Assembly: GCA_034189865.1 (NCBI GenBank)
Contig: JAXHTV010000009.1
Span: forward strand, 1 to 64,000
Source: Pseudomonadota bacterium
GTDB lineage: Bacteria; Pseudomonadota; Gammaproteobacteria; UBA5335
Direction: 5' to 3'
DNA: 64,000 bases
In this document: positions 1 to 64,000 of the stretch, one piece after another
Position numbering within the stretch: the first letter of the stretch is position 1
Layout: every line of letters starts with the position of its first letter
Notes under the pieces: generated by a model
Database searches by the model: none
The model's input: the letters and a program-made list of their open reading frames with translations, nothing else
What the model was told of the DNA's origin: nothing
Position numbers and translations under genes: made by a program

Positions 1-355
1 GAGGGTCATGGGGGTGTTCTCCGCTTTGAGTAGTTTTGTGTCCGGCTGAGCCGGGGAGGCATATGAGCGTTTCTCGGCTAACAGTCGGTTATATCTGCTG
101 AACATGAAGAATCTTGAGTCAATCGGTTATGAACGATTGATTGGGGGGGCAGCGAAACAGTGGAGGAGGCGCGCTGGAAGCACCTCTGAGCTTAAGACAA
201 GATGCTGTTTTAATTCATTAATTTGGTTATTTGCTGTTGTTTCGATGGCGGCGGTATCACCCATCGGGCAGCAGTCGATGTGCCTGTAGTGGCCACGGAC
301 GGCGCGATGGGCTGGTCATTAATGTTTAGTGAAATGCGACGTTATGGCGCGTCGG
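1..355. other. intergenic region, no gene supported
   Basis: No open frame here has a convincing ribosome binding site or recognisable protein content, so I call no gene. The region lies downstream of the stop of the minus-strand GGDEF/EAL gene. It holds a small 7-bp inverted repeat (119-125 with 134-140) without a T-tract, so it is not a convincing terminator. An AT-rich stretch lies around 205-240. No riboswitch, tRNA or repeat was recognised. Confidence 0.5.
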
Positions 356-2872
356 TTATGCCGATGCCATGTCCAGTTGCGGGTTGGGCAACGGGGCGGG
401 GCGGGAGATTCCGATACCCTGGACGTAGTCCACGCCCAGGCAGCGGAGACGTTGAAGAACCTGCCGGTTTTCTACGCAAGGTGCGATGGACTGGATTCCG
501 GCGACCCGGGCAACGTGATGGATAGATTCCACCATGGCGCGATCCATTGCGCTCGATACCATGTCTTTAACTAACTCACCCTCAATTTTAACGTAGTCCA
601 CCGGCAGGTTTTTCAGGTTGCCGAAAGAAGAAACGCCACTGCCGAAGTGGTTGAGTGCCACATGGCAACCGAGTTGTTTGACGGCGCTGGCGAAGGCGTG
701 AGCATCGTTAAGATTGGTGATGGCGCTGTTTTCGGTGATTTCGAAGCAAAACGCTTCAAACGGCACGCGCGAGTCATTGAACGCGCGACGAATGAATTTT
801 GTCAGCTCGGGATCGGCCAGTGCACAGTCGGACAAGTTGATGAACCAACGTTGTGTCGATGGTGCGCCGTGAGCGCTCGTGCGGGTCAAGCGGGCGTATC
901 GGTTCAAGGCCGCCTGAATGACCCAGCGATCAATGTCGCATGCCAAATTCTGGCGCTGCGCTGCCGGTAGAAAAACCCGCGGCGGAACCAAGCGGTTTTT
1001 GTGGTCGACCATACGAACCAGTACTTCCAGATGGTGAGGATGCTCGGCGGTGGCTGCTTGCGTGCTTCGAATTTGCTGACCATGGAGCACAAAGCCGTTC
1101 TCATCCAGGGCCGTTCTGATGCGCTTGGCCCATGCCATATCGCCTTTGAGAGTCCTGTTGCGCGTTTGGCGAATTTCTCCGATGTGAATGCGATCGCGGC
1201 CGCTGTCCTTGGCCAGATACATGGCTTCGTCGGCGGCGCGGAGGATGTCGGATGTGCTGCCGGCGTCTTCGGTTATCGGGATCAGTCCGATGCTGGCTTG
1301 GACGCATAACGTCTTGTCATTCCAGGAGAAACGGAAGTTGCGTACCGCTTTGCGAAGATCCTCGGCGATTCGCTGCGCGTTGGCTTGCCGGCAATTCTCG
1401 AGCAGCACGCCGAATTCGTCGCCGCCGATCCGGGCCAGGCTGTCACTTTCGCGCAATCGCGAAGCGAGCACGGCGCTGACCTGCTTGAGTAACTGATCGC
1501 CTGCAAAGTGGCCATGTCCGTCGTTGATGGCCTTAAATCCGTCCAAGTCGATGTACAGGATAGCGTGGGGTTTTCCGGTCTTTTGAATTGAACGCAAGGC
1601 CGATTCGACACGGGATTCAAACTCGCGACGATTCAAAAGACCGGTGAGCCCATCGTGGCAAGCTTGGAACGTCAAGCGGGCCGCCGCTTCGCGTTCCGCC
1701 GTCGCGTCGTGAAGGACCAGAACCTGTCCCGTGGCGATGTTTTGCTCGTCGCATAGCGTCATGACCCAGCCTTCGACCGCAAGCGTCGATCCGTCCGGCC
1801 GCATCATTGTCGTATTGTCTCCGAGCCGTGTCGGTTTCGGACTGCCGCCGCTTAGCCGGATTCCCGGTAAATTGAGTTCTTCCCGGGTCTCACTGTCGAC
1901 CAGCTTGATCACCTCGGATGCGGGGTTCAACCGAGCATTTTCGTGGGTTATCGCGGCTAGCTGTTCCGCCGCCGGATTCATGTATTCGATGTAGCCCACG
2001 CCGTTGGTTCGGATCACGCCGTCAGTGATGGCCGCGAGGGTAAATTGCGCCCGCTCTTTCTCGGCTCGAATGATCGCTTCGGCGGCGTCGCTCTTCGACA
2101 GGCTCCGCCAGGAGAACCGAAGAGCAATCAGTAGCAATAAACTGGTGACCGTTACCAGGCTGACGGACAGCAATACCCCCGCGAAGCGCGAGATCTCTCC
2201 CAATAAATTTGAAAATCGAATTTCCAGCGGATGGAGAATCTCGTTGATCTGGGAGAGTTGTGCCACGTGAGTTGAAAGCTCTTCTCCGGTTGTCCCTTGT
2301 ACGGTTACTAAATGATGAATCTGCTTGCCGATGGCTTGAATGTTCAGAATGTATTGATCGCCTTCCCGCCATACCTCGAGAATATCGGCCATCAGTGGGG
2401 TTCGGTGAAAATAGCGGAACAGGCGCACCACGCTGGGAAAATCGTCGGCATGGCTTCCTCCTTGGAGATAGCCGTTCTGTGCCACTTGCAGATCCGGCTC
2501 GGGCTTTTCCAGTTCCAAGCGCATTTGCCGGTATCCGAGGGGGATGGCCAAGGCGGCTTGATAGATCTCGAAGTCATTGGGGTCTGCCGACTCGGCATAG
2601 CGCTGAAGGTAGACGATGGATCTTTTTTGCCCTTTGGACCAAAGGCTTTCGCCGCCGGTATAGGCTCGGCAGGCCGAGAGGATGTCAATGCTGAACAGAG
2701 CGAGGCCAAGCAGGCCCCCGATGACAATGAGCAGTGGCCCGATATACATCAGCTTGCGCCGGAGACGCGTTGGCTTGCTGGGCCGAGAAAGGCTCGGTCC
2801 GTGATTGGCTAAACTCACAAAATCTTCCCGAGCGATTTGCGCCTTTTTGTGAAGAGCGTTGAGTCTTCCCAA
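356..2872 (-). CDS. membrane-anchored PAS-GGDEF-EAL cyclic-di-GMP protein with degenerate EAL
   Basis: Probable membrane c-di-GMP signalling protein of 838 aa. Two membrane segments (about 41-63 and 237-260) enclose a helical periplasmic region of about 170 residues that probably senses a signal. A PAS-like region follows (about 280-400). The GGDEF domain has an intact GGDEF motif (483-487) and an RESD inhibitory site five residues upstream, so diguanylate cyclase activity is plausible. The EAL domain looks dead as a phosphodiesterase: EAL reads EVL (616-618), the paired Asp before FG is Asn-His (741-742), and the late AEGVE motif reads APCVE. The start codon is TTG with only a weak upstream signal; a later ATG would remove the cytoplasmic tail but keep the first membrane helix. 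It is transcribed away from the CapA gene and shows no operon partner. Confidence 0.88.
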   Translation of the reverse strand: MGRLNALHKKAQIAREDFVSLANHGPSLSRPSKPTRLRRKLMYIGPLLIVIGGLLGLALFSIDILSACRAYTGGESLWSKGQKRSIVYLQRYAESADPNDFEIYQAALAIPLGYRQMRLELEKPEPDLQVAQNGYLQGGSHADDFPSVVRLFRYFHRTPLMADILEVWREGDQYILNIQAIGKQIHHLVTVQGTTGEELSTHVAQLSQINEILHPLEIRFSNLLGEISRFAGVLLSVSLVTVTSLLLLIALRFSWRSLSKSDAAEAIIRAEKERAQFTLAAITDGVIRTNGVGYIEYMNPAAEQLAAITHENARLNPASEVIKLVDSETREELNLPGIRLSGGSPKPTRLGDNTTMMRPDGSTLAVEGWVMTLCDEQNIATGQVLVLHDATAEREAAARLTFQACHDGLTGLLNRREFESRVESALRSIQKTGKPHAILYIDLDGFKAINDGHGHFAGDQLLKQVSAVLASRLRESDSLARIGGDEFGVLLENCRQANAQRIAEDLRKAVRNFRFSWNDKTLCVQASIGLIPITEDAGSTSDILRAADEAMYLAKDSGRDRIHIGEIRQTRNRTLKGDMAWAKRIRTALDENGFVLHGQQIRSTQAATAEHPHHLEVLVRMVDHKNRLVPPRVFLPAAQRQNLACDIDRWVIQAALNRYARLTRTSAHGAPSTQRWFINLSDCALADPELTKFIRRAFNDSRVPFEAFCFEITENSAITNLNDAHAFASAVKQLGCHVALNHFGSGVSSFGNLKNLPVDYVKIEGELVKDMVSSAMDRAMVESIHHVARVAGIQSIAPCVENRQVLQRLRCLGVDYVQGIGISRPAPLPNPQLDMASA

Positions 2873-3097
2873 AATGAATCATGCATGGTTTGCCCGCCCA
2901 GCATGTTAAGTGAGTATTATCAAATAGTAGGACTATCCGGACATTTTGAAAAGTTTTTTTGATCAAATGCAAAGTATTCCTATACGAGAAGGCCATCATT
3001 TATGGTGGACATTTCAGAGTATGTTTCGGGTTTCTGGCGTTTCCATTGTCAGAGTGGTGAGTGAATAATTTACTGAACATTGGGTTCTGGAACGAGG

Positions 3098-4210
3098 ATG
3101 ACGACAAGGGCGCGGACCCGTCTTTTCTTTTGCGGTGATGTGATGACGGGGCGTGGCGTCGACCAGATCCTGTCCCATCCCAGCCAGCCGAGGATCTACG
3201 AACCAGGTCTGGATTCCGCCACGGCTTATGTCGCGCTGGCGGAGGCGGTCAATGGTCCCATCCCACGCAGGACCCCGGCTTCGTACATCTGGGGCGACGC
3301 TTTGGCTGTGCTGGCGGATTTCCGTCCTAACCTCCGCGTGATCAATCTGGAAACCGCTGTGACCCGATGTGATGACCCGTGGCCTGGAAAAGGGATCAAT
3401 TACCGGATGAATCCGGACAACGTCGACTGCCTGACTGCGGCGGGCATTGACGTGGCTGTGTTGGCGAACAATCACGTGTTGGACTGGGGCCATGTGGGCT
3501 TGCAAGACACGCTGGATACCCTTGGCGCGGCGGGAGTTTCGGTCGTCGGTGCCGGAACGAGGTCTGATGAAGCGATTGCGCCTCTAACCCTTCGGGCGAC
3601 GCCGCAGTCGAGATTGAAGATTTTTGCCTTCGCCGCCGGGAGCAGCGGTGTACCGCCGGAATGGGATGCGCGAGCGGACCAACCGGGCGTGGCCCGGTTG
3701 TCGGAGGTATCCGCGAGATCCGCTCGGGACGTGGCTATGCGGATACGCGACCACACCGCTGTGGATGATGTAATCGTGGTCAGCATTCACTGGGGCGGCA
3801 ATTGGGGTTACGCCGTTCCGGCCGACCATCAAGCGTTCGCCAAAACCCTGATTGACGAGGCAAACGTGTCCATTGTCCATGGCCACTCATCTCATCATCC
3901 ACTGGGGATCGGCGTACACAGCGGGCGCTTGATTCTCTATGGCTGTGGGGATTTGCTGAACGACTACGAAGGGATCTCGGGCTACGAATGTTATCGGCCG
4001 GATTTGACCTTGCTCTATCTGGTGACCATTGACGGGGAAGGTGGGTTGGTCGATCTGGAGTTGGTTCCCATGCGGGTATGTCGGTTTCGCTTGCAGGCGG
4101 CGTCCCGAGAGGAGACCCAATGGCTTCGTGAAATGTTGGAGCGGGAGTGCGCAAAGCACGGCGCCCGTGTCGTACCCACCAAAAGCGGTCACCTGAAGTT
4201 GTTGTGGTAG
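3098..4210 (+). CDS. CapA family metallophosphatase-like protein
   Basis: Member of the CapA/PgsA-like branch of calcineurin-type metallophosphatases (370 aa). Visible motifs in order are GDVM (13-16), NLET (83-86), ANNHVLDWG (123-131), SIHWG (about 228-232) and HGHSSHHP (about 262-269). Together these give the usual metal-binding Asp, Asn and His residues. Founding members take part in poly-gamma-glutamate capsule production, but no capB, capC or other capsule gene is nearby, so the substrate is unknown. No signal peptide is visible from this start, although family members are often exported. I chose ATG 3098, six bases after GGA; an in-frame TTG at 3080 is possible. The gene stands alone between divergent and downstream single genes. 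Confidence 0.82.
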   Translation: MTTRARTRLFFCGDVMTGRGVDQILSHPSQPRIYEPGLDSATAYVALAEAVNGPIPRRTPASYIWGDALAVLADFRPNLRVINLETAVTRCDDPWPGKGINYRMNPDNVDCLTAAGIDVAVLANNHVLDWGHVGLQDTLDTLGAAGVSVVGAGTRSDEAIAPLTLRATPQSRLKIFAFAAGSSGVPPEWDARADQPGVARLSEVSARSARDVAMRIRDHTAVDDVIVVSIHWGGNWGYAVPADHQAFAKTLIDEANVSIVHGHSSHHPLGIGVHSGRLILYGCGDLLNDYEGISGYECYRPDLTLLYLVTIDGEGGLVDLELVPMRVCRFRLQAASREETQWLREMLERECAKHGARVVPTKSGHLKLLW

Positions 4211-4328
4211 CGTTCGGCGTTGCGTCGGTGCAGGGGAAAGCCGACAATCACTAGAGTCGTGACGGCCGCGGTCTTGTGATTTGATCGTGATGCTTAGCGT
4301 TATGGGCAGGTCACCAGGAGCTAACCGG

Positions 4329-4715
4329 ATGTTAGACCTCAATCCCTCCATTGTGTGTACGATTATCCTCAAAGCTCGGGCATTTCATGCCAAAGAAGCG
4401 GTGGTGATTCCGGAAGTACCATCTAATCCCACCGATGACTGGGCGCTACAGGTACTGGCTGATCATGGGGACGACCTGACCTTCCAGGAACTGCAAACCA
4501 CGATTCAGGACCTTGAGCCGGATCAACAAGCCAACCTGGTGGCCTTGATGTGGGTCGGTCGGGGTGATTTTGCTGCCGAGGAATGGGAAGCAGCCTTGGC
4601 AGAAGCCGATCGTAATGCCAATTTACGCACGGCTGAATATCTATTGGCCACGCCCAACGTGGCGGATTATCTCCGGGAAGGGCTGGCGGAACTTGGCTAC
4701 GACTGCGAAGAATGA
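4329..4715 (+). CDS. DUF3775 domain protein
   Basis: Small soluble protein of 128 aa matching the DUF3775 pattern: an N-terminal LNPSIVCTIILKAR segment, a central NPTDDWALQVLADHGDD stretch, the LVALMWVGRGDF core and a C-terminal AEYLLATPNVADYLREGL segment. The function of the family is unknown. It is acidic, with no cysteine pair, signal peptide or membrane helix. Start ATG 4329 is preceded by AGGAG at 4316-4320 with 8-bp spacing, which decides against the in-frame upstream methionine at 4281. It sits 84 bp before the DoxX gene on the same strand, possibly co-transcribed. Confidence 0.8.
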   Translation: MLDLNPSIVCTIILKARAFHAKEAVVIPEVPSNPTDDWALQVLADHGDDLTFQELQTTIQDLEPDQQANLVALMWVGRGDFAAEEWEAALAEADRNANLRTAEYLLATPNVADYLREGLAELGYDCEE

Positions 4716-4799
4716 GGTTTTGTAGCGTCGTCATGCTGTTGTCACCGCTTCGTGGGGTGCCAGTTGAGTTGTGCGGTCTTTCCCGATAAGGAGCGCGAT

Positions 4800-5186
4800 A
4801 TGGGAACGGACGATCTAGCCAAATTGGTGTTGCGGTTGACCTTGGGCGGATTGATGCTCTTCCACGGCGTAAACAAGCTGATTTATGGCATCGGTGGTGT
4901 TCAGTATCTGGTTGCGCAAGCCGGTTTGCCCGAGATGGTGGCCTACGGCGTGTATGTGGGTGAAATCATTGCGCCGGTTATGCTGATCGTGGGTTGGCAA
5001 GTGCGTGTTGCGGCGCTTTTGATTGTGATCAACATGTTCTTTGCGCTGGTGCTTGCGCATTTGGGTGACCTATTCGCGCTGACTTCCCATGGTGGTTGGC
5101 GTTTGGAGCTGCAGGCGTTTTATTTATTCACCGCCCTTGCAGTGTTGTTGCTGGGGGCGGGGCGTTATGCGGTGCAGGAAGACTAG
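4800..5186 (+). CDS. DoxX family membrane protein
   Basis: DoxX/YphA-like integral membrane protein of 128 aa with four hydrophobic segments. The signature is LRLTLGGLMLFHGVNKL near residues 9-25, followed by a GVYVGEIIAPVMLIVG helix. Founding DoxX is a thiosulfate:quinone oxidoreductase subunit in Acidianus, but most bacterial relatives have no proven activity and some are tied to redox stress. The start at ATG 4800 is supported by AAGGAG six bases upstream; an in-frame upstream start at 4752 lacks this. It converges on msrB. Given the sulfur genes 1 kb away a sulfur or redox role is attractive, but that is inference only. Confidence 0.85.
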   Translation: MGTDDLAKLVLRLTLGGLMLFHGVNKLIYGIGGVQYLVAQAGLPEMVAYGVYVGEIIAPVMLIVGWQVRVAALLIVINMFFALVLAHLGDLFALTSHGGWRLELQAFYLFTALAVLLLGAGRYAVQED

Positions 5187-5242
5187 GCATGAGGCCGGCA
5201 CCGGCAACCCTTGAGGGGCGTCTCGGGTGCGATTGACCGGGG

Positions 5243-5650
5243 TTAGGCCGAATCGGGTTCTCGATCCAGATCGAGTGATGCCGAGTTGATGCAGTAGCGA
5301 AGTCCGGTGGGATTCGGGCCGTCGCCGAACACGTGACCCAAATGGGCGTTACAGTTGGCGCATCGGACTTCGGTGCGGTGCATCCCGTGACTGAAATCTT
5401 CCAGGGTTCTAACGGCTGCCTCGCTGAAGGGTTGATAGAAACTGGGCCAGCCGGATCCAGAATCGTATTTCGTCTCGGCGCTAAATAGGGGCGCTTCACA
5501 ACAAACGCAGCGGTACAGACCGGGTTCTTTGCAGTCGTGGTAGATCCCGGTAAAGGGGGGTTCGGTCCCGCCCCGACGCGTTATCTGATACTGCTCCGGG
5601 GTTAATTTTTGCCGCCAATGTGCATCGTCATGATCACTTTGATCTGCCAT
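5243..5650 (-). CDS. msrB: peptide-methionine (R)-S-oxide reductase
   Basis: Reduces methionine-R-sulfoxide in oxidised proteins using thioredoxin. The 135-aa product is the normal MsrB length. Both zinc-binding pairs are present (Cys48/Cys51 and Cys97/Cys100), as are the GSGWPSF substrate loop (66-71) and the catalytic RYCINS motif with Cys120. It is a single-domain protein with no fused MsrA and no export signal, so it should act in the cytoplasm. It is transcribed on the minus strand, 29 bp downstream of the PilZ gene stop, and the two may form a short operon. Confidence 0.95.
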
Positions 5651-5679
5651 ATCAGAACATTCCCCTTTTAACGCTCGAT

Positions 5680-6060
5680 TTAGACCGCGTCATCGTCGGG
5701 CAGTTGGATCAGTTCGCCGATTTCCCGATGCAGGACTTCGGTATCCCCCAAATTGTATTCGATCAAGTGGCGCAGATGGGTAATGCTGTCCAAATCGATA
5801 GATGTACATTTCCACCCGATCCGTTCGTCGTCGACATGCACGGCCAGGCCTTGCATTTCGATCACGTCATCGTCGCTACCTAGGCGGATAATTAGGCACC
5901 CTTCGGTTCCGGGTGCTCCCTGCCAATCTTCGGGCCGGGTGATGAGCGCTCCCTTAAGAGAGATGTCCAGAAGTTCCGATTGTAAGCGTCGGCCGCTGTT
6001 TTGCAGCTCTACTTGACTGGCAAATTCGATTCGCGTGAAGTTCCGTCGTTCCACATTCAT
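5680..6060 (-). CDS. PilZ domain protein
   Basis: Single PilZ domain of 126 aa, the usual c-di-GMP receptor fold. The RRNFTR segment (5-10) supplies the arginine-rich binding site and DISLKG (32-37) matches the (D/N)xSxxG motif. The effector target is unknown. I start at ATG 6060 because [10 protein letters not shown] is the normal N-terminus of such proteins; an upstream in-frame ATG at 6141 would add 27 residues of low-complexity sequence. No clear Shine-Dalgarno precedes the chosen start. A c-di-GMP enzyme (356-2872) and pilus genes (44.5-49.6 kb) lie in the same window, but no direct link is shown. Confidence 0.82.
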
Positions 6061-6242
6061 TGTTAGTGTCGTTGAATTGGAATAGTTTGGTGATGTGGTT
6101 TTACCTGATGGCCGGATGATTGTGTCGCTCCGGCCGGACATCCGGATAGGGTGACCACAGTTCGTTATTTTCTTGTTCGATCAGCTTGACGGGTTTTGTG
6201 ATGTGACGCAAGTTGCCTTCGCGCTCTCCATTCACTGAGCCC

Positions 6243-6285
6243 TTTACAAATGAGTAATATCTAAATTAGATTATTCTCATCTAAT
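6243..6285. promoter_or_regulatory. palindromic operator-like region of the sulfur operon
   Basis: Two overlapping AT-rich palindromes precede the persulfide dioxygenase gene. One is ATCTAA-A-TTAGAT at 6259-6271. The other is ATTAGAT (6265-6271), 7 bp, ATCTAAT (6279-6285). Possible promoter hexamers overlap them: TTTACA at 6243-6248, and TAATAT at 6255-6260 with TTCACT 18 bp upstream. Related operons in other bacteria are controlled by ArsR-family persulfide sensors (BigR, SqrR). No such regulator gene is found in this window, so the binding protein is unknown. Confidence 0.45.
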
Positions 6286-6310
6286 AATTTCGGAATGGGA
6301 GACATCGTCG

Positions 6311-7177
6311 ATGGCACGCCCCTGCGTCGAGCCTTTCTTACATGAACCTTCCTCCACGTTTTCATATGTGATCTGGGATCCCGAGACACGACGGGCAGCC
6401 GTGATTGATCCCGTGCTCGATTTTGATCTGCCGTCAGGTCGAGCGCGCCATCAATCGGCGGATGCGATTTTGGCCTATGTCCGGGAAAACGCACTGACGG
6501 TGGATTGGATTCTAGAAACCCACGCCCACGCAGACCATCTCACGGCAGCACCCTATATAAAGCAAGCGGTCGGGGGGAAGATTGCTATTGGCGAGGGGAT
6601 TCAAACCGTACAGGGCCGTTTCAAGACCCTCTTTAACCTATCCGATGATGCACTGATAGCCGATGGTCGGGATTTCGATCATTTATTCTGCGACCGGGAA
6701 ACGTTTCGAGTCGGCAACTTGCAAGGCCGGGTCATCGCGACGCCTGGCCACACCTCCGACAGTGTCAGTTATCTCTTTAACGATACGTTATTCGTAGGCG
6801 ATACCTTGTTTATGCCGGACTACGGCACGGCACGCTGCGACTTTCCGGGCGGGGACGCGAGGTTGTTGTATCAGTCCATTCAACGTCTTTTTGCACTGCC
6901 GGATACAACCCGAATGTTTCTGTGTCATGACTACCCGCCGGACGGCCGCGACTTCGAGTGCGAAACCACAGTTTTGGCGCAAAAGGAGCGGAATATTCAC
7001 GTCGGCCCAGGGATGTCGGAAGACCAGTTCGTCGAATTGCGGACCGCGCGCGACGCCAAATTGCCCGTTCCGAAGCTCATCATTCCTTCGGTACAGGTCA
7101 ACATCTGCGCCGGACGTTTGCCGGAACCGGAAGAAAATGGCGTGTCTTATTTGAAGCTGCCATTGGATGTGTTCTGA
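6311..7177 (+). CDS. Blh/ETHE1-type persulfide dioxygenase (MBL fold)
   Basis: Metallo-beta-lactamase-fold protein of 288 aa, closest in pattern to the Blh branch of persulfide dioxygenases, which oxidise glutathione persulfide to sulfite and glutathione. Iron-ligand motifs are visible: HAHADH (71-76), His147 in TPGHTSDS, Asp164 in GDTLF and His206 in CHDYPPDGR. An FPGGDAR loop (178-184) is typical of this group. There is no fused rhodanese domain. ATG 6311 follows GGGAG (6297-6301) by nine bases. It leads a run with two YeeE/YedE half-transporters and SQR, the usual persulfide-detoxification set, so a sulfur role is well supported by context. Confidence 0.88.
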   Translation: MARPCVEPFLHEPSSTFSYVIWDPETRRAAVIDPVLDFDLPSGRARHQSADAILAYVRENALTVDWILETHAHADHLTAAPYIKQAVGGKIAIGEGIQTVQGRFKTLFNLSDDALIADGRDFDHLFCDRETFRVGNLQGRVIATPGHTSDSVSYLFNDTLFVGDTLFMPDYGTARCDFPGGDARLLYQSIQRLFALPDTTRMFLCHDYPPDGRDFECETTVLAQKERNIHVGPGMSEDQFVELRTARDAKLPVPKLIIPSVQVNICAGRLPEPEENGVSYLKLPLDVF

Positions 7178-7243
7178 CCCCGCGGTGGGAGACTCATTCA
7201 GCGACGGTATCGTCCTCCATTCTTGTGGATTGAAGATTTGATT

Positions 7244-7672
7244 ATGGAAAATTTCACCCCCTATTCGGCACTAATCGGTGGTGCCTTGATCGGCCTGAGT
7301 GCTACGGTTCTATTACTGTTCAACGGCCGCATCGCCGGCTTGAGCGGCATCGTCAATGGTGCGGTCGAATCATCCGGTGACCGAAGCTGGCGATGGTTGT
7401 TTCTCCTGGGCGTGGTGGGCGGTGCTTTGTTACACCAACTCACCCTGGGGCCGGCTTTTGCACTCCGCGAAGGGTATTCGCCATTGTTGTTGGGCGTGGC
7501 GGCTTTTCTGGTGGGCTTCGGTACGCGGATGGGGAACGGCTGTACCAGCGGGCATGGCGTTTGTGGAATCGGCCGCTTATCCGTCCGTTCGATTGTGGCC
7601 ACGCTGACCTTTCTTGGTGCCGGGATCGTCACAGTCACTGTGGCTCGACAGTTGTTGGGAGTGTCGTTGTAA
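7244..7672 (+). CDS. YeeE/YedE family half-transporter, first component
   Basis: Integral membrane protein of 142 aa with about four helices. It carries the YeeE/YedE signature GNGCTSGHGVCGIGRLS (about residues 98-114), whose cysteines are thought to handle sulfur species; full-length relatives such as TsuA import thiosulfate. Here the transporter is split into two half-size genes, as in bigR-type operons. ATG 7244 is preferred over an in-frame TTG at 7223, which would add seven residues. Its TAA stop overlaps the ATG of the next gene (TAATG), implying translational coupling. Confidence 0.87.
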   Translation: MENFTPYSALIGGALIGLSATVLLLFNGRIAGLSGIVNGAVESSGDRSWRWLFLLGVVGGALLHQLTLGPAFALREGYSPLLLGVAAFLVGFGTRMGNGCTSGHGVCGIGRLSVRSIVATLTFLGAGIVTVTVARQLLGVSL

Positions 7673-8121
7673 TGGCGAGAATCAGTGCGTTGATCGCCGG
7701 GGTTTTGTTTGGTTTTGGGGTGACCTTGTCTCAGATGGTCAATCCGAACAAGGTGATCAATTTTATGGACGTTCTGGGTACGTGGGATCCCAGTTTGGCC
7801 CTGGTGGTCGGTGGCGCGGTCGCCGTGACACTGGCAACCTTCCCGTATGTCACCCGTCGTGTTCGTCCGGTTTGGGGGGATGTGTTTCAACTCCCCACGC
7901 GGCGAGATATTGATAGACCGCTGATTCTCGGTTCAGTTGTCTTTGGCGTGGGCTGGGGTTTGGCGGGCTATTGTCCCGGCGCCGCCGTTGGGGCTTTAGC
8001 GCTGAGTACTTGGGAGCCTTGGATCTTTCTGCCGGCGATGTTGGCCGGTTCAGCCGTGGCACGTGGTTTTCAGCGTCGCCGCGATTCACTTCCAGTTAAA
8101 CGCCGGGCGAGTATCCATTGA
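7672..8121 (+). CDS. YeeE/YedE family half-transporter, second component (DUF6691-like)
   Basis: Second half of the split YeeE/YedE transporter, 149 aa with four hydrophobic segments. Recognisable motifs are GVTLSQMVNPNKVINFMD near residue 18 and the cysteine-containing GYCPGAAVGAL near residues 101-111. Start ATG 7672 overlaps the stop of the first component by one base. The frame is open much further upstream (to 7393), but that part reads through the first component in the wrong frame and is not protein. Together with its partner it probably moves a reduced sulfur compound across the inner membrane; the exact substrate is not known. Confidence 0.87.
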   Translation: MARISALIAGVLFGFGVTLSQMVNPNKVINFMDVLGTWDPSLALVVGGAVAVTLATFPYVTRRVRPVWGDVFQLPTRRDIDRPLILGSVVFGVGWGLAGYCPGAAVGALALSTWEPWIFLPAMLAGSAVARGFQRRRDSLPVKRRASIH

Positions 8122-8137
8122 ACTTGCCTCCGGCTAG

Positions 8138-9436
<1,299 letters not shown>

Positions 9437-9473
9437 GGCCCGTCTTTCCGCTCTTGGGAGAACGCGGTCGATT

Positions 9474-9508
9474 CGCCCCGAGCGGCCATTGGGAACCGCT
9501 CCGGGGCG
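9474..9508. other. strong stem-loop between SQR and the next gene
   Basis: An almost perfect GC-rich inverted repeat: the 12-base arm at 9474-9485 pairs with 9496-9508, with one bulged base and a 10-base loop. No T-tract follows on either strand, so it is not a standard intrinsic terminator. It could protect or attenuate the operon mRNA upstream of the gene at 9591. Confidence 0.5.
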
Positions 9509-9590
9509 ATGGGCTGAACAATTGGCGGGATTGGACGATAAAGGAGAAGATTCGTTCGAAAAATCCCTCAGTCAATCGCCAGGAGCCGAC

Positions 9591-10058
9591 ATGACGACCG
9601 CGCATCCAGAGTTACACTCGCAGAAGTTGGTTCGCTGCCATATCCGCAATCCGCAGTCCGAGACCAGCATTCGTTTCGTCGAGCTCGAGAATTTTCGTCT
9701 TTGGGAATACATGATGCGACACAAGCACGGCCTTGTGGCGGAAGCCGTTAGTCTGTGCTTATGGGTCAACCTTAAAGAGTACCATCGCAAGGAGAACATT
9801 TACGCTCGGGCGGGTGATGTGCATACGCTCAATAGCATCGTGCTCAACATTTTTGATCCGTTGAACGGATACAGCCATGTCATCAAGCGCTACGCCTTGG
9901 CCGCAGATACCGAACGGCTAAAGACCACGCTGTTGTCCCATATCTCGGTTGATGTCCGGGAAAGCGATCGGTTTGATGTCACCGTTTATCCGGGATTTGG
10001 CGTGGCACGGTCTGACGTGGACGATCAGCAGTTGATTCTGGGTCTGGCGGATCAGTGA
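9591..10058 (+). CDS. unknown 155-aa protein downstream of SQR
   Basis: I do not recognise this gene. The product is a soluble 155-aa protein with no signal peptide, no membrane helix and no repeated cysteine motif; only two cysteines are seen, at about residues 14 and 61. The N-terminal half is basic and helical, the C-terminal half looks like alternating strands. AGGAG at 9581-9585 sits five bases before ATG 9591, which supports both translation and the chosen start. It is 154 bp downstream of SQR on the same strand, separated by a strong stem-loop, so it could belong to the sulfur operon or be independent. Confidence 0.7.
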   Translation: MTTAHPELHSQKLVRCHIRNPQSETSIRFVELENFRLWEYMMRHKHGLVAEAVSLCLWVNLKEYHRKENIYARAGDVHTLNSIVLNIFDPLNGYSHVIKRYALAADTERLKTTLLSHISVDVRESDRFDVTVYPGFGVARSDVDDQQLILGLADQ

Positions 10059-10062
10059 GTTT

Positions 10063-10630
10063 TCAGATCGATCCTAGCCGATCACGCGAGTCGGTCGGCG
10101 TTGTCAGCCGTCCCCGCACCAGCAGGTGCCGATCACCGATGGTATCTACCTTCAACGACAGCTTGGCCGTGTCGAGTTGGGTTTTGACCTCAACTGGACG
10201 ATAAGCTGCCCGCAGCGAGTGTCGGAAGTCCTCGCGCAGCACTGCCGGCGCATCGCCCGCGTAGCGCTCAACCCAAATATCCAGCTCATCGCGATCTCAC
10301 GGTCGGATCAGGTCCATGACGGCGACGTAGGCATCCTTGGCGCCGATCCGGCGTAGCGTCTGCCACAGCGCACTGGGTTCCTGAAGGCGGTGCAGCAGGC
10401 CATTGGATATCATCGTGTGGTCGCTTGCTTCCCGGCCGGGATCCTGATGTCCCAACTCAAGTTCAGTCCGCTCTTCCGTGCCCGCCTCCGCCCGTCGGCC
10501 CAGGGCCAGCGTCCGCAACATGCCGCCGGAATGCATCGATGATTTGGTCGTGGGCTTGCGAAAAGGCGGCGGCACAAACCGCTGCTTACGCCGGTGCGTC
10601 CATGAGTTCCAGCTCTGGAACGCGTTCCAT
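10063..10630 (-). pseudogene. class I SAM-dependent methyltransferase pseudogene
   Basis: Degraded gene. Reading from ATG at 10630, the N-terminus MERVPELELMDAPA is followed by a TAA, then the same frame continues with a sequence typical of a family I know as roughly 220-aa methyltransferases (AHDQIIDAFRRHVADAG). The SAM-binding glycine motif region is missing and the frame shifts. The C-terminal part resumes with SNGLLHRLQEPSALWQTLRR and VAVMDLIRP, hits a TGA, then continues in the same frame as YAGDAPAVLREDF, SLRAAYRPVEV and DRHLLVRG to a stop at 10063. Two nonsense codons plus an internal deletion or frameshift exclude a working enzyme. It lies directly downstream of the chemoreceptor gene. 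Confidence 0.85.
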
Positions 10631-10689
10631 GAGACATCAATCCAAGTTTGCGGCGATTGGGGTACGGAGCATTCCCTCTGCAGATCACG

Positions 10690-12192
10690 TCAAACTTTAA
10701 ATCGTTTGACGAGAGCTTGAAGTCGGGCGGCTAAATCTCCCAACTCGGCGGTTGCGCTGTTGGTCTGTTCCGTCGACTCGGCGGACGCGTCCGCACCCCG
10801 ACGGATGTTCTCAATATTGACGTTGATATCACTGGCCACGGCGCTTTGCTCTTCCGCCGCCGAGGCGATACGAACGTTCATGTCCCGGATCGTGGCCACA
10901 GCGGTTGTGATCGCCTCCAAGGCTTTGCCGGCGTCAGCGGCCTGAGTCACCCCCGCGCTCGCCTGTTCGCGGCCGGTTTGCATCACATTTACCGCATTTT
11001 TCGCCGCCGCCTGAAGGCGCTCGATCATCTCTTGGATTTCGTTGGTCGATTCCCGGGTACGGCTGGCTAAGGTGCGGACTTCATCGGCCACCACGGCGAA
11101 CCCCCGGCCTTGCTCGCCGGCCCGTGCCGCCTCAATCGCGGCGTTCAGCGCTAAAAGATTCGTTTGTTCCGCGATCCCTTTGATCACATCGAGCACGGCA
11201 CCGATATTCTCGCTGTCGGACGCCAGTTGGGTGATGACCTCCGAGGCTTCCTGCACCTGGTTGGCTAGCATTTGAATCGCGTCCACCGTCGCTGTAACGA
11301 CGTTTCGACCGTTTTTGGCGGCATCGTCCGCGTCTGACGCGGCCAAGGCAGCACCCTCCGCATCGCGGGCGACGCTCTGAACGACCGAGGCCATTTCCTG
11401 AACCGCTTCGGCCATGCGGTTGATTTCCGACTTCTGTTCCTGAACCCCTTTGTGGGCTTGTTCCGCTAGGGTGATCATGTCGGTACCCGAGGTGGTCAGT
11501 GCGTCTGAGGCGTCGGTTGCATTGCGCATCGCGTCGTGCACCGCCCGCATAAAGGCATTAAAACCCTGCGCGAACTGACTGGCCGGCTGTTCGGTGCGGT
11601 ATGTGAGATCGATATTTCCTTCATGGCTGACGATCAGACGCTGTCCGATCCGGTGAATCTCCTCCGCCTGTTGCGCTTCCGACCGGAATTGGATAGCCAG
11701 GTAAACCAGAATGACCGATTCGAACACCACGTACGCAGCGTGGACCAGCACCATATGCAGGCCGTCGGCGGTGGGAAAGACGAAGATCGGGTAGCCGGCT
11801 TGCTGGAGCTGATTGAACAACAAGTGGTGCACGGCGATGACCCCCGCTGCGATCACGATGGGCATCCAGTCGCGGTAATAGAGCAAGAATGCGAGCAGCG
11901 CGAAAATGCCGAAGTGCGTTTCGACCATGCCGTGGGCCTGATGAATGGTGAGGCCCGAGAAGACCATGAATGCGGTGGCATTAGCCAGGCGGGATCCGAG
12001 CGTGCCTGGCATGGTCAGATATAGCAGGCTGGGTACGCCAGCCGCCGGCAAACCGATCAGCAGTGCGACGCCCCAGGTGGAATGCATGGGCGCGAAGGCC
12101 AGAGCGACCGCGAACAAAAACCAGTTGACGCTGACCATGATCTTGTCGCCCTGGCGACGGATGCAATCCAGTGTGTACTCGCTTTGTTCCAT
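10690..12192 (-). CDS. methyl-accepting chemotaxis protein with six-helix membrane sensor
   Basis: Chemoreceptor of 500 aa. The first 170 residues form about six membrane helices with short loops and no sizeable periplasmic domain, so the ligand is probably sensed in or near the membrane. A short linker leads to a cytoplasmic signalling domain whose hairpin tip ([20 protein letters not shown] and [12 protein letters not shown], about residues 340-372) is the CheA/CheW contact. No C-terminal CheR-binding pentapeptide is present; the protein ends in KRFKV. No other che gene lies in the window, so it must use a chemotaxis array encoded elsewhere. It is followed by a methyltransferase remnant that is unrelated to CheR. 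Confidence 0.92.
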
Positions 12193-12237
12193 GTGTTGAT
12201 GGCTCTTAATTTGGGATCGATCAGGCTGTCACAGGAT

Positions 12238-12990
12238 TCAAGGCGTGGCTGTGTCGCCCGAGCCTTCGCCGATAGCATCGACGATGAAGCCAAATACCGC
12301 GGAGAGATCGATGTTCTGGATCAGTCCGGACAGCGAGAGATTTTGTTTGAACTCGTCCAAGAAGTCGCTCAGCGGGCCACCTGCGGATGCGTCGTCATCG
12401 CCGCCGTCGTCATTGCCGTCGTTGTTGTCATCGTTGATTTTGTCGAATGCGCTATCCGAGCTGCTGTTGGAGATGGCCAGCGCTGCCACGCCCACCACAC
12501 CGATGCCAACCAAGGCTTTGTAAACAGGCGCCAGATTTTGGTATTCGCCATAGAATTCATCATTCAATACGATCCGTCCCACATGCTTTTGCATGAACGG
12601 AACGTCCTGGTAGGCATAGTCGACCACCAGGCTTTCCGCCGCCCAGTAGGATGAGAGCTCGGTGCCGACAAAAAAACCGGTGTTGGCCGCGGCCGTCTTA
12701 CCCGGCCGGAAGTCGAACTGATAGCCAACGCTTGCGACGTGGCTCGTATCTTCCAGTTGGCGACGGTTTTCCAACGACAGCCGGGCGGTGGGTAGGAAAT
12801 CGCGACCCGTTTGGCCTTGTAGTGGAAACTCCAGCGTGGCGATAATTCTCTGCCGGCCATCGAAGTCGATGGTTGCCGCTTGGGCAGGCCAACTCGCCAG
12901 CAGCGTCAATAGCATTAACGATGCAAGGCACGCCCGAGAGTAGTTTCGTTTCCAGGTGGGCTCCGTGGTGTCCCATGACAAATCGATCAT
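12238..12990 (-). CDS. unknown exported protein with Asp-rich segment
   Basis: Not recognised. The 250-aa product has an N-terminal signal peptide (hydrophobic 21-34, cleavage after AQA near residue 38). The mature N-terminal half is rich in aromatic and charged residues suggestive of beta strands. A hydrophobic segment GIGVVGVAALAIS (about residues 162-175) is followed by a very Asp/Asn-rich stretch (about 183-201) and a C-terminal amphipathic helix. The low-complexity stretch could bind Ca or act as a linker. GGGAGA six bases upstream of ATG 12990 supports the start. The chemoreceptor lies 45 bp downstream on the same strand, so the two could be co-transcribed. Confidence 0.72.
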   Translation of the reverse strand: MIDLSWDTTEPTWKRNYSRACLASLMLLTLLASWPAQAATIDFDGRQRIIATLEFPLQGQTGRDFLPTARLSLENRRQLEDTSHVASVGYQFDFRPGKTAAANTGFFVGTELSSYWAAESLVVDYAYQDVPFMQKHVGRIVLNDEFYGEYQNLAPVYKALVGIGVVGVAALAISNSSSDSAFDKINDDNNDGNDDGGDDDASAGGPLSDFLDEFKQNLSLSGLIQNIDLSAVFGFIVDAIGEGSGDTATP

Positions 12991-13216
12991 CTGGCTCTCC
13001 CGTGGGGTGTCACCGTGGTTGTGGTGCGCTTCCCCGTTTCTTGTCGGTCAACGTGGCCTAAATCGGCATTTCTAAACCAAACCTTTAGGGGCGTGCACCG
13101 GATTCGCTTCAGTAGTAAAGAACCGAGCATTGACGGTTTCTGGGGAAGCGTTTTGATGGCCTGTGGGTCGGGAGCCGCGGAAGGACGAGCCGTTGTGACC
13201 GATTGTCGCTGAATTG

Positions 13217-15448
13217 CTAGAGCGTGTCGCAGGGGTCAACGTCCACCGACCAGCGCACCTGGCGGGCTGGTTTGCTTTCGGCAATCCTGTGGATCCACGG
13301 GGTCAAAAGTGCATGAAGTGTGCCGGGACTGTCCGCTTGAACCAGCAGCTGAGCCCGGTACCGTCCGGCACGACGATGCATGGGGGCCGGCACCGGTCCC
13401 AGGAGCAGGCATTGGGAGTCCAGCCGTATTGCTTCCTGACGGGCCCAGCTTAAGAACGCCATGGGTAGCTCGGCTTGGCTGGCCTCCGCGCGCAGCAGTG
13501 CAATGCGCGTGAACGGTGGCCAACCGGCGCGTTCGCGCTCGCCTAAAAGCGCGCGCGCGAACGCGCCGTAGCCTTGTTCGATTAACAGGCCGAGCATTGG
13601 GTGGTCGGGGTGGTGCGTTTGAACTAAAACCTCTCCCTGCCGCGCGTGGCGTCCGGCACGACCGGCTACTTGGACGATCAATTGTCCTAAGCGCTCGCCG
13701 GCTCGAAAATCGGTGCTGTAGAGCCCTTGATCGGCATCGAGGACAGCGGCCAAGTTAACGTTGGGAAAGTGATGTCCTTTGGCCAGCATTTGAGTGCCGA
13801 TAAGAATTTGGTAGTGCCCGGCGCGGATTTCTGTGAGCAGTTTTTCCAGCGTGCCCTTTCGCTGGGTGGCGTCCCGGTCCACTCGTGCGATACGGGCGTT
13901 TGGAAAGTGCTGCTGCAGCGCATCCTCGATACGCACGGTTCCGGATCCGATCGGTTCCGGGGCAGCGTCATGGCAAGCGGGACAGTCGGTGGGCACCGGT
14001 GCGCGTTTGCCACAGTGGTGACAGCGAAGTTCGCCAACCATCGTGGCCTGGTCGCGGTCAGGGTGGACTGTGTAAGGTGAGGCGCAGCGTTCGCACTCGG
14101 CGATCCAGCCGCACGCGTGACACCGCAGAATCGGCGCGAAGCCCCGTCTGTTTTGGAACAACAGGACTTGGCCGCCGTCGCTGAGATGTTCTCGCATTCG
14201 TGTCAGCAATGTGGGGGACAATTGCGCCTGCGCTCGTACGTGTCGCATGTCGACCAGATGGACTTTCGGCGGTGCGATACCGGTTGCTCGCTTGGACAGC
14301 TTGAGATGACTGTAACGCCCGGTGATGGCGTTCTGCAGCGTTTCCAATGAGGGTGTCGCGGAACCCAGAATGACCGGAATGCCAAGGCTCTTTGCACGCC
14401 AAACGGCGATATCCCGCGCTGAGTATCGAAAACCGTCCTGTTGTTTGAAGGACGGATCGTGTTCTTCATCGACCACCATCAGCCCAGCGTTCGGCAAAGG
14501 TAGGAATACGGCGGAACGGGTGCCGACGATAAGGCGCGCATCGCCCGATTGGGCATCCAGCCAGGCTGTTTGTCGTTGTTTTTCTGTCAGCCCGGAATGA
14601 TAGAGCGTGAGCGGCTGGTCGATCCGAGCACGGAATCGAGCCATCAGTTGGGGTGTCAGGCCAATTTCGGGTACCAGGACCAAAGCTTGTTTTCCTTGGG
14701 CGAGCGTATCCAGGATGGCCTGAAGGTAGATCTCGGTTTTACCGCTGCCGGTGACGCCGTCTAGCAGAAATGTGCAATAGCCGACGCTTGAATGAATTTC
14801 CGAGACGGCGGTGAGCTGGTCGGCCGTCAAGTCCGGCGGCGTGGCACCGCTGACCGGGTCTTCTGATTGAGAAACGTCCTGCCCGTGTCGACGTTGAATC
14901 CAGCCCCGTCGCTCAAGGCGGCGGATGGGGTCGGAGACCTCACCCAGGGTGGCCCTGAGCTGCGCCGGGGTGAGCCCCTGGGGGTGGTCCCTTAATGCCA
15001 GTAACACATCCCGTTGGCGGATAGCGCGGCCCCCTAATTGCTCCGTAAGGGCGGCCGCGCCATTGGGCGTCAAAACCCAATGAAAAGGGAGACGGCGTTC
15101 TGCAGGCGCACCCTGGCGCAATGGTCCGGGTAATATGGCCGCAAAAACCTCACCTGGGGGGTGGTGGTAGTAGCTGGCGGCCCAAACGGCGAGTTGGGTG
15201 ATATCCGAGGGCAGAAGGGGCTGCTCATCGATCAGCGCGATGATCGGCCGAAGTTTCGCGTGCTCGACATGGGGGCGTTCTTCCAGCGATACGATGATCC
15301 CGACGGTCTCTCGGCGACCGAGAGGGACACGAACGCGACAGCCCGGTTGAATGGCAGTGTTGGCGTAACCGGTTGGCGGCAGATAGTCGAGGTAAGTGCG
15401 AAGGGGGCTGGCAACGGCGACCCGAATAATGGGAGATCGGCCTATCAT
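13217..15448 (-). CDS. priA: primosomal protein N' (replication restart helicase)
   Basis: Superfamily 2 DNA helicase that reloads the replisome at stalled or collapsed forks. The 743-aa product has the N-terminal 3'-end-binding domain, Walker A GVTGSGKTEIYL (about residues 230-241), DEEH box, SATPS motif and the zinc-binding cysteines (CHACGWIAECERC, CHHCG and CPAC). The C-terminal helicase motifs include VAGRAGR. The length matches the family. It is transcribed alone; its promoter region contains a triple DnaA-box cluster. In many gammaproteobacteria rpmE is the neighbour, but here rpmE is 40 kb away. Confidence 0.97.
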   Translation of the reverse strand: MIGRSPIIRVAVASPLRTYLDYLPPTGYANTAIQPGCRVRVPLGRRETVGIIVSLEERPHVEHAKLRPIIALIDEQPLLPSDITQLAVWAASYYHHPPGEVFAAILPGPLRQGAPAERRLPFHWVLTPNGAAALTEQLGGRAIRQRDVLLALRDHPQGLTPAQLRATLGEVSDPIRRLERRGWIQRRHGQDVSQSEDPVSGATPPDLTADQLTAVSEIHSSVGYCTFLLDGVTGSGKTEIYLQAILDTLAQGKQALVLVPEIGLTPQLMARFRARIDQPLTLYHSGLTEKQRQTAWLDAQSGDARLIVGTRSAVFLPLPNAGLMVVDEEHDPSFKQQDGFRYSARDIAVWRAKSLGIPVILGSATPSLETLQNAITGRYSHLKLSKRATGIAPPKVHLVDMRHVRAQAQLSPTLLTRMREHLSDGGQVLLFQNRRGFAPILRCHACGWIAECERCASPYTVHPDRDQATMVGELRCHHCGKRAPVPTDCPACHDAAPEPIGSGTVRIEDALQQHFPNARIARVDRDATQRKGTLEKLLTEIRAGHYQILIGTQMLAKGHHFPNVNLAAVLDADQGLYSTDFRAGERLGQLIVQVAGRAGRHARQGEVLVQTHHPDHPMLGLLIEQGYGAFARALLGERERAGWPPFTRIALLRAEASQAELPMAFLSWARQEAIRLDSQCLLLGPVPAPMHRRAGRYRAQLLVQADSPGTLHALLTPWIHRIAESKPARQVRWSVDVDPCDTL

Positions 15449-15486
15449 TGAGTTACTTTAGCATTATCTTGAATTCTGAGCGTCGA

Positions 15487-15521
15487 TTATCCACAAAATC
15501 TGTGGATAACTATGTGGATTA
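15487..15521. promoter_or_regulatory. triple DnaA-box cluster upstream of priA
   Basis: Perfect DnaA box TTATCCACA at 15487-15495, then 5 bp, then a perfect box in the opposite orientation (TGTGGATAA, 15501-15509), then 3 bp and a third box with one mismatch (TGTGGATTA, 15513-15521). The same arrangement with identical spacing recurs at 56158-56192. It lies 39-73 bp upstream of the priA start. It may regulate priA, titrate DnaA, or act like the DARS core; the sequence alone cannot decide. Confidence 0.8.
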
Positions 15522-15749
15522 AAACCGGCGAAATACCGCAAGTCCCCGTCAGCGTTGGTTCTGTTACGGATTGATGACATTTTACCCTTTTTTAAACAAG
15601 TTCAATTATTACAATGGCTTGCGGGGTAATTTGAAGATTGGAATTCAGCAACGCGCGCTATGTCAGAATAGTTTCGTATTTCGCAGCGTTGTGTGCATAA
15701 GTTTTTTAGGGACTTGGGCGGTTTTTCGACGCTACCACGGTAGCGTCAT

Positions 15750-15777
15750 AAAAAAACCGCCCTCAAAGAGGGCGGTT
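15750..15777 (-). terminator. intrinsic terminator of the pnt operon
   Basis: Perfect 10-bp stem (15755-15764 with 15768-15777) and 3-base loop. On the minus strand it is followed by a run of seven T (15756 down to 15750). It lies 30 bp downstream of the pntB stop. The distal arm also matches an upstream GGGCGG copy at 15716-15726, giving an alternative longer hairpin. Confidence 0.92.
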
Positions 15778-15806
15778 CAAAGAAGCTAAAAGACCACGGG
15801 TTTCGA

Positions 15807-17225
15807 TCAAAATTCTTTGATCGCGGAGATGAGTTTCGCGGCCACTTCCTGCCCGTCGCCGTAGAGCATTCGCGTATTGTCGAGCGTAAACAGCGCGTTT
15901 TGTATACCGGAGAACCCGGTTCCCTGGCCGCGTTTGATGACAATGACGTTTTTCGCTTGGTCGGCATTGAGGATGGGCATGCCATAGATGGGGCTTTCCG
16001 GATTGGTCCGGGCCATCGGATTGACCACGTCGTTGGCGCCGATGATCAAGGCCACATCGGCGGTCCCGAACTCCGTATTGATCTCCTCAAGGTCGTAGAT
16101 CAAGTCATAGGGCACGCCCGCCTCGGCGAGCAGCACGTTCATATGACCTGGCATCCGACCGGCTACGGGGTGGATGGCGAATTTGACCTTCACACCACGT
16201 CCGATCAACTCCTGGCACAGTTCCCACACTTTGTGTTGGGCTTGAGCCACGGCCATGCCGTAACCGGGCACGATCAATACTTTTTCGGCGTAGGCCATCA
16301 TCACCGCTGCATCCGGTAACTCGATGGGTTTCATCGTGCCACCCGATTCGCCGACCGCTCCGCCTTCACTGGCTGCACCGAAATTGCTGAACAGGACGTT
16401 GGTCAACGGCCGGTTCATCGCCTTGGCCATGAGTTGAGTCAGCAGACTCCCGGCGGCACCAACCACGGTACCGGCGATGATCATGGCCGCGTTCTGCAGC
16501 ACAAACCCTTCGAACGCCACGGCCAGGCCTGTCAACGCGTTATACAACGAGATGACCACCGGCATGTCGGCGCCCCCAATGGGCAGCGTCATGGTGATCC
16601 CGAGGATCAGCGACAAAGTAAAGAAAAGCAGAATCGCGAAACCGCTGGCGTCAGCGCCCGCGTTGACGATGTGCAGTCCGAGGAAAGCGATGACGACGAA
16701 CAGGCCGAGATTGACCCAATGCTGGTTGTCGAAACGGATCGTCCGTTCGATCAATCCCTGCAGCTTTCCGAAGGCGACCAAGCTCCCGCTGAACGAAACG
16801 GTACCGATCACGCCACCGAGTACCGCGAGTGCGACCACCACACCTTCATGTGGCGTGCCAGCGCCCAGTTCCACTGCAGCGATCGCCGCGGCGGCACCGC
16901 CACCCATGCCGTTGTAGAGGGCGATCATCTGTGGCATGTCGGTCATGGCGACCTGTTTGCCGCTGACCCACGCCGCACCTCCACCAATGGCCATGGCCAA
17001 TAACATGAAGAAGTAAGTGCCGAACCCGACATCCGAGCCCATGTCGGGATGGAAGAAGGTGACCAGGGTTGCGACCACCATGCCGGCACCGGCCCAAAGA
17101 ATCCCGTTACGGGCGGTCTTGGGTGACGACATCCGTTTCAGGCCGATGATGAACAGGAACGCCGTCGCGAAGTAGGCGATGTTAATGAGCGTATTGGCGA
17201 AGGAAGGAGCGACTTCTACGGCCAT
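15807..17225 (-). CDS. pntB: NAD(P) transhydrogenase subunit beta
   Basis: Membrane and NADP(H)-binding subunit of proton-translocating transhydrogenase, which uses the proton motive force to make NADPH from NADH. The 472-aa product has about nine membrane helices in the first 270 residues. The C-terminal NADP-binding domain includes GYGMAVAQAQ and HPVAGRMPGHMNVLLAEA. The length is normal. Its ATG overlaps the stop of pntA2 by one base, indicating coupled translation. A strong terminator follows, so pntA1-pntA2-pntB is a complete operon. Confidence 0.97.
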   Translation of the reverse strand: MAVEVAPSFANTLINIAYFATAFLFIIGLKRMSSPKTARNGILWAGAGMVVATLVTFFHPDMGSDVGFGTYFFMLLAMAIGGGAAWVSGKQVAMTDMPQMIALYNGMGGGAAAAIAAVELGAGTPHEGVVVALAVLGGVIGTVSFSGSLVAFGKLQGLIERTIRFDNQHWVNLGLFVVIAFLGLHIVNAGADASGFAILLFFTLSLILGITMTLPIGGADMPVVISLYNALTGLAVAFEGFVLQNAAMIIAGTVVGAAGSLLTQLMAKAMNRPLTNVLFSNFGAASEGGAVGESGGTMKPIELPDAAVMMAYAEKVLIVPGYGMAVAQAQHKVWELCQELIGRGVKVKFAIHPVAGRMPGHMNVLLAEAGVPYDLIYDLEEINTEFGTADVALIIGANDVVNPMARTNPESPIYGMPILNADQAKNVIVIKRGQGTGFSGIQNALFTLDNTRMLYGDGQEVAAKLISAIKEF

Positions 17226-17515
17226 TATTTGCCCTCCTTGCTGCTCTTGAACATTTCCAGCATTCGTTCGGTCACGACATAGCCACCCGCGGCGTTGCCG
17301 GCAGCCAGAATGACCCCCAGAAATCCGACCAGTTGGGTGAGAAAAGAGTCTGCTTGACCCATGGCGACCATGGCCCCCACCAACACGATGCCGTGAACGA
17401 AATTCGACCCGGACATCAATGGGGTGTGAAGGATCGCCGGGACGCGGCCGATAATTTCATAACCGGTGAATGCCGCCAGCATGAATATATAGAGTGCGGT
17501 GAATCCTTCGATCAT
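17225..17515 (-). CDS. pntA2: NAD(P) transhydrogenase subunit alpha, part 2 (membrane)
   Basis: Small membrane component of 96 aa with three hydrophobic helices, corresponding to the membrane part that is fused to the C-terminus of PntA in Escherichia coli. The LYIFMLAAFTGYEIIGRVP and GSNFVHGIVLVGAM segments are characteristic. The gene overlaps both neighbours by a single base, which fits equal expression of the three subunits. The split alpha subunit resembles the three-gene arrangement known from Rhodospirillum and many other bacteria. Confidence 0.95.
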   Translation of the reverse strand: MIEGFTALYIFMLAAFTGYEIIGRVPAILHTPLMSGSNFVHGIVLVGAMVAMGQADSFLTQLVGFLGVILAAGNAAGGYVVTERMLEMFKSSKEGK

Positions 17516-18645
17516 CAGTTGTCTCCTTCAACCAATTCCCGGGTGGCTTGGTGTTTGATTTCGCCGTCGTGGGTGACGACGCTCTCGGCCAAGATTTCAT
17601 CGTCCCAGTTCAGCTTGATTTGGCCTTCTTCGACCATCAGCGTGAGAAAGTTCAGGAGGTTCTTGGCATACATCTCACTGGCATGTTCGGCGAGCATGCT
17701 CGGAACGTTGAGCGGGCCGTAAATGGTGACATGCTTCGAATGTACTTTCTTGCCCGGCTTGGTGAGCTCGCAATTGCCCCCGCCTTCCGCCGCCAAATCG
17801 ATGACAACGGCCCCTGGCTTCATCTGACTCACCATGTCCTTGGTGATGATTTTTGGCGCCGGTCGGCCCGGCACGGCGGCGGTCGTGATGACCACATCCG
17901 CTTTGCTCACATGCTTGGCGAGCAGGTCCTGTTGCTGGGCTTTTTCCTCTTCGGTGAGCTCCCGCGCATAACCGCCCGCGGCATCCGCACTCACGGCGAG
18001 TTGCACAAATTTAGCCCCCAAGGATTCGACCTGCTCCTTGGCGGCCGGCCGCACATCGTAGCCTTCGACTTGTGCGCCTAGGCGCTTGGCGGTGGCGATG
18101 GCCTGAAGCCCGGCCACGCCGGCGCCGATGACCAAGGCCGTGGCCGGACGGATGGTCCCGGCTGCGGTCGTCAGCATGGGAAAGAATCGACCCAGCTGAT
18201 CGGCAGCCATCAAAGCGGCCTTGTATCCGGCAACGGAGGCTTGGGACGACAAGGCATCCATCGACTGTGCTCTGGATATTCGCGGAATCAACTCGACGGA
18301 AAACGCGGTGATTTTGCGGTCCCGCAAGAGCTTGATTTGCTCGAGATTCTTATGGGCGGCAAGGAAGCCGATCAATATCGCGCCTTCCTTCATCTGCGCG
18401 ATTTCCTCAGCGCTCGGCGGTTGCACTTTGAGCACGATATCGGCGTCTTTGTAGGCAGCAGCGGCGTTAGCCACTGCGGTGGCTTTCTCGTATGCCCCGT
18501 CGGCAAGACTGACGCCACTGCCGGCATCTTTCTCGATAACGACGTTCAGGCCCATGTCGGCCATCTTATTGGCAACGACGGGAACAAGCGCGACCCGCTT
18601 CTCCCCGCTTAAGGTTTCCTTTGGTACGGCTACGTTAATTGGCAT
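17515..18645 (-). CDS. pntA1: NAD(P) transhydrogenase subunit alpha, part 1 (NAD-binding)
   Basis: Soluble NAD(H)-binding domain of 376 aa, related to alanine dehydrogenase. Start MPINVAVPKE at 18645 is chosen because GGAG lies eight bases upstream; the open frame extends 30 codons further without support. The N-terminal GEKRVALVP segment and the Rossmann motif GAGVAGLQAIATAKRLGA (about residues 172-189) are clear. It leads the pnt operon, and upstream there is a 347-bp intergenic region shared with the divergent HNH gene that should contain the promoter. Confidence 0.96.
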   Translation of the reverse strand: MPINVAVPKETLSGEKRVALVPVVANKMADMGLNVVIEKDAGSGVSLADGAYEKATAVANAAAAYKDADIVLKVQPPSAEEIAQMKEGAILIGFLAAHKNLEQIKLLRDRKITAFSVELIPRISRAQSMDALSSQASVAGYKAALMAADQLGRFFPMLTTAAGTIRPATALVIGAGVAGLQAIATAKRLGAQVEGYDVRPAAKEQVESLGAKFVQLAVSADAAGGYARELTEEEKAQQQDLLAKHVSKADVVITTAAVPGRPAPKIITKDMVSQMKPGAVVIDLAAEGGGNCELTKPGKKVHSKHVTIYGPLNVPSMLAEHASEMYAKNLLNFLTLMVEEGQIKLNWDDEILAESVVTHDGEIKHQATRELVEGDN

Positions 18646-18992
18646 GATTCTGTCTCCAGTGCCCGGCCACGAGGTCTGAACGAAATACCGATAACATCCA
18701 TGTTTGGAGCCGGTGTGCGTGACGGGGGCAAGCAATAGCTTGCCCGGCGGCTACCGACCGCTCATCCGCGGTCAGGTATCCGTGCAACGCAAGGGGATAC
18801 AAGGGCCGACCGGCAATTATAGCGACGGGGTCGGATGATGGCCAGTGGACCGCCGGAGTAACCGAAGCTTGCAACTATGGGCGTCTTATTATTGTCATAA
18901 CAATAGCTTGTATTTGCATTTTGTCAGCGGTTCTGACATATAGATGCAAGCCTTGTCGTTCTTGAATTCGTTTTCGACACTTGAGGTGGTGC
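18646..18992. other. 347-bp divergent intergenic region with palindromes
   Basis: No gene is supported. It carries an 8-bp perfect inverted repeat (18726-18733 with 18738-18745, 4-base loop) and a second AT-rich palindrome (18890-18895 with 18900-18905). Both contain or abut the ten bases CAATAGCTTG (at 18733-18742 and 18901-18910). Neither has a T-tract, so they could be regulator sites for pntA1 or the HNH gene. Confidence 0.45.
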
Positions 18993-19595
18993 GTGTACGA
19001 CTTGAGCCAGCAAGTGCTTCGGACCGATGTCAGTGGCATGCCGCTGGAGTGGGTGGATTATCAGCAGGCCGCCCGACTCTATCACGTCGGTCAAGTCGCC
19101 TATTCTTTGGGGTCCTCACTTTATCGTCTCCATGGTGGGATCTGCGCCCGCACCGGCTTGCGCAGCCATGTGGATATTTATTCCATCATTGCCACGGTAG
19201 GTGATAGTTCCAACTATCATCGGATTCACTTGCACTACACACCCCCTTTGAGCAATCGCACGTTGTTCCGACGCGATGGCAATCTGTGCCTGTACTGTGG
19301 CCAGCGCTTTCGGGACAGTGATTTGTCTCGCGATCACGTTACCCCCTTGAGTCAGGGTGGACGGGATACTTGGGCCAATGTGGTGGCGGCCTGTAAGCGC
19401 TGCAACAACCACAAGGCGGGGCGGACGCCCGAGCAGGCGCGTATGCAGTTGCTTGCCATTCCTTTTACGCCCACCCACGCGGAGTATGTCTATCTGCAGG
19501 GGCGGCGGGTGTTGGCTGATCAAATGCAGTTTTTACTGGCTCATTTTCCGCGAAGCAGCCCCTTGCATCGACGCGTCCGCGCCGATTTCTCTTAA
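18993..19595 (+). CDS. HNH endonuclease domain protein
   Basis: Protein of 200 aa with an HNH nuclease domain in the middle. Zinc-binding pairs are Cys99/Cys102 and Cys134/Cys137, the catalytic core is RDHVTPLSQGG (Asp114, His115), with Asn129 and CNNHK (137-141). The N-terminal 80 residues (VLRTDVSGMPLEWV, HGGICARTG) belong to a stand-alone chromosomal HNH family common in Proteobacteria whose role is unknown. There is no partner restriction or phage gene nearby. Start GTG 18993 is preceded by GAGGTGG; a TTG at 18981 is an alternative. Its TAA stop overlaps the hemH stop from the other strand. Confidence 0.85.
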   Translation: MYDLSQQVLRTDVSGMPLEWVDYQQAARLYHVGQVAYSLGSSLYRLHGGICARTGLRSHVDIYSIIATVGDSSNYHRIHLHYTPPLSNRTLFRRDGNLCLYCGQRFRDSDLSRDHVTPLSQGGRDTWANVVAACKRCNNHKAGRTPEQARMQLLAIPFTPTHAEYVYLQGRRVLADQMQFLLAHFPRSSPLHRRVRADFS

Positions 19596-20617
19596 GTCCC
19601 CTGCGTTTTTCCGTCGGGCGCTTGAAGAAGATACGGAGCGATGAGCTCGGTCAGTGCCGCGATGTGATCGCTCCGGTCATTGAGTGCCGGGATATAGCGT
19701 AGGTCTTCACCACCGGCCTCACGGAAAAAATCGGCGTTCTGCTCTGCGATCTCTTCGAGTGTTTCAAGGCAATCGGCCGCGAATCCCGGACACACCACGT
19801 CCAATTGTCTGAGCCCCGAACCGGCCAAATGGCGCACCGTCTCGTCGGTATAGGGTTTGAGCCATTTTGTCGGGCCAAAACGCGATTGGAAACTCAATGT
19901 CCACTCGCTGTCTTTGAGTCCCAGTCGGTCGGCGAGCAGACGTGCGGTGGTTGCACACTGCTCAGGATAAGGGTCGCCAGCATTGGCGTATTGCTGCGGA
20001 ATGCCATGGAATGACAGCAATAAATGATCACCTCGGCCCCGTGCCGACCAGTGGTCGCGAATACTGTTAGCGAGTGCCTCGATATAGGGGGCGAAGTCCG
20101 CATAGCCGGCGACGAAATGCAGCGTCGGAAGAGACCGCCACCGCCGCAACACGTCACTGACGGCATCGAAGGTGCTGGCGGTGGTGGTGGCCGAGTACTG
20201 AGGATAGAGCGGCAACACCACGATGCGGTTTGCGCCTGCAGCTTGGACCTGTGCAAGTGCGGTTTCCAAGCTGGGTTGGCCGTAACGCATTCCGAGCGCG
20301 ATCGTTGTCTTTTCCGGTGCGATGGCTTCCAGACGTTCACGCAGTGCGGCGGCTTGCCGTTCGCTAATGCTCAATAAGGGCGATCCGTCGTCCCAAACGC
20401 TGGCATAGGCCAGGGCGGATTTTCGCGGCCGGGTGCGGAGAATGACGCCGTGAAGCAGCGGCCACCACAGCAGACGCGGCGCTTCGATGACGCGAGGGTC
20501 GCTCAGAAACTCGGCGAGGTAACGCCGGACGGCCGGAGGGGTCGGTTCATCCGGAGTGCCCAGGTTCGTGAGTACAATGCCCAGGTGCGGATCGCGCCCA
20601 TTATGGCTGCCTGTCAT
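19592..20617 (-). CDS. hemH: ferrochelatase
   Basis: Inserts Fe2+ into protoporphyrin IX, the last step of protoheme synthesis. The 341-aa product has the N-terminal VLTNLGTPDEP, the LPLYPQYSATTTAS segment, the catalytic histidine in LLSFHGIP (about residue 204) and VVCPGFAADCLETLEE containing the conserved acidic residues. ATG 20617 is chosen (AAGGA ten bases upstream); the frame is open 34 codons further upstream without family similarity. The gene is convergent with the HNH gene, sharing the bases TTAA as both stop codons. HemE and HemW are encoded elsewhere in the window. Confidence 0.96.
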   Translation of the reverse strand: MTGSHNGRDPHLGIVLTNLGTPDEPTPPAVRRYLAEFLSDPRVIEAPRLLWWPLLHGVILRTRPRKSALAYASVWDDGSPLLSISERQAAALRERLEAIAPEKTTIALGMRYGQPSLETALAQVQAAGANRIVVLPLYPQYSATTTASTFDAVSDVLRRWRSLPTLHFVAGYADFAPYIEALANSIRDHWSARGRGDHLLLSFHGIPQQYANAGDPYPEQCATTARLLADRLGLKDSEWTLSFQSRFGPTKWLKPYTDETVRHLAGSGLRQLDVVCPGFAADCLETLEEIAEQNADFFREAGGEDLRYIPALNDRSDHIAALTELIAPYLLQAPDGKTQGT

Positions 20618-20804
20618 CTGCGAGGAATCCTTATCATATCGAGCCGATGCTCTCGGAGCCGGTTGTCGTTGCCTTCGGCGTGCATAGCATAGCGGAGACC
20701 TACTTGAGGGCGAAATCAAACACGGGTTTGTGTGCGCTTCAGATTAAGTCCGGTGAGTGCGAGCGATACCGATACCGTGGCATTTCGCCGGGTAGTCGGC
20801 GTTC

Positions 20805-21881
20805 TCAGCGCCGTAGGGATTGATTCCGATGGGGCTCGGGTTCATCGGGTGGCGCCGGCGGGGGGATAAGTCTTTGGATCAAGCCCGCCGGCACATCGAG
20901 CGAGGAAAGCAAGCGGCTGCCCGCTGCGTACTCCACCATTCGGGCTCCCAGCAGCACTTGGAGGGTGCCGACCAGCACGCCTCGCTGAACGGAATTTGCC
21001 AGTGGATTGTCAGGCACCGGTGCAAGCAAAGGGTCCTTGGTTTTTGCCGCTTGGCGGTAGTCGTCCGGAAGACCCCATTGGGTGAGTGCGGCGTGGGTCA
21101 TCAGTCCGCCATTGCGGCGCATGAGCACGCGGAGCAGTTTTCTCATCGACTCGCGCGGAACTTGGTTTTCGATCAAGAACGGCAGGCTGTGTTGAAAGAC
21201 CAGAATTCGTCCGCTGTTGCTCAGCAGGCCCAGCAGATAGGCGGCAAACGATTCGGTGTCGGCACGCAGCGCGAAGACCCGGCAAGCGTTGGCGCATTGT
21301 GGTGCGTGGGCCCATACCCGCTGGCCGAAATCCGGGAGTCCAGGCAGGTTGACCATCAGCATGGGTTTCATGGCGATTCCGCAAACGGCAGTCCGCATGC
21401 CTTCGTATCCGATGTGTACGATGGCGTAGTCGATACTGCCGATGGGGCCGGCAGCCGGTTGGTAGTAGGCGCTGTTGGCGACCCTCAGCACTTCGGCGGT
21501 GATGGCCGGGTCCCGCCGAACGATCTCGGCGACTTGGCGCGCGGATGAGCCGGGATCGTTCATTTTGTGAATCAGTTGGGGTACGACGCTGGGTAAGTGA
21601 GGTAGCGATAGATGGGTGTTGGTTGCTCGACGGAGCAAGCGGTCGAGTCTTCGGGCCAAGCGTTTCTCCCGGTCATCTAATCCCTCGGTGGCGTGGGGAC
21701 CCAGTAACCACTGATCGAACAGGTCAGCGACTTGTTCCAACGACAGCGTTTGCTCGTCCGGTGCCGCGGCGCTTCGGTTGGCACCCGCGGCGGGCACCGG
21801 GGTGATCGCCGCCACAGCGCGAGCCCGCCCCCGTTTTCGGCGCGGCCAGAGTTTGCGAAAGTGGAAACGCCAATTAGGCAT
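20805..21881 (-). CDS. HDOD domain protein
   Basis: Signal-transduction type protein of 358 aa with one HDOD domain (about residues 85-290), a non-catalytic relative of HD phosphohydrolases. Family hallmarks are LPHLPSVVPQLIHKMND, the VLRVANSAYY helix and the AIVHIGYEGMRTAV segment. The first 45 residues are basic and proline/alanine rich. HDOD proteins often affect c-di-GMP signalling, motility or stress responses, but this one has no informative neighbour. It is upstream of hemH on the same strand with a 187-bp gap, so a shared transcript is uncertain. Confidence 0.86.
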   Translation of the reverse strand: MPNWRFHFRKLWPRRKRGRARAVAAITPVPAAGANRSAAAPDEQTLSLEQVADLFDQWLLGPHATEGLDDREKRLARRLDRLLRRATNTHLSLPHLPSVVPQLIHKMNDPGSSARQVAEIVRRDPAITAEVLRVANSAYYQPAAGPIGSIDYAIVHIGYEGMRTAVCGIAMKPMLMVNLPGLPDFGQRVWAHAPQCANACRVFALRADTESFAAYLLGLLSNSGRILVFQHSLPFLIENQVPRESMRKLLRVLMRRNGGLMTHAALTQWGLPDDYRQAAKTKDPLLAPVPDNPLANSVQRGVLVGTLQVLLGARMVEYAAGSRLLSSLDVPAGLIQRLIPPPAPPDEPEPHRNQSLRR

Positions 21882-21947
21882 TATTCGGCAAGCTTTTCAT
21901 GGCAAGGGCTTCCAATCATGCGTCAAACGCCCGTCGCCATTGTGGGA

Positions 21948-22772
21948 TCAGCGGGCGCGAGGCGCTGGAGACGGACGACCACCCATCACTTCATGAATGG
22001 GAATCTCGCTGATGCCGTACCCGGCAGTTTCCGGAATCCGCATGACTTGGCCGTTCGGGCCGGCTGCCATTTCGGGCAACACCGTGACCACGGTGGAGTC
22101 GCGTGCCGCAGCAATGGTGTCGGCGACGTGGTGGTGGCGCGCCAGTTTCTGCAGATTCATGCGCGTTGGCCAGATGATGGTCAGTGTGCCGGCCGCGGCC
22201 TGTTCCAGGGCGTCTTGAGGGCGGATCCACAATGAGTCCACAGTCTCGCCGCCATCATGCAGGGCCACCTGATCCTCAGGCGCTTCAGCCAAAAAGAAAT
22301 GGGTATCGAAACGTTTGGGTGCCATTACGGGCGTGATCCAGTGGGCGAATGGGGTTAAGCGATCCGTTGCGAGCTCCAAGTTTTCCCGGCTGGCCACATC
22401 GCCAAGATATACCGCCTTGGTTTCCACCGCTTGGCGATAGCGGCGCTCAAGATCAGCCAGCGCGGCGGCTCGAATCAGTTCGCCGGACATGCGCTCGCGG
22501 GCCAGCAGGACGCCGCATTCCTCGAAAGCCTCTCGAATGGAGGCAACCCGAAACGCCATGTCATCAGGCGAAATGCCTGGCAGCGGCCGACAATGTGTCA
22601 ACACCGAAGGCAAGGTATCCGCCTGATCGACCTTGCCGCCGGGGAAAACCAGCGCGCCGCCAGCAAAATCGATTTGGTGATGGCGTTTGACCATAAAGAC
22701 CTGCATTCCGCGAGGATGGTCGCGGACGAGCAGGAGTGTTGCCGCTGGGCGCGGCGGCTGTGTCGTTTCCAT
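21948..22772 (-). CDS. Nudix hydrolase, NUDT19-like
   Basis: Nudix hydrolase of 274 aa. The Nudix box is split by an insertion: FPGGKVD (43-49) and REAFEECGVLL (80-90) are about 30 residues apart instead of the usual spacing. This inserted form is typical of the NUDT19/RP2-like branch, whose studied members cleave coenzyme A and acyl-CoA. Substrate here is inferred only. The N-terminal ATLLLVRDHPRGMQVFMVKR strand and the HFFLAEAPEDQ segment also match. ATG 22772 follows a strong purine-rich GGGAGAGGGAA, so it is preferred over the in-frame ATG at 22787. Confidence 0.85.
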   Translation of the reverse strand: METTQPPRPAATLLLVRDHPRGMQVFMVKRHHQIDFAGGALVFPGGKVDQADTLPSVLTHCRPLPGISPDDMAFRVASIREAFEECGVLLARERMSGELIRAAALADLERRYRQAVETKAVYLGDVASRENLELATDRLTPFAHWITPVMAPKRFDTHFFLAEAPEDQVALHDGGETVDSLWIRPQDALEQAAAGTLTIIWPTRMNLQKLARHHHVADTIAAARDSTVVTVLPEMAAGPNGQVMRIPETAGYGISEIPIHEVMGGRPSPAPRAR

Positions 22773-22880
22773 TTCCCTCTCCCCCATCTTTTCTACATCG
22801 TTATTCGCAATCAGTGCTTTAGCTTTATTTTGGGAATTTTTCGATCATGACGCGAAAATGACACCGACGTCCAGCGTTGT

Positions 22881-24155
22881 TCAACGGACGGTGGTGTTCT
22901 GCGGGGATACGTTGGGGACCGTCAGCATCAGGGCAAGACCTGCCAGAAAGAATATCAACACAACGGACAGTCCGATCCGCGGACTGCCGCTAATCCAGGT
23001 AAGCCAGCCCACCAACATGGGGCCTAAAAACGCTGTTGTTTTGCCGGAAAATGCCATTAAGCCAAACATTTCAGTGCGCAATTCCGTCGGCGCGACATGG
23101 GAAAGGTAAGATCGGCTCGCCGCCTGGGCCGGGCCGACAAATAATCCCAGTAGCGTACCGGACACCCAAAACGCGGTCGTGGACTCCACCGTGAGGATGG
23201 CCACGCCGGTGGTCAGCAGTCCGATCAGCGAGAGAACAATGGTGTTTCGGCTGCCCATCAGGTCATCCAGCCAGGCGAACAATCCGGCACCGATTCCGGC
23301 GGTCAGGTTTAGGACGATGGCAAACATCATGACCTCGGAGGTGTTCAGTCCGAAACTGCCGGCCGCGTAGATGCCACCGAACGCGAAAACGGTCGTTAGG
23401 CCGTCGATAAAGAACATTCGGGCAATCAGGAAGCGGATGATCACGCCATAGCGGCCCAAGTGACGCAGCGAGTCACCCAACTGTTTCAATCCCTGTCCGA
23501 TGGCGGCGCCCAAGGGCAGGCGGGCTCGCGGTTGGTCTGGGGTGAAGAAAAACAAGGGCAAAGAAAAGACCAGATACCAAACACCGGCGAGGACGAAGGT
23601 GGCACGAACGTGCTCGGCTTGATCCCGGTCCAGACCAAATGGCGGCGGGTCCGCTTGTATGAGCCCGAACAGTGCGATCACCAGGCAGGCCAATCCGCCC
23701 AGGTAACCCAGGCCCCATGCCCAGCCGGACCAGCGGCCGATACGGTTCGGTTCGACCAGATCAGCCAGCATGGCATTGTAGAAAACCACGGCCAGTTCCA
23801 CGCTGACGGTGCCAATGCCGACCAGAAGCAGGCCTTGGATTAAGTAAGACGGGTCGGGCTTGACGCTCCACAGCAGCACAGTGGCGACTGCCCCGGACAC
23901 GGTCAGTGCGATCAGCCATGGTTTGCGGCGCCCGGCTCGGTCGGCAATGGCGCCCAGGACGGGTGCGGTGAGCGCCACGATGAGTCCGGCCAGGCCGACC
24001 GCTTGCCCCCACAATGCGTTGGCAGCCGATGGGTCCGCGATCACCGCTTCCATCAGATAGGTCGCGAAGACAAAGGTCTGAATCATGGTGGCAAATGCGC
24101 TGCTTGCCCAATCGTAAAAGGCCCAGGAAATCAGCGCGCGGCGCGAGGACGTCAT
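22881..24155 (-). CDS. MFS transporter, UMF1 (Atg22-like) family
   Basis: Twelve-helix membrane transporter of 424 aa. The N-terminus SWAFYDWASSAFATMIQTFVF is diagnostic of the Atg22/UMF1 family (bacterial relatives of yeast vacuolar amino-acid effluxers), and a GAIADRAGRRKPWL loop follows helix 2. The bacterial substrate is unknown. GGGAG eight bases before ATG 24155 supports the start. It is divergent from purU across a 155-bp region that includes an unusual alternating CG tract. Confidence 0.9.
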   Translation of the reverse strand: MTSSRRALISWAFYDWASSAFATMIQTFVFATYLMEAVIADPSAANALWGQAVGLAGLIVALTAPVLGAIADRAGRRKPWLIALTVSGAVATVLLWSVKPDPSYLIQGLLLVGIGTVSVELAVVFYNAMLADLVEPNRIGRWSGWAWGLGYLGGLACLVIALFGLIQADPPPFGLDRDQAEHVRATFVLAGVWYLVFSLPLFFFTPDQPRARLPLGAAIGQGLKQLGDSLRHLGRYGVIIRFLIARMFFIDGLTTVFAFGGIYAAGSFGLNTSEVMMFAIVLNLTAGIGAGLFAWLDDLMGSRNTIVLSLIGLLTTGVAILTVESTTAFWVSGTLLGLFVGPAQAASRSYLSHVAPTELRTEMFGLMAFSGKTTAFLGPMLVGWLTWISGSPRIGLSVVLIFFLAGLALMLTVPNVSPQNTTVR

Positions 24156-24310
24156 TCAGTTGCTCCCACGTTGTGTTGGTCCTCCCCGCGCGCTCGACGC
24201 GCGCGCGCGATTGGGCGTCGGGCGGCGCTGCCCTTTCGACGACCAGGGCTGTTATCCTTTGCGCTCAAAGCCGACGTTTTGAGTCAGCGGCCACGCGCAA
24301 TGGATAAATA

Positions 24311-25162
24311 ATGGCGACGTTTACTTTAACCGCAAGTTGCCCGGACCAGATCGGAATTATCGCTGCGGTCAGCGGCTTTCTTGCCGAGCACGGTGGATCT
24401 ATCGTGGAGGCCAGTCAACACTCTGATCAGGTGACTGGCTGGTTTTTTATGCGCTATGAGTTTCTGGCGGACGGGTTACCTTTCGATCTGGACGGCTTTT
24501 GCGCGGCGTTTGCCCCTTTGGCCGAGAAATTCGGAATGCAATGCACCGTGCGTTCGGCCGACGTCCCGTGCAAGGTGCTGATTCTCGTCAGCCGGGAAGA
24601 TCATTGCCTCAATGATTTGCTCTACCGCTGGCGTAGTCGGGATTTCCGCTTTGACGTGGTTGCTGTGCTTTCGAATCACGAGTCTTTGCACGATCAAGTG
24701 GCCGCCTACGGTCTGCCGTTTCATCACGTCCCGATCGTACCGGCCACGCGAGAGCAGTCGTTCGCACAGGTCGAGCGGATCTTTTTAGAATACGGTGCCG
24801 ATGTCATGGTTCTGGCCCGTTACATGCAAATCCTGCCGGTGGATTTGTGCCACCGATACGCCAATCGAATCATCAATATCCATCACAGTTTCTTACCTTC
24901 CTTTGCCGGGGCGCAGCCCTACCGACAAGCCTACGAGCGGGGTGTGAAGATTATTGGCGCGACCTGCCACTATGTCACTCCGGAGTTGGACGCCGGGCCT
25001 ATTATTGAGCAGGACGTGATCCGCGTGGCTCACGGGGACACGGTGGAGCGTATGATCGCCTTTGGTCGGGATGTGGAGAAAACCGTGTTGGCGCGGGGGC
25101 TGCGTTACCATGTTCAGGGGCGGGTTTTGGTTCACGGTAATAAAACTGTGGTATTTCCGTAA
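24311..25162 (+). CDS. purU: formyltetrahydrofolate deformylase
   Basis: Hydrolyses 10-formyl-tetrahydrofolate to formate and tetrahydrofolate, balancing the one-carbon pool and feeding PurT. The 283-aa product has an N-terminal ACT domain (1-80; TASCPDQIGIIAAVSGFL) and a C-terminal formyltransferase domain. Catalytic residues are present: Asn189 and His191 in NIHHSFLPSF, and Asp227 in ELDAGPI. The length is typical. The gene appears monocistronic; a barrel protein gene begins 52 bp after its stop and has its own strong ribosome binding site. Confidence 0.96.
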   Translation: MATFTLTASCPDQIGIIAAVSGFLAEHGGSIVEASQHSDQVTGWFFMRYEFLADGLPFDLDGFCAAFAPLAEKFGMQCTVRSADVPCKVLILVSREDHCLNDLLYRWRSRDFRFDVVAVLSNHESLHDQVAAYGLPFHHVPIVPATREQSFAQVERIFLEYGADVMVLARYMQILPVDLCHRYANRIINIHHSFLPSFAGAQPYRQAYERGVKIIGATCHYVTPELDAGPIIEQDVIRVAHGDTVERMIAFGRDVEKTVLARGLRYHVQGRVLVHGNKTVVFP

Positions 25163-25214
25163 CGACTCGGCGATGCGCGGGTTCATCAGCAGACGGTCAT
25201 TGAAAGGAGAGACA

Positions 25215-25859
25215 ATGTTGGGGCGACGGATCGGCTGGGTCTTGGGGCTGGCTTTGTGGGGGCTTCCTGTCCTGGCGTGGGCTGACATTGAGGTGGGCCT
25301 GGGTTATCAGTACCAGCAATTGGAGTATTCACCCGTGGGTGGTTTGGAAGCGAGCTCGGGTTTGCATGGGCTGACCCTGCGTTTCCGTGAGCCGATTGAC
25401 GAATGGTACGGCGATCTCAAGTTGTTCTACTTGACCGGTAGCGCCGATGATGTGGTATCGGCTTCGGGGGACGAGACCGACTGGGCCGCCGAGTATCGTT
25501 TTGGGCGTTCGCTGAATCATTGGTTTTCTTTGTATACCGGCGTTGCGTATCGTGACTGGACCACCGAAGACGGCGGCTTCGAAAGAGAACGAACCTATAT
25601 CTATTCGCCGGTGGGTTTGGGTGTCGGTCATCCCATGGGCGGGATGGGTAGCTGGCGACTCGGCCTCGAATACGGATTGCTATGGGAGTCGGACATCGAG
25701 CCGGGAACCGACGACGACGGAGACTATTGGCAACTCGAGTTTGAGTTTCAATGGACCTTTGCCGGCAGAAATACGGTGTTCGCTGCGCCTTACGTCAGAC
25801 AGTGGAGCGACACGGGCGATACCACGACATTCGGCCTCGCTCTGGGGATGGTTTTTTAG
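25215..25859 (+). CDS. small outer-membrane beta-barrel protein
   Basis: Exported protein of 214 aa with a signal peptide (cleavage after AWA near residue 24) followed by alternating amphipathic strands rich in Tyr, Trp and Gly. It ends in a phenylalanine (LGMVF), the usual BAM-recognition end of outer-membrane barrels. An 8-stranded OmpW- or OmpX-sized barrel is likely, but the sequence does not match a named family that I recognise. AAGGAGA six bases before ATG 25215 fixes the start; the frame upstream overlaps purU and is not real. Confidence 0.8.
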   Translation: MLGRRIGWVLGLALWGLPVLAWADIEVGLGYQYQQLEYSPVGGLEASSGLHGLTLRFREPIDEWYGDLKLFYLTGSADDVVSASGDETDWAAEYRFGRSLNHWFSLYTGVAYRDWTTEDGGFERERTYIYSPVGLGVGHPMGGMGSWRLGLEYGLLWESDIEPGTDDDGDYWQLEFEFQWTFAGRNTVFAAPYVRQWSDTGDTTTFGLALGMVF

Positions 25860-25898
25860 CCGGCCGCTGTGACGACGGTATCGCCTTGCGGGCTGGGA

Positions 25899-26882
25899 TT
25901 ATTCCGGCACGGCATGTTCCAGCACGCGGGCCAGTTCCTTGATTTTTTCGTTACCCCCTTGCTCCACCAAAAAGCGTTGCGCGGCGCGTAAAAGGCCATG
26001 GATGTGATCGTGGCCGGCTTGATCGGCTGCGGCCAATTCAGGTTCCAGCATGGTTTGAAACCGAAAATAATTACTGCGGCGTAATGCGGTTTCCAGGCGA
26101 TGGCTCACGGTCAGGCCGAGACGGTCCTTGATCGGGTCGATCATCCATGACAGATCAGGCGCACTGGCTGGGGCTTCCGCCGCCAAGCGCTCCGGTGTCG
26201 CATCCTTGCCCAGTCCGGTGCCGAATGAGGCGAGTAAGCAGCCGGGGTAATCCGCCGGATCCCGTTGACCAAATTCCGCCAGATGGGCGACGGCCTGCAA
26301 GGAGGGGTTCCGGTCAAACATTCCGCCATCGATCAGCTCGATCAGCCCCTGAATCGGGACGTCGATCTGTTTGGGTGGGAATACGGTGGGCAGGGCCGCC
26401 GACGCCAGGCAGATGTCGCGAATCAGCAAATCCTGGTGATTGGGGTCGGCGCTATCGAAAATCATCGGACGCTCATGTCGGTTGTCCACCGCCGAGACCA
26501 GTGTGCGGGTCGGGATTTCGCCGAACCGTCGATCCTCGAAGATCTCAGTCAGTACGATCTCCAACCCTTGATTGTCATAGCGCGCCGGCGCCAGGCCTTC
26601 GCGGAACATTCGCTGGAACTGGTTCAGTAGTCTGGCGAATCCTTTCGGAAATACTTTCTCTCCGTGGCGTTGGTAGTGGCGCAGGATGTCCAGTGTGGTC
26701 ATTCCCAGTCCCAACGCGCAGGTTAAAAGGCTTCCGGTGGACGTGCCGGTAAATACGTGGAAGTACCGGTACGTGGGGTGCGCCAGCATCATTTGCAACT
26801 GGTGGAGCCAAACCGCCGTCATAAAGCCACGAATCCCACCCCCGTCTATGCTCAATATGCGTAGTTGTTCTCGACGTTCCAT
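25899..26882 (-). CDS. patatin-like phospholipase
   Basis: Patatin-family lipid acyl hydrolase of 327 aa. The oxyanion loop DGGGIRG (13-19), nucleophile motif GTSTG with Ser48 (46-50) and the catalytic Asp185 in DGG are all intact, so a working Ser-Asp dyad is expected. It has no signal peptide and should be cytoplasmic. Patatins serve as lipid-turnover enzymes, as secreted toxins and as effectors in anti-phage CBASS systems; no cyclic-nucleotide synthase or other defence gene is near, so a housekeeping lipase is the simplest reading. It is divergent from the lipid cluster starting at 27152. Confidence 0.9.
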   Translation of the reverse strand: MERREQLRILSIDGGGIRGFMTAVWLHQLQMMLAHPTYRYFHVFTGTSTGSLLTCALGLGMTTLDILRHYQRHGEKVFPKGFARLLNQFQRMFREGLAPARYDNQGLEIVLTEIFEDRRFGEIPTRTLVSAVDNRHERPMIFDSADPNHQDLLIRDICLASAALPTVFPPKQIDVPIQGLIELIDGGMFDRNPSLQAVAHLAEFGQRDPADYPGCLLASFGTGLGKDATPERLAAEAPASAPDLSWMIDPIKDRLGLTVSHRLETALRRSNYFRFQTMLEPELAAADQAGHDHIHGLLRAAQRFLVEQGGNEKIKELARVLEHAVPE

Positions 26883-27030
26883 GGTTTTGAGTGTCTGATT
26901 GTCTCGGCTTTTTGTTTGGTGTTGTTCGCAGTATCGGCGTTTATGGCCACTTTCTGCCAGTGGTTTCGCGCCCGGGCTCGCCGCTTGCCGTGTGTTGTCG
27001 CTGAAGGTTTTTGTGGACTTGCCGAAAAAA

Positions 27031-27116
27031 ACTTATACAAAAGTGTTGCATCTATGTACAAGTATGCTCTATATTTCATCACATCTGTGGATTTAAGCGT
27101 CACAAAACTTATACAA
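27031..27116. promoter_or_regulatory. candidate MerR-type operator region of the lipid cluster
   Basis: Three related half-sites precede the FAD oxidoreductase gene: ACTTATACAA at 27031-27040, the inverted ATGTACAAGT at 27054-27063, and a second exact ACTTATACAA at 27107-27116. The first two form an imperfect palindrome. All contain TRTACA, a core resembling sites used by CarH/LitR-type MerR regulators (from memory). TTGCAT at 27047-27052 and TATATT near 27071 could be promoter hexamers. The CarH/LitR-like gene at 33642 is the obvious candidate regulator. Confidence 0.5.
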
Positions 27117-27151
27117 CATGCATGGGCGGGGCGCCCGATGGGAGATCCCAA

Positions 27152-28495
27152 ATGAAAATCGCCGTTATCGGAAGTGGTATTTCCGGTCTATCAGCCGCGT
27201 GGTTGCTGCAGACGCGTTACGACGTCACCGTCTATGAGCAAAATCAATACATCGGCGGACACACGCACACGGTCGATGTGCCCCGTAGCGGCGATAGCAT
27301 GGCTGTCGATACAGGCTTTATCGTTTACAACGAGCGTAACTACCCTCATCTGACCGCATTGTTCGACCATCTCGGTGTAGAAACCCGGGGTAGTGATATG
27401 TCCTTCGGCGTATCGCTGGACAATGGCCGGGTGGAATACGCCGGGGACAACCTGAACACCCTATTCGGTCAGCGAAAGAATTTTTTCCGGCCTTCCCATT
27501 GGCGCATGATCCGGGAGATTCTGCGGTTCAATCGTCAAGCCAAAAGTCTGTTGGGCGACCCGGTGCTGGAGGATCAGACGCTCGGCGCTTTCCTGGACGA
27601 CAACGGCTACAGTCAGGCATTGCGGGATCGCTACTTGATCCCTATGGCCGCCGCCATCTGGTCGTGTCCGCCCCGAACAATGCTTGGGTTCCCAGCCGCC
27701 AGTTTTCTGCGGTTCTTCGACAACCATGGATTGTTGGACCTGTCTGGCAGACCGGTTTGGCGGACCGTGGTGGGCGGCAGCCGCGAGTATGTGCGCCGTT
27801 TGACGGCCACTTTCGCCAACCGAATTCAGGTCGGCTGCCCCGCAGTTCGGGTGGTTCGGGATGCTGGTGGCGTGACGGTGATCGATGGTGAAGGGCGGAA
27901 GGTCCGGTATGACCAAGTTGTGTTCGGGTGTCATGCCGATCAGGCGCTGCAACTGATCGATCGGCCCAGTGTGTGGGAGACGAAGCTACTCACCGCCTTC
28001 CGCTATCAACCGAATCGTGTTTATTTGCATACCGATGAGCGTTTGATGCCGCGGCGGCGAAACGTCTGGGCTTCCTGGAACTATGTCTCCAACCGATCGG
28101 ACGGCGGCGAGCGGGATGTGTCTGTGAGCTACTGGATGAATCGTCTGCAAGGCCTATCCGGAGATACCCAGTACATCGTCTCTCTTAATCCGGTGCGCAA
28201 GCCTCGCGCTTCCCACGTGATCGGGGTGTATGACTACGATCACCCGGTGTTTTCTCTCTCGGCCATGCGGGCGCAGCCACTGTTGGATCGGCTTCAAGGC
28301 CAGAACCATAGTTGGTTCTGTGGCGCTTACTTCGGTTATGGTTTTCACGAAGACGGCTTACGATCCGGCGTGCACTTGGCCGCCCGGCTTGGTGTGCCCG
28401 CGCCCTGGATGGAGGGTGCAACCCCGCTGAAGCAATCGGCAGTGATCGCCGGGGTAGACAGCATCGACGTCGACGGTGTCGCGAACATCGGTTGA
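27152..28495 (+). CDS. NAD(P)/FAD-dependent oxidoreductase of the Cfa cluster
   Basis: Flavoprotein of the amine-oxidase/desaturase type, 447 aa. The FAD-binding Rossmann motif is GSGISG (7-12), followed by a VYEQNQYIGGHTHTVD segment and the FIVYNERNYPHLTALF motif. These are typical of oxidoreductases found beside DUF1365 and Cfa-like genes. In Rhodobacter sphaeroides a protein of this kind (UfaD) desaturates methylated vaccenate in furan fatty acid synthesis, so a similar lipid role is plausible but unproven here. ATG 27152 follows GGGAG by about eight bases. It leads a tightly packed five-gene operon. Confidence 0.9.
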   Translation: MKIAVIGSGISGLSAAWLLQTRYDVTVYEQNQYIGGHTHTVDVPRSGDSMAVDTGFIVYNERNYPHLTALFDHLGVETRGSDMSFGVSLDNGRVEYAGDNLNTLFGQRKNFFRPSHWRMIREILRFNRQAKSLLGDPVLEDQTLGAFLDDNGYSQALRDRYLIPMAAAIWSCPPRTMLGFPAASFLRFFDNHGLLDLSGRPVWRTVVGGSREYVRRLTATFANRIQVGCPAVRVVRDAGGVTVIDGEGRKVRYDQVVFGCHADQALQLIDRPSVWETKLLTAFRYQPNRVYLHTDERLMPRRRNVWASWNYVSNRSDGGERDVSVSYWMNRLQGLSGDTQYIVSLNPVRKPRASHVIGVYDYDHPVFSLSAMRAQPLLDRLQGQNHSWFCGAYFGYGFHEDGLRSGVHLAARLGVPAPWMEGATPLKQSAVIAGVDSIDVDGVANIG

Positions 28496-28504
28496 GGGGA
28501 CGGC

Positions 28505-29275
28505 ATGAACGAACGGCTCTACCAAGCGACTGTGACACACGCCCGCCCCGGGCCTCCGGCCTATCGTTTTCACTACCGTGTGTTCAGTTTTTTACTGGAT
28601 CTCGATGGTCTGGCTCAGCTCGACCGACGCTTGAAGTGGTTCTCTTACAATCGCCGCAACCTGGTCAGCTTTTACGATGCCGATCACGGGCCGCGCGACG
28701 GCACCCCCTGCCGGCAGTGGTTGGACTCACTTTTGCGCGACGCCGAGGTCGACTTGGCCGGCGGCTCGATTCGTGTGCTGTGTTTTCCGAGGGTCCTCGG
28801 GTATGTCTTTAATCCCTTGAGTGTTTGGTATGCCTACCATGCCGACGGTAGTTTGCGGGCAGTAGTTTGCGAAGTCAGCAACACCTTCGGCGAGTTTCAC
28901 TGGTATCTGCTGAAGAATGATGACGGGCGCCCGTTGGATCCGTCGGATCCTCCGTCTAAACAAAAGGCGTTTCACGTTTCGCCATTTTTCAGCGTCGAGG
29001 GCGAGTACCGCTTCCGCTTCCGAATGCCCGATGAGCGTGTGGGTGTGGAAATCGATTACCTCGTCGACGGCCTTCCCGTGCTGTATGCCACTCTCCATGG
29101 TCGGGCGCAGGCACTGACCGACCGGGCGATTTTGCTTCGATTGCTCGGTATGCCGCTCATGACATTGAAAGTGACGGCAATGATCTACTGGCAGGCTCTC
29201 AAGCTGTGGTTGCGGGGAGCTTCGTTTCATCCTAAACCGGCGACGCCGCCGCATACGAGGAGCAGTTCATCATGA
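28505..29275 (+). CDS. DUF1365 protein
   Basis: Conserved DUF1365 protein of 256 aa. Its start LYQATVTHARPGPPAYRFHY, the FNPLSVWYAY motif (about residues 102-111) and EVSNTFGEFHWY (about 122-133) are hallmarks. The biochemical function of the family is unknown, but it nearly always sits between an FAD oxidoreductase and a Cfa-type methyltransferase, so a role in modifying membrane fatty acids is inferred from context. It begins nine bases after the oxidoreductase stop, and its own stop overlaps the next start by four bases (ATGA). Confidence 0.92.
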   Translation: MNERLYQATVTHARPGPPAYRFHYRVFSFLLDLDGLAQLDRRLKWFSYNRRNLVSFYDADHGPRDGTPCRQWLDSLLRDAEVDLAGGSIRVLCFPRVLGYVFNPLSVWYAYHADGSLRAVVCEVSNTFGEFHWYLLKNDDGRPLDPSDPPSKQKAFHVSPFFSVEGEYRFRFRMPDERVGVEIDYLVDGLPVLYATLHGRAQALTDRAILLRLLGMPLMTLKVTAMIYWQALKLWLRGASFHPKPATPPHTRSSSS

Positions 29276-30498
29276 ATTCTCAGAATCGAGCGAATGCCCT
29301 GAGTCAACCTCTTGATTTCCGTGGGACACCATGGTCCATGAGGCTATTCGGCCGCGTTCTGGACCGAATTGGCGTGGGCAGTATTCGGCTCGAGACCGCG
29401 CGAGGTTTGGTGCGTGAATTTGAAGGTCATGAGCCGGGGCCGGCCGTCAATGCCCGGATTAACCGTAACCGCGTCGCTTGGCGTTTTCTGCGCGGCGGCG
29501 ATACAGGATTGCTCGAATCCTACATGGATGGCGACTGGGATACCGATGACTTGGCTGATTTCCTGACTTGGGGAGCGATGAATGAGGAAGCGTTCGGCGA
29601 GGTGCTTAACGGGCTTCGTTATGCGCGCGTCTTCCGGGGGATTTTGCATGCGTTGAATCGCAACAGTCGCGCCGGTAGTCGACGCAATATCGCCCGACAT
29701 TACGACCTGGGCAACGATTTCTACGCCTTGTGGCTGGATCCGACCATGACCTATTCCAGCGGCATCTTCGCGACGTCCGATGCCACCCTCGAGCAGGCGC
29801 AAATCGAAAAATATCGTCGCATGCTGGCGCGGTTGGATCTGAGGAGCGATCACCATTTGCTCGAGATCGGTTCCGGATGGGGCGGATTTGCCTTGTATGC
29901 GGCCCAACAAACGGGCTGTCGCGTCACCAGTATTACCTTGTCCAAAGAACAGCTCGATGAGGCGCGCCGGCGCGCCCAGGTGGCGGGTCTGGCCGATCGG
30001 GTGCGGTTCGAATACCGTGACTATCGTGACGTCGATCAAACCTATGATCGCGTCGTCTCGATCGAAATGTTCGAAGCGGTGGGTGAAGAATTCTGGCCGG
30101 TCTATTTTAAAACCTTGCATGATCGGTTGGTGCCCGGCGGCCGCGCGGCATTACAGGTGATCACTATCGATGATGATTGTTTTGAGGACTATCGCCGCGG
30201 CGTAGATTTCATTCAGCGCTATATCTTTCCAGGCGGCATGCTGCCTTCGCCGAAAGTGTTCGAGTCCCACGTTGAGGGGGCAGGCCTTCGAACCGTCAAC
30301 CGCGATTTCTTCGGTCAGGATTACGCCGAAACGCTGGCGTATTGGGATCGGAACGTCACCCAAGTCAGCGATCGCTTGATCGAGATGGGCTATGACATGC
30401 GGTTTCAGCGTATGTGGCACGCCTATCTGGCTTACTGTCAAGCGGGCTTTCGGCTCGGGCGCATCGATGTGATGCAAACCGCTTTGATTAAGTCGTGA
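29272..30498 (+). CDS. cyclopropane-fatty-acyl-phospholipid synthase family methyltransferase
   Basis: SAM-dependent methyltransferase of 408 aa acting on unsaturated acyl chains of membrane phospholipids. The catalytic region begins with RNIARHYDLGNDFYALWLD (about 142-160), followed by MTYSSGIF and the SAM-binding LLEIGSGWGGFALYAA (about 196-211). Such proteins either form cyclopropane rings (Cfa) or add a methyl branch (UfaM-like) when paired with an FAD oxidoreductase and DUF1365. The context favours the second possibility, but sequence alone cannot distinguish them. It overlaps both neighbouring genes by four bases. Confidence 0.92.
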   Translation: MNSQNRANALSQPLDFRGTPWSMRLFGRVLDRIGVGSIRLETARGLVREFEGHEPGPAVNARINRNRVAWRFLRGGDTGLLESYMDGDWDTDDLADFLTWGAMNEEAFGEVLNGLRYARVFRGILHALNRNSRAGSRRNIARHYDLGNDFYALWLDPTMTYSSGIFATSDATLEQAQIEKYRRMLARLDLRSDHHLLEIGSGWGGFALYAAQQTGCRVTSITLSKEQLDEARRRAQVAGLADRVRFEYRDYRDVDQTYDRVVSIEMFEAVGEEFWPVYFKTLHDRLVPGGRAALQVITIDDDCFEDYRRGVDFIQRYIFPGGMLPSPKVFESHVEGAGLRTVNRDFFGQDYAETLAYWDRNVTQVSDRLIEMGYDMRFQRMWHAYLAYCQAGFRLGRIDVMQTALIKS

Positions 30499-31871
30499 GC
30501 ACATTGGCCTCGGACCGGACCGTTTCCGGCGCAGATCCTGGCAGGGTGAGTTGGCCGGTTTTGGTGGCCTTCGGTTTGCCGTCGTTGCCGATGGCGGCCT
30601 TGGCCGTGCCGCTGTTTATCTACCTCCCGCCCTATTACGTCGAGGAGCTGGGCGTCAGTTTGTCGCTGGTGGGTTCACTGCTGCTTCTGGCCCGGTTGTG
30701 GGACGTGGTGACGGATCCGTTGGTCGGTATTGTGAGCGATCGGGTCACGACCCCCTTCGGTCGGCGCAAACCCTGGGCCTTATTGGGCTTGCCGCTGTTA
30801 TTGATAGGCGTCTGGTTTTTGTTTTTGCCGGGAAGCTCGGCCAGCGGCGGCTACTTGTTGGTCTGGAGCTTGGTCGTGGCCTTCGGTTGGACCGTGATTT
30901 CTTTGCCCCACAACGCCTGGGCGGCCGAGCTCTCGCCGGATTATCACGAGCGCGCGCGCATCTATGGCGTCACGCAGGCCTTTGTGATTGTGGGTACGGT
31001 GGTCGGGGTTGTGCTTCCGGGGCTTGTTCAAGCGAACGGCGGCAGCCGTGGCGACGCCCTGGGTATCACGTTTCTGTTCGTCTTGGCCACTTTGCCCGTT
31101 CTGGGTTTGTGGATGATCTGGCGGGTGCCCGAACCGCCTGCGACCGATGCCCATGTGGGGTGGTCACACGGCTTTCGATTATTGGGGCAAAACCGGCCGT
31201 TCCGGCGGCTACTTATCGCCTATCTGATCAATGGCATCGCCAATGGCCTGCCCGCCAGTCTGTTCTTGTTGTACGTGGGGGCGTTTATCGGCGGGGAGAA
31301 CAGCAGCGGGATCTTGCTATTGACCTATTTCGGCGCGGGTTTTGCGGCGCTCCCTTTTTGGCTGCGTTTCTTGCGCAGCCATAGTAAACACCGGATCTGG
31401 TGTGTGGCCATGTTGCTGACCTGTCTGGTCTTTGCGACGGTTCCCCTGATCCCGCCGGGACAGTTCTGGTGGTTCTTCGTGGTTTGTCTGTTGACCGGAA
31501 CCACGGTGGGTGTGGATTTGGCGTTGCCGGCGTCCATTCAGGCTGACGTGATAGACGAAGATACCGCGCAATCCGGCACTTCCAGAGCAGGCACTTACTT
31601 TGCGCTGTGGGGTATGGCCACCAAGCTGGCCTTGGCCTTGGCCGTGGGATTGGCCTACCCGTTGTTGGACTGGGCCGGATTCGAAGCGGGTGAAGAGAAT
31701 ACGCGCTCGGCGCTATTGGCGCTGGCGCTGCTTTACGGGGGCGGCCCAGTGGTCGCCAAGCTGTTAGCGGTGGCGCTGATGTGGAACTTCCCGCTGACAG
31801 AAGCACGCCAGCGTGAGTTGAGAGAACAAATCGCATCCGTTCGTGATGGTAGAGATGAGGTGATGGTATGA
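30495..31871 (+). CDS. MFS transporter, GPH/MelB-like sugar:cation symporter family
   Basis: Twelve-helix membrane protein of 458 aa in the glycoside-pentoside-hexuronide branch of MFS. The signature LLARLWDVVTDPLVGIVSDR (about residues 60-79) and GRRKPWALLG follow the second helix, as in MelB. Members located in Cfa/DUF1365 clusters have no proven substrate and may move lipid-related molecules. The start is GTG at 30495, overlapping the methyltransferase stop (GTGA), and the gene ends overlapping the lipoprotein gene (ATGA), so translation is coupled along the operon. Confidence 0.9.
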   Translation: MSTLASDRTVSGADPGRVSWPVLVAFGLPSLPMAALAVPLFIYLPPYYVEELGVSLSLVGSLLLLARLWDVVTDPLVGIVSDRVTTPFGRRKPWALLGLPLLLIGVWFLFLPGSSASGGYLLVWSLVVAFGWTVISLPHNAWAAELSPDYHERARIYGVTQAFVIVGTVVGVVLPGLVQANGGSRGDALGITFLFVLATLPVLGLWMIWRVPEPPATDAHVGWSHGFRLLGQNRPFRRLLIAYLINGIANGLPASLFLLYVGAFIGGENSSGILLLTYFGAGFAALPFWLRFLRSHSKHRIWCVAMLLTCLVFATVPLIPPGQFWWFFVVCLLTGTTVGVDLALPASIQADVIDEDTAQSGTSRAGTYFALWGMATKLALALAVGLAYPLLDWAGFEAGEENTRSALLALALLYGGGPVVAKLLAVALMWNFPLTEARQRELREQIASVRDGRDEVMV

Positions 31872-32407
31872 CACATCGATTGATCGGGCTCATTTTTCTA
31901 GCTGGTGCCGTGGCGTTGCTGGCCGGTTGCGGGACGGTGACCCCCAAAGCTTATGAGCAAGCCGAACCGCGCTTTGTTCTCGAGGATTATTTTCTCGGGA
32001 AAACCAAGGCGTGGGGGATTTTCGAGGATCGTAAAGGCCAGGTTCAGCGTCAGTTTGTGGTCGAGATCACCGGAGCCATGGACGGCGATGAGCTCGTGCT
32101 AACTGAAGATTTTGTCTACGCCGACGGCGAAGTGTCCCAACGGATTTGGCGCGTCCGCCGGATCGACGAGCATCGATACGAAGGACGGGCCGATGATGTC
32201 GATGGCGTCGCCACCGGTGAGAGCTATGGCAACGCCTTGTATTGGAGCTACATCTTGCGCTTGCCGGTGGGGGACGATGTCTACAACGTTCGTTTCGACG
32301 ACTGGATGTTCCTGCAGCCGGACGGTGTGCTACTCAACCGGGCGCGCATGAGCAAGTTCGGTATTCATCTGGGTGAAGTGACTATTGCTTTCCAGAAAGT
32401 CGAGTGA
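31868..32407 (+). CDS. DUF3833 lipoprotein
   Basis: Predicted lipoprotein of 179 aa: a signal peptide ending in the lipobox LLAGC with Cys at about residue 21, then the DUF3833 pattern (FVLEDYFLGKTKAWGIFEDRKG is the hallmark region, residues about 37-58). The remainder contains the WRVRRIDEHRYEGRADDV segment and a C-terminal strand-rich part. Function is unknown; it is a regular member of the Cfa/DUF1365 lipid operon and could act at the outer membrane. It is the last gene of the five-gene operon and converges on the HAD gene with a 13-bp gap. Confidence 0.9.
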   Translation: MTHRLIGLIFLAGAVALLAGCGTVTPKAYEQAEPRFVLEDYFLGKTKAWGIFEDRKGQVQRQFVVEITGAMDGDELVLTEDFVYADGEVSQRIWRVRRIDEHRYEGRADDVDGVATGESYGNALYWSYILRLPVGDDVYNVRFDDWMFLQPDGVLLNRARMSKFGIHLGEVTIAFQKVE

Positions 32408-32420
32408 GCGCGTGGTCTGC

Positions 32421-33113
32421 TCAGTCCAACAGATGATCGCTCAGCTCGTCCAGTTTTTCGATGGTGACATCCGGGGGCGTGTTGTTGGGCCAGTTGCGTC
32501 CGGCGGGGTTAAACCAGGCGGTTCGCAATCCGGCTTGGCGGGCACCCTCAATGTCGCTAAGAGGATCGTCACCCACGTGCAATACCGCCTCGGGCGCCAC
32601 CCGGATCGTTTCGCACGCGGCCTTAAAAATGGCCGGATGCGGTTTTCGGTAACCCACATCCGCCGGGCTTACGCTGGCTTGGAATAGATGATCAATGCCG
32701 ATCACGGACAGATCCGCATTCCCGTTGGTGACGCTGATCAAGGGGTACCGTTTGCCCAGGCGCCGAAGGGTGGGGATGACGTCGTCGAACAGTACCACTT
32801 CGTTTCGGGCCTGATAGAAGACGGCGAAAGCTTCATCCGCCACGCTGGCGTCATAGCCGGCATGCTGCGCCGCCAAGGATAAGGTTTCGCGGCGTAGAGC
32901 GCTGATGTCGTGGGCCAGATCGGCTCGGTTAGCAGCGACGCGATACAGCAGTCGCCGTAATTCTTCGCCTGGGTAGTGCTCCACGACTCGCGGATAACGA
33001 CGGGAGAGCCAGTCCTTCAGTTTGTTTTCCGCGCGGAGCAGAACGGGCGGCATATGCCAAAGGGTATCGTCGAGGTCGAATGATATGGCTCGGATGGCTT
33101 GGCGAAGTAACAC
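32421..33113 (-). CDS. HAD-family phosphatase (YigB-like)
   Basis: HAD-superfamily hydrolase of 230 aa, subfamily IA. Motif I is FDLDDTLWH, motif II VTNGNAD, motif III the Lys in YRKPHPAIF and motif IV GDDPLSDIEGA, so all catalytic residues are in place. It most resembles YigB, which can dephosphorylate a riboflavin pathway intermediate and other small phosphates; the real substrate is not known. The proposed start is GTG at 33113, four bases after the NTF2-like gene stop. The frame is open further upstream, but that sequence is the wrong frame of the neighbour. Confidence 0.85.
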   Translation of the reverse strand: MLLRQAIRAISFDLDDTLWHMPPVLLRAENKLKDWLSRRYPRVVEHYPGEELRRLLYRVAANRADLAHDISALRRETLSLAAQHAGYDASVADEAFAVFYQARNEVVLFDDVIPTLRRLGKRYPLISVTNGNADLSVIGIDHLFQASVSPADVGYRKPHPAIFKAACETIRVAPEAVLHVGDDPLSDIEGARQAGLRTAWFNPAGRNWPNNTPPDVTIEKLDELSDHLLD

Positions 33114-33117
33114 GTGC

Positions 33118-33561
33118 TTATCCCAGCCGGTGCTTGAGGCGGCGCAGGATGGCCCCCAAGACCGGGATGTGTTCGTAGATGTGGTGGGCGGCGTCCCAAT
33201 AGTCGATGTGTTCGATGGCCCGGCCATCGTCCGCGAACAGTACTCGGGAAGTGCCGATGATTTCACGGTCCTTACTCGGTTGCCAGCGACGAAGCCGGTA
33301 GTCGAGGCGCCACAGCAGAAAGGCGTTGTGGTCACGCTCCGACCAATCGAGGATCGAAAAGTGAGCCGTAGCGCACTGCGTGAACATCCGTTCAAACAGT
33401 TCAATGACCACCCCGGTGCCGTGGATGTCGTTAAACGGATCCTTGAAATGAATTTCGGGCGAGAAAATCTCCGAGGCCTCCGCGGCAAGCCGTTCGGGTG
33501 TGAGCTCTTCGTAAAAATGGATGTAGCGTTGCAACGCCTCTGATGGCTTTGGATCGTTCAT
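33118..33561 (-). CDS. NTF2-like / SnoaL-type protein
   Basis: Small protein of 147 aa with the cone-shaped NTF2-like fold pattern: an N-terminal YIHFYEELTPERLA helix, IHFKDPFNDIHG (about residues 51-62) and a C-terminal strand block. Proteins like this are frequent partners in light-induced Cfa/DUF1365 clusters. A catalytic activity cannot be assigned. It is divergently transcribed from the MerR gene with an 80-bp shared promoter region holding a palindrome, and it is followed after four bases by the HAD gene. Confidence 0.82.
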   Translation of the reverse strand: MNDPKPSEALQRYIHFYEELTPERLAAEASEIFSPEIHFKDPFNDIHGTGVVIELFERMFTQCATAHFSILDWSERDHNAFLLWRLDYRLRRWQPSKDREIIGTSRVLFADDGRAIEHIDYWDAAHHIYEHIPVLGAILRRLKHRLG

Positions 33562-33595
33562 GATGTAACAGTGTTGTCTAACAAATATTGGGTTG

Positions 33596-33613
33596 TTCGT
33601 TATTCATAACGAA
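33596..33613. promoter_or_regulatory. palindrome between the NTF2-like gene and the MerR gene
   Basis: Perfect 7-bp inverted repeat TTCGTTA (33596-33602), 4 bp, TAACGAA (33607-33613) in the only intergenic space between two divergent genes. Its sequence differs from the TRTACA half-sites at 27031-27116, so it may bind another regulator. It could control one or both promoters. Confidence 0.45.
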
Positions 33614-33641
33614 TTGAGTTGATGGTATTATTACAAAAAAT

Positions 33642-34613
33642 ATGTCGTGGTCGTATATGTTTGAGTCAACATCAACAGATCAGAAAGGCAATCCCCCTTC
33701 CGGTGAGGGTGGCGCGGGTGGTTTGAGTCCCGATCAGGAGCTTTTTCCCATTCGCACCGTATCCAGTATCACTGGGGTTAATTCCGTCACTCTTCGGGCA
33801 TGGGAGCGGCGCTACGGCTTGATCCGGCCCAAGCGGACGGCGAAAGGTCACCGCCTGTATTCGCGGGAAGACATTCATCGTATCAACCAAGTGTTGGGGC
33901 TGTTGGAGCGGGGCATATCGATTGGCCAGGTTCGCGCGGCGCTCGACAGCCACCCCGCGGAGTTGCCGGAACGCGCCGGTCCCTGGGCGGATTATGTCGC
34001 CCGGATGGTGGACGCCACTATTCGCTTTGACGAAAAAGCATTGACGGCGATCTACAATGACGCGCTGGCTTTGTATCCGGTCGAGTTCGTCACAGAACAA
34101 CTGATTGTTCCCTTGCTCAAGGAATTGGGTCGCCGCTGGGAATCGGCGGAAGGCAGTGTCGCCGAAGAACACTTTTTCAGTGTTTACATGCGTAACAAGC
34201 TGGGCGCGCGTTTTCACCATATGTCGTCGGAATCCCGCGGACCCAAGCTTTTGTGTGCCTGTGTGCCCTACGAGCAGCATGAAATCGCCTTGATGCTGTT
34301 CTGTCTCGCAGCCATGGCGCGTAACTATCGCGTCGTGCTTTTGGGTGCGCAAATGCCCTTCGAAGACTTGCCTCTGGCGGCCAAGCGATCCAATTGCGAC
34401 GCTGTTGTATTGGCCGGTTCGGAGGCTGCCTATTGGCCTGGCCTGGAGGCGGATCTGAGGGTGCTGGTCAAAGAGTCCCCTGTGCCGGTGATGATCGGCG
34501 GGGCATTGTCCACTAATCATCGGGACGAGATTTCGCGGGCCGGGGCGGCTGCGCTAGGCGAAGACGTCGCTCAGGGCATTCGCCGAATCGGTGAAGTGTT
34601 GGCGGTCAACTGA
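33642..34613 (+). CDS. MerR-family regulator with cobalamin-binding photosensor domain (CarH/LitR-like)
   Basis: Transcription factor of 323 aa. An N-terminal MerR DNA-binding domain (about 36-104) has IRTVSSITGVNSVTLRAWERRYG and the usual RLYSREDI. It is followed by a four-helix and Rossmann-like vitamin B12-binding domain. The light-sensing motif Trp-x9-Glu-His is exact (Trp166, Glu176, His177), and the lower-axial ligand motif reads EQHEIA with His213. Related CarH and LitR proteins bind adenosylcobalamin in the dark to repress DNA and release it on illumination. It stands next to the Cfa/DUF1365 cluster, the usual target of such sensors. No Shine-Dalgarno is seen; a second ATG at 33657 is an alternative start. 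Confidence 0.88.
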   Translation: MSWSYMFESTSTDQKGNPPSGEGGAGGLSPDQELFPIRTVSSITGVNSVTLRAWERRYGLIRPKRTAKGHRLYSREDIHRINQVLGLLERGISIGQVRAALDSHPAELPERAGPWADYVARMVDATIRFDEKALTAIYNDALALYPVEFVTEQLIVPLLKELGRRWESAEGSVAEEHFFSVYMRNKLGARFHHMSSESRGPKLLCACVPYEQHEIALMLFCLAAMARNYRVVLLGAQMPFEDLPLAAKRSNCDAVVLAGSEAAYWPGLEADLRVLVKESPVPVMIGGALSTNHRDEISRAGAAALGEDVAQGIRRIGEVLAVN

Positions 34614-34635
34614 AATCCACCGTCGTTTGTTGAGC

Positions 34636-35706
34636 TTAAGCCGGCGGGTGATACGCGGGGCTGAGTTCGATCACCGCTTGAATCATGGCGCCGGCATGAG
34701 CGGGATCCACGCCGGGCGTGATGCCATGGCCCAGATTGAAGACGTGTCCGCTGCCCTGGCCGTAGCTGGCCAAGAGGCGAGCGACTTCCTCGCGAATGGC
34801 GTCGGGTGCGGCATACAGCACCGCCGGATCCATATTACCCTGGAGCGCAACCTGTTTCCCCACGCGGTTTCGTGCCTCTCCGAGCTCCATGGTCCAATCC
34901 AGTCCAAGCGCGTCGGCGCCGCAATCGGCCGAGCGCTCCAGCCACTGCCCACCCCCCTTGGTGAAGACGATTACGGGGACCTTGGCACACTGCGGATCGC
35001 GCTTCAGTTGAGCAACGATCTGCGAGATGGGATTTAACGAGAACCGAAGGAAGGCCGGTGTGGTCAAGACGCCGCCCCAGGTATCGAATATCTGCACGGC
35101 TTGGGCGCCGGCCAGAATCTGCGCGCGAAGGTACTCGGCGACGGCTTGTGTCAGCACGTCCAGCAGCTGATCCAGCAGTTTTGGCTCTTGGTAAGCCAGG
35201 GTTTTGATGCGCTCAAAATTTCGGCTCGATCCCCCTTCCACCATGTAGGTGGCCAAGGTCCACGGGCTGCCAGAAAATCCAATCAACGGCGTTTTCTCGG
35301 CCAGTTCCCGCCGGATCAGCCTGACCGCATTCATGACGTAGCCGAGATCGTCTTCCATGTCCGGAACGCGCAGCGCCTCAATTGCGCTGCGATGGTGCAG
35401 CGGCCGGTGGAATCGCGGGCCTTCGCCTTCGACGAAGTGCAGACCGAGCCCCATTGCATCGGGGATGGTCAGGATATCGGAGAAAAGGATCGCGGCATCC
35501 AGCGGATACCGGGCCAGCGGTTGCAAGGTGACCTCGCAGGCCAACTCCGGCGTGGTACATAGGGTCATGAAGTCGCCGGCTTGTTCGCGAACCCGCCGAT
35601 ATTCCGGCAGGTAGCGGCCGGCCTGCCGCATCATCCAAACCGGCGTGCGATCCACCGGTTGTCGTTTCAGCGCCCGAAGGAAGCGGTGGCTGGAAGGTTC
35701 GTTCAT
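34636..35706 (-). CDS. hemE: uroporphyrinogen decarboxylase
   Basis: Removes the four acetate carboxyls of uroporphyrinogen III to form coproporphyrinogen III. The 356-aa product begins [36 protein letters not shown], split here as the two conserved N-terminal signature blocks [18 protein letters not shown] and LAILFSDIL-like [11 protein letters not shown]. The ending [15 protein letters not shown] is also diagnostic. ATG 35706 is preferred; an in-frame upstream ATG lacks family similarity. It starts 7 bp after the pyrF stop and is likely in one operon with it. Confidence 0.96.
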
Positions 35707-35713
35707 TGATGGC

Positions 35714-36448
35714 TCACCGGTGTGTTCCGACCACCCGGGCGATGGTCTCTTGGATCTCGGCTGCGGCGCGTGCCGGATCAGCGGCATCGCGGATGGGGCG
35801 GCCGACTACAATATAGTCTGTTCCCATCCTCAGCGCTTGCTCCGGTGTGACCACCCGCTTTTGGTCATCGACGGGGCGATTGTCGACCGGTCGAATCCCG
35901 GGCGTGACGACGATCAGTCGCTGATCCACCGAAGCGCGAAGCGGGGGGACCTCCATGCCGGAGGAGACCACCCCGTCACAGCCGGCTTCCAGTGCTCGGC
36001 GGGCGCGAGACAAAACCAGCGCCTCGACGTCACATTGGAATCCCAAATCATCCAGATCGCCCCGGTCCAGGCTGGTTAACGCTGTGACCGCCAACACGCC
36101 CAGCTCTCCCTTGGCTGCCGCCGCCGCTTCCATCATCCCTTGGTTGCCGTGAATGGTAGCGAAGGTGGCGCCGCGCTCGCTCAAGCGCCGCACCGCCCGG
36201 GCGACGGTCTCCGGGACGTCGAAGAATTTCAGGTCGACAAAAACCTTCTTGCCCTGCCCGACCAACCAATCCAGCAACTCGAAGTAGCCGCCGGCCATGA
36301 ACAGTTCCATGCCCATTTTGTAAAAATGGACGTGGTTGCCGAGTCGCGTGACCAACTGCTTCGCGGATTCTGGATCGGGAACATCCAAGGCGAAAATCAA
36401 CCGCTCGTGCGGCGGAATCGATTTTTCGGGATTTGGGACGTTATTCAT
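35714..36448 (-). CDS. pyrF: orotidine 5'-phosphate decarboxylase
   Basis: Last enzyme of UMP synthesis, converting OMP to UMP. The 244-aa product has [17 protein letters not shown], the catalytic [12 protein letters not shown] segment (Asp and Lys near residues 70-75), and a C-terminal [13 protein letters not shown] phosphate-binding loop. Length is normal for the bacterial form. It sits between hemE and gltD, so it is inserted into the hemE-gltDB order found in many gammaproteobacteria. The pyrF stop and hemE start are only 7 bp apart, and gltD ends 20 bp before its ATG. Confidence 0.96.
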
Positions 36449-36467
36449 ACCAGTCCGTGCCGCACGT

Positions 36468-42375
<5,908 letters not shown>

Positions 42376-42665
42376 GCGCTGCCTTGCTGATTCTCTGACG
42401 CGACGCGCGGCGGAAGCGATGTTCCAGCAGCCGACGGTGTCGTCAAGGTTTCGACGTCAAACAACGCCACGCAAGGTGACCCCCCCTTGCTCGTGCCCGC
42501 GTCAGTCATAATGACCGACTCTTAACGGGGTGCGCCGGGTCGAAACCAGTTTCAATTGGGTTGGGGCGGCCGGACAGTATAACGGGTGGTGGCACCGCGG
42601 TTCAATTTGTCGTGATCGAGGCGAGCAAGAAGATGTGTTCGAGCCGGTCCCGCGGTCATGTGAGC

Positions 42666-43763
42666 TCAGACGGGAGCTCGGTCACTGCGGGGGAACTCGC
42701 TTAAGGTTCGGTGTAGCTGGTCGTCGTCAAACTCCGTTTCGACGCTGGCTTGTCCGATATCGCGCATCAACACCAAGCGCAGGCGGCCGGCTTGGACTTT
42801 TTTGTCCACTGACATCAGTTCGAGAAACTGCTCGGCGTCAAGTTCGGCCGGCGCGGTTGTGGGCAATCCCGCACGGGTCAGTAGCCGGTGAACGCGAGCC
42901 ACTGCGTCCGCTGAGAGCATGCCGATCTGATGAGAAAACTCAGCGGCCATGAGCATGCCCGCGGCTACGGCTTCGCCGTGTAACCACTTTCCGTAGCCCA
43001 TGCCGGTCTCAATGGCATGGCCGAATGTATGGCCCAGATTGAGCAGCGCGCGCTGGCCCTGTTCTCTTTCGTCGGCTGCCACGATGCGGGCTTTGGTTCG
43101 ACAGGAGATCTCGATCGCCTCGGCCAACAACGTTGGCTCCCGCGCCAGCAGGCTGTCTATGTGCGATTCCAGCCATACCAAAAAACCCGCATCGGCGATC
43201 AAGCCGTATTTGATGACTTCGGCCAGTCCCGCGCGCAGTTCTCGGTCCGGCAGCGTATTTAAGGTGGCGGTGTCGGCTACCACCGCGCAAGGTTGGTGGA
43301 AGGCGCCGATCATGTTTTTGCCCAATGGGTGATTCACGCCGGTTTTTCCGCCCACGGATGAATCCACCTGGGCCAATAGGGTGGTGGGGAGCTGCAGAAA
43401 TGCTACGCCGCGCTGGTAACAGGCGCTTGCAAAGCCTGTCATATCGCCGATGACGCCACCGCCCAAGGCAATGAGCGTACAGTCCCGACCATATCGTTGT
43501 TGCAGCAGTTGATCGAAGATCCGCTCGACTGTATCGAGGGTTTTGAACTGCTCGCCATCGGGAAGGATCAGGCTGTCGTGTTGAAACTCGGCCAGACTGT
43601 CTCGGACGGTCTCGAGATACAGCGGCGCCACCGTTTCATTGCTGACCACCAAGACTTGACGACCTTTGAGATATGGCGTCCATGCTTCGGGCCGGCCCAA
43701 CAAAGACTGCCCGATCATGATCGGGTAGCTGCGCGTGCCAAGTTCGACGGTGAGTGTGCGCAT
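42666..43763 (-). CDS. aroB: 3-dehydroquinate synthase
   Basis: Second enzyme of the shikimate pathway, converting DAHP to 3-dehydroquinate with NAD as a tightly bound cofactor. The 365-aa product has the NAD-binding [13 protein letters not shown] and the [20 protein letters not shown] segment with metal- and substrate-binding residues (about 128-145). The zinc histidines appear in [12 protein letters not shown] (about 246-257). Length is normal. It follows aroK by 20 bp. The SPOR/damX gene that often follows aroB in gammaproteobacteria is absent; 290 bp without a clear gene separates it from gltB. Confidence 0.97.
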
Positions 43764-43783
43764 CGGGATGGTGAGGTCTCTCG

Positions 43784-44362
43784 TTAACTCGTGACGGGGT
43801 CGTCGCCGGATGAGTGCGAATCCTCGCCCGCGCTGTGTGCCCGCGCCTCAAATAATTTGTGGATTTCGGTTGCGACAGCTTTGGGATAACGATGGTCCGT
43901 CGAAATCGTAAGGTCCGCCAGCGCCCGATAAAGTTGCTCTCGTTGAGCCATGAGTTCGCGCAGCCGGGTCGCGCGGTCGGTGGCGTCAAGCAACGGCCGG
44001 TTGGTGCTGCGGCGGGTCCGGCGCAATTGTTCCTCTATAGATGTTTCCAGGTAAACGACGAAGCCCCGCTCGGTTAGGTGACGCTGGTTGGTCGGATCCA
44101 GGACGGCACCACCGCCGGTCGACAGGACGATACCGTCGAGTTCGGTCAGCTCCGATAAGATCTTTTGCTCCCGCTCCCGGAATCCCTGTTCGCCTTCCTT
44201 TTCGAAGATGAACGCAATGTCCACACCGGTACGTGACTCGATCTCCTGGTCCGAGTCCATGAATGTGTAGTCAAGGAGCTGGGCCAGGCGTCGGCCGACG
44301 GTGGTTTTGCCCGCGCCCATTGGACCGATGAGAAAGATTCGCTTCGGATAGTCGTTCGCCAT
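43784..44362 (-). CDS. aroK: shikimate kinase
   Basis: Phosphorylates shikimate with ATP. The 192-aa product has Walker [10 protein letters not shown] (13-21), the MDSDQEIE segment with the shikimate-binding Asp, the STGGGAV motif and the adenine-binding lid (RRSTNRPLL). I start at [10 protein letters not shown] (ATG 44362), which gives the usual short N-terminus; longer in-frame starts exist up to 44458 and overlap the pil terminator. No clear ribosome binding site is visible. The strong terminator after pilQ at 44456-44494 implies an independent promoter for aroK-aroB, or a start inside the terminator region. Confidence 0.94.
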
Positions 44363-44455
44363 GATGGGCGATATTGTATTCCAGGCGAACCGTTTGGTCT
44401 CGACCTTTTCGGTCATGCACCGGCTCGAGGCGGCTCGATTCGGGCCAAAAACAGG

Positions 44456-44494
44456 CAAAAAGAAGCCCGGTCGGCCTTGGGGTGCCGCCGGGCT
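44456..44494 (-). terminator. intrinsic terminator after pilQ
   Basis: Inverted repeat AGCCCGG (44464-44470) and CCGGGCT (44488-44494), extended by an inner CGGC/GCCG pair, gives an 11-bp stem with one bulge. On the minus strand it is followed by TTCTTTTTG. It lies 24 bp downstream of the pilQ stop and separates the pil operon from aroK-aroB. Confidence 0.8.
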
Positions 44495-44517
44495 AGGGTT
44501 TCGCGTGCGGGCGAAAT

Positions 44518-46710
44518 CTATTCGAGGACGAGCCCCTCTTTCAGGATTTTCGGTGTAACGAAAATCAGCAGTTCGGTTTTGTTGTCCACTGTCCGTTTCT
44601 CGCGGAAAAGAGAACCCAGAATCGGGATGTCACCCAACAAGGGGACTTTGTTGTTGGACTCCGCGGTGGATTGCTCATAGATGCCGCCCAATACCACCGT
44701 CTCGCCGTTGTCCACCAGGACCTGGGTGTTGATTTCCCGAGTGTCGATACTGGGGATGAAGCCACCGGTTCCGGTGGGGACGTTTTCGCCCACGCTGTCG
44801 CGATTGACGATCAGATCCATGATGACCCGGTTGTCAGGCGTGATTTGCGGTGTGACTTCCAGAGAGAGCACCGCTTCTTTGAACTTGACGGCGGTGGCGC
44901 CGCTGGCAGATGCCTCTTGGTAAGGAATTTCCACGCCCTGGCGGATGGAGGCGGTCTTCTGGTTGGCGGTGATGACTCGCGGGCTGGCGATCACTTCACC
45001 GCGGCCTTCGGCCTGCAGCGCGGACAACTCGAGGTCGATCAGGAAATCCGTGCCCAGAACGGCCATAGCGATGGAGGCCGGAGAGCTGATCGCGGCAGGT
45101 AGGTTGAAGTTGAGCCGTGGTTCGGCCGCGTCCGGAACGGCTGTGGGATACACCGTGCCATTATCCAGCAAGGACTCCAGCGATTGGTTGATGGCCACGT
45201 CGGTACTGTCCAGACTGCCGCTGGTGGTGGCCAAGCCGCGCATGTTATCGAAATCGTTGAAGGCCGTAATGCCGAACCGAGAACCCACCGCGCGGGTGAA
45301 GTCATCGTTTGCCACCACGATGCGGGACTCGATCAACACCTGGCTGACAGGAACGTCCAGGCGATTCACCAGTGAGCGGATATCACGGAGCCGTGCCGCC
45401 GTATCTTGAACGAGCAGCGTGTTGGTGCGCTCATCGACAGATATCTTGCCGCGCGGGGACAGCAATGAGCTGTCCTTCGATTTGATCAGTGTGGCCAGAT
45501 CGGTGGCTTTGGCATAGTTGACCTGGAGGAACTCCGAGCGCAGAGGTTCGAGCTCTTGAATCTGCTGGCGCGTCTCCAGTTCGAGTTTTTCCCGGGCCGT
45601 GATTTCTTCGGCGGGGGCGACGAACATCACGTTACCGACTTCCCGAGTGCTCAAACCCCGGCTCTTCAGGATGATGTCCAGCGCTTGGTCCCACGGAACG
45701 TTCTGTAACCGGAGTGCCATGGTGCCGCCGACGCTATCCGAGACCACCATGTTCTTACCGGCGACGTCGGATAGGATTTGCAGAATTGCGCGGGTCTCAA
45801 CGTTTTGGAAATTCAGCGTAATGGGCTCACCTTTGAAGACGGGCGCTCTATCCGCTTCCAGCACCGATTCCAGCGGACGCCGGAATTCGATGGTTAACAA
45901 GTCGTCCGATTGATAGGCCAGTCGTTCGAACTCGCCGGTCGGGGTGATGACGATTCGAGTGTCTTGACCGGACTGGGTGGCTTCGATCGTTTTGACTGGC
46001 GTCGCGAAGTCCAACACATCCCAGCGTTTTTGCAGATCACGCGGAATTCGGGTGCCCTGCAGTGTAACGATGGTTTCTTTTCCGAGCTGCTTCATATCCA
46101 TGACCGTATTCGGATCACTCAGCATCAGCAGAACGCGGCCTTGCCCGGCCTCACCGCGACGAAAATCAACTTTGGTTACTTGACGCTGACCGGTCGCGTC
46201 GCGTGATGCCTCACCGAATTGGGGGCTGCTCACGATGTCGGTACCGGGCCGGCTGTTGAGGGTGATTCGGATTTGATTGCCCATCACCGCAGTCGAATAC
46301 GGGACCAGGTCCGCGAGCTCGATCACCACGCGGGTGCGATTGTTTGCCTCAACGACATTGACCTTTTGCGCCAGACCGACGCCAATCGGGAGTTGCCTTT
46401 CTTTGAACTGATTGCTGGTATCGGGCAGATCAAGCACGATCCTCGCGGGATCATCGATCGTGAAAGTAAGCGGCTCCATTGCCGGTTCACTCAAAGCCAG
46501 GGTGATTTCTACCTGGTCGCCGGTGGTGGCGACGAAGTCGATGTTGGTCAGCGTATTTGCTGCAAAGGCGTGTCCGGACACCAGCCAGAATAGGAACGCG
46601 AGGGCGGTAAATCGTCGGCTGCCCCAAAACTTTCTCAGGACTCGCATCATCTTCCCCTTATACTGATTCGGTCGGCGCGAGACGGTTGGTAAGTGCTTGA
46701 TGGTCTGCAT
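44518..46710 (-). CDS. pilQ: type IV pilus secretin
   Basis: Outer-membrane secretin through which the type IV pilus exits; 730 aa. A long signal peptide is cleaved after AFA near residue 50. Two AMIN-type peptidoglycan-binding domains follow (about 52-110 and 175-280), then an STN/N0 domain (LNFQNVETRAILQILSDVAG), an N1 domain and the secretin core, ending VPLLGDIPILGSLFR and ELLIFVTPKIL. ATG 46710 is chosen because AAGGGGAA lies about seven bases upstream; the frame is open 18 codons further. Last gene of pilMNOPQ. Confidence 0.96.
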   Translation of the reverse strand: MQTIKHLPTVSRRPNQYKGKMMRVLRKFWGSRRFTALAFLFWLVSGHAFAANTLTNIDFVATTGDQVEITLALSEPAMEPLTFTIDDPARIVLDLPDTSNQFKERQLPIGVGLAQKVNVVEANNRTRVVIELADLVPYSTAVMGNQIRITLNSRPGTDIVSSPQFGEASRDATGQRQVTKVDFRRGEAGQGRVLLMLSDPNTVMDMKQLGKETIVTLQGTRIPRDLQKRWDVLDFATPVKTIEATQSGQDTRIVITPTGEFERLAYQSDDLLTIEFRRPLESVLEADRAPVFKGEPITLNFQNVETRAILQILSDVAGKNMVVSDSVGGTMALRLQNVPWDQALDIILKSRGLSTREVGNVMFVAPAEEITAREKLELETRQQIQELEPLRSEFLQVNYAKATDLATLIKSKDSSLLSPRGKISVDERTNTLLVQDTAARLRDIRSLVNRLDVPVSQVLIESRIVVANDDFTRAVGSRFGITAFNDFDNMRGLATTSGSLDSTDVAINQSLESLLDNGTVYPTAVPDAAEPRLNFNLPAAISSPASIAMAVLGTDFLIDLELSALQAEGRGEVIASPRVITANQKTASIRQGVEIPYQEASASGATAVKFKEAVLSLEVTPQITPDNRVIMDLIVNRDSVGENVPTGTGGFIPSIDTREINTQVLVDNGETVVLGGIYEQSTAESNNKVPLLGDIPILGSLFREKRTVDNKTELLIFVTPKILKEGLVLE

Positions 46711-46724
46711 CGAATTCCCCTTTG

Positions 46725-47264
46725 CTAATCGCTCAGGGCGATGGACGCTTTTCGTTCCATCCAACCACCCAGACCATTCGGGATGGTTTCCATCAGTTCA
46801 ATTTGATCGGCTGAAATCTCCGTGATTCTCCCGAAGTTTCGGCCCATATGGTTGCCTTCTGCTACCCGGTGAATGATTCCATCGCTGTCGCGAACAAGGG
46901 CCCAGCGGGAGCCATTCATGGCCAGGGTTCCCATCATGCGTAAGCCATCCAAGGGATAGTCTTCGAGTGGTTCACGGGGACGGTTGACGTCGGGTGTGAC
47001 CCCGTTGCTGTTGTTGTCTCGGGGGCGGATACGCTCATCGGGCTGGAATGGGGAGCGCCGGCTGGCTGCATCGTAGGCGAACCGTTCGTAAGGTTTCATC
47101 TGCGGTAGCGGTTCGATCTCTCCAGAGCGACGGGACTTGACCTGATCGATGTAACTGTCGAGATCCGACATGTCACGGCCGCAGCCGGTGATGACAACCG
47201 ATATCAAGATGCACGCGGCGAGCCAAGCTCTGGATTGAAGCGGTTTCTTTCGGTTCGCGCTCAT
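46725..47264 (-). CDS. pilP: type IV pilus lipoprotein
   Basis: Inner-membrane lipoprotein of 179 aa that links the PilMNO platform to the PilQ secretin. The signal peptide ends in VITGC with the lipidated Cys at residue 28. A flexible, Asp/Arg/Pro-rich linker (about 60-100) is followed by the beta-sandwich domain with LEDYPLDGLRMMGTL, typical of PilP. The start overlaps the pilO stop by one base. It precedes pilQ by 14 bp. Confidence 0.95.
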   Translation of the reverse strand: MSANRKKPLQSRAWLAACILISVVITGCGRDMSDLDSYIDQVKSRRSGEIEPLPQMKPYERFAYDAASRRSPFQPDERIRPRDNNSNGVTPDVNRPREPLEDYPLDGLRMMGTLAMNGSRWALVRDSDGIIHRVAEGNHMGRNFGRITEISADQIELMETIPNGLGGWMERKASIALSD

Positions 47265-47920
47265 TACTTCTTACGCCCTTTGGTCGGCCGTTTGTTTTTG
47301 GCGGCCGGCTCGTCGACGTATCGATAAGTCATGGCCGTGGCGTCCATGATCAAGGAGTCCGCACTCGCGCCCTTGCCCCCATTTCGCTTGATCGAGATCC
47401 CGCTCAAAGTCACGATTCGCGGGAGGGCAGCGATTCCGCTAGCGAAATCGCCGAATTGGTGAAAATCACCCGTCACTCGGATGCGGATGGGGGCTTCGGC
47501 ATAAAATTCCTTCGGCCGTTCCGGTTCGGGCTTGAAGATTTGTTCTTCGAGGCCCGTCGCCACCCGGGTTTGGGATATGTCCTGCAGCAAGTTGGCCATT
47601 TCCGTTTCGCTGGGCAGTTGCCGTAGCATGGTGGAGAATGAAACCCGCATTTCTTCCAACTGCTGTTTGTAGGCATCCAGGTTGGCGACCTGTCCTTGTT
47701 TTCGCTCGAATTGCTGTTTCAGTTCAGGTTCTTTCTTCTGGGCGACGTTCAAGTTGTCGATTTGATGACGGACCAAGAACCAGTAGCCGAGAAACACCAG
47801 CAGTGCGCAGACAAACACGACGACGATACCGCGTGCTGCGATGGACCAACTGCCGACGTTGTTGATGTCAAGCGAACGCAACTCGTTCCACAGTTGTCCC
47901 ACATTTAGATTCATATTCAT
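47264..47920 (-). CDS. pilO: type IV pilus inner-membrane protein PilO
   Basis: Bitopic inner-membrane protein of 218 aa. A short cytoplasmic N-terminus precedes one membrane helix (about 27-48, GIVVVFVCALLVFLGYWFLV), then a coiled coil (about 55-95) and a ferredoxin-like periplasmic domain with VTGDFHQFGDFASGIAALPR. It forms a heterodimer with PilN in the alignment complex of the type IV pilus machine. It overlaps pilN by four bases and pilP by one, indicating coupled translation. Confidence 0.96.
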   Translation of the reverse strand: MNMNLNVGQLWNELRSLDINNVGSWSIAARGIVVVFVCALLVFLGYWFLVRHQIDNLNVAQKKEPELKQQFERKQGQVANLDAYKQQLEEMRVSFSTMLRQLPSETEMANLLQDISQTRVATGLEEQIFKPEPERPKEFYAEAPIRIRVTGDFHQFGDFASGIAALPRIVTLSGISIKRNGGKGASADSLIMDATAMTYRYVDEPAAKNKRPTKGRKK

Positions 47921-48495
47921 CGTGCGGACTCCCCGTCGGCCTCTTCCTCGTCCGGTCTCATCGACTTGATGACCAAGGAGAATTCACTGAAGCGCGCCGA
48001 GTCACCGCCTTTGGTCTCAATGACCAACAGCTTGGGATCGGCGAGCCACTCAGAAGCATCGAGTTGCTTCATGTAGTTGGACACCCGGGCGTTGGATTGG
48101 GCCTGTCCTTTGAGAACGATGCCGGTGCGTTCTTGCTGGATGGAGGACAGATAAACGCCGTCCGGCAACGTTTTGACCAGCTCGTCAAACAGGTGTACGA
48201 CTTCGGAGCGTTGTTGTTGCAGTTGTTCAATAATCCGCATCCGCTCCAGCAGGCGGCGCTTGGTTTCTTTGAGGTCTCGGATTTCGGCGATCTTCGAGTC
48301 CAGGTCATTGATCTCTTTCTGGATTTTTTGATTCCGGGCTTGTTGGTAATTGATATGGCTCTGAATGTAGTTGCTCGTGGCGAACAGCCCGGCGCCGACC
48401 GCGATGACCGCACCGGCCAGGATGACCAGGAACTGACGTTGACGTTCCGCGCGGGCCTGTTCGCGCCAGGGGAGAAGATTGATGTGGTGCGCCAT
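47917..48495 (-). CDS. pilN: type IV pilus inner-membrane protein PilN
   Basis: Inner-membrane alignment-complex protein of 192 aa. The N-terminal INLLPWREQ motif (6-14) is the cytoplasmic peptide that docks into PilM. A single membrane helix (about 24-45), a coiled coil (about 50-95) and a periplasmic ferredoxin-like domain (LPDGVYLSSIQQER) follow. Its ATG shares one base with the pilM stop (TAATG) and its stop overlaps pilO by four bases. Confidence 0.97.
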   Translation of the reverse strand: MAHHINLLPWREQARAERQRQFLVILAGAVIAVGAGLFATSNYIQSHINYQQARNQKIQKEINDLDSKIAEIRDLKETKRRLLERMRIIEQLQQQRSEVVHLFDELVKTLPDGVYLSSIQQERTGIVLKGQAQSNARVSNYMKQLDASEWLADPKLLVIETKGGDSARFSEFSLVIKSMRPDEEEADGESAR

Positions 48496-49559
48496 TAGTC
48501 GAAGCTCCTCAAAGCCAATCCGCAGGCTGTCATCAGTGCAGGGGCATCCAATTTGAGCATTTTGGGATTTGCGCGGGACTGGATGGCCATGCCGCCGAAA
48601 GGATTGGCAATTCGCGTTGCCACTTCCAGCTCTTCTTCCACCGCCTGATCGATGCCTGGGATGGAGGCGCAGCCGCCGGCAAGGACAATCTGACTGATGT
48701 GCTCGACGCGATTGTTCGAAGAGAAGAAAAACTGTAATCCCCGATTGATTTGCTGGATGACATCTTCAATGAACGGTTTGAGCACTTCATCGCTATAACC
48801 GTCGGGGAGGCCGCCGATTCGCTTGGCTTTCCCGGCTTCTTCATAAGAGAGGCCGTAGTGGGCCATGATTTCTTCGGTTAGTTGTTTGCCACCGATGCTC
48901 TGGTCCCGGGTATAGATGATGCTGTCCCGGTGCATAATGTTCAGCGTCGTGGTGGTGGCCCCGACGTCGATGAACGCGATGGCGCTGTCGGAGTCTTCCA
49001 AAGTCAACTCGGCGCTGATCAAGTGGCATGCGCTTTCCAGCGCATTGGATTCAATGTCGACGATCTTGCATTTCAGACCGCCGAGATCCACCGATGCGAC
49101 CCGGTTTTCGATGGTTTCGTTGCGGCAGGCCGCAATCAAAACATTCACCGAGCCCTCTTCGGTTTCGGACGGCCCGAGAACCTCGAAGTCCAAACCCACC
49201 TCTTCCAGTGGAAAGGGGATGTATTGGTCCGCTTCGATCATGATTTGCTGTTCCATCTCGTCATCGCTCAAGCCGGCCGGCATCGGCACGACTTTGGTGA
49301 TGACGGAAGAACCGCCGACAGCGATCACCGCTTCTCTGGTTCGCGTTCCTGCCTTCTTCACGGCCCGTTTGATGGCTTCGCCAACGCCTTCCGGATCGAC
49401 GATTTGCTTGTCGACAACCGATTCGGGTGGCAGGCCGATGGCGGCGTAGCTGACCACCTGCATCTTGTCTTTATCGCCACCCAATTCGATCAGTTTTACG
49501 GCGGTGGAACTGATATCCAGTCCGATCAGCGGCTTGATTTTCTTTCGGAACACGCTCAT
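48495..49559 (-). CDS. pilM: type IV pilus assembly actin-like ATPase PilM
   Basis: Cytoplasmic actin-fold ATPase of 354 aa that binds the PilN N-terminus and links the pilus motor to the envelope complex. The phosphate loops IGLDISSTAVKLIEL (about 13-27) and FIDVGATTTTLNI (about 196-208) and the adenosine loop VLAGGCASIPG (about 292-302) are present. It is the first gene of pilMNOPQ; the promoter must lie in the 122-bp region shared with divergent ponA, which includes a short GC-rich hairpin at 49596-49610. Confidence 0.97.
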   Translation of the reverse strand: MSVFRKKIKPLIGLDISSTAVKLIELGGDKDKMQVVSYAAIGLPPESVVDKQIVDPEGVGEAIKRAVKKAGTRTREAVIAVGGSSVITKVVPMPAGLSDDEMEQQIMIEADQYIPFPLEEVGLDFEVLGPSETEEGSVNVLIAACRNETIENRVASVDLGGLKCKIVDIESNALESACHLISAELTLEDSDSAIAFIDVGATTTTLNIMHRDSIIYTRDQSIGGKQLTEEIMAHYGLSYEEAGKAKRIGGLPDGYSDEVLKPFIEDVIQQINRGLQFFFSSNNRVEHISQIVLAGGCASIPGIDQAVEEELEVATRIANPFGGMAIQSRANPKMLKLDAPALMTACGLALRSFD

Positions 49560-49681
49560 TCCTTCTTCCCGGGTCGCAGTACCAGCTTCGTGTATCCTCC
49601 CGGCGGGAGGCGGACTCTTGTCTCTGGTCGCTTTTGCCCGGTGGTGCGGCGGGCTGCGCCGTTCTTGTAAAGGGTTCTATA

Positions 49682-52219
49682 ATGCCCGTTACTCGGAGTC
49701 CGCACTTCTTATCGGCAGGTCTTTCAGTGGCTTTATTGTCAAAGTTCATTCGGTTTCTTCTCGGACTGGTCGTGGCGACCGGTACTGTGGCGATTGGCGT
49801 GATCGTCGCCGCCTACTACTATTTCTCACCGCAACTGCCCGAAACGCAGGGGCTCAAGGATGTCGAGCTGCAAATTCCTTTGCGGGTTTACAGCCGTGAT
49901 GGAGCCTTGATGGCGGAATATGGTGATCAACGACGATCGCCGATCGTTTTTGCTGATTTGCCGCGTCCTTTGGTGCAGGCGGTTCTCGCTGCAGAGGATG
50001 ATCGTTTCTTCGAGCACCCAGGCGTCGACTACCAGGGGTTGTTGCGAGCTGTCTTTCGGTTGCTTGTGACAGGAGAAAAAGAACAAGGCGGCAGTACCAT
50101 CACGATGCAAGTCGCCCGCAACTTTTTTCTCAGCCCTGAGAAAACCTATGAGCGGAAAATTAAGGAGATCCTCCTTGCGCTAAAAATCGAGCGCGAGTTG
50201 AGTAAGGAGGAGGTTCTCGAGCTGTACCTCAACAAAATCTATCTCGGGCATCGAGCCTACGGGGTTGAGGCCGCTTCTCATGTCTATTACGGCAAGTCGG
50301 TTGCCGAGTTGGAATTGCCGCAATGGGCCATGATTGCCGGTTTGCCTAAAGCACCCTCGCGGATCAATCCGATCACCGATCCGAAGCGGGCCCGAGAACG
50401 GCGCGATTATGTTCTGAACCGGATGCATCGCTTGCGGTTGATTTCGGACGAGGATTTCGCTGAGGCGCTCGCCGCGCCGGTAGCTGCCGAGTACCACGGC
50501 GCGTTGGCGGAGTTGGAGGCGCCCTACGTGGCAGAAATGGCGCGTCAGTACGCCGTCAATCGATTTGGGGGCGATGCCTATACTGGCGGATATCGAATCG
50601 TTACCAGCGTGCACTCGGGGTTGCAGCGGGCGGCGCAATCGGCTTTGCGTGAGACGTTGCTTGATTACGATCGTCGCCACGGTTACCGCGGGGCGGTTGC
50701 TCAGGTCGAATTGCCACCGGGTGATCACCAGGACGAGACTTGGCGTGCCTCAGTAGAAGAGATTTTAAGTGCCCATCCCAAGGTGGAGCCATTGCGACCG
50801 GCCTTGGTGTTGGCATTGAAAGATCAATCGGCACACGTCTATGTGGCCGGCCATGGCGAAGTAGAGCTCGATTGGGAAGGTATCGCCTGGGCGCGTCGGT
50901 TTGTCTCCGTGGATCGGCGAGGTGATGCGCCGAGTAAAGCTTCGGACGTGGTCCAATCCGGTCAAGTGGTTTATGCGTCGGAAACCGACGCCGGTTGGGC
51001 CTTGAGCCAGTTGCCCAACGTCCAAGGTGCGCTGTTGGCGTTGGACCCCATCGATGGCGGGATTCTTGCGCTGGTCGGGGGGTTCGATTTTTACACCAGT
51101 CCCTTTAACCGGGTTATCCAGGCGGAACGGCAGCCCGGTTCCAGCTTCAAGCCGTTTATCTACGCGGCGGCGCTGGATCGCGGTTATACGCCTGCCACCG
51201 TCATCAACGATGCGCCGGTTGTATTTGCGGACAACCGCTTGGAAGGGACATGGCGCCCCGAGAACTACAGTGGGCGTTTTTACGGACCGACCCGACTTCG
51301 GGAGGCGCTGGTTCACTCCCGCAATCTGGTGTCGGTCCGGCTACTCCGAGACATTGGTGTCGGCTACGCGATTCGATATGCAAGTCGTTTCGGATTTAAC
51401 CCCGATCAGATGCCGCGCGATTTGTCCCTGTCCCTCGGCAGCATGAGTGTCACACCGCTGGCGCTGGCACGTGGATATTCGGTTTTCGCCAACGGCGGAT
51501 TCTTGGTTGAACCTTATGCAATCGAACGGGTAGAAGATCAATCAGGCAACCTGATTTATCAGAACGCGGCAGTGTACGCTTGTCGCGATTGCGAATCGCT
51601 TGACGATCAGCCCTCACCCGTCATGATCGACCAAGATCTACCAAAGCTGGAGGTCGCGGCGCGAACGGACGTTCTTGGCAACAGCGAATATGTTCCTGTG
51701 CCGCCGCAGGCGGCACCTCGAGTGGTCGACGAGGCAACGGCTTATCTTTTGACCAGCATGATGCAGGATGTTGTTGCACGGGGGACGGGTCGACGGGTCG
51801 CTGCACTGGGTCGTCGAGATCTTGCAGGTAAGACGGGCACGACCAACGACTTGCGAGATGCGTGGTTTGCGGGTTACAACCCAGCTATGGTGAGCGTTGC
51901 CTGGGTGGGGTTCGATCAAGGCTATCCCCTCGGCCGCGGTGAGAGTGGAGGTCGTACGGCGCTGCCCATGTGGACGCGATTTGTCCGTTCGGCGCTAGCA
52001 GAAGTTCCGGATATGCCGGCTGTTCAGCCGCCGGGATTGGTTACGTTGCGGATTTCGCGTCAGACGGGGCGGATCGCCTCGGTTAGCGAGACGGACGTGG
52101 TGTTCGAAATCTTTCGTCCCGATGCGTTACCGGTCGATGCTCTGGAATCGCCGGAGCCCTCTCCGGCAGGCGAAGGCGTATCGGCGCCCGACACGGAGGG
52201 TATTCAGGAATTGTTCTAA
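49682..52219 (+). CDS. ponA: penicillin-binding protein 1A, bifunctional
   Basis: Class A PBP of 845 aa that polymerises and crosslinks peptidoglycan. An N-terminal membrane anchor (about 20-42) is followed by the glycosyltransferase domain with EDDRFFEHPGVDYQG (catalytic Glu near 105) and GGSTITMQVARN. The transpeptidase domain has SSFK (Ser near 487), SRN and KTGT (near 717). ATG 49682 follows AAGGG by seven bases; a GTG at 49727 (MALLSKFIRF) would give the shorter cytoplasmic tail of E. coli MrcA and is a fair alternative. Divergent from pilM, the usual gammaproteobacterial arrangement. Confidence 0.96.
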   Translation: MPVTRSPHFLSAGLSVALLSKFIRFLLGLVVATGTVAIGVIVAAYYYFSPQLPETQGLKDVELQIPLRVYSRDGALMAEYGDQRRSPIVFADLPRPLVQAVLAAEDDRFFEHPGVDYQGLLRAVFRLLVTGEKEQGGSTITMQVARNFFLSPEKTYERKIKEILLALKIERELSKEEVLELYLNKIYLGHRAYGVEAASHVYYGKSVAELELPQWAMIAGLPKAPSRINPITDPKRARERRDYVLNRMHRLRLISDEDFAEALAAPVAAEYHGALAELEAPYVAEMARQYAVNRFGGDAYTGGYRIVTSVHSGLQRAAQSALRETLLDYDRRHGYRGAVAQVELPPGDHQDETWRASVEEILSAHPKVEPLRPALVLALKDQSAHVYVAGHGEVELDWEGIAWARRFVSVDRRGDAPSKASDVVQSGQVVYASETDAGWALSQLPNVQGALLALDPIDGGILALVGGFDFYTSPFNRVIQAERQPGSSFKPFIYAAALDRGYTPATVINDAPVVFADNRLEGTWRPENYSGRFYGPTRLREALVHSRNLVSVRLLRDIGVGYAIRYASRFGFNPDQMPRDLSLSLGSMSVTPLALARGYSVFANGGFLVEPYAIERVEDQSGNLIYQNAAVYACRDCESLDDQPSPVMIDQDLPKLEVAARTDVLGNSEYVPVPPQAAPRVVDEATAYLLTSMMQDVVARGTGRRVAALGRRDLAGKTGTTNDLRDAWFAGYNPAMVSVAWVGFDQGYPLGRGESGGRTALPMWTRFVRSALAEVPDMPAVQPPGLVTLRISRQTGRIASVSETDVVFEIFRPDALPVDALESPEPSPAGEGVSAPDTEGIQELF

Positions 52220-52344
52220 AACGGTTTGCCCGCTGAGTCCCGCATTGGCCGCCTCGGTCGGTGGAGGCTCATCGCGCAGGTTGGTCATACAGACGGGCGG
52301 GGGATTGTTCGCCGCTGCCCGGATATGCTTCGAGCCGTGATGCT

Positions 52345-52977
52345 ATGAAAAAACAAACAAACCGTTCGTGGCAGCAGCGTACTTTGGTTGCGCAAACAGC
52401 CGCCAAGATTATGGTCCACGACGGAATCCGTGATTTTCAACTGGCCAAGAACAAAGCCGCCGATCAACTTGGTTTATCGCGCCACAGCCCGAACATGCCC
52501 CGAAATCGGGAAATCGATGAGGCTTTGCGGGAGTACCAACGCATTTTTCAGGCTGATTCGCAGCCTCTGCAGATCCGACGACTGCGTCAGTTGGCCTGCG
52601 AGGCGATGCGCTTTTTGAGCGACTTTCGGCCGCGGTTGGTGGGGCCTGTGCTAAGCGGTTCTGCCACTGAGCATTCCATGATTCATCTTCACGTATTCGC
52701 CGAATCTCCGGAGCTACTGACCATGCACCTGATGGACCGGGGGATACCGTACGAGACCGGCGAACGGCGTTTGCGGACTGGCCCGATGCAACACGTGGAC
52801 TATCCGGTGATACGTTTTCTCGTGGATGAAGTGCCGTTCGAACTGGTGGTATTCGATCGGGATGGTTTGAGGCGTCCCCCGCTCAGCCAGATTGATGGTC
52901 GCCCCATGGCGAGGGCGACCCGAGCCCAGGTCGAGCGTTTGATCGACGAGGACGCCCCTGGACAAGACGCGGCCTAA
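52345..52977 (+). CDS. nucleotidyltransferase-like protein of unknown function
   Basis: Not clearly recognised. The 210-aa product has an N-terminal basic helical domain (RTLVAQTAAKIMVHDGIRDFQ) and a central GPVLSGSATEHSMIHLHVFAE segment that looks like the Gly-Ser and strand pattern of a nucleotidyltransferase. The two catalytic Asp expected there are replaced by His (HLH). Catalysis by the normal mechanism is therefore doubtful. A later VIRFLVDEVPFELVVFD strand pair fits the same fold. It lies 125 bp after ponA on the same strand and ends in a bidirectional terminator shared with gltA. Confidence 0.65.
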   Translation: MKKQTNRSWQQRTLVAQTAAKIMVHDGIRDFQLAKNKAADQLGLSRHSPNMPRNREIDEALREYQRIFQADSQPLQIRRLRQLACEAMRFLSDFRPRLVGPVLSGSATEHSMIHLHVFAESPELLTMHLMDRGIPYETGERRLRTGPMQHVDYPVIRFLVDEVPFELVVFDRDGLRRPPLSQIDGRPMARATRAQVERLIDEDAPGQDAA

Positions 52978-52978
52978 G

Positions 52979-53012
52979 AAAAAACAGCGGGGCTATTGCC
53001 CCGCTGTTTTTT
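52979..53012. terminator. bidirectional intrinsic terminator
   Basis: Perfect stem CAGCGGGGC (52985-52993) and GCCCCGCTG (52998-53006) with a 4-base loop. Six A precede (52979-52984) and six T follow (53007-53012), so it can stop transcription of the gene at 52345 from the left and gltA from the right. Confidence 0.95.
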
Positions 53013-53015
53013 CTA

Positions 53016-54314
53016 TCAAGCGCGTTCGGAGATATCGGTGTAGTTTCGGCTCGCCGCACCGGTGTAGATCTGGCGAGGACGGCCGATGCGTTGCTCTGGA
53101 TCGTTGATCATTTCGATCCAGTGAGCGACCCAGCCTACCGTCCGGGCGATGGCGAACATCACCGTAAACATATTGGTTTGCAGTCCCAACGCTTTGTAGA
53201 TGATCCCCGAGTAGAAATCGACGTTGGGGTACAGTTTCTTTTCCTTGAAGTAACTGTCGTTGAGGGCGATTTGCTCTAGTTCGAGGGCCAGTTCGAACAA
53301 GGGGTCGTTTTCCTTACCCAAGCGTTTAAGGATCTTGTGACACATCCCTCGGATCACCGTGGCGCGCGGATCATAATTTTTATAGACCCGGTGACCGAAG
53401 CCCATCAGCCGAAACGGGTCGTCACGGTCTTTGGCTTTGTCGATGAACGTGGGAATGTTCTTGATATCTCCGATTTCGTGGAGCATGTGCAGCACCGCTT
53501 CATTGGCGCCACCATGGGCAGGTCCCCACAGACAGGCGATGCCCGCTGAAATCGCCGCGTACGGATTGGTTCCGGAACTGCCGGCGAGGCGCACAGTGGA
53601 TGTGCTCGCATTCTGCTCATGGTCAGCATGGAGGATAAACAGCATGTCCAGAGCCTGTGCGGCGACCGGATCCACCTCGTAGCCTTCCGCCGGTACGGCA
53701 AACAGCATATGCAATAGATTGCTGGAGTAATCGAGGTCGTTGCGGGGATAAATAAAGGGTTGACCGATGGAGTGTTTGTGGGCGCAGGCGGCGATGGTTG
53801 GAATCTTGGCAATCATCCGGTGGGCAAAAATCTCTTGTTCCCGAGGGTCACGGATATCACCGGAGTTTCCGTAAAAAGCGGACAGACTGCCTACGACACC
53901 GGTCAGCATGGCCATCGGGTGAGCGTCGTAGTGGAATCCCCGGAAGAAGTCACGAAGGGACTCATGAATCATCGTGTGGTAACGAATGGAGTCGGTAAAC
54001 GTATCCAACTCTTCCCGGTTCGGCAGATCACCGGTGAGTAGGAGGTTGGCCACTTCGAGAAACGTACTCTTTTCCGCTAACTGCTCGATGGGATAGCCGC
54101 GATACAGCAGGACACCTTCCTGCCCATCGATGAAAGTGATGTTGCTGCGGCAACTGGCCGTCGAGACGAAGCCGGGGTCGTAAGTGAAGATGCCCTGTTC
54201 GCGATACAGCGAGCTGATATCAGCAGTTCTCGGCCCCGCTGTTCCTTGGCGAATCGGAAGCTCCGTTTGCTTGCCGGAGGCGGAGTCGGTCAATACAAAA
54301 TTTTCTTCACTCAT
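53016..54314 (-). CDS. gltA: citrate synthase (type II)
   Basis: Condenses oxaloacetate and acetyl-CoA in the TCA cycle. The 432-aa product belongs to the hexameric type of Gram-negative bacteria: N-terminal [29 protein letters not shown], the catalytic-His region [16 protein letters not shown] and [17 protein letters not shown] eight bases before ATG 54314 decides the start over an upstream ATG at 54332. It follows the malic enzyme gene by 40 bp and is followed by a bidirectional terminator. Confidence 0.97.
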
Positions 54315-54354
54315 CGATCTGCTCCTGGTCAACCGTGTTGATGAGATCCTTGGG

Positions 54355-55617
54355 CTAACTCGCAGGTGGTGGCGGGTAGTGAGCCGGATACCCGGTGCGG
54401 GCTACACCGGAATCGACTGCGCCTTTCGCAACGGCGGGCGGTACATAGTCAATCAGCCGCGGATCTAGCGGTGTTGGGATGATATATTGCGGGCCATAGG
54501 CCAATTGCTTCAGCCCGTAGGCTTTTAAGACTTCGCGGGGAACGGGGTCACGGGCTAGCGATCGCAACGCATTGACTGCGGCGATGTGCATTTCACGGTT
54601 GATCCGCGTGGCACGCACGTCCAGAGCACCCCGAAAGATATACGGGAAACCTAACACATTATTGACCTGGTTAGGGTAATCGCTCCGTCCGGTTGCCATG
54701 ATGACATCCGCCCTAGAGCCCAGGGCGACCTCGGGACGAATCTCCGGATCCGGGTTGGACAAGGCGAACACAATCGGCTTATCTGCCATTTGTTTCACCA
54801 TTTCCGCGGTAATCAGGTCGGGGCCGGAAACCCCAATGATAACGTCCGCGCCTCGCATGGCGTCAGTGAGCGTTCGTAGCTTGGTATTGACAACAAACTC
54901 TTGTTTGGTCGGTGTCAGGTTTTCCCGCTCGTGATGAATGATACCCTGCCGGTCGACTAACAACAGGTTGTCTTGCTTCGCGCCCAAGGCGAGCAGCAGC
55001 TTCATCGAAGCGATGCCGGCAGCCCCTGCCCCTAAACAAACGATCCGCACATCACCAATGGATTTGTTCTGGAGTTCCAGGGCATTGAGTAGGCCGGCGG
55101 CGACGATGATAGCGGTCCCGTGCTGGTCGTCGTGGAAAACCGGAATATCCAGGCGTTCGACCAGTGCGCGTTCGATCTCGAAACAGTGAGGTGCCGCGAT
55201 ATCCTCCAGGTTGATTCCACCGAACGTCGGCGAAATGCGCGCTACCGTGTCGATGAAAGCCTCAGGATTTTCCGCATCCACCTCGATGTCGAAGACATCC
55301 ACGTCGGCAAATTTCTTGAACAGGACCGCTTTGCCTTCCATCACCGGTTTGCCGGCCAACGCGCCTGTTTTTCCGAGCCCGAGCACCGCGCTTCCATCTG
55401 TGATGACAGCGACCAAATTGCCTTTGGATGTGTATTTGAAAGCGTTGTCTTTATCGGCCGCGATCGCGCGGACGGGAGCGGCTACGCCGGGTGAATAGGC
55501 CAGGGAAAGTTCGTTGTAGGTCGTGAACGGCTTGGTGATAGCGATGCTGAGTTTTCCAGGTTTCGGCTTGGCGTGATAATCAAGCGCTGCCTGTGTCAGT
55601 TGGTCATCCGTCATCAT
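54355..55617 (-). CDS. maeB: malic enzyme, short form
   Basis: Oxidatively decarboxylates malate to pyruvate, probably with NADP. The 420-aa product has the malic N-terminal domain ([35 protein letters not shown]) and the NAD-binding domain with [16 protein letters not shown] (about 194-209). It lacks the C-terminal phosphotransacetylase-like domain found in long MaeB, so it is a single-function short form. Two adjacent ATG codons offer the start. It lies 40 bp upstream of gltA; co-transcription of a malic enzyme with citrate synthase would link pyruvate and TCA entry. Confidence 0.94.
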
Positions 55618-55759
55618 CTCGGCAATCCAACGGGGAGTTGGTCAGTACGACTAGTGTGGGTGGCAAATCCGGTAGGACTTGCCCGAGTATAAGCGGTGAG
55701 CCGGCTCTCGCACCAAATCCCCTTTGTGCCGGCGAGTTGCGATGGGCTCAACGCGTTGG

Positions 55760-55819
55760 AAGTCCGTTTTGGGCGTTCGCAGTTTGGAACGTATTGCGAG
55801 CCGGTGTCAAAACGGACTT
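55760..55819. repeat. 12-bp perfect inverted repeat with 36-bp spacer
   Basis: AAGTCCGTTTTG at 55760-55771 is repeated in inverted orientation at 55808-55819. Inside the spacer a second short pairing (TCGCA with TGCGA) extends the structure. No T-tract follows on either strand, so it is not a typical terminator. It lies in the 215-bp gap between rpmE and maeB and could be a structured RNA, an attenuator or the remnant of a small mobile element. Confidence 0.7.
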
Positions 55820-55832
55820 AAGGGATTACCGC

Positions 55833-56036
55833 TTACTTCATTCCGTAGCGACGGCGGAACTTGTCGACGCGTCCACCGGTGTCGACGATCTTCAGCTTAC
55901 CCGTGTAGAACGGGTGGCACATAGAGCAAACTTCCACTTGGAGATCTTTCCCGATGGTGGAACGCGTCTCGAAGCTGTGCCCGCAGCTGCAGGTCACTTT
56001 GATTTCGCTATACTCAGGATGGATGTCTGCACGCAT
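55833..56036 (-). CDS. rpmE: 50S ribosomal protein L31
   Basis: Ribosomal protein L31 of 67 aa. The zinc-binding cysteines Cys16, Cys18, Cys37 and Cys40 are present, so this is the zinc-containing RpmE type, not the zinc-free paralog made in zinc starvation. The HPFYTGK motif (41-47) is diagnostic. It stands alone with long flanking gaps; upstream lies a triple DnaA-box cluster, downstream a long inverted repeat. In related genomes priA is the neighbour. Confidence 0.97.
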
Positions 56037-56397
56037 CTGCCGTTCCTCTGACCCAGACTGTTCCAGGCTGCCTCGAAGCGGCCTGGCTGCCTAAAAGAAC
56101 CGCGAATCATACCGGCAAATTTATACGCCGACAAGTTGTGATTTTCGATCCGGCGACTTATCCACAAATTTTGTGGATAAGTGTGTGGATGAAATCGTGA
56201 TAAATCACTTAAGTTCGCGCCCCACAGGTATCTTGTGCTCACTGGCAAGTTTATGCGCAACGCTAACCCGCCGATGTTATTGGAATTTTTCTTGACTTTT
56301 TGAAATATCACGAGAGTCAGGCGTTTTTCCGGGCTGTCCCCTTGGCCTGTGAATAAGCCACGCGGTTAAGTTCGTTTTGTCAACCGCCAGCGGGTTG
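56037..56397. other. 361-bp intergenic region upstream of rpmE
   Basis: Between the hemW stop and rpmE start. It holds the DnaA-box cluster at 56158-56192 and an AT-rich stretch near 56277-56310 (TTGACT near 56292 could be a -35 hexamer on the plus strand, but no plus-strand gene follows). No protein or RNA gene is supported. Confidence 0.55.
56158..56192. promoter_or_regulatory. triple DnaA-box cluster upstream of rpmE
   Basis: Perfect DnaA box TTATCCACA (56158-56166), 5 bp, perfect reverse box TGTGGATAA (56172-56180), 3 bp, and a third box TGTGGATGA (56184-56192) with one mismatch. It is the same architecture, orientation and spacing as at 15487-15521, with 32 of 38 bases identical from the first box onward. 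It lies 122-156 bp upstream of the rpmE start. Confidence 0.8.
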
Positions 56398-57576
56398 CTA
56401 GTGCCCCGTCGAGTCCGTTGGCATGAACTGGACGAGTAGTTCGTTGAGGTATCGCAGCCCGAGTTTTGTTGGTGCGATGTGGGTTCCGTTTGTGATGAGT
56501 AGGCCGAGTTCGCGTGCCCGGCTCAGGCCGGAGGCTGCGGCGCTCGCGGCCAATCCCGTTCGCTGCGAGAAGAGCGCTAGGGTCGTGCCGTCGATCAGCC
56601 GGAGTGCGTTCATAAAAAACTCGATCGGCCGCTCCGATGGGGCGACGAATGTGGTAACCGCGCAATCGCCATCTGCGATGGATCGGAGATAAGTTTGTGG
56701 TGAACTCGGCTTGGTTGTGCGTACGATGGTGTCGCCGGTGATATCGGTGACTTTTCCGTGGGCCCCTGCCCCCAATCCCAAGTAGTCGCCGAATTCCCAG
56801 TAATTTAGGTTGTGTCGGCAACGCGTTCCTGGGCGAGCGTACGCCGATATCTCATAGCGGGCCAATCCCGCTGCGGCGATGACCTCAAGCGATTGCTGGT
56901 GCATCTGCCAGGCGGTGTCATCGTCCGGCAGGTTTGGGGGGTACTGGGCAAACACGGTGCCGGGCTCAAGTGTCAGTTGGTAGTGCGACAAATGACCGTC
57001 GCCCAGCTCACACGCCAGTTTTACGTCGGTCACCGCTTCCGCCACCGTTTGTTCGGGCAGAGCGTACATCAGGTCGAGATTGAACGATTCGAAGCCCGTA
57101 GCGTGCGCCGCTTCGATGGCTTTAAAGGCGTCTTGTCGGTCGTGAATGCGCCCCAGGCGCGCCAGATGGCGATCGTCAAAGCTTTGGATGCCGATTGAAA
57201 GCCGGTTGACGCCCGCTTGCCGGAAACCTCGGAACCGGTCTGCATCGGCTGCTCCAGGGTTGGCTTCAAGGGTGATTTCAACGTCGTCCTCGATTTTCAG
57301 GCGGTTGCTGATGCCCTCGAGCAGGACGGCGATGCTATCCGGAGAAAAAAGGCTGGGCGTGCCGCCTCCGATAAAAATGCTGGATACCTCGCGATCTGAA
57401 AGCGGTAGTTGCGCTAGATCACGCTCCAGGTCTTGTAGCAGTGCGCTGATGTAGCTTTGCTCAGGGATTTTGCCCGGACGTCTGGTGTGGGAGTTGAAGT
57501 CGCAGTAAGGGCATTTCCGTACGCACCAGGGTAGGTGTACGTAGATGCCCAGTGGCGGCGGTTTGAGAGGGGTCAT
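56398..57576 (-). CDS. hemW: heme chaperone HemW (radical SAM)
   Basis: Radical SAM protein of 392 aa that binds heme and delivers it to respiratory enzymes; formerly mis-annotated as oxygen-independent coproporphyrinogen oxidase. The cluster motif is CVRKCPYC (Cys18, Cys22, Cys25). The heme-binding HNxxYW motif reads HNLNYW in RHNLNYWEFGDYLG, which supports chaperone over HemN function. I start at ATG 57576 (MTPLKPPPLGIYVHLPWC); the open frame continues 21 codons upstream. It follows rdgB by 147 bp on the same strand, as in many gammaproteobacteria. Confidence 0.95.
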   Translation of the reverse strand: MTPLKPPPLGIYVHLPWCVRKCPYCDFNSHTRRPGKIPEQSYISALLQDLERDLAQLPLSDREVSSIFIGGGTPSLFSPDSIAVLLEGISNRLKIEDDVEITLEANPGAADADRFRGFRQAGVNRLSIGIQSFDDRHLARLGRIHDRQDAFKAIEAAHATGFESFNLDLMYALPEQTVAEAVTDVKLACELGDGHLSHYQLTLEPGTVFAQYPPNLPDDDTAWQMHQQSLEVIAAAGLARYEISAYARPGTRCRHNLNYWEFGDYLGLGAGAHGKVTDITGDTIVRTTKPSSPQTYLRSIADGDCAVTTFVAPSERPIEFFMNALRLIDGTTLALFSQRTGLAASAAASGLSRARELGLLITNGTHIAPTKLGLRYLNELLVQFMPTDSTGH

Positions 57577-57723
57577 GGTGCTGCTTCGCTGCACGCGGTG
57601 AGGCTCAGGAACCGCTGTTGTGTTCCAGAGCGAGTGCATTGTGCCGCAGTCGAGGCGGATCCGGGATCGCTCGTCGGTGGGGGTTTGTTCGCCCGCGAGC
57701 GCAGTCGGTAACCACGTCGGGTT

Positions 57724-58347
57724 CTAGTGTTCAGTGTGATCCGCGGCATGTGTACGGAGCTGCTGCAACAGCTGAGTCAGTGCCATTGCGCGATGACTGA
57801 GGCGGTTCTTATGTTCTCGAGACAATTCGGCGGCCGTTTTGTCCAAACCTGAGATCTCGAAAACCGGATCGTACCCGAACCCACCCGATCCGTGGGGTTG
57901 GCGTCGAATGTGTCCCCACCAGCTTCCTTGGCCGATGACCGGTGTTGGGTCGGCCGCATGTCGCATATAGACCACCACGCAGTAAAACCGGGCAGAGAGG
58001 TCCTGGTCGGGTTTGTCGGCCAGTGCATCGAGGAGCCTGGCGATGTTGGCTTGGTCGTCCGCGCTGGCGCCGGCGTAACGGGCGGAGTGAATTCCCGGGG
58101 CGCCGCCTAGCGCGGGTACTTCCAGGCCGGAGTCGTCTGCCAACGCGGGGAGGCCGGAAAGTCTCGCTGCATGTCGGGCCTTCAATATGGCGTTCTCAAC
58201 AAAGGTTTCCCCCGTTTCTTCCGCTGGGGGGATATCGAAATCGGATTGTGGAACGAGCGTCCAGCCGAGCGGAGCCAGGCGGCCCTGAAACTCACTGAGC
58301 TTGCCGCGGTTTCCGCTGGCCAGAACGATCGCTCTTTGGCTAGGCAC
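57724..58347 (-). CDS. rdgB: XTP/dITP diphosphatase
   Basis: House-cleaning pyrophosphatase of 207 aa that removes ITP, dITP and XTP. The N-terminal VLASGNRGKLSEF (8-20), ETGETFVENAILKARHAA and ALADDSGLEVPALGGAPGIHSARYAG are the family signature, and GSGGFGYDPVF (about 152-162) is the base-recognition loop. The catalytic Asp is in DDSG. It begins 3 bp after the rph stop, so rph-rdgB form an operon. Confidence 0.97.
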   Translation of the reverse strand: MPSQRAIVLASGNRGKLSEFQGRLAPLGWTLVPQSDFDIPPAEETGETFVENAILKARHAARLSGLPALADDSGLEVPALGGAPGIHSARYAGASADDQANIARLLDALADKPDQDLSARFYCVVVYMRHAADPTPVIGQGSWWGHIRRQPHGSGGFGYDPVFEISGLDKTAAELSREHKNRLSHRAMALTQLLQQLRTHAADHTEH

Positions 58348-58350
58348 GAT

Positions 58351-59070
58351 CTAGTTTTCTCCTAACGCGTCACGCTGGATTTGTTGGAGTTGTTGGTTGC
58401 CGAGTGTCGCCAGTTCGAGCATGCGGTCGAGTTCGTCCTTACGAAAAGCGTGACCCTCGGCCGTACCTTGAACCTCGATAAACCCTGCGGCATCGTTCAT
58501 GACCACGTTCATGTCCGTTTCCGCTTCCGCGTCTTCGGCATAGTCCAGGTCCAGTACCGGTTTTCCGCGGTAAATACCGACCGAGACCGCCGATACCTGG
58601 CCATGGAGCACCGGCCGCTTGACCAAACCGCGTTCCTCAAGCCATCGTGATGCATCGCTCAGCGCCACGAATGCCCCGGTGATGGCGGCCGTGCGAGTGC
58701 CGCCATCGGCTTGCATGACATCGCAGTCGACGACGATGGTGCGCTCTCCCAATGCGCTCATGTCCGTTACCGCTCGAAGTGATCGTCCGATGAGGCGCTG
58801 GATTTCCTGTGTTCGTCCGTTTTGCTTGCCACGCGCCGCTTCACGATCCGTGCGGGTGTGGGTCGAACGGGGCAACATACCATACTCCGCTGTCACCCAA
58901 CCCCGGCCTTTGCCGCGAAGGAACCCCGGCACGGATTCTTGAACGCTGGCGGTGCATATGACTTTCGTGTGACCGAAAATGCACAGTACCGAGCCCTCGG
59001 CGTGTCGCGTGAATTCCCGCCGAATCTCGGTGGGTCGGAGTTGGTCGTCGGCTCTACCGCTGGGGCGCAT
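58351..59070 (-). CDS. rph: ribonuclease PH
   Basis: Phosphorolytic 3'-to-5' exoribonuclease that trims tRNA 3' ends. The 239-aa product begins [13 protein letters not shown] and has the [36 protein letters not shown] and [20 protein letters not shown] motifs. Length and sequence look fully functional, unlike the frameshifted rph of some E. coli strains. AAGGA about eight bases upstream supports ATG 59070. Divergent from yicC, the standard neighbour. Confidence 0.97.
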
Positions 59071-59263
59071 TGGGTTATCCTTAAGTCAACTGGATAGGGG
59101 TTGCGGCGTAAGGCGATCCGACCGCTTGGGTCGACGGCGTTCGGCCTGGCAAGCGCCGTATTGTAATCTATCGCGGCGCCCTAGTGGGCTGTACTGGCCG
59201 ATTCACGGCGTTCAGCCCGACCGCCGGCGTTGCCACATACTCGTATTCGCGGAAGACGAAACC

Positions 59264-60124
59264 ATGATCTATAGCATGACGGGGTTTGCCCGTGTGGAAC
59301 GACAGGAGAGCATCGGCCATCTCAGTTGGGAGCTGCGATCGGTCAATCACCGGTATTTGGAGATTAGCCTCAGGCTGCCCGAGGACTTGCGCGCATTTGA
59401 GCCCCAAGTGCGCGAAAAGATCGGCCAACGGCTTCGGCGTGGCAAGGTGGACGCTCAGTTTCGGTTCCAGCCGGTTGAGACGGCTGCCGCTGAGTTCGCT
59501 GTGGATCGCGACTTGGTCGGGCGTATTGAACAAGCGGTCGCTGACCTGAAATTGCCAGCTCTAGCGGCGATCGATCCGCTGGATTTGTTGCGCTGGCCGG
59601 GTGTGGTTAAAGAACCACAAGTCGACGCTGATACATTGCAACATGCCGCTTTCCATATGTTGGATGAAGCGCTGACAGCCATGGTTCGCGTCCGTGCTGA
59701 AGAAGGTCAGCGGCTAGTGACCCTGCTGCGGACGCGCTGCGAGGGGATTACCGCGTTAGTGGGCGACGTGCGCCAGCGATTGCCCGAGGCGCGAGCCGCC
59801 ATCCGTGAGCGACTGGAGGCGCGGCTGGCCGAGTTCAAGGTGACTGCCGATCCGGAACGTCTGGAACAAGAGCTTGCCCTGATCGCGCAAAAAATGGATG
59901 TCGCTGAGGAGTTGGACCGCCTCGACAGTCATTTGGTGGAAATGGGTCGTACGCTGGTTCGTGACGAACCGGTGGGGCGTCGCATGGATTTTCTGTTGCA
60001 AGAGTTCAACCGCGAAGCCAACACTTTGGCTTCCAAGTCACAAGATGCGGAGACGACCCGGATCGCGGTTGAAATCAAGGTTTTGATTGAGCAGATGCGT
60101 GAACAAGTGCAGAACTTGGAATAG
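59264..60124 (+). CDS. yicC: YicC family endoribonuclease-like protein
   Basis: YicC/YloC family protein of 286 aa. The start MIYSMTGFAR, LRSVNHRYLEISLRLPE and the C-terminal VGRRMDFLLQEFNREANTLASKS are the family signature. E. coli YicC is a ring-shaped RNase reported to cleave small RNAs. ATG 59264 follows GGAAGA by about eight bases; the frame upstream overlaps the rph promoter and is not real. gmk begins 6 bp after its stop, so both are co-transcribed. Confidence 0.95.
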   Translation: MIYSMTGFARVERQESIGHLSWELRSVNHRYLEISLRLPEDLRAFEPQVREKIGQRLRRGKVDAQFRFQPVETAAAEFAVDRDLVGRIEQAVADLKLPALAAIDPLDLLRWPGVVKEPQVDADTLQHAAFHMLDEALTAMVRVRAEEGQRLVTLLRTRCEGITALVGDVRQRLPEARAAIRERLEARLAEFKVTADPERLEQELALIAQKMDVAEELDRLDSHLVEMGRTLVRDEPVGRRMDFLLQEFNREANTLASKSQDAETTRIAVEIKVLIEQMREQVQNLE

Positions 60125-60130
60125 TTAGCA

Positions 60131-60781
60131 GTGCTGGCAGATACTAACCCGGAGCCCAGTTCCCGTTGGGGAGCCGGCAGCTTGATTGTGATCTCTGCGC
60201 CGTCCGGCGCCGGAAAGACCAGTTTGGTGAAGGCGGTGGTCTCGGCGATGAACGGCGTGGTGTGTTCGGTTTCTCATACCACGCGACCCGAGCGCCCCGG
60301 TGAGCAAGACGGCGTCGATTATCATTTCGTCAGTCCGTCCGAATTTGACGCGTGTTTGCGCAACGGTGATTTTCTGGAATACGCGCGGGTCTTTGATCAC
60401 TCCTACGGCACCAGTCGTCAGGAGGTGCTCAGGCAGGTTGCCGCCAACAACGACGTGATCTTGGAGATCGATTGGCAAGGGGCTCGCCAGATTCGGCAGA
60501 AGGTACTCGATTGTGTTTCCGTGTTCATTTTGCCGCCCTCACGGGAAGAGCTGGAGCGGCGGTTGCGTGGGCGGGGGCAGGATGAAGAACGGGTTATCGC
60601 CCGTCGGCTGGCCGATGCCCGAAGTGACATGTCGCACTATGCCGAATTCGATTTCCTCGTGATCAACGACGACTTTCAAAAAGCCGTCGACACAGTCTGT
60701 TCCATCATCGTCGCCGCGCGAACGCGAACCTTGCATCAAGCGCAACGTCAGTCCGCGCTGTTGCAATCCCTCCTGGCCTGA
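60131..60781 (+). CDS. gmk: guanylate kinase
   Basis: Phosphorylates GMP to GDP with ATP. The 216-aa product has a P-loop SAPSGAGKTS (22-31), the GMP-binding HTTRPERPGEQDGVDYHFV block and GDFLEYARVFDHSYGTS. The first 15 residues are an extra tail before the kinase fold. The start is GTG 60131 without a clear ribosome binding site, so it may depend on coupling to yicC, six bases upstream. rpoZ follows after 152 bp. Confidence 0.96.
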   Translation: MLADTNPEPSSRWGAGSLIVISAPSGAGKTSLVKAVVSAMNGVVCSVSHTTRPERPGEQDGVDYHFVSPSEFDACLRNGDFLEYARVFDHSYGTSRQEVLRQVAANNDVILEIDWQGARQIRQKVLDCVSVFILPPSREELERRLRGRGQDEERVIARRLADARSDMSHYAEFDFLVINDDFQKAVDTVCSIIVAARTRTLHQAQRQSALLQSLLA

Positions 60782-60933
60782 GACGGCATATTGGCATAGA
60801 CTGAAACTCTATAGTTTTGGGGAATTATGTCCGCGACTTCCAGATCATTCGGGCTACCGCGCGTTATCGTGCGGATGAGCCTCGTAATTTTTGGTGGCTC
60901 GCGATCGTTTGAGAGAGGTTGAATAGAACAGCG

Positions 60934-61236
60934 ATGGCACGTGTAACAGTTGAAGATTGCTTGGGTAGCGTAGACAACCGTTTTCATTTGGTTTTGGTGG
61001 CGACTAAACGGGCGCGGCAATTGGCCCGTGGCCAAGAATCGGAGTTGCCTTGGGAGAATGACAAACCCACCGTGTTGGCGCTCCGCGAAATCGCTGAAGG
61101 GCTGGTTACGCCGGCTATTTTGGATGAACAAGACGCAACCCCCGAACTCGAGGCGCTGATGGCCGATGAGCTTGCGGAAGTCGGGGCAGCAAGCGACACT
61201 GGTGCCGCCGAATCGGCACCCGCAAACAAGGAATAA
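60934..61236 (+). CDS. rpoZ: RNA polymerase omega subunit
   Basis: Small RNA polymerase subunit of 100 aa that helps assemble beta' and forms one ppGpp-binding site. [20 protein letters not shown] and VATKRARQL are the signature, and [15 protein letters not shown] is the conserved helix. The C-terminus is a variable acidic and alanine-rich tail. ATG 60934 gives the usual N-terminus. It lies 18 bp upstream of spoT, and the pair gmk-rpoZ-spoT matches the E. coli order. Confidence 0.97.
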
Positions 61237-61254
61237 GCGGCGACGAGCCGTTGT

Positions 61255-63438
61255 ATGGCAGTTACGGTTCCCTCCGATGATGAGGTCCCCGGCGTTGGTT
61301 CGGAGGAGAGTCGTTTTGGCCCGGAGGATCTGAGGCAGCTGCTGGCGACCTACCTGGGGCCGGAAGAAATCGCCGACGTCGATAGGGCCTACGCGTTCGG
61401 CGCCCGAGCTCACGAAGGTCAGCGGCGACTGACTGGTGAGCCCTATATTTATCACCCCCTGGCTGTGGCACGTATCCTTGCCGAAATGCGGCTGGATCAT
61501 CGCAGCATCATGGCGGCGATTCTTCATGATGTCATCGAAGACACTCCCACTGCCAAAGAGCACATAGCGGAAGAATTCGACCAGGAAGTTGCGGATCTCG
61601 TGGACGGTGTCAGCAAGCTGACCCAAATCAACAACAAATCTAAGGCAGAAGCTCAAGCGGAGAGTTTCCGCAAGATGATGTTGGCGATGGTTGAGGACAT
61701 CCGCGTGATCCTCATAAAACTGGCCGACCGTGTTCACAATATGCGGACCTTGGGTGTGATGCGGCCCGAAAAGCGTCGGCGCATCGCTCGCGAGACGCTG
61801 GGCATATATGGGCCTATTGCCAATCGGCTGGGTATGAACAGCATGCGGTTGGAGCTAGAGGATTTGGGCTTTGCCGCCTTGTATCCCCTTCGCTATCGGG
61901 TGCTAAGCGAGGCCATGAAGCGGGCCCGGGGCAATCGCAAACGGATTATTCAGCAAATCGAGGAAACCCTATCCGGTGCTCTGGCGGAAGAGGGTATTGA
62001 AGCCCAAGTGGCCGGTCGTGAGAAGCACCTATATAGCCTCTACCAAAAGATGCGGAACAAGGAGCTGTCCTTTGCCGAGGTGCTCGACATGTACGCCTGT
62101 CGCATTATCGTGGACAAGGTGGACACCTGTTACCGGGCGCTGGGCGTTGCGCACAACCTTTACAAGCCGGTCCCGGGGCGTTTTAAAGACTATATTGCGA
62201 TCCCCAAAGCCAATGGTTATCAGTCGATTCATACCGTGCTCTTCGGTCCCCACGGTGTGCCCATCGAAGTGCAGATCCGAACCCGCGAGATGGAATACGT
62301 GGCAGAAGCCGGCGTGGCGGCTCATTGGCAATACAAGCTCGGTGATGGAAGCGTCAGCAGTCCGCAGCAGCGGGCCCGTGAGTGGTTGCATACGATTCTG
62401 GAAATGCAGCGGCGTGCGGGAAACTCCATGGAGTTTCTGGAAAACGTCAAAGTCGATTTGTTTCCGGACGAGATTTACGTCTTCACGCCCAAAGGCAATA
62501 TTCTTCGCTTACCCGTCGGGGCAACGCCAGTGGACTTTGCCTATGCCGTCCACACCGATGTGGGCAACCGCTGTGCGGCTGCCAAAGTGGACCGTCGTTT
62601 GGTTCCGCTAAGTACTTCACTGCGGAGCGGTCAAACGGTCGAAGTTATTACCTCCGATCATGCCCATCCCAATCCCGTTTGGCTCAATTTCATTGTGACC
62701 GCCAGGGCTCGCGCCAATATTCGGCACTATTTGAAGAACCTCCGCGAGGAGGAGGCGGCGGCGTTGGGACGTCGGCTGCTGGAGCGTTCGCTGGCACCTT
62801 TCCAGTTGTCGCTGGAGCAGGTCGCGCCGGCGGTGTTGGACCAAGTGGTGGCGGAGTTGGATGCCTCGGTGCTCGATGAGCTCCTGGTGGGCATCGGTTT
62901 GGGTCAACACATGGCGCCGTTGGTGGCACGTCGCATACTCGATAAATCGGGTGTGGCCGTCGGTGGGGAGGTTTCTGGCTTGTCCATGGACCGAACTCCG
63001 TTGGCCATCAAGGGTACTGAGGGCATGGTGGTGACTTACGGTCGGTGTTGCCACCCCATTCCCGGCGATCCCATATTGGGTTTTCTCAGTGCCGGCCGCG
63101 GCATCGTGATCCACAAGCAGAACTGTCACAACGTCGGCGAGTTTCGAAAACATCCAGATAAATGGATCGACGTTGAATGGGAGGAGCAACTCAATCGCGA
63201 GTTTCCGGTGGAGATCCGCTTGGAGGCCGAGAACCAGCGGGGCGTATTGGCGGTGGTGGCGGCCGCGATCTCCCAGATGGGCTCTAACATTGAACATGTC
63301 TCGGTCGAAGAAAAATTCGGCAACAGCTCGGCGCTGAATTTTACGGTGACAGTTCGTGACCGCAGGCATCTGGCGCGAATCATGCGTCGGCTGCGTTCCA
63401 TGCCCAGCGTCATTCGTATTACGCGGGCCAAATCCTGA
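61255..63438 (+). CDS. spoT: bifunctional (p)ppGpp synthetase/hydrolase
   Basis: RSH enzyme of 727 aa controlling the stringent response. The HD hydrolase domain is intact (His67 in YHPLA, His91-Asp92 in LHDVIEDT, DRVHNM). The synthetase domain has RFKDYIAIPKANGYQSIH and IEVQIRT, so weak synthesis is also expected, as in SpoT. TGS (about 390-450), helical, zinc-finger-like (CCHPIPGD) and C-terminal ACT domains follow. Start ATG 61255 lies 18 bp after rpoZ with little ribosome binding signal. Confidence 0.96.
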   Translation: MAVTVPSDDEVPGVGSEESRFGPEDLRQLLATYLGPEEIADVDRAYAFGARAHEGQRRLTGEPYIYHPLAVARILAEMRLDHRSIMAAILHDVIEDTPTAKEHIAEEFDQEVADLVDGVSKLTQINNKSKAEAQAESFRKMMLAMVEDIRVILIKLADRVHNMRTLGVMRPEKRRRIARETLGIYGPIANRLGMNSMRLELEDLGFAALYPLRYRVLSEAMKRARGNRKRIIQQIEETLSGALAEEGIEAQVAGREKHLYSLYQKMRNKELSFAEVLDMYACRIIVDKVDTCYRALGVAHNLYKPVPGRFKDYIAIPKANGYQSIHTVLFGPHGVPIEVQIRTREMEYVAEAGVAAHWQYKLGDGSVSSPQQRAREWLHTILEMQRRAGNSMEFLENVKVDLFPDEIYVFTPKGNILRLPVGATPVDFAYAVHTDVGNRCAAAKVDRRLVPLSTSLRSGQTVEVITSDHAHPNPVWLNFIVTARARANIRHYLKNLREEEAAALGRRLLERSLAPFQLSLEQVAPAVLDQVVAELDASVLDELLVGIGLGQHMAPLVARRILDKSGVAVGGEVSGLSMDRTPLAIKGTEGMVVTYGRCCHPIPGDPILGFLSAGRGIVIHKQNCHNVGEFRKHPDKWIDVEWEEQLNREFPVEIRLEAENQRGVLAVVAAAISQMGSNIEHVSVEEKFGNSSALNFTVTVRDRRHLARIMRRLRSMPSVIRITRAKS

Positions 63439-63560
63439 ACTGCGGCGATTCCGCCGCATCCTGATTTTCCCCCTGGCCTTGATTCGCTTTTTCCCTGTTC
63501 GTTCATAATAGGCGCCACGCCGATCCGCACTCACGGCGTGTTGCTAATTTTGGAGGGCTC

Positions 63561-63941
63561 ATGAAACGCGAAGTGATCCATACCGATCGGGCACCGAAGG
63601 CCATTGGAACCTACTCTCAGGCGGTACGTGTTGGCGAGACCGTTTATTTGTCGGGCCAGATCCCACTGGATCCTCAGACTATGGAGGTAGTGGGAGGCTC
63701 CGTGGAACAACAGATTCGGCAAGTCTTCGTCAATCTATCGGCAGTGGCGCAAGCCGCCGGCGGAAACCTTAAGGATGTGGTTAAGCTAACCATCTATCTG
63801 ACCGACTTGTCCCACTTTGCGTTAGTGAATTCGGTGATGTCTGAGCATTTTTGCGAACCGTATCCGGCGCGGGCTGCGGTCGGTGTGGCCGCTTTGCCAA
63901 AAGGGGTGGCGGTCGAAATGGACGCAGTGATGGTTGTCTGA
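63561..63941 (+). CDS. ridA: 2-iminobutanoate/2-iminopropanoate deaminase
   Basis: RidA hydrolyses reactive enamine and imine intermediates, protecting PLP enzymes. The 126-aa product has [18 protein letters not shown], and ends with [21 protein letters not shown], in which the Arg (near residue 104) and Glu (near 120) are catalytic. The [14 protein letters not shown] segment is typical. GGAGG nine bases before ATG 63561 supports the start. It lies 122 bp after spoT; the next gene begins 5 bp after its stop. Confidence 0.96.
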
Positions 63942-63946
63942 TCAGG

Positions 63947-64000
63947 ATGACAGATACCGCCATGCCACCGGCGCCAGCGGGCAATGGAGCCCGGCGCGCC
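63947..64000 (+). CDS. partial gene, probable start of recG
   Basis: An open frame starts at ATG 63947, five bases after the ridA stop, and runs off the end of the window (18 codons, MTDTAMPPAPAGNGARRA). The sequence is too short and too variable to identify. In many gammaproteobacteria spoT-ridA is followed by recG, so that is the best guess from gene order alone. A second in-frame ATG at 63962 is possible. Confidence 0.4.
   Translation, partial: MTDTAMPPAPAGNGARRA

Follow-up and report, generated by a model that had tools for sequence, protein, structure and literature searches.

To our knowledge, the control of the DnaA-reactivating sites (DARS), which promote ADP release from DnaA, has been dissected almost solely in E. 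coli, and there the two sites DARS1 and DARS2 appear to follow different rules; datA has the opposite effect, the hydrolysis of ATP-DnaA. In E. coli K-12 the DARS1 core lies between bioD and uvrB and reads TTATCCACT-ATTCC-TGTGGATAA-CCA-TGTGTATTA, and the DARS2 core lies between rppH and mutH and reads TTATTCACC-TTTTC-TGTGGATAG-AGT-TGTGAAGAA; the 35 bp of the latter are exactly those enclosed by the published primers for deleting boxes I–III (PMC4585315). ADP release is described as requiring the head-to-head pair of boxes I and II (PMC10380432). Activation by IHF and Fis is proven for DARS2, and DARS1 is described as IHF-independent (PMC4245941) and as under no known regulatory pathway (PMC5010248). 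Promoters of E. coli with double DnaA boxes (mutH/DARS2, polA and purH) have a same-strand pair 3 bp apart like boxes II and III (PMC11317965); those among them that are defined by this pair alone have no head-to-head box I, distal IHF and Fis sites or box IV. Upstream of mutH, about 316 bp from the start of the DARS2 core, we also noted a third, weaker E. coli triplet with the same +/5/−/3/− arrangement, TTATCCCAG-CTTTC-TGTGGATAA-CAT-GGTGTAAGA (NC_000913, ~2969451–2969485; L004:1452–1486).

The window, a gammaproteobacterial stretch of 64,000 nucleotides, contains two elements whose core orientation and spacing (box I forward, 5 bp, box II reverse, 3 bp, box III reverse) are identical to those of DARS1 and DARS2. 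In element 1, a perfect box I (TTATCCACA, 15487–15495, + strand), placed as in the E. coli cores, stands head-to-head across a 5-bp spacer with a box II of the same perfect sequence (15501–15509, − strand), which is followed after 3 bp by box III with one mismatch (TAATCCACA, 15513–15521, − strand), as the original prediction had described them. The AT-rich stretch that it had pointed out at 15569–15625 contains two further sites: a Fis-consensus palindrome (GATGACATTTTACCC, 15573–15587, +86 from the start of box I) with three mismatches and a score of 14.0 bits, where the 99.9% level of the background is 5.8 bits, and an IHF-like site (TTACAATGGCTTG, 15609–15621, + strand, +122) that has two mismatches to WATCAANNNNTTR and the top PWM score within its 3-kb locus. 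A fourth box, the perfect R box TTATGCACA, lies at 15692–15700 (+205) on the − strand, which is that of boxes II and III. The core is upstream of priA (replication restart helicase; 13217–15448, − strand; NCBIfam NF004067, 937 bits, above cut-off), whose start codon is about 39 bp from box I. On the other flank, a terminator-like hairpin (15754–15778, − strand) 3′ of pntB stands just past the module, followed by pntB itself (NAD(P) transhydrogenase beta; 15807–17225, − strand; top family match, below the curated cut-off).

Element 2 has perfect boxes I (56158–56166, + strand) and II (56172–56180, − strand) and a box III with one mismatch (TCATCCACA, 56184–56192, − strand), the sequence that is most frequent for box III across the class. 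A weak Fis-like site (GGCAAGTTTATGCGC, 56244–56258, 8.2 bits) is again found at +86, there is no clear IHF site, and box IV, the perfect R box TTATTCACA (56348–56356, − strand, that of boxes II and III), is at +190, roughly a helical turn closer to the core than its usual +200 to +207. The core lies about 120 bp upstream of rpmE (ribosomal protein L31; 55833–56036, − strand; TIGR00105 above cut-off; end taken from the stop after 55836), and hemW (heme chaperone; 56398–57639, − strand) turns its 3′ end towards the element. Each element occupies an intergenic stretch of about 360 bp, and the modules fill the priA–pntB and rpmE–hemW gaps.

The pattern TTATCCACA-N5-TGTGGATAA-N3-TGTGGATNA has exactly two matches in the whole 2.9-Mb source genome, at 15487–15521 and 56158–56192, both in the window; the many random copies that would have spoken against the original prediction did not appear. 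Searching with the box I/II part alone and two mismatches allowed returned the same two places only, a reversed-pattern control gave 0 matches in this genome, and the window's perfect TTWTNCACA boxes, six in 64 kb, all fall within the two clusters. The original prediction was correct about the cluster at priA, but it had missed both the second copy and the fourth box after each core. Like DARS, the elements are few (two per genome) and intergenic, with boxes I and II head-to-head, boxes II and III on the same strand, and spacers of 5 and 3 bp.

The core is found far beyond the source genome. With up to two mismatches it occurs in 297 of 370 sampled Gammaproteobacteria genomes, and with up to three in 44 of 56 relatives, with no match of the reversed pattern in either set. 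Of 299 genomes from the whole phylum 141 match, and the matches outside the class fall mainly in a single family (f191), with a few other families besides; genomes of f191 have up to 8 cores, and most other families outside the class have none.

Companion sites were analysed in 209 elements from 124 genomes, a non-random sample comprising those first listed and fetched, with distances counted from the start of box I as 0. A Fis-consensus palindrome with up to three mismatches is present at +85/86 in 133 of the 209 (background ~0.6 per position), and an IHF consensus with up to one mismatch at +119 to +122 in 99 (background 0.7). The strand of boxes II and III bears an R box at +200 to +207 in 105 (background 0.27). 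Since the palindrome was assigned by its match to the consensus, it is best called a putative Fis site. Box IV reads TTATGCACA, TTATACACA or TTATTCACA in 101 of 107 cases and, unlike boxes I and II, never TTATCCACA (0/107); in most elements it is 81–85 bp from the IHF site. When each of 66 families was represented by the element carrying most parts, Fis was found in 40 and IHF in 43, compared with maxima of 3 and 2 in 300 shuffles. The sequence between the parts is scarcely conserved (mean of 0.06–0.29 bits per column versus ~1.5 in the core boxes), thus indicating that the fixed layout does not merely reflect recent copying. A layout of about 215 bp, consisting of three DnaA sites, an apparent Fis site, an apparent IHF site and a fourth DnaA site at fixed distances, is therefore recurrent across Gammaproteobacteria. 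All three extra parts are present in 56 of the 209 elements, and element 1 likewise carries Fis, IHF (imperfect) and box IV, with box IV and the weak Fis-like site in element 2. Since 34 of the 209 have none of these parts, the core by itself may also suffice, as has been published for DARS1.

Several genomes depart from this arrangement. G049 (L024, L052–L057) and Legionella erythra (L312, L330) have 6–8 cores that lack the customary companion sites (Fis, IHF and box IV), and several cores of G049 instead have an R box 95–120 bp away on the opposite side, which is a different architecture. In G031 (L049, L050) elements have the IHF site at +64/65 rather than +120, which is another variant spacing, and two of these stand in tandem. 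Tandem cores 270–690 bp apart were observed in G013 (L031), G041 (L081) and G216 (L130), with both copies upstream of priA in the first two.

The same pattern search revealed DARS1 relatives at uvrB with IHF sites at +121 in Pantoea, +120 in Aeromonas and +122 in Rodentibacter, the last of which also has box IV at +206. In E. coli DARS1 itself there is a weak IHF-like site (TTTTAACTGGTTA) at +121 and a one-mismatch box (TGTTAAAAA) at +203, but no Fis consensus at +86; the E. coli copy is thus without clear IHF or box IV sites, whereas its relatives keep the IHF site near +120. Measured against this DARS1-type layout (IHF ~+121, box IV ~+203 to +206), element 1 has a two-mismatch IHF-like site at +122 and box IV at +205, and element 2 has box IV at +190 and no clear IHF site. 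Like the window type, DARS2 has IHF and Fis sites and, some 210 bp from the core, a distal DnaA box, but the parts differ in order and phase: DARS2 has IHF at +109, Fis at +186 and, on the + strand, box V at +211, compared with Fis +86, IHF +120 and a box IV at +190 to +207 that is on the − strand and almost never TTATCCACA. Pantoea DARS2 has the E. coli positions and Photobacterium DARS2 has Fis at +195 and the distal box at +220; the DARS2 layout was not found in the window or class-wide elements. As these part orders differ on an identical core, two layouts share one core. The window elements, at priA and rpmE, are not orthologous by place with DARS1 (uvrB) or DARS2 (rppH–mutH), and the E. 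coli priA–rpmE gap was rejected as an orthologous site because it has no such core.

We propose that both elements are sites of the DARS type, which promote ADP release from DnaA with the assistance of IHF and Fis, and that they represent the ancestral form; judged from the sequence comparisons, we give this explanation as a whole a probability of roughly 70%. Membership of the DARS class is its well-supported part, and here the DARS-like reading of the original prediction is borne out at the sequence level by the DARS1/2 geometry, the two copies, the conservation across the class, and the fixed IHF, Fis and extra DnaA sites. A mechanism can be envisaged in which ADP-DnaA would bind boxes I and II head-to-head, with box III stabilizing the complex as at E. 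coli DARS. IHF at about +126 would bend the DNA, with Fis at about +93, and the bend would let DnaA on box IV (~+205) fold back onto the core; this assembly would free apo-DnaA, which could then rebind ATP. Protein binding, looping, ADP release and an effect on initiation are what we infer from this arrangement. The source genome encodes DnaA (TIGR00362) and, as an ADP-DnaA-generating system, Hda (TIGR03420), both above cut-offs in a profile search. It also has ihfA (IHF-alpha, above cut-off) and, beside purH, a gene for a Fis-family protein of 102 aa that scores just below the family cut-off (88 versus 99 bits).

In about 55 of the 124 genomes priA has the core upstream of it; named carriers are, among others, Ectothiorhodospiraceae, Cycloclasticus, Methylomonas and further methanotrophs, and Pseudoxanthomonas. 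In 18 genomes the core precedes rpmE, with hemW next in most. Box I faces priA in 56 of 56 priA-adjacent elements within 600 bp, although this fixed orientation may come from descent rather than function. Nothing on DnaA boxes with priA or rpmE was found in the open literature, and both layout and place are new to the literature searched, which excluded a list of DARS-like sequences that the original DARS paper, Fujimitsu 2009, reportedly has. Where a divergent rpmE adjoins priA (Pseudomonas, enterics, Photobacterium, Alteromonas and Halomonas) there is no core at priA, and those of these genomes that were searched whole have cores elsewhere; conversely, 14 of 14 genomes with a core at priA (up to three mismatches) show no rpmE there. 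A shared ancestral priA–rpmE gap as the source was rejected, as the core is absent from priA in the named or MAG genomes with a divergent rpmE close to it, a pattern that is suggestive but confounded by phylogeny. This origin is also disfavored because one asymmetric element cannot turn box I to both genes.

These places, with box I always towards the gene, would fit a transcription switch in which DnaA at the triplet turns priA (and rpmE) down or up, so that restart capacity and the synthesis of L31 follow the DnaA cycle, with no role in ADP release. ChIP-seq in E. coli is consistent with this, as DnaA prefers box pairs 2–3 bp apart at regulated promoters (PMC11317965). We nevertheless consider a switch unlikely. 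Among relatives the core-to-priA distance ranges from 36 to ~420 bp, which argues against simple promoter occlusion as a conserved role, and more than half of the elements adjoin other genes, many of them with the same parts at +86, +120 and +204. The head-to-head box I with its 5-bp gap is, moreover, specific to DARS. Nor is the proposal that the cluster covers the priA −35 region supported so far, since a consensus scan of 15400–15800 revealed no sigma-70 promoter.

Still less probable is a DnaA sink or datA-like site, which would titrate DnaA or, with IHF, speed up ATP hydrolysis and keep initiation down. A dense cluster of near-perfect boxes beside an IHF site is suggestive of this, and datA likewise combines DnaA boxes with one IHF site that it needs; however, datA, judged by its description, lacks the DARS core that both elements match and has its essential boxes 2 and 3 flanking the IHF site (PMC4585315). 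Two clusters per genome would also titrate few molecules.

DnaA boxes, IHF, Fis and AT-rich DNA occur at oriC too, but we give almost no credence to the elements being an origin or an origin remnant. An oriC lies next to dnaA/dnaN in a single copy, whereas the window elements are two and lie on contig C9, with dnaA on contig C6 and no such core near it; this reading was rejected on these grounds. In ten complete relatives the elements are 4–46% of the genome away from dnaA, often with one at 4–13% and one at 28–37%. The stretch from dnaA to a yidC-like gene (C6:89894–90646) has no perfect R box, the sole one near dnaA being at 88478 on the far side, which implies that the true oriC has unusual or weak boxes. 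Chance clustering, for which only the low specificity of single boxes speaks, is refuted by the genome search, by reversed-pattern controls of 0 in every genome so tested and by the companion sites at fixed positions, in agreement with the original prediction.

Returning to the DARS-type explanation, the most plausible view of the window arrangement is that of an ancestral, DARS1-type form of the Gammaproteobacteria, from which E. coli DARS1 seems to have decayed and DARS2 to have been rearranged. A wider hypothesis, to which we assign even odds, is that the ancestral DARS was a loop-forming machine of about 215 bp (core, Fis +86, IHF +120 and box IV +204), kept by many lineages at the priA promoter, that would couple the recharging of DnaA, and possibly also the expression of priA, with IHF, Fis and growth phase; DARS1, hitherto regarded as unregulated, would then be a decayed relic and DARS2 a re-ordered form. 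A layout fixed within a few bp over dozens of families provides a structural model open to testing, in which IHF bends and Fis assists a loop that the fourth DnaA box closes, and offers a reason for the difference between DARS1 and DARS2. It should also allow DnaA-recharging sites to be found directly in unstudied Gammaproteobacteria, and the recurrent place at priA raises the question of whether replication start and replication restart have a common regulator. DnaA-recharging control, long studied mainly in E. coli, thus looks, on these genome comparisons, to be widespread and more elaborate than described.
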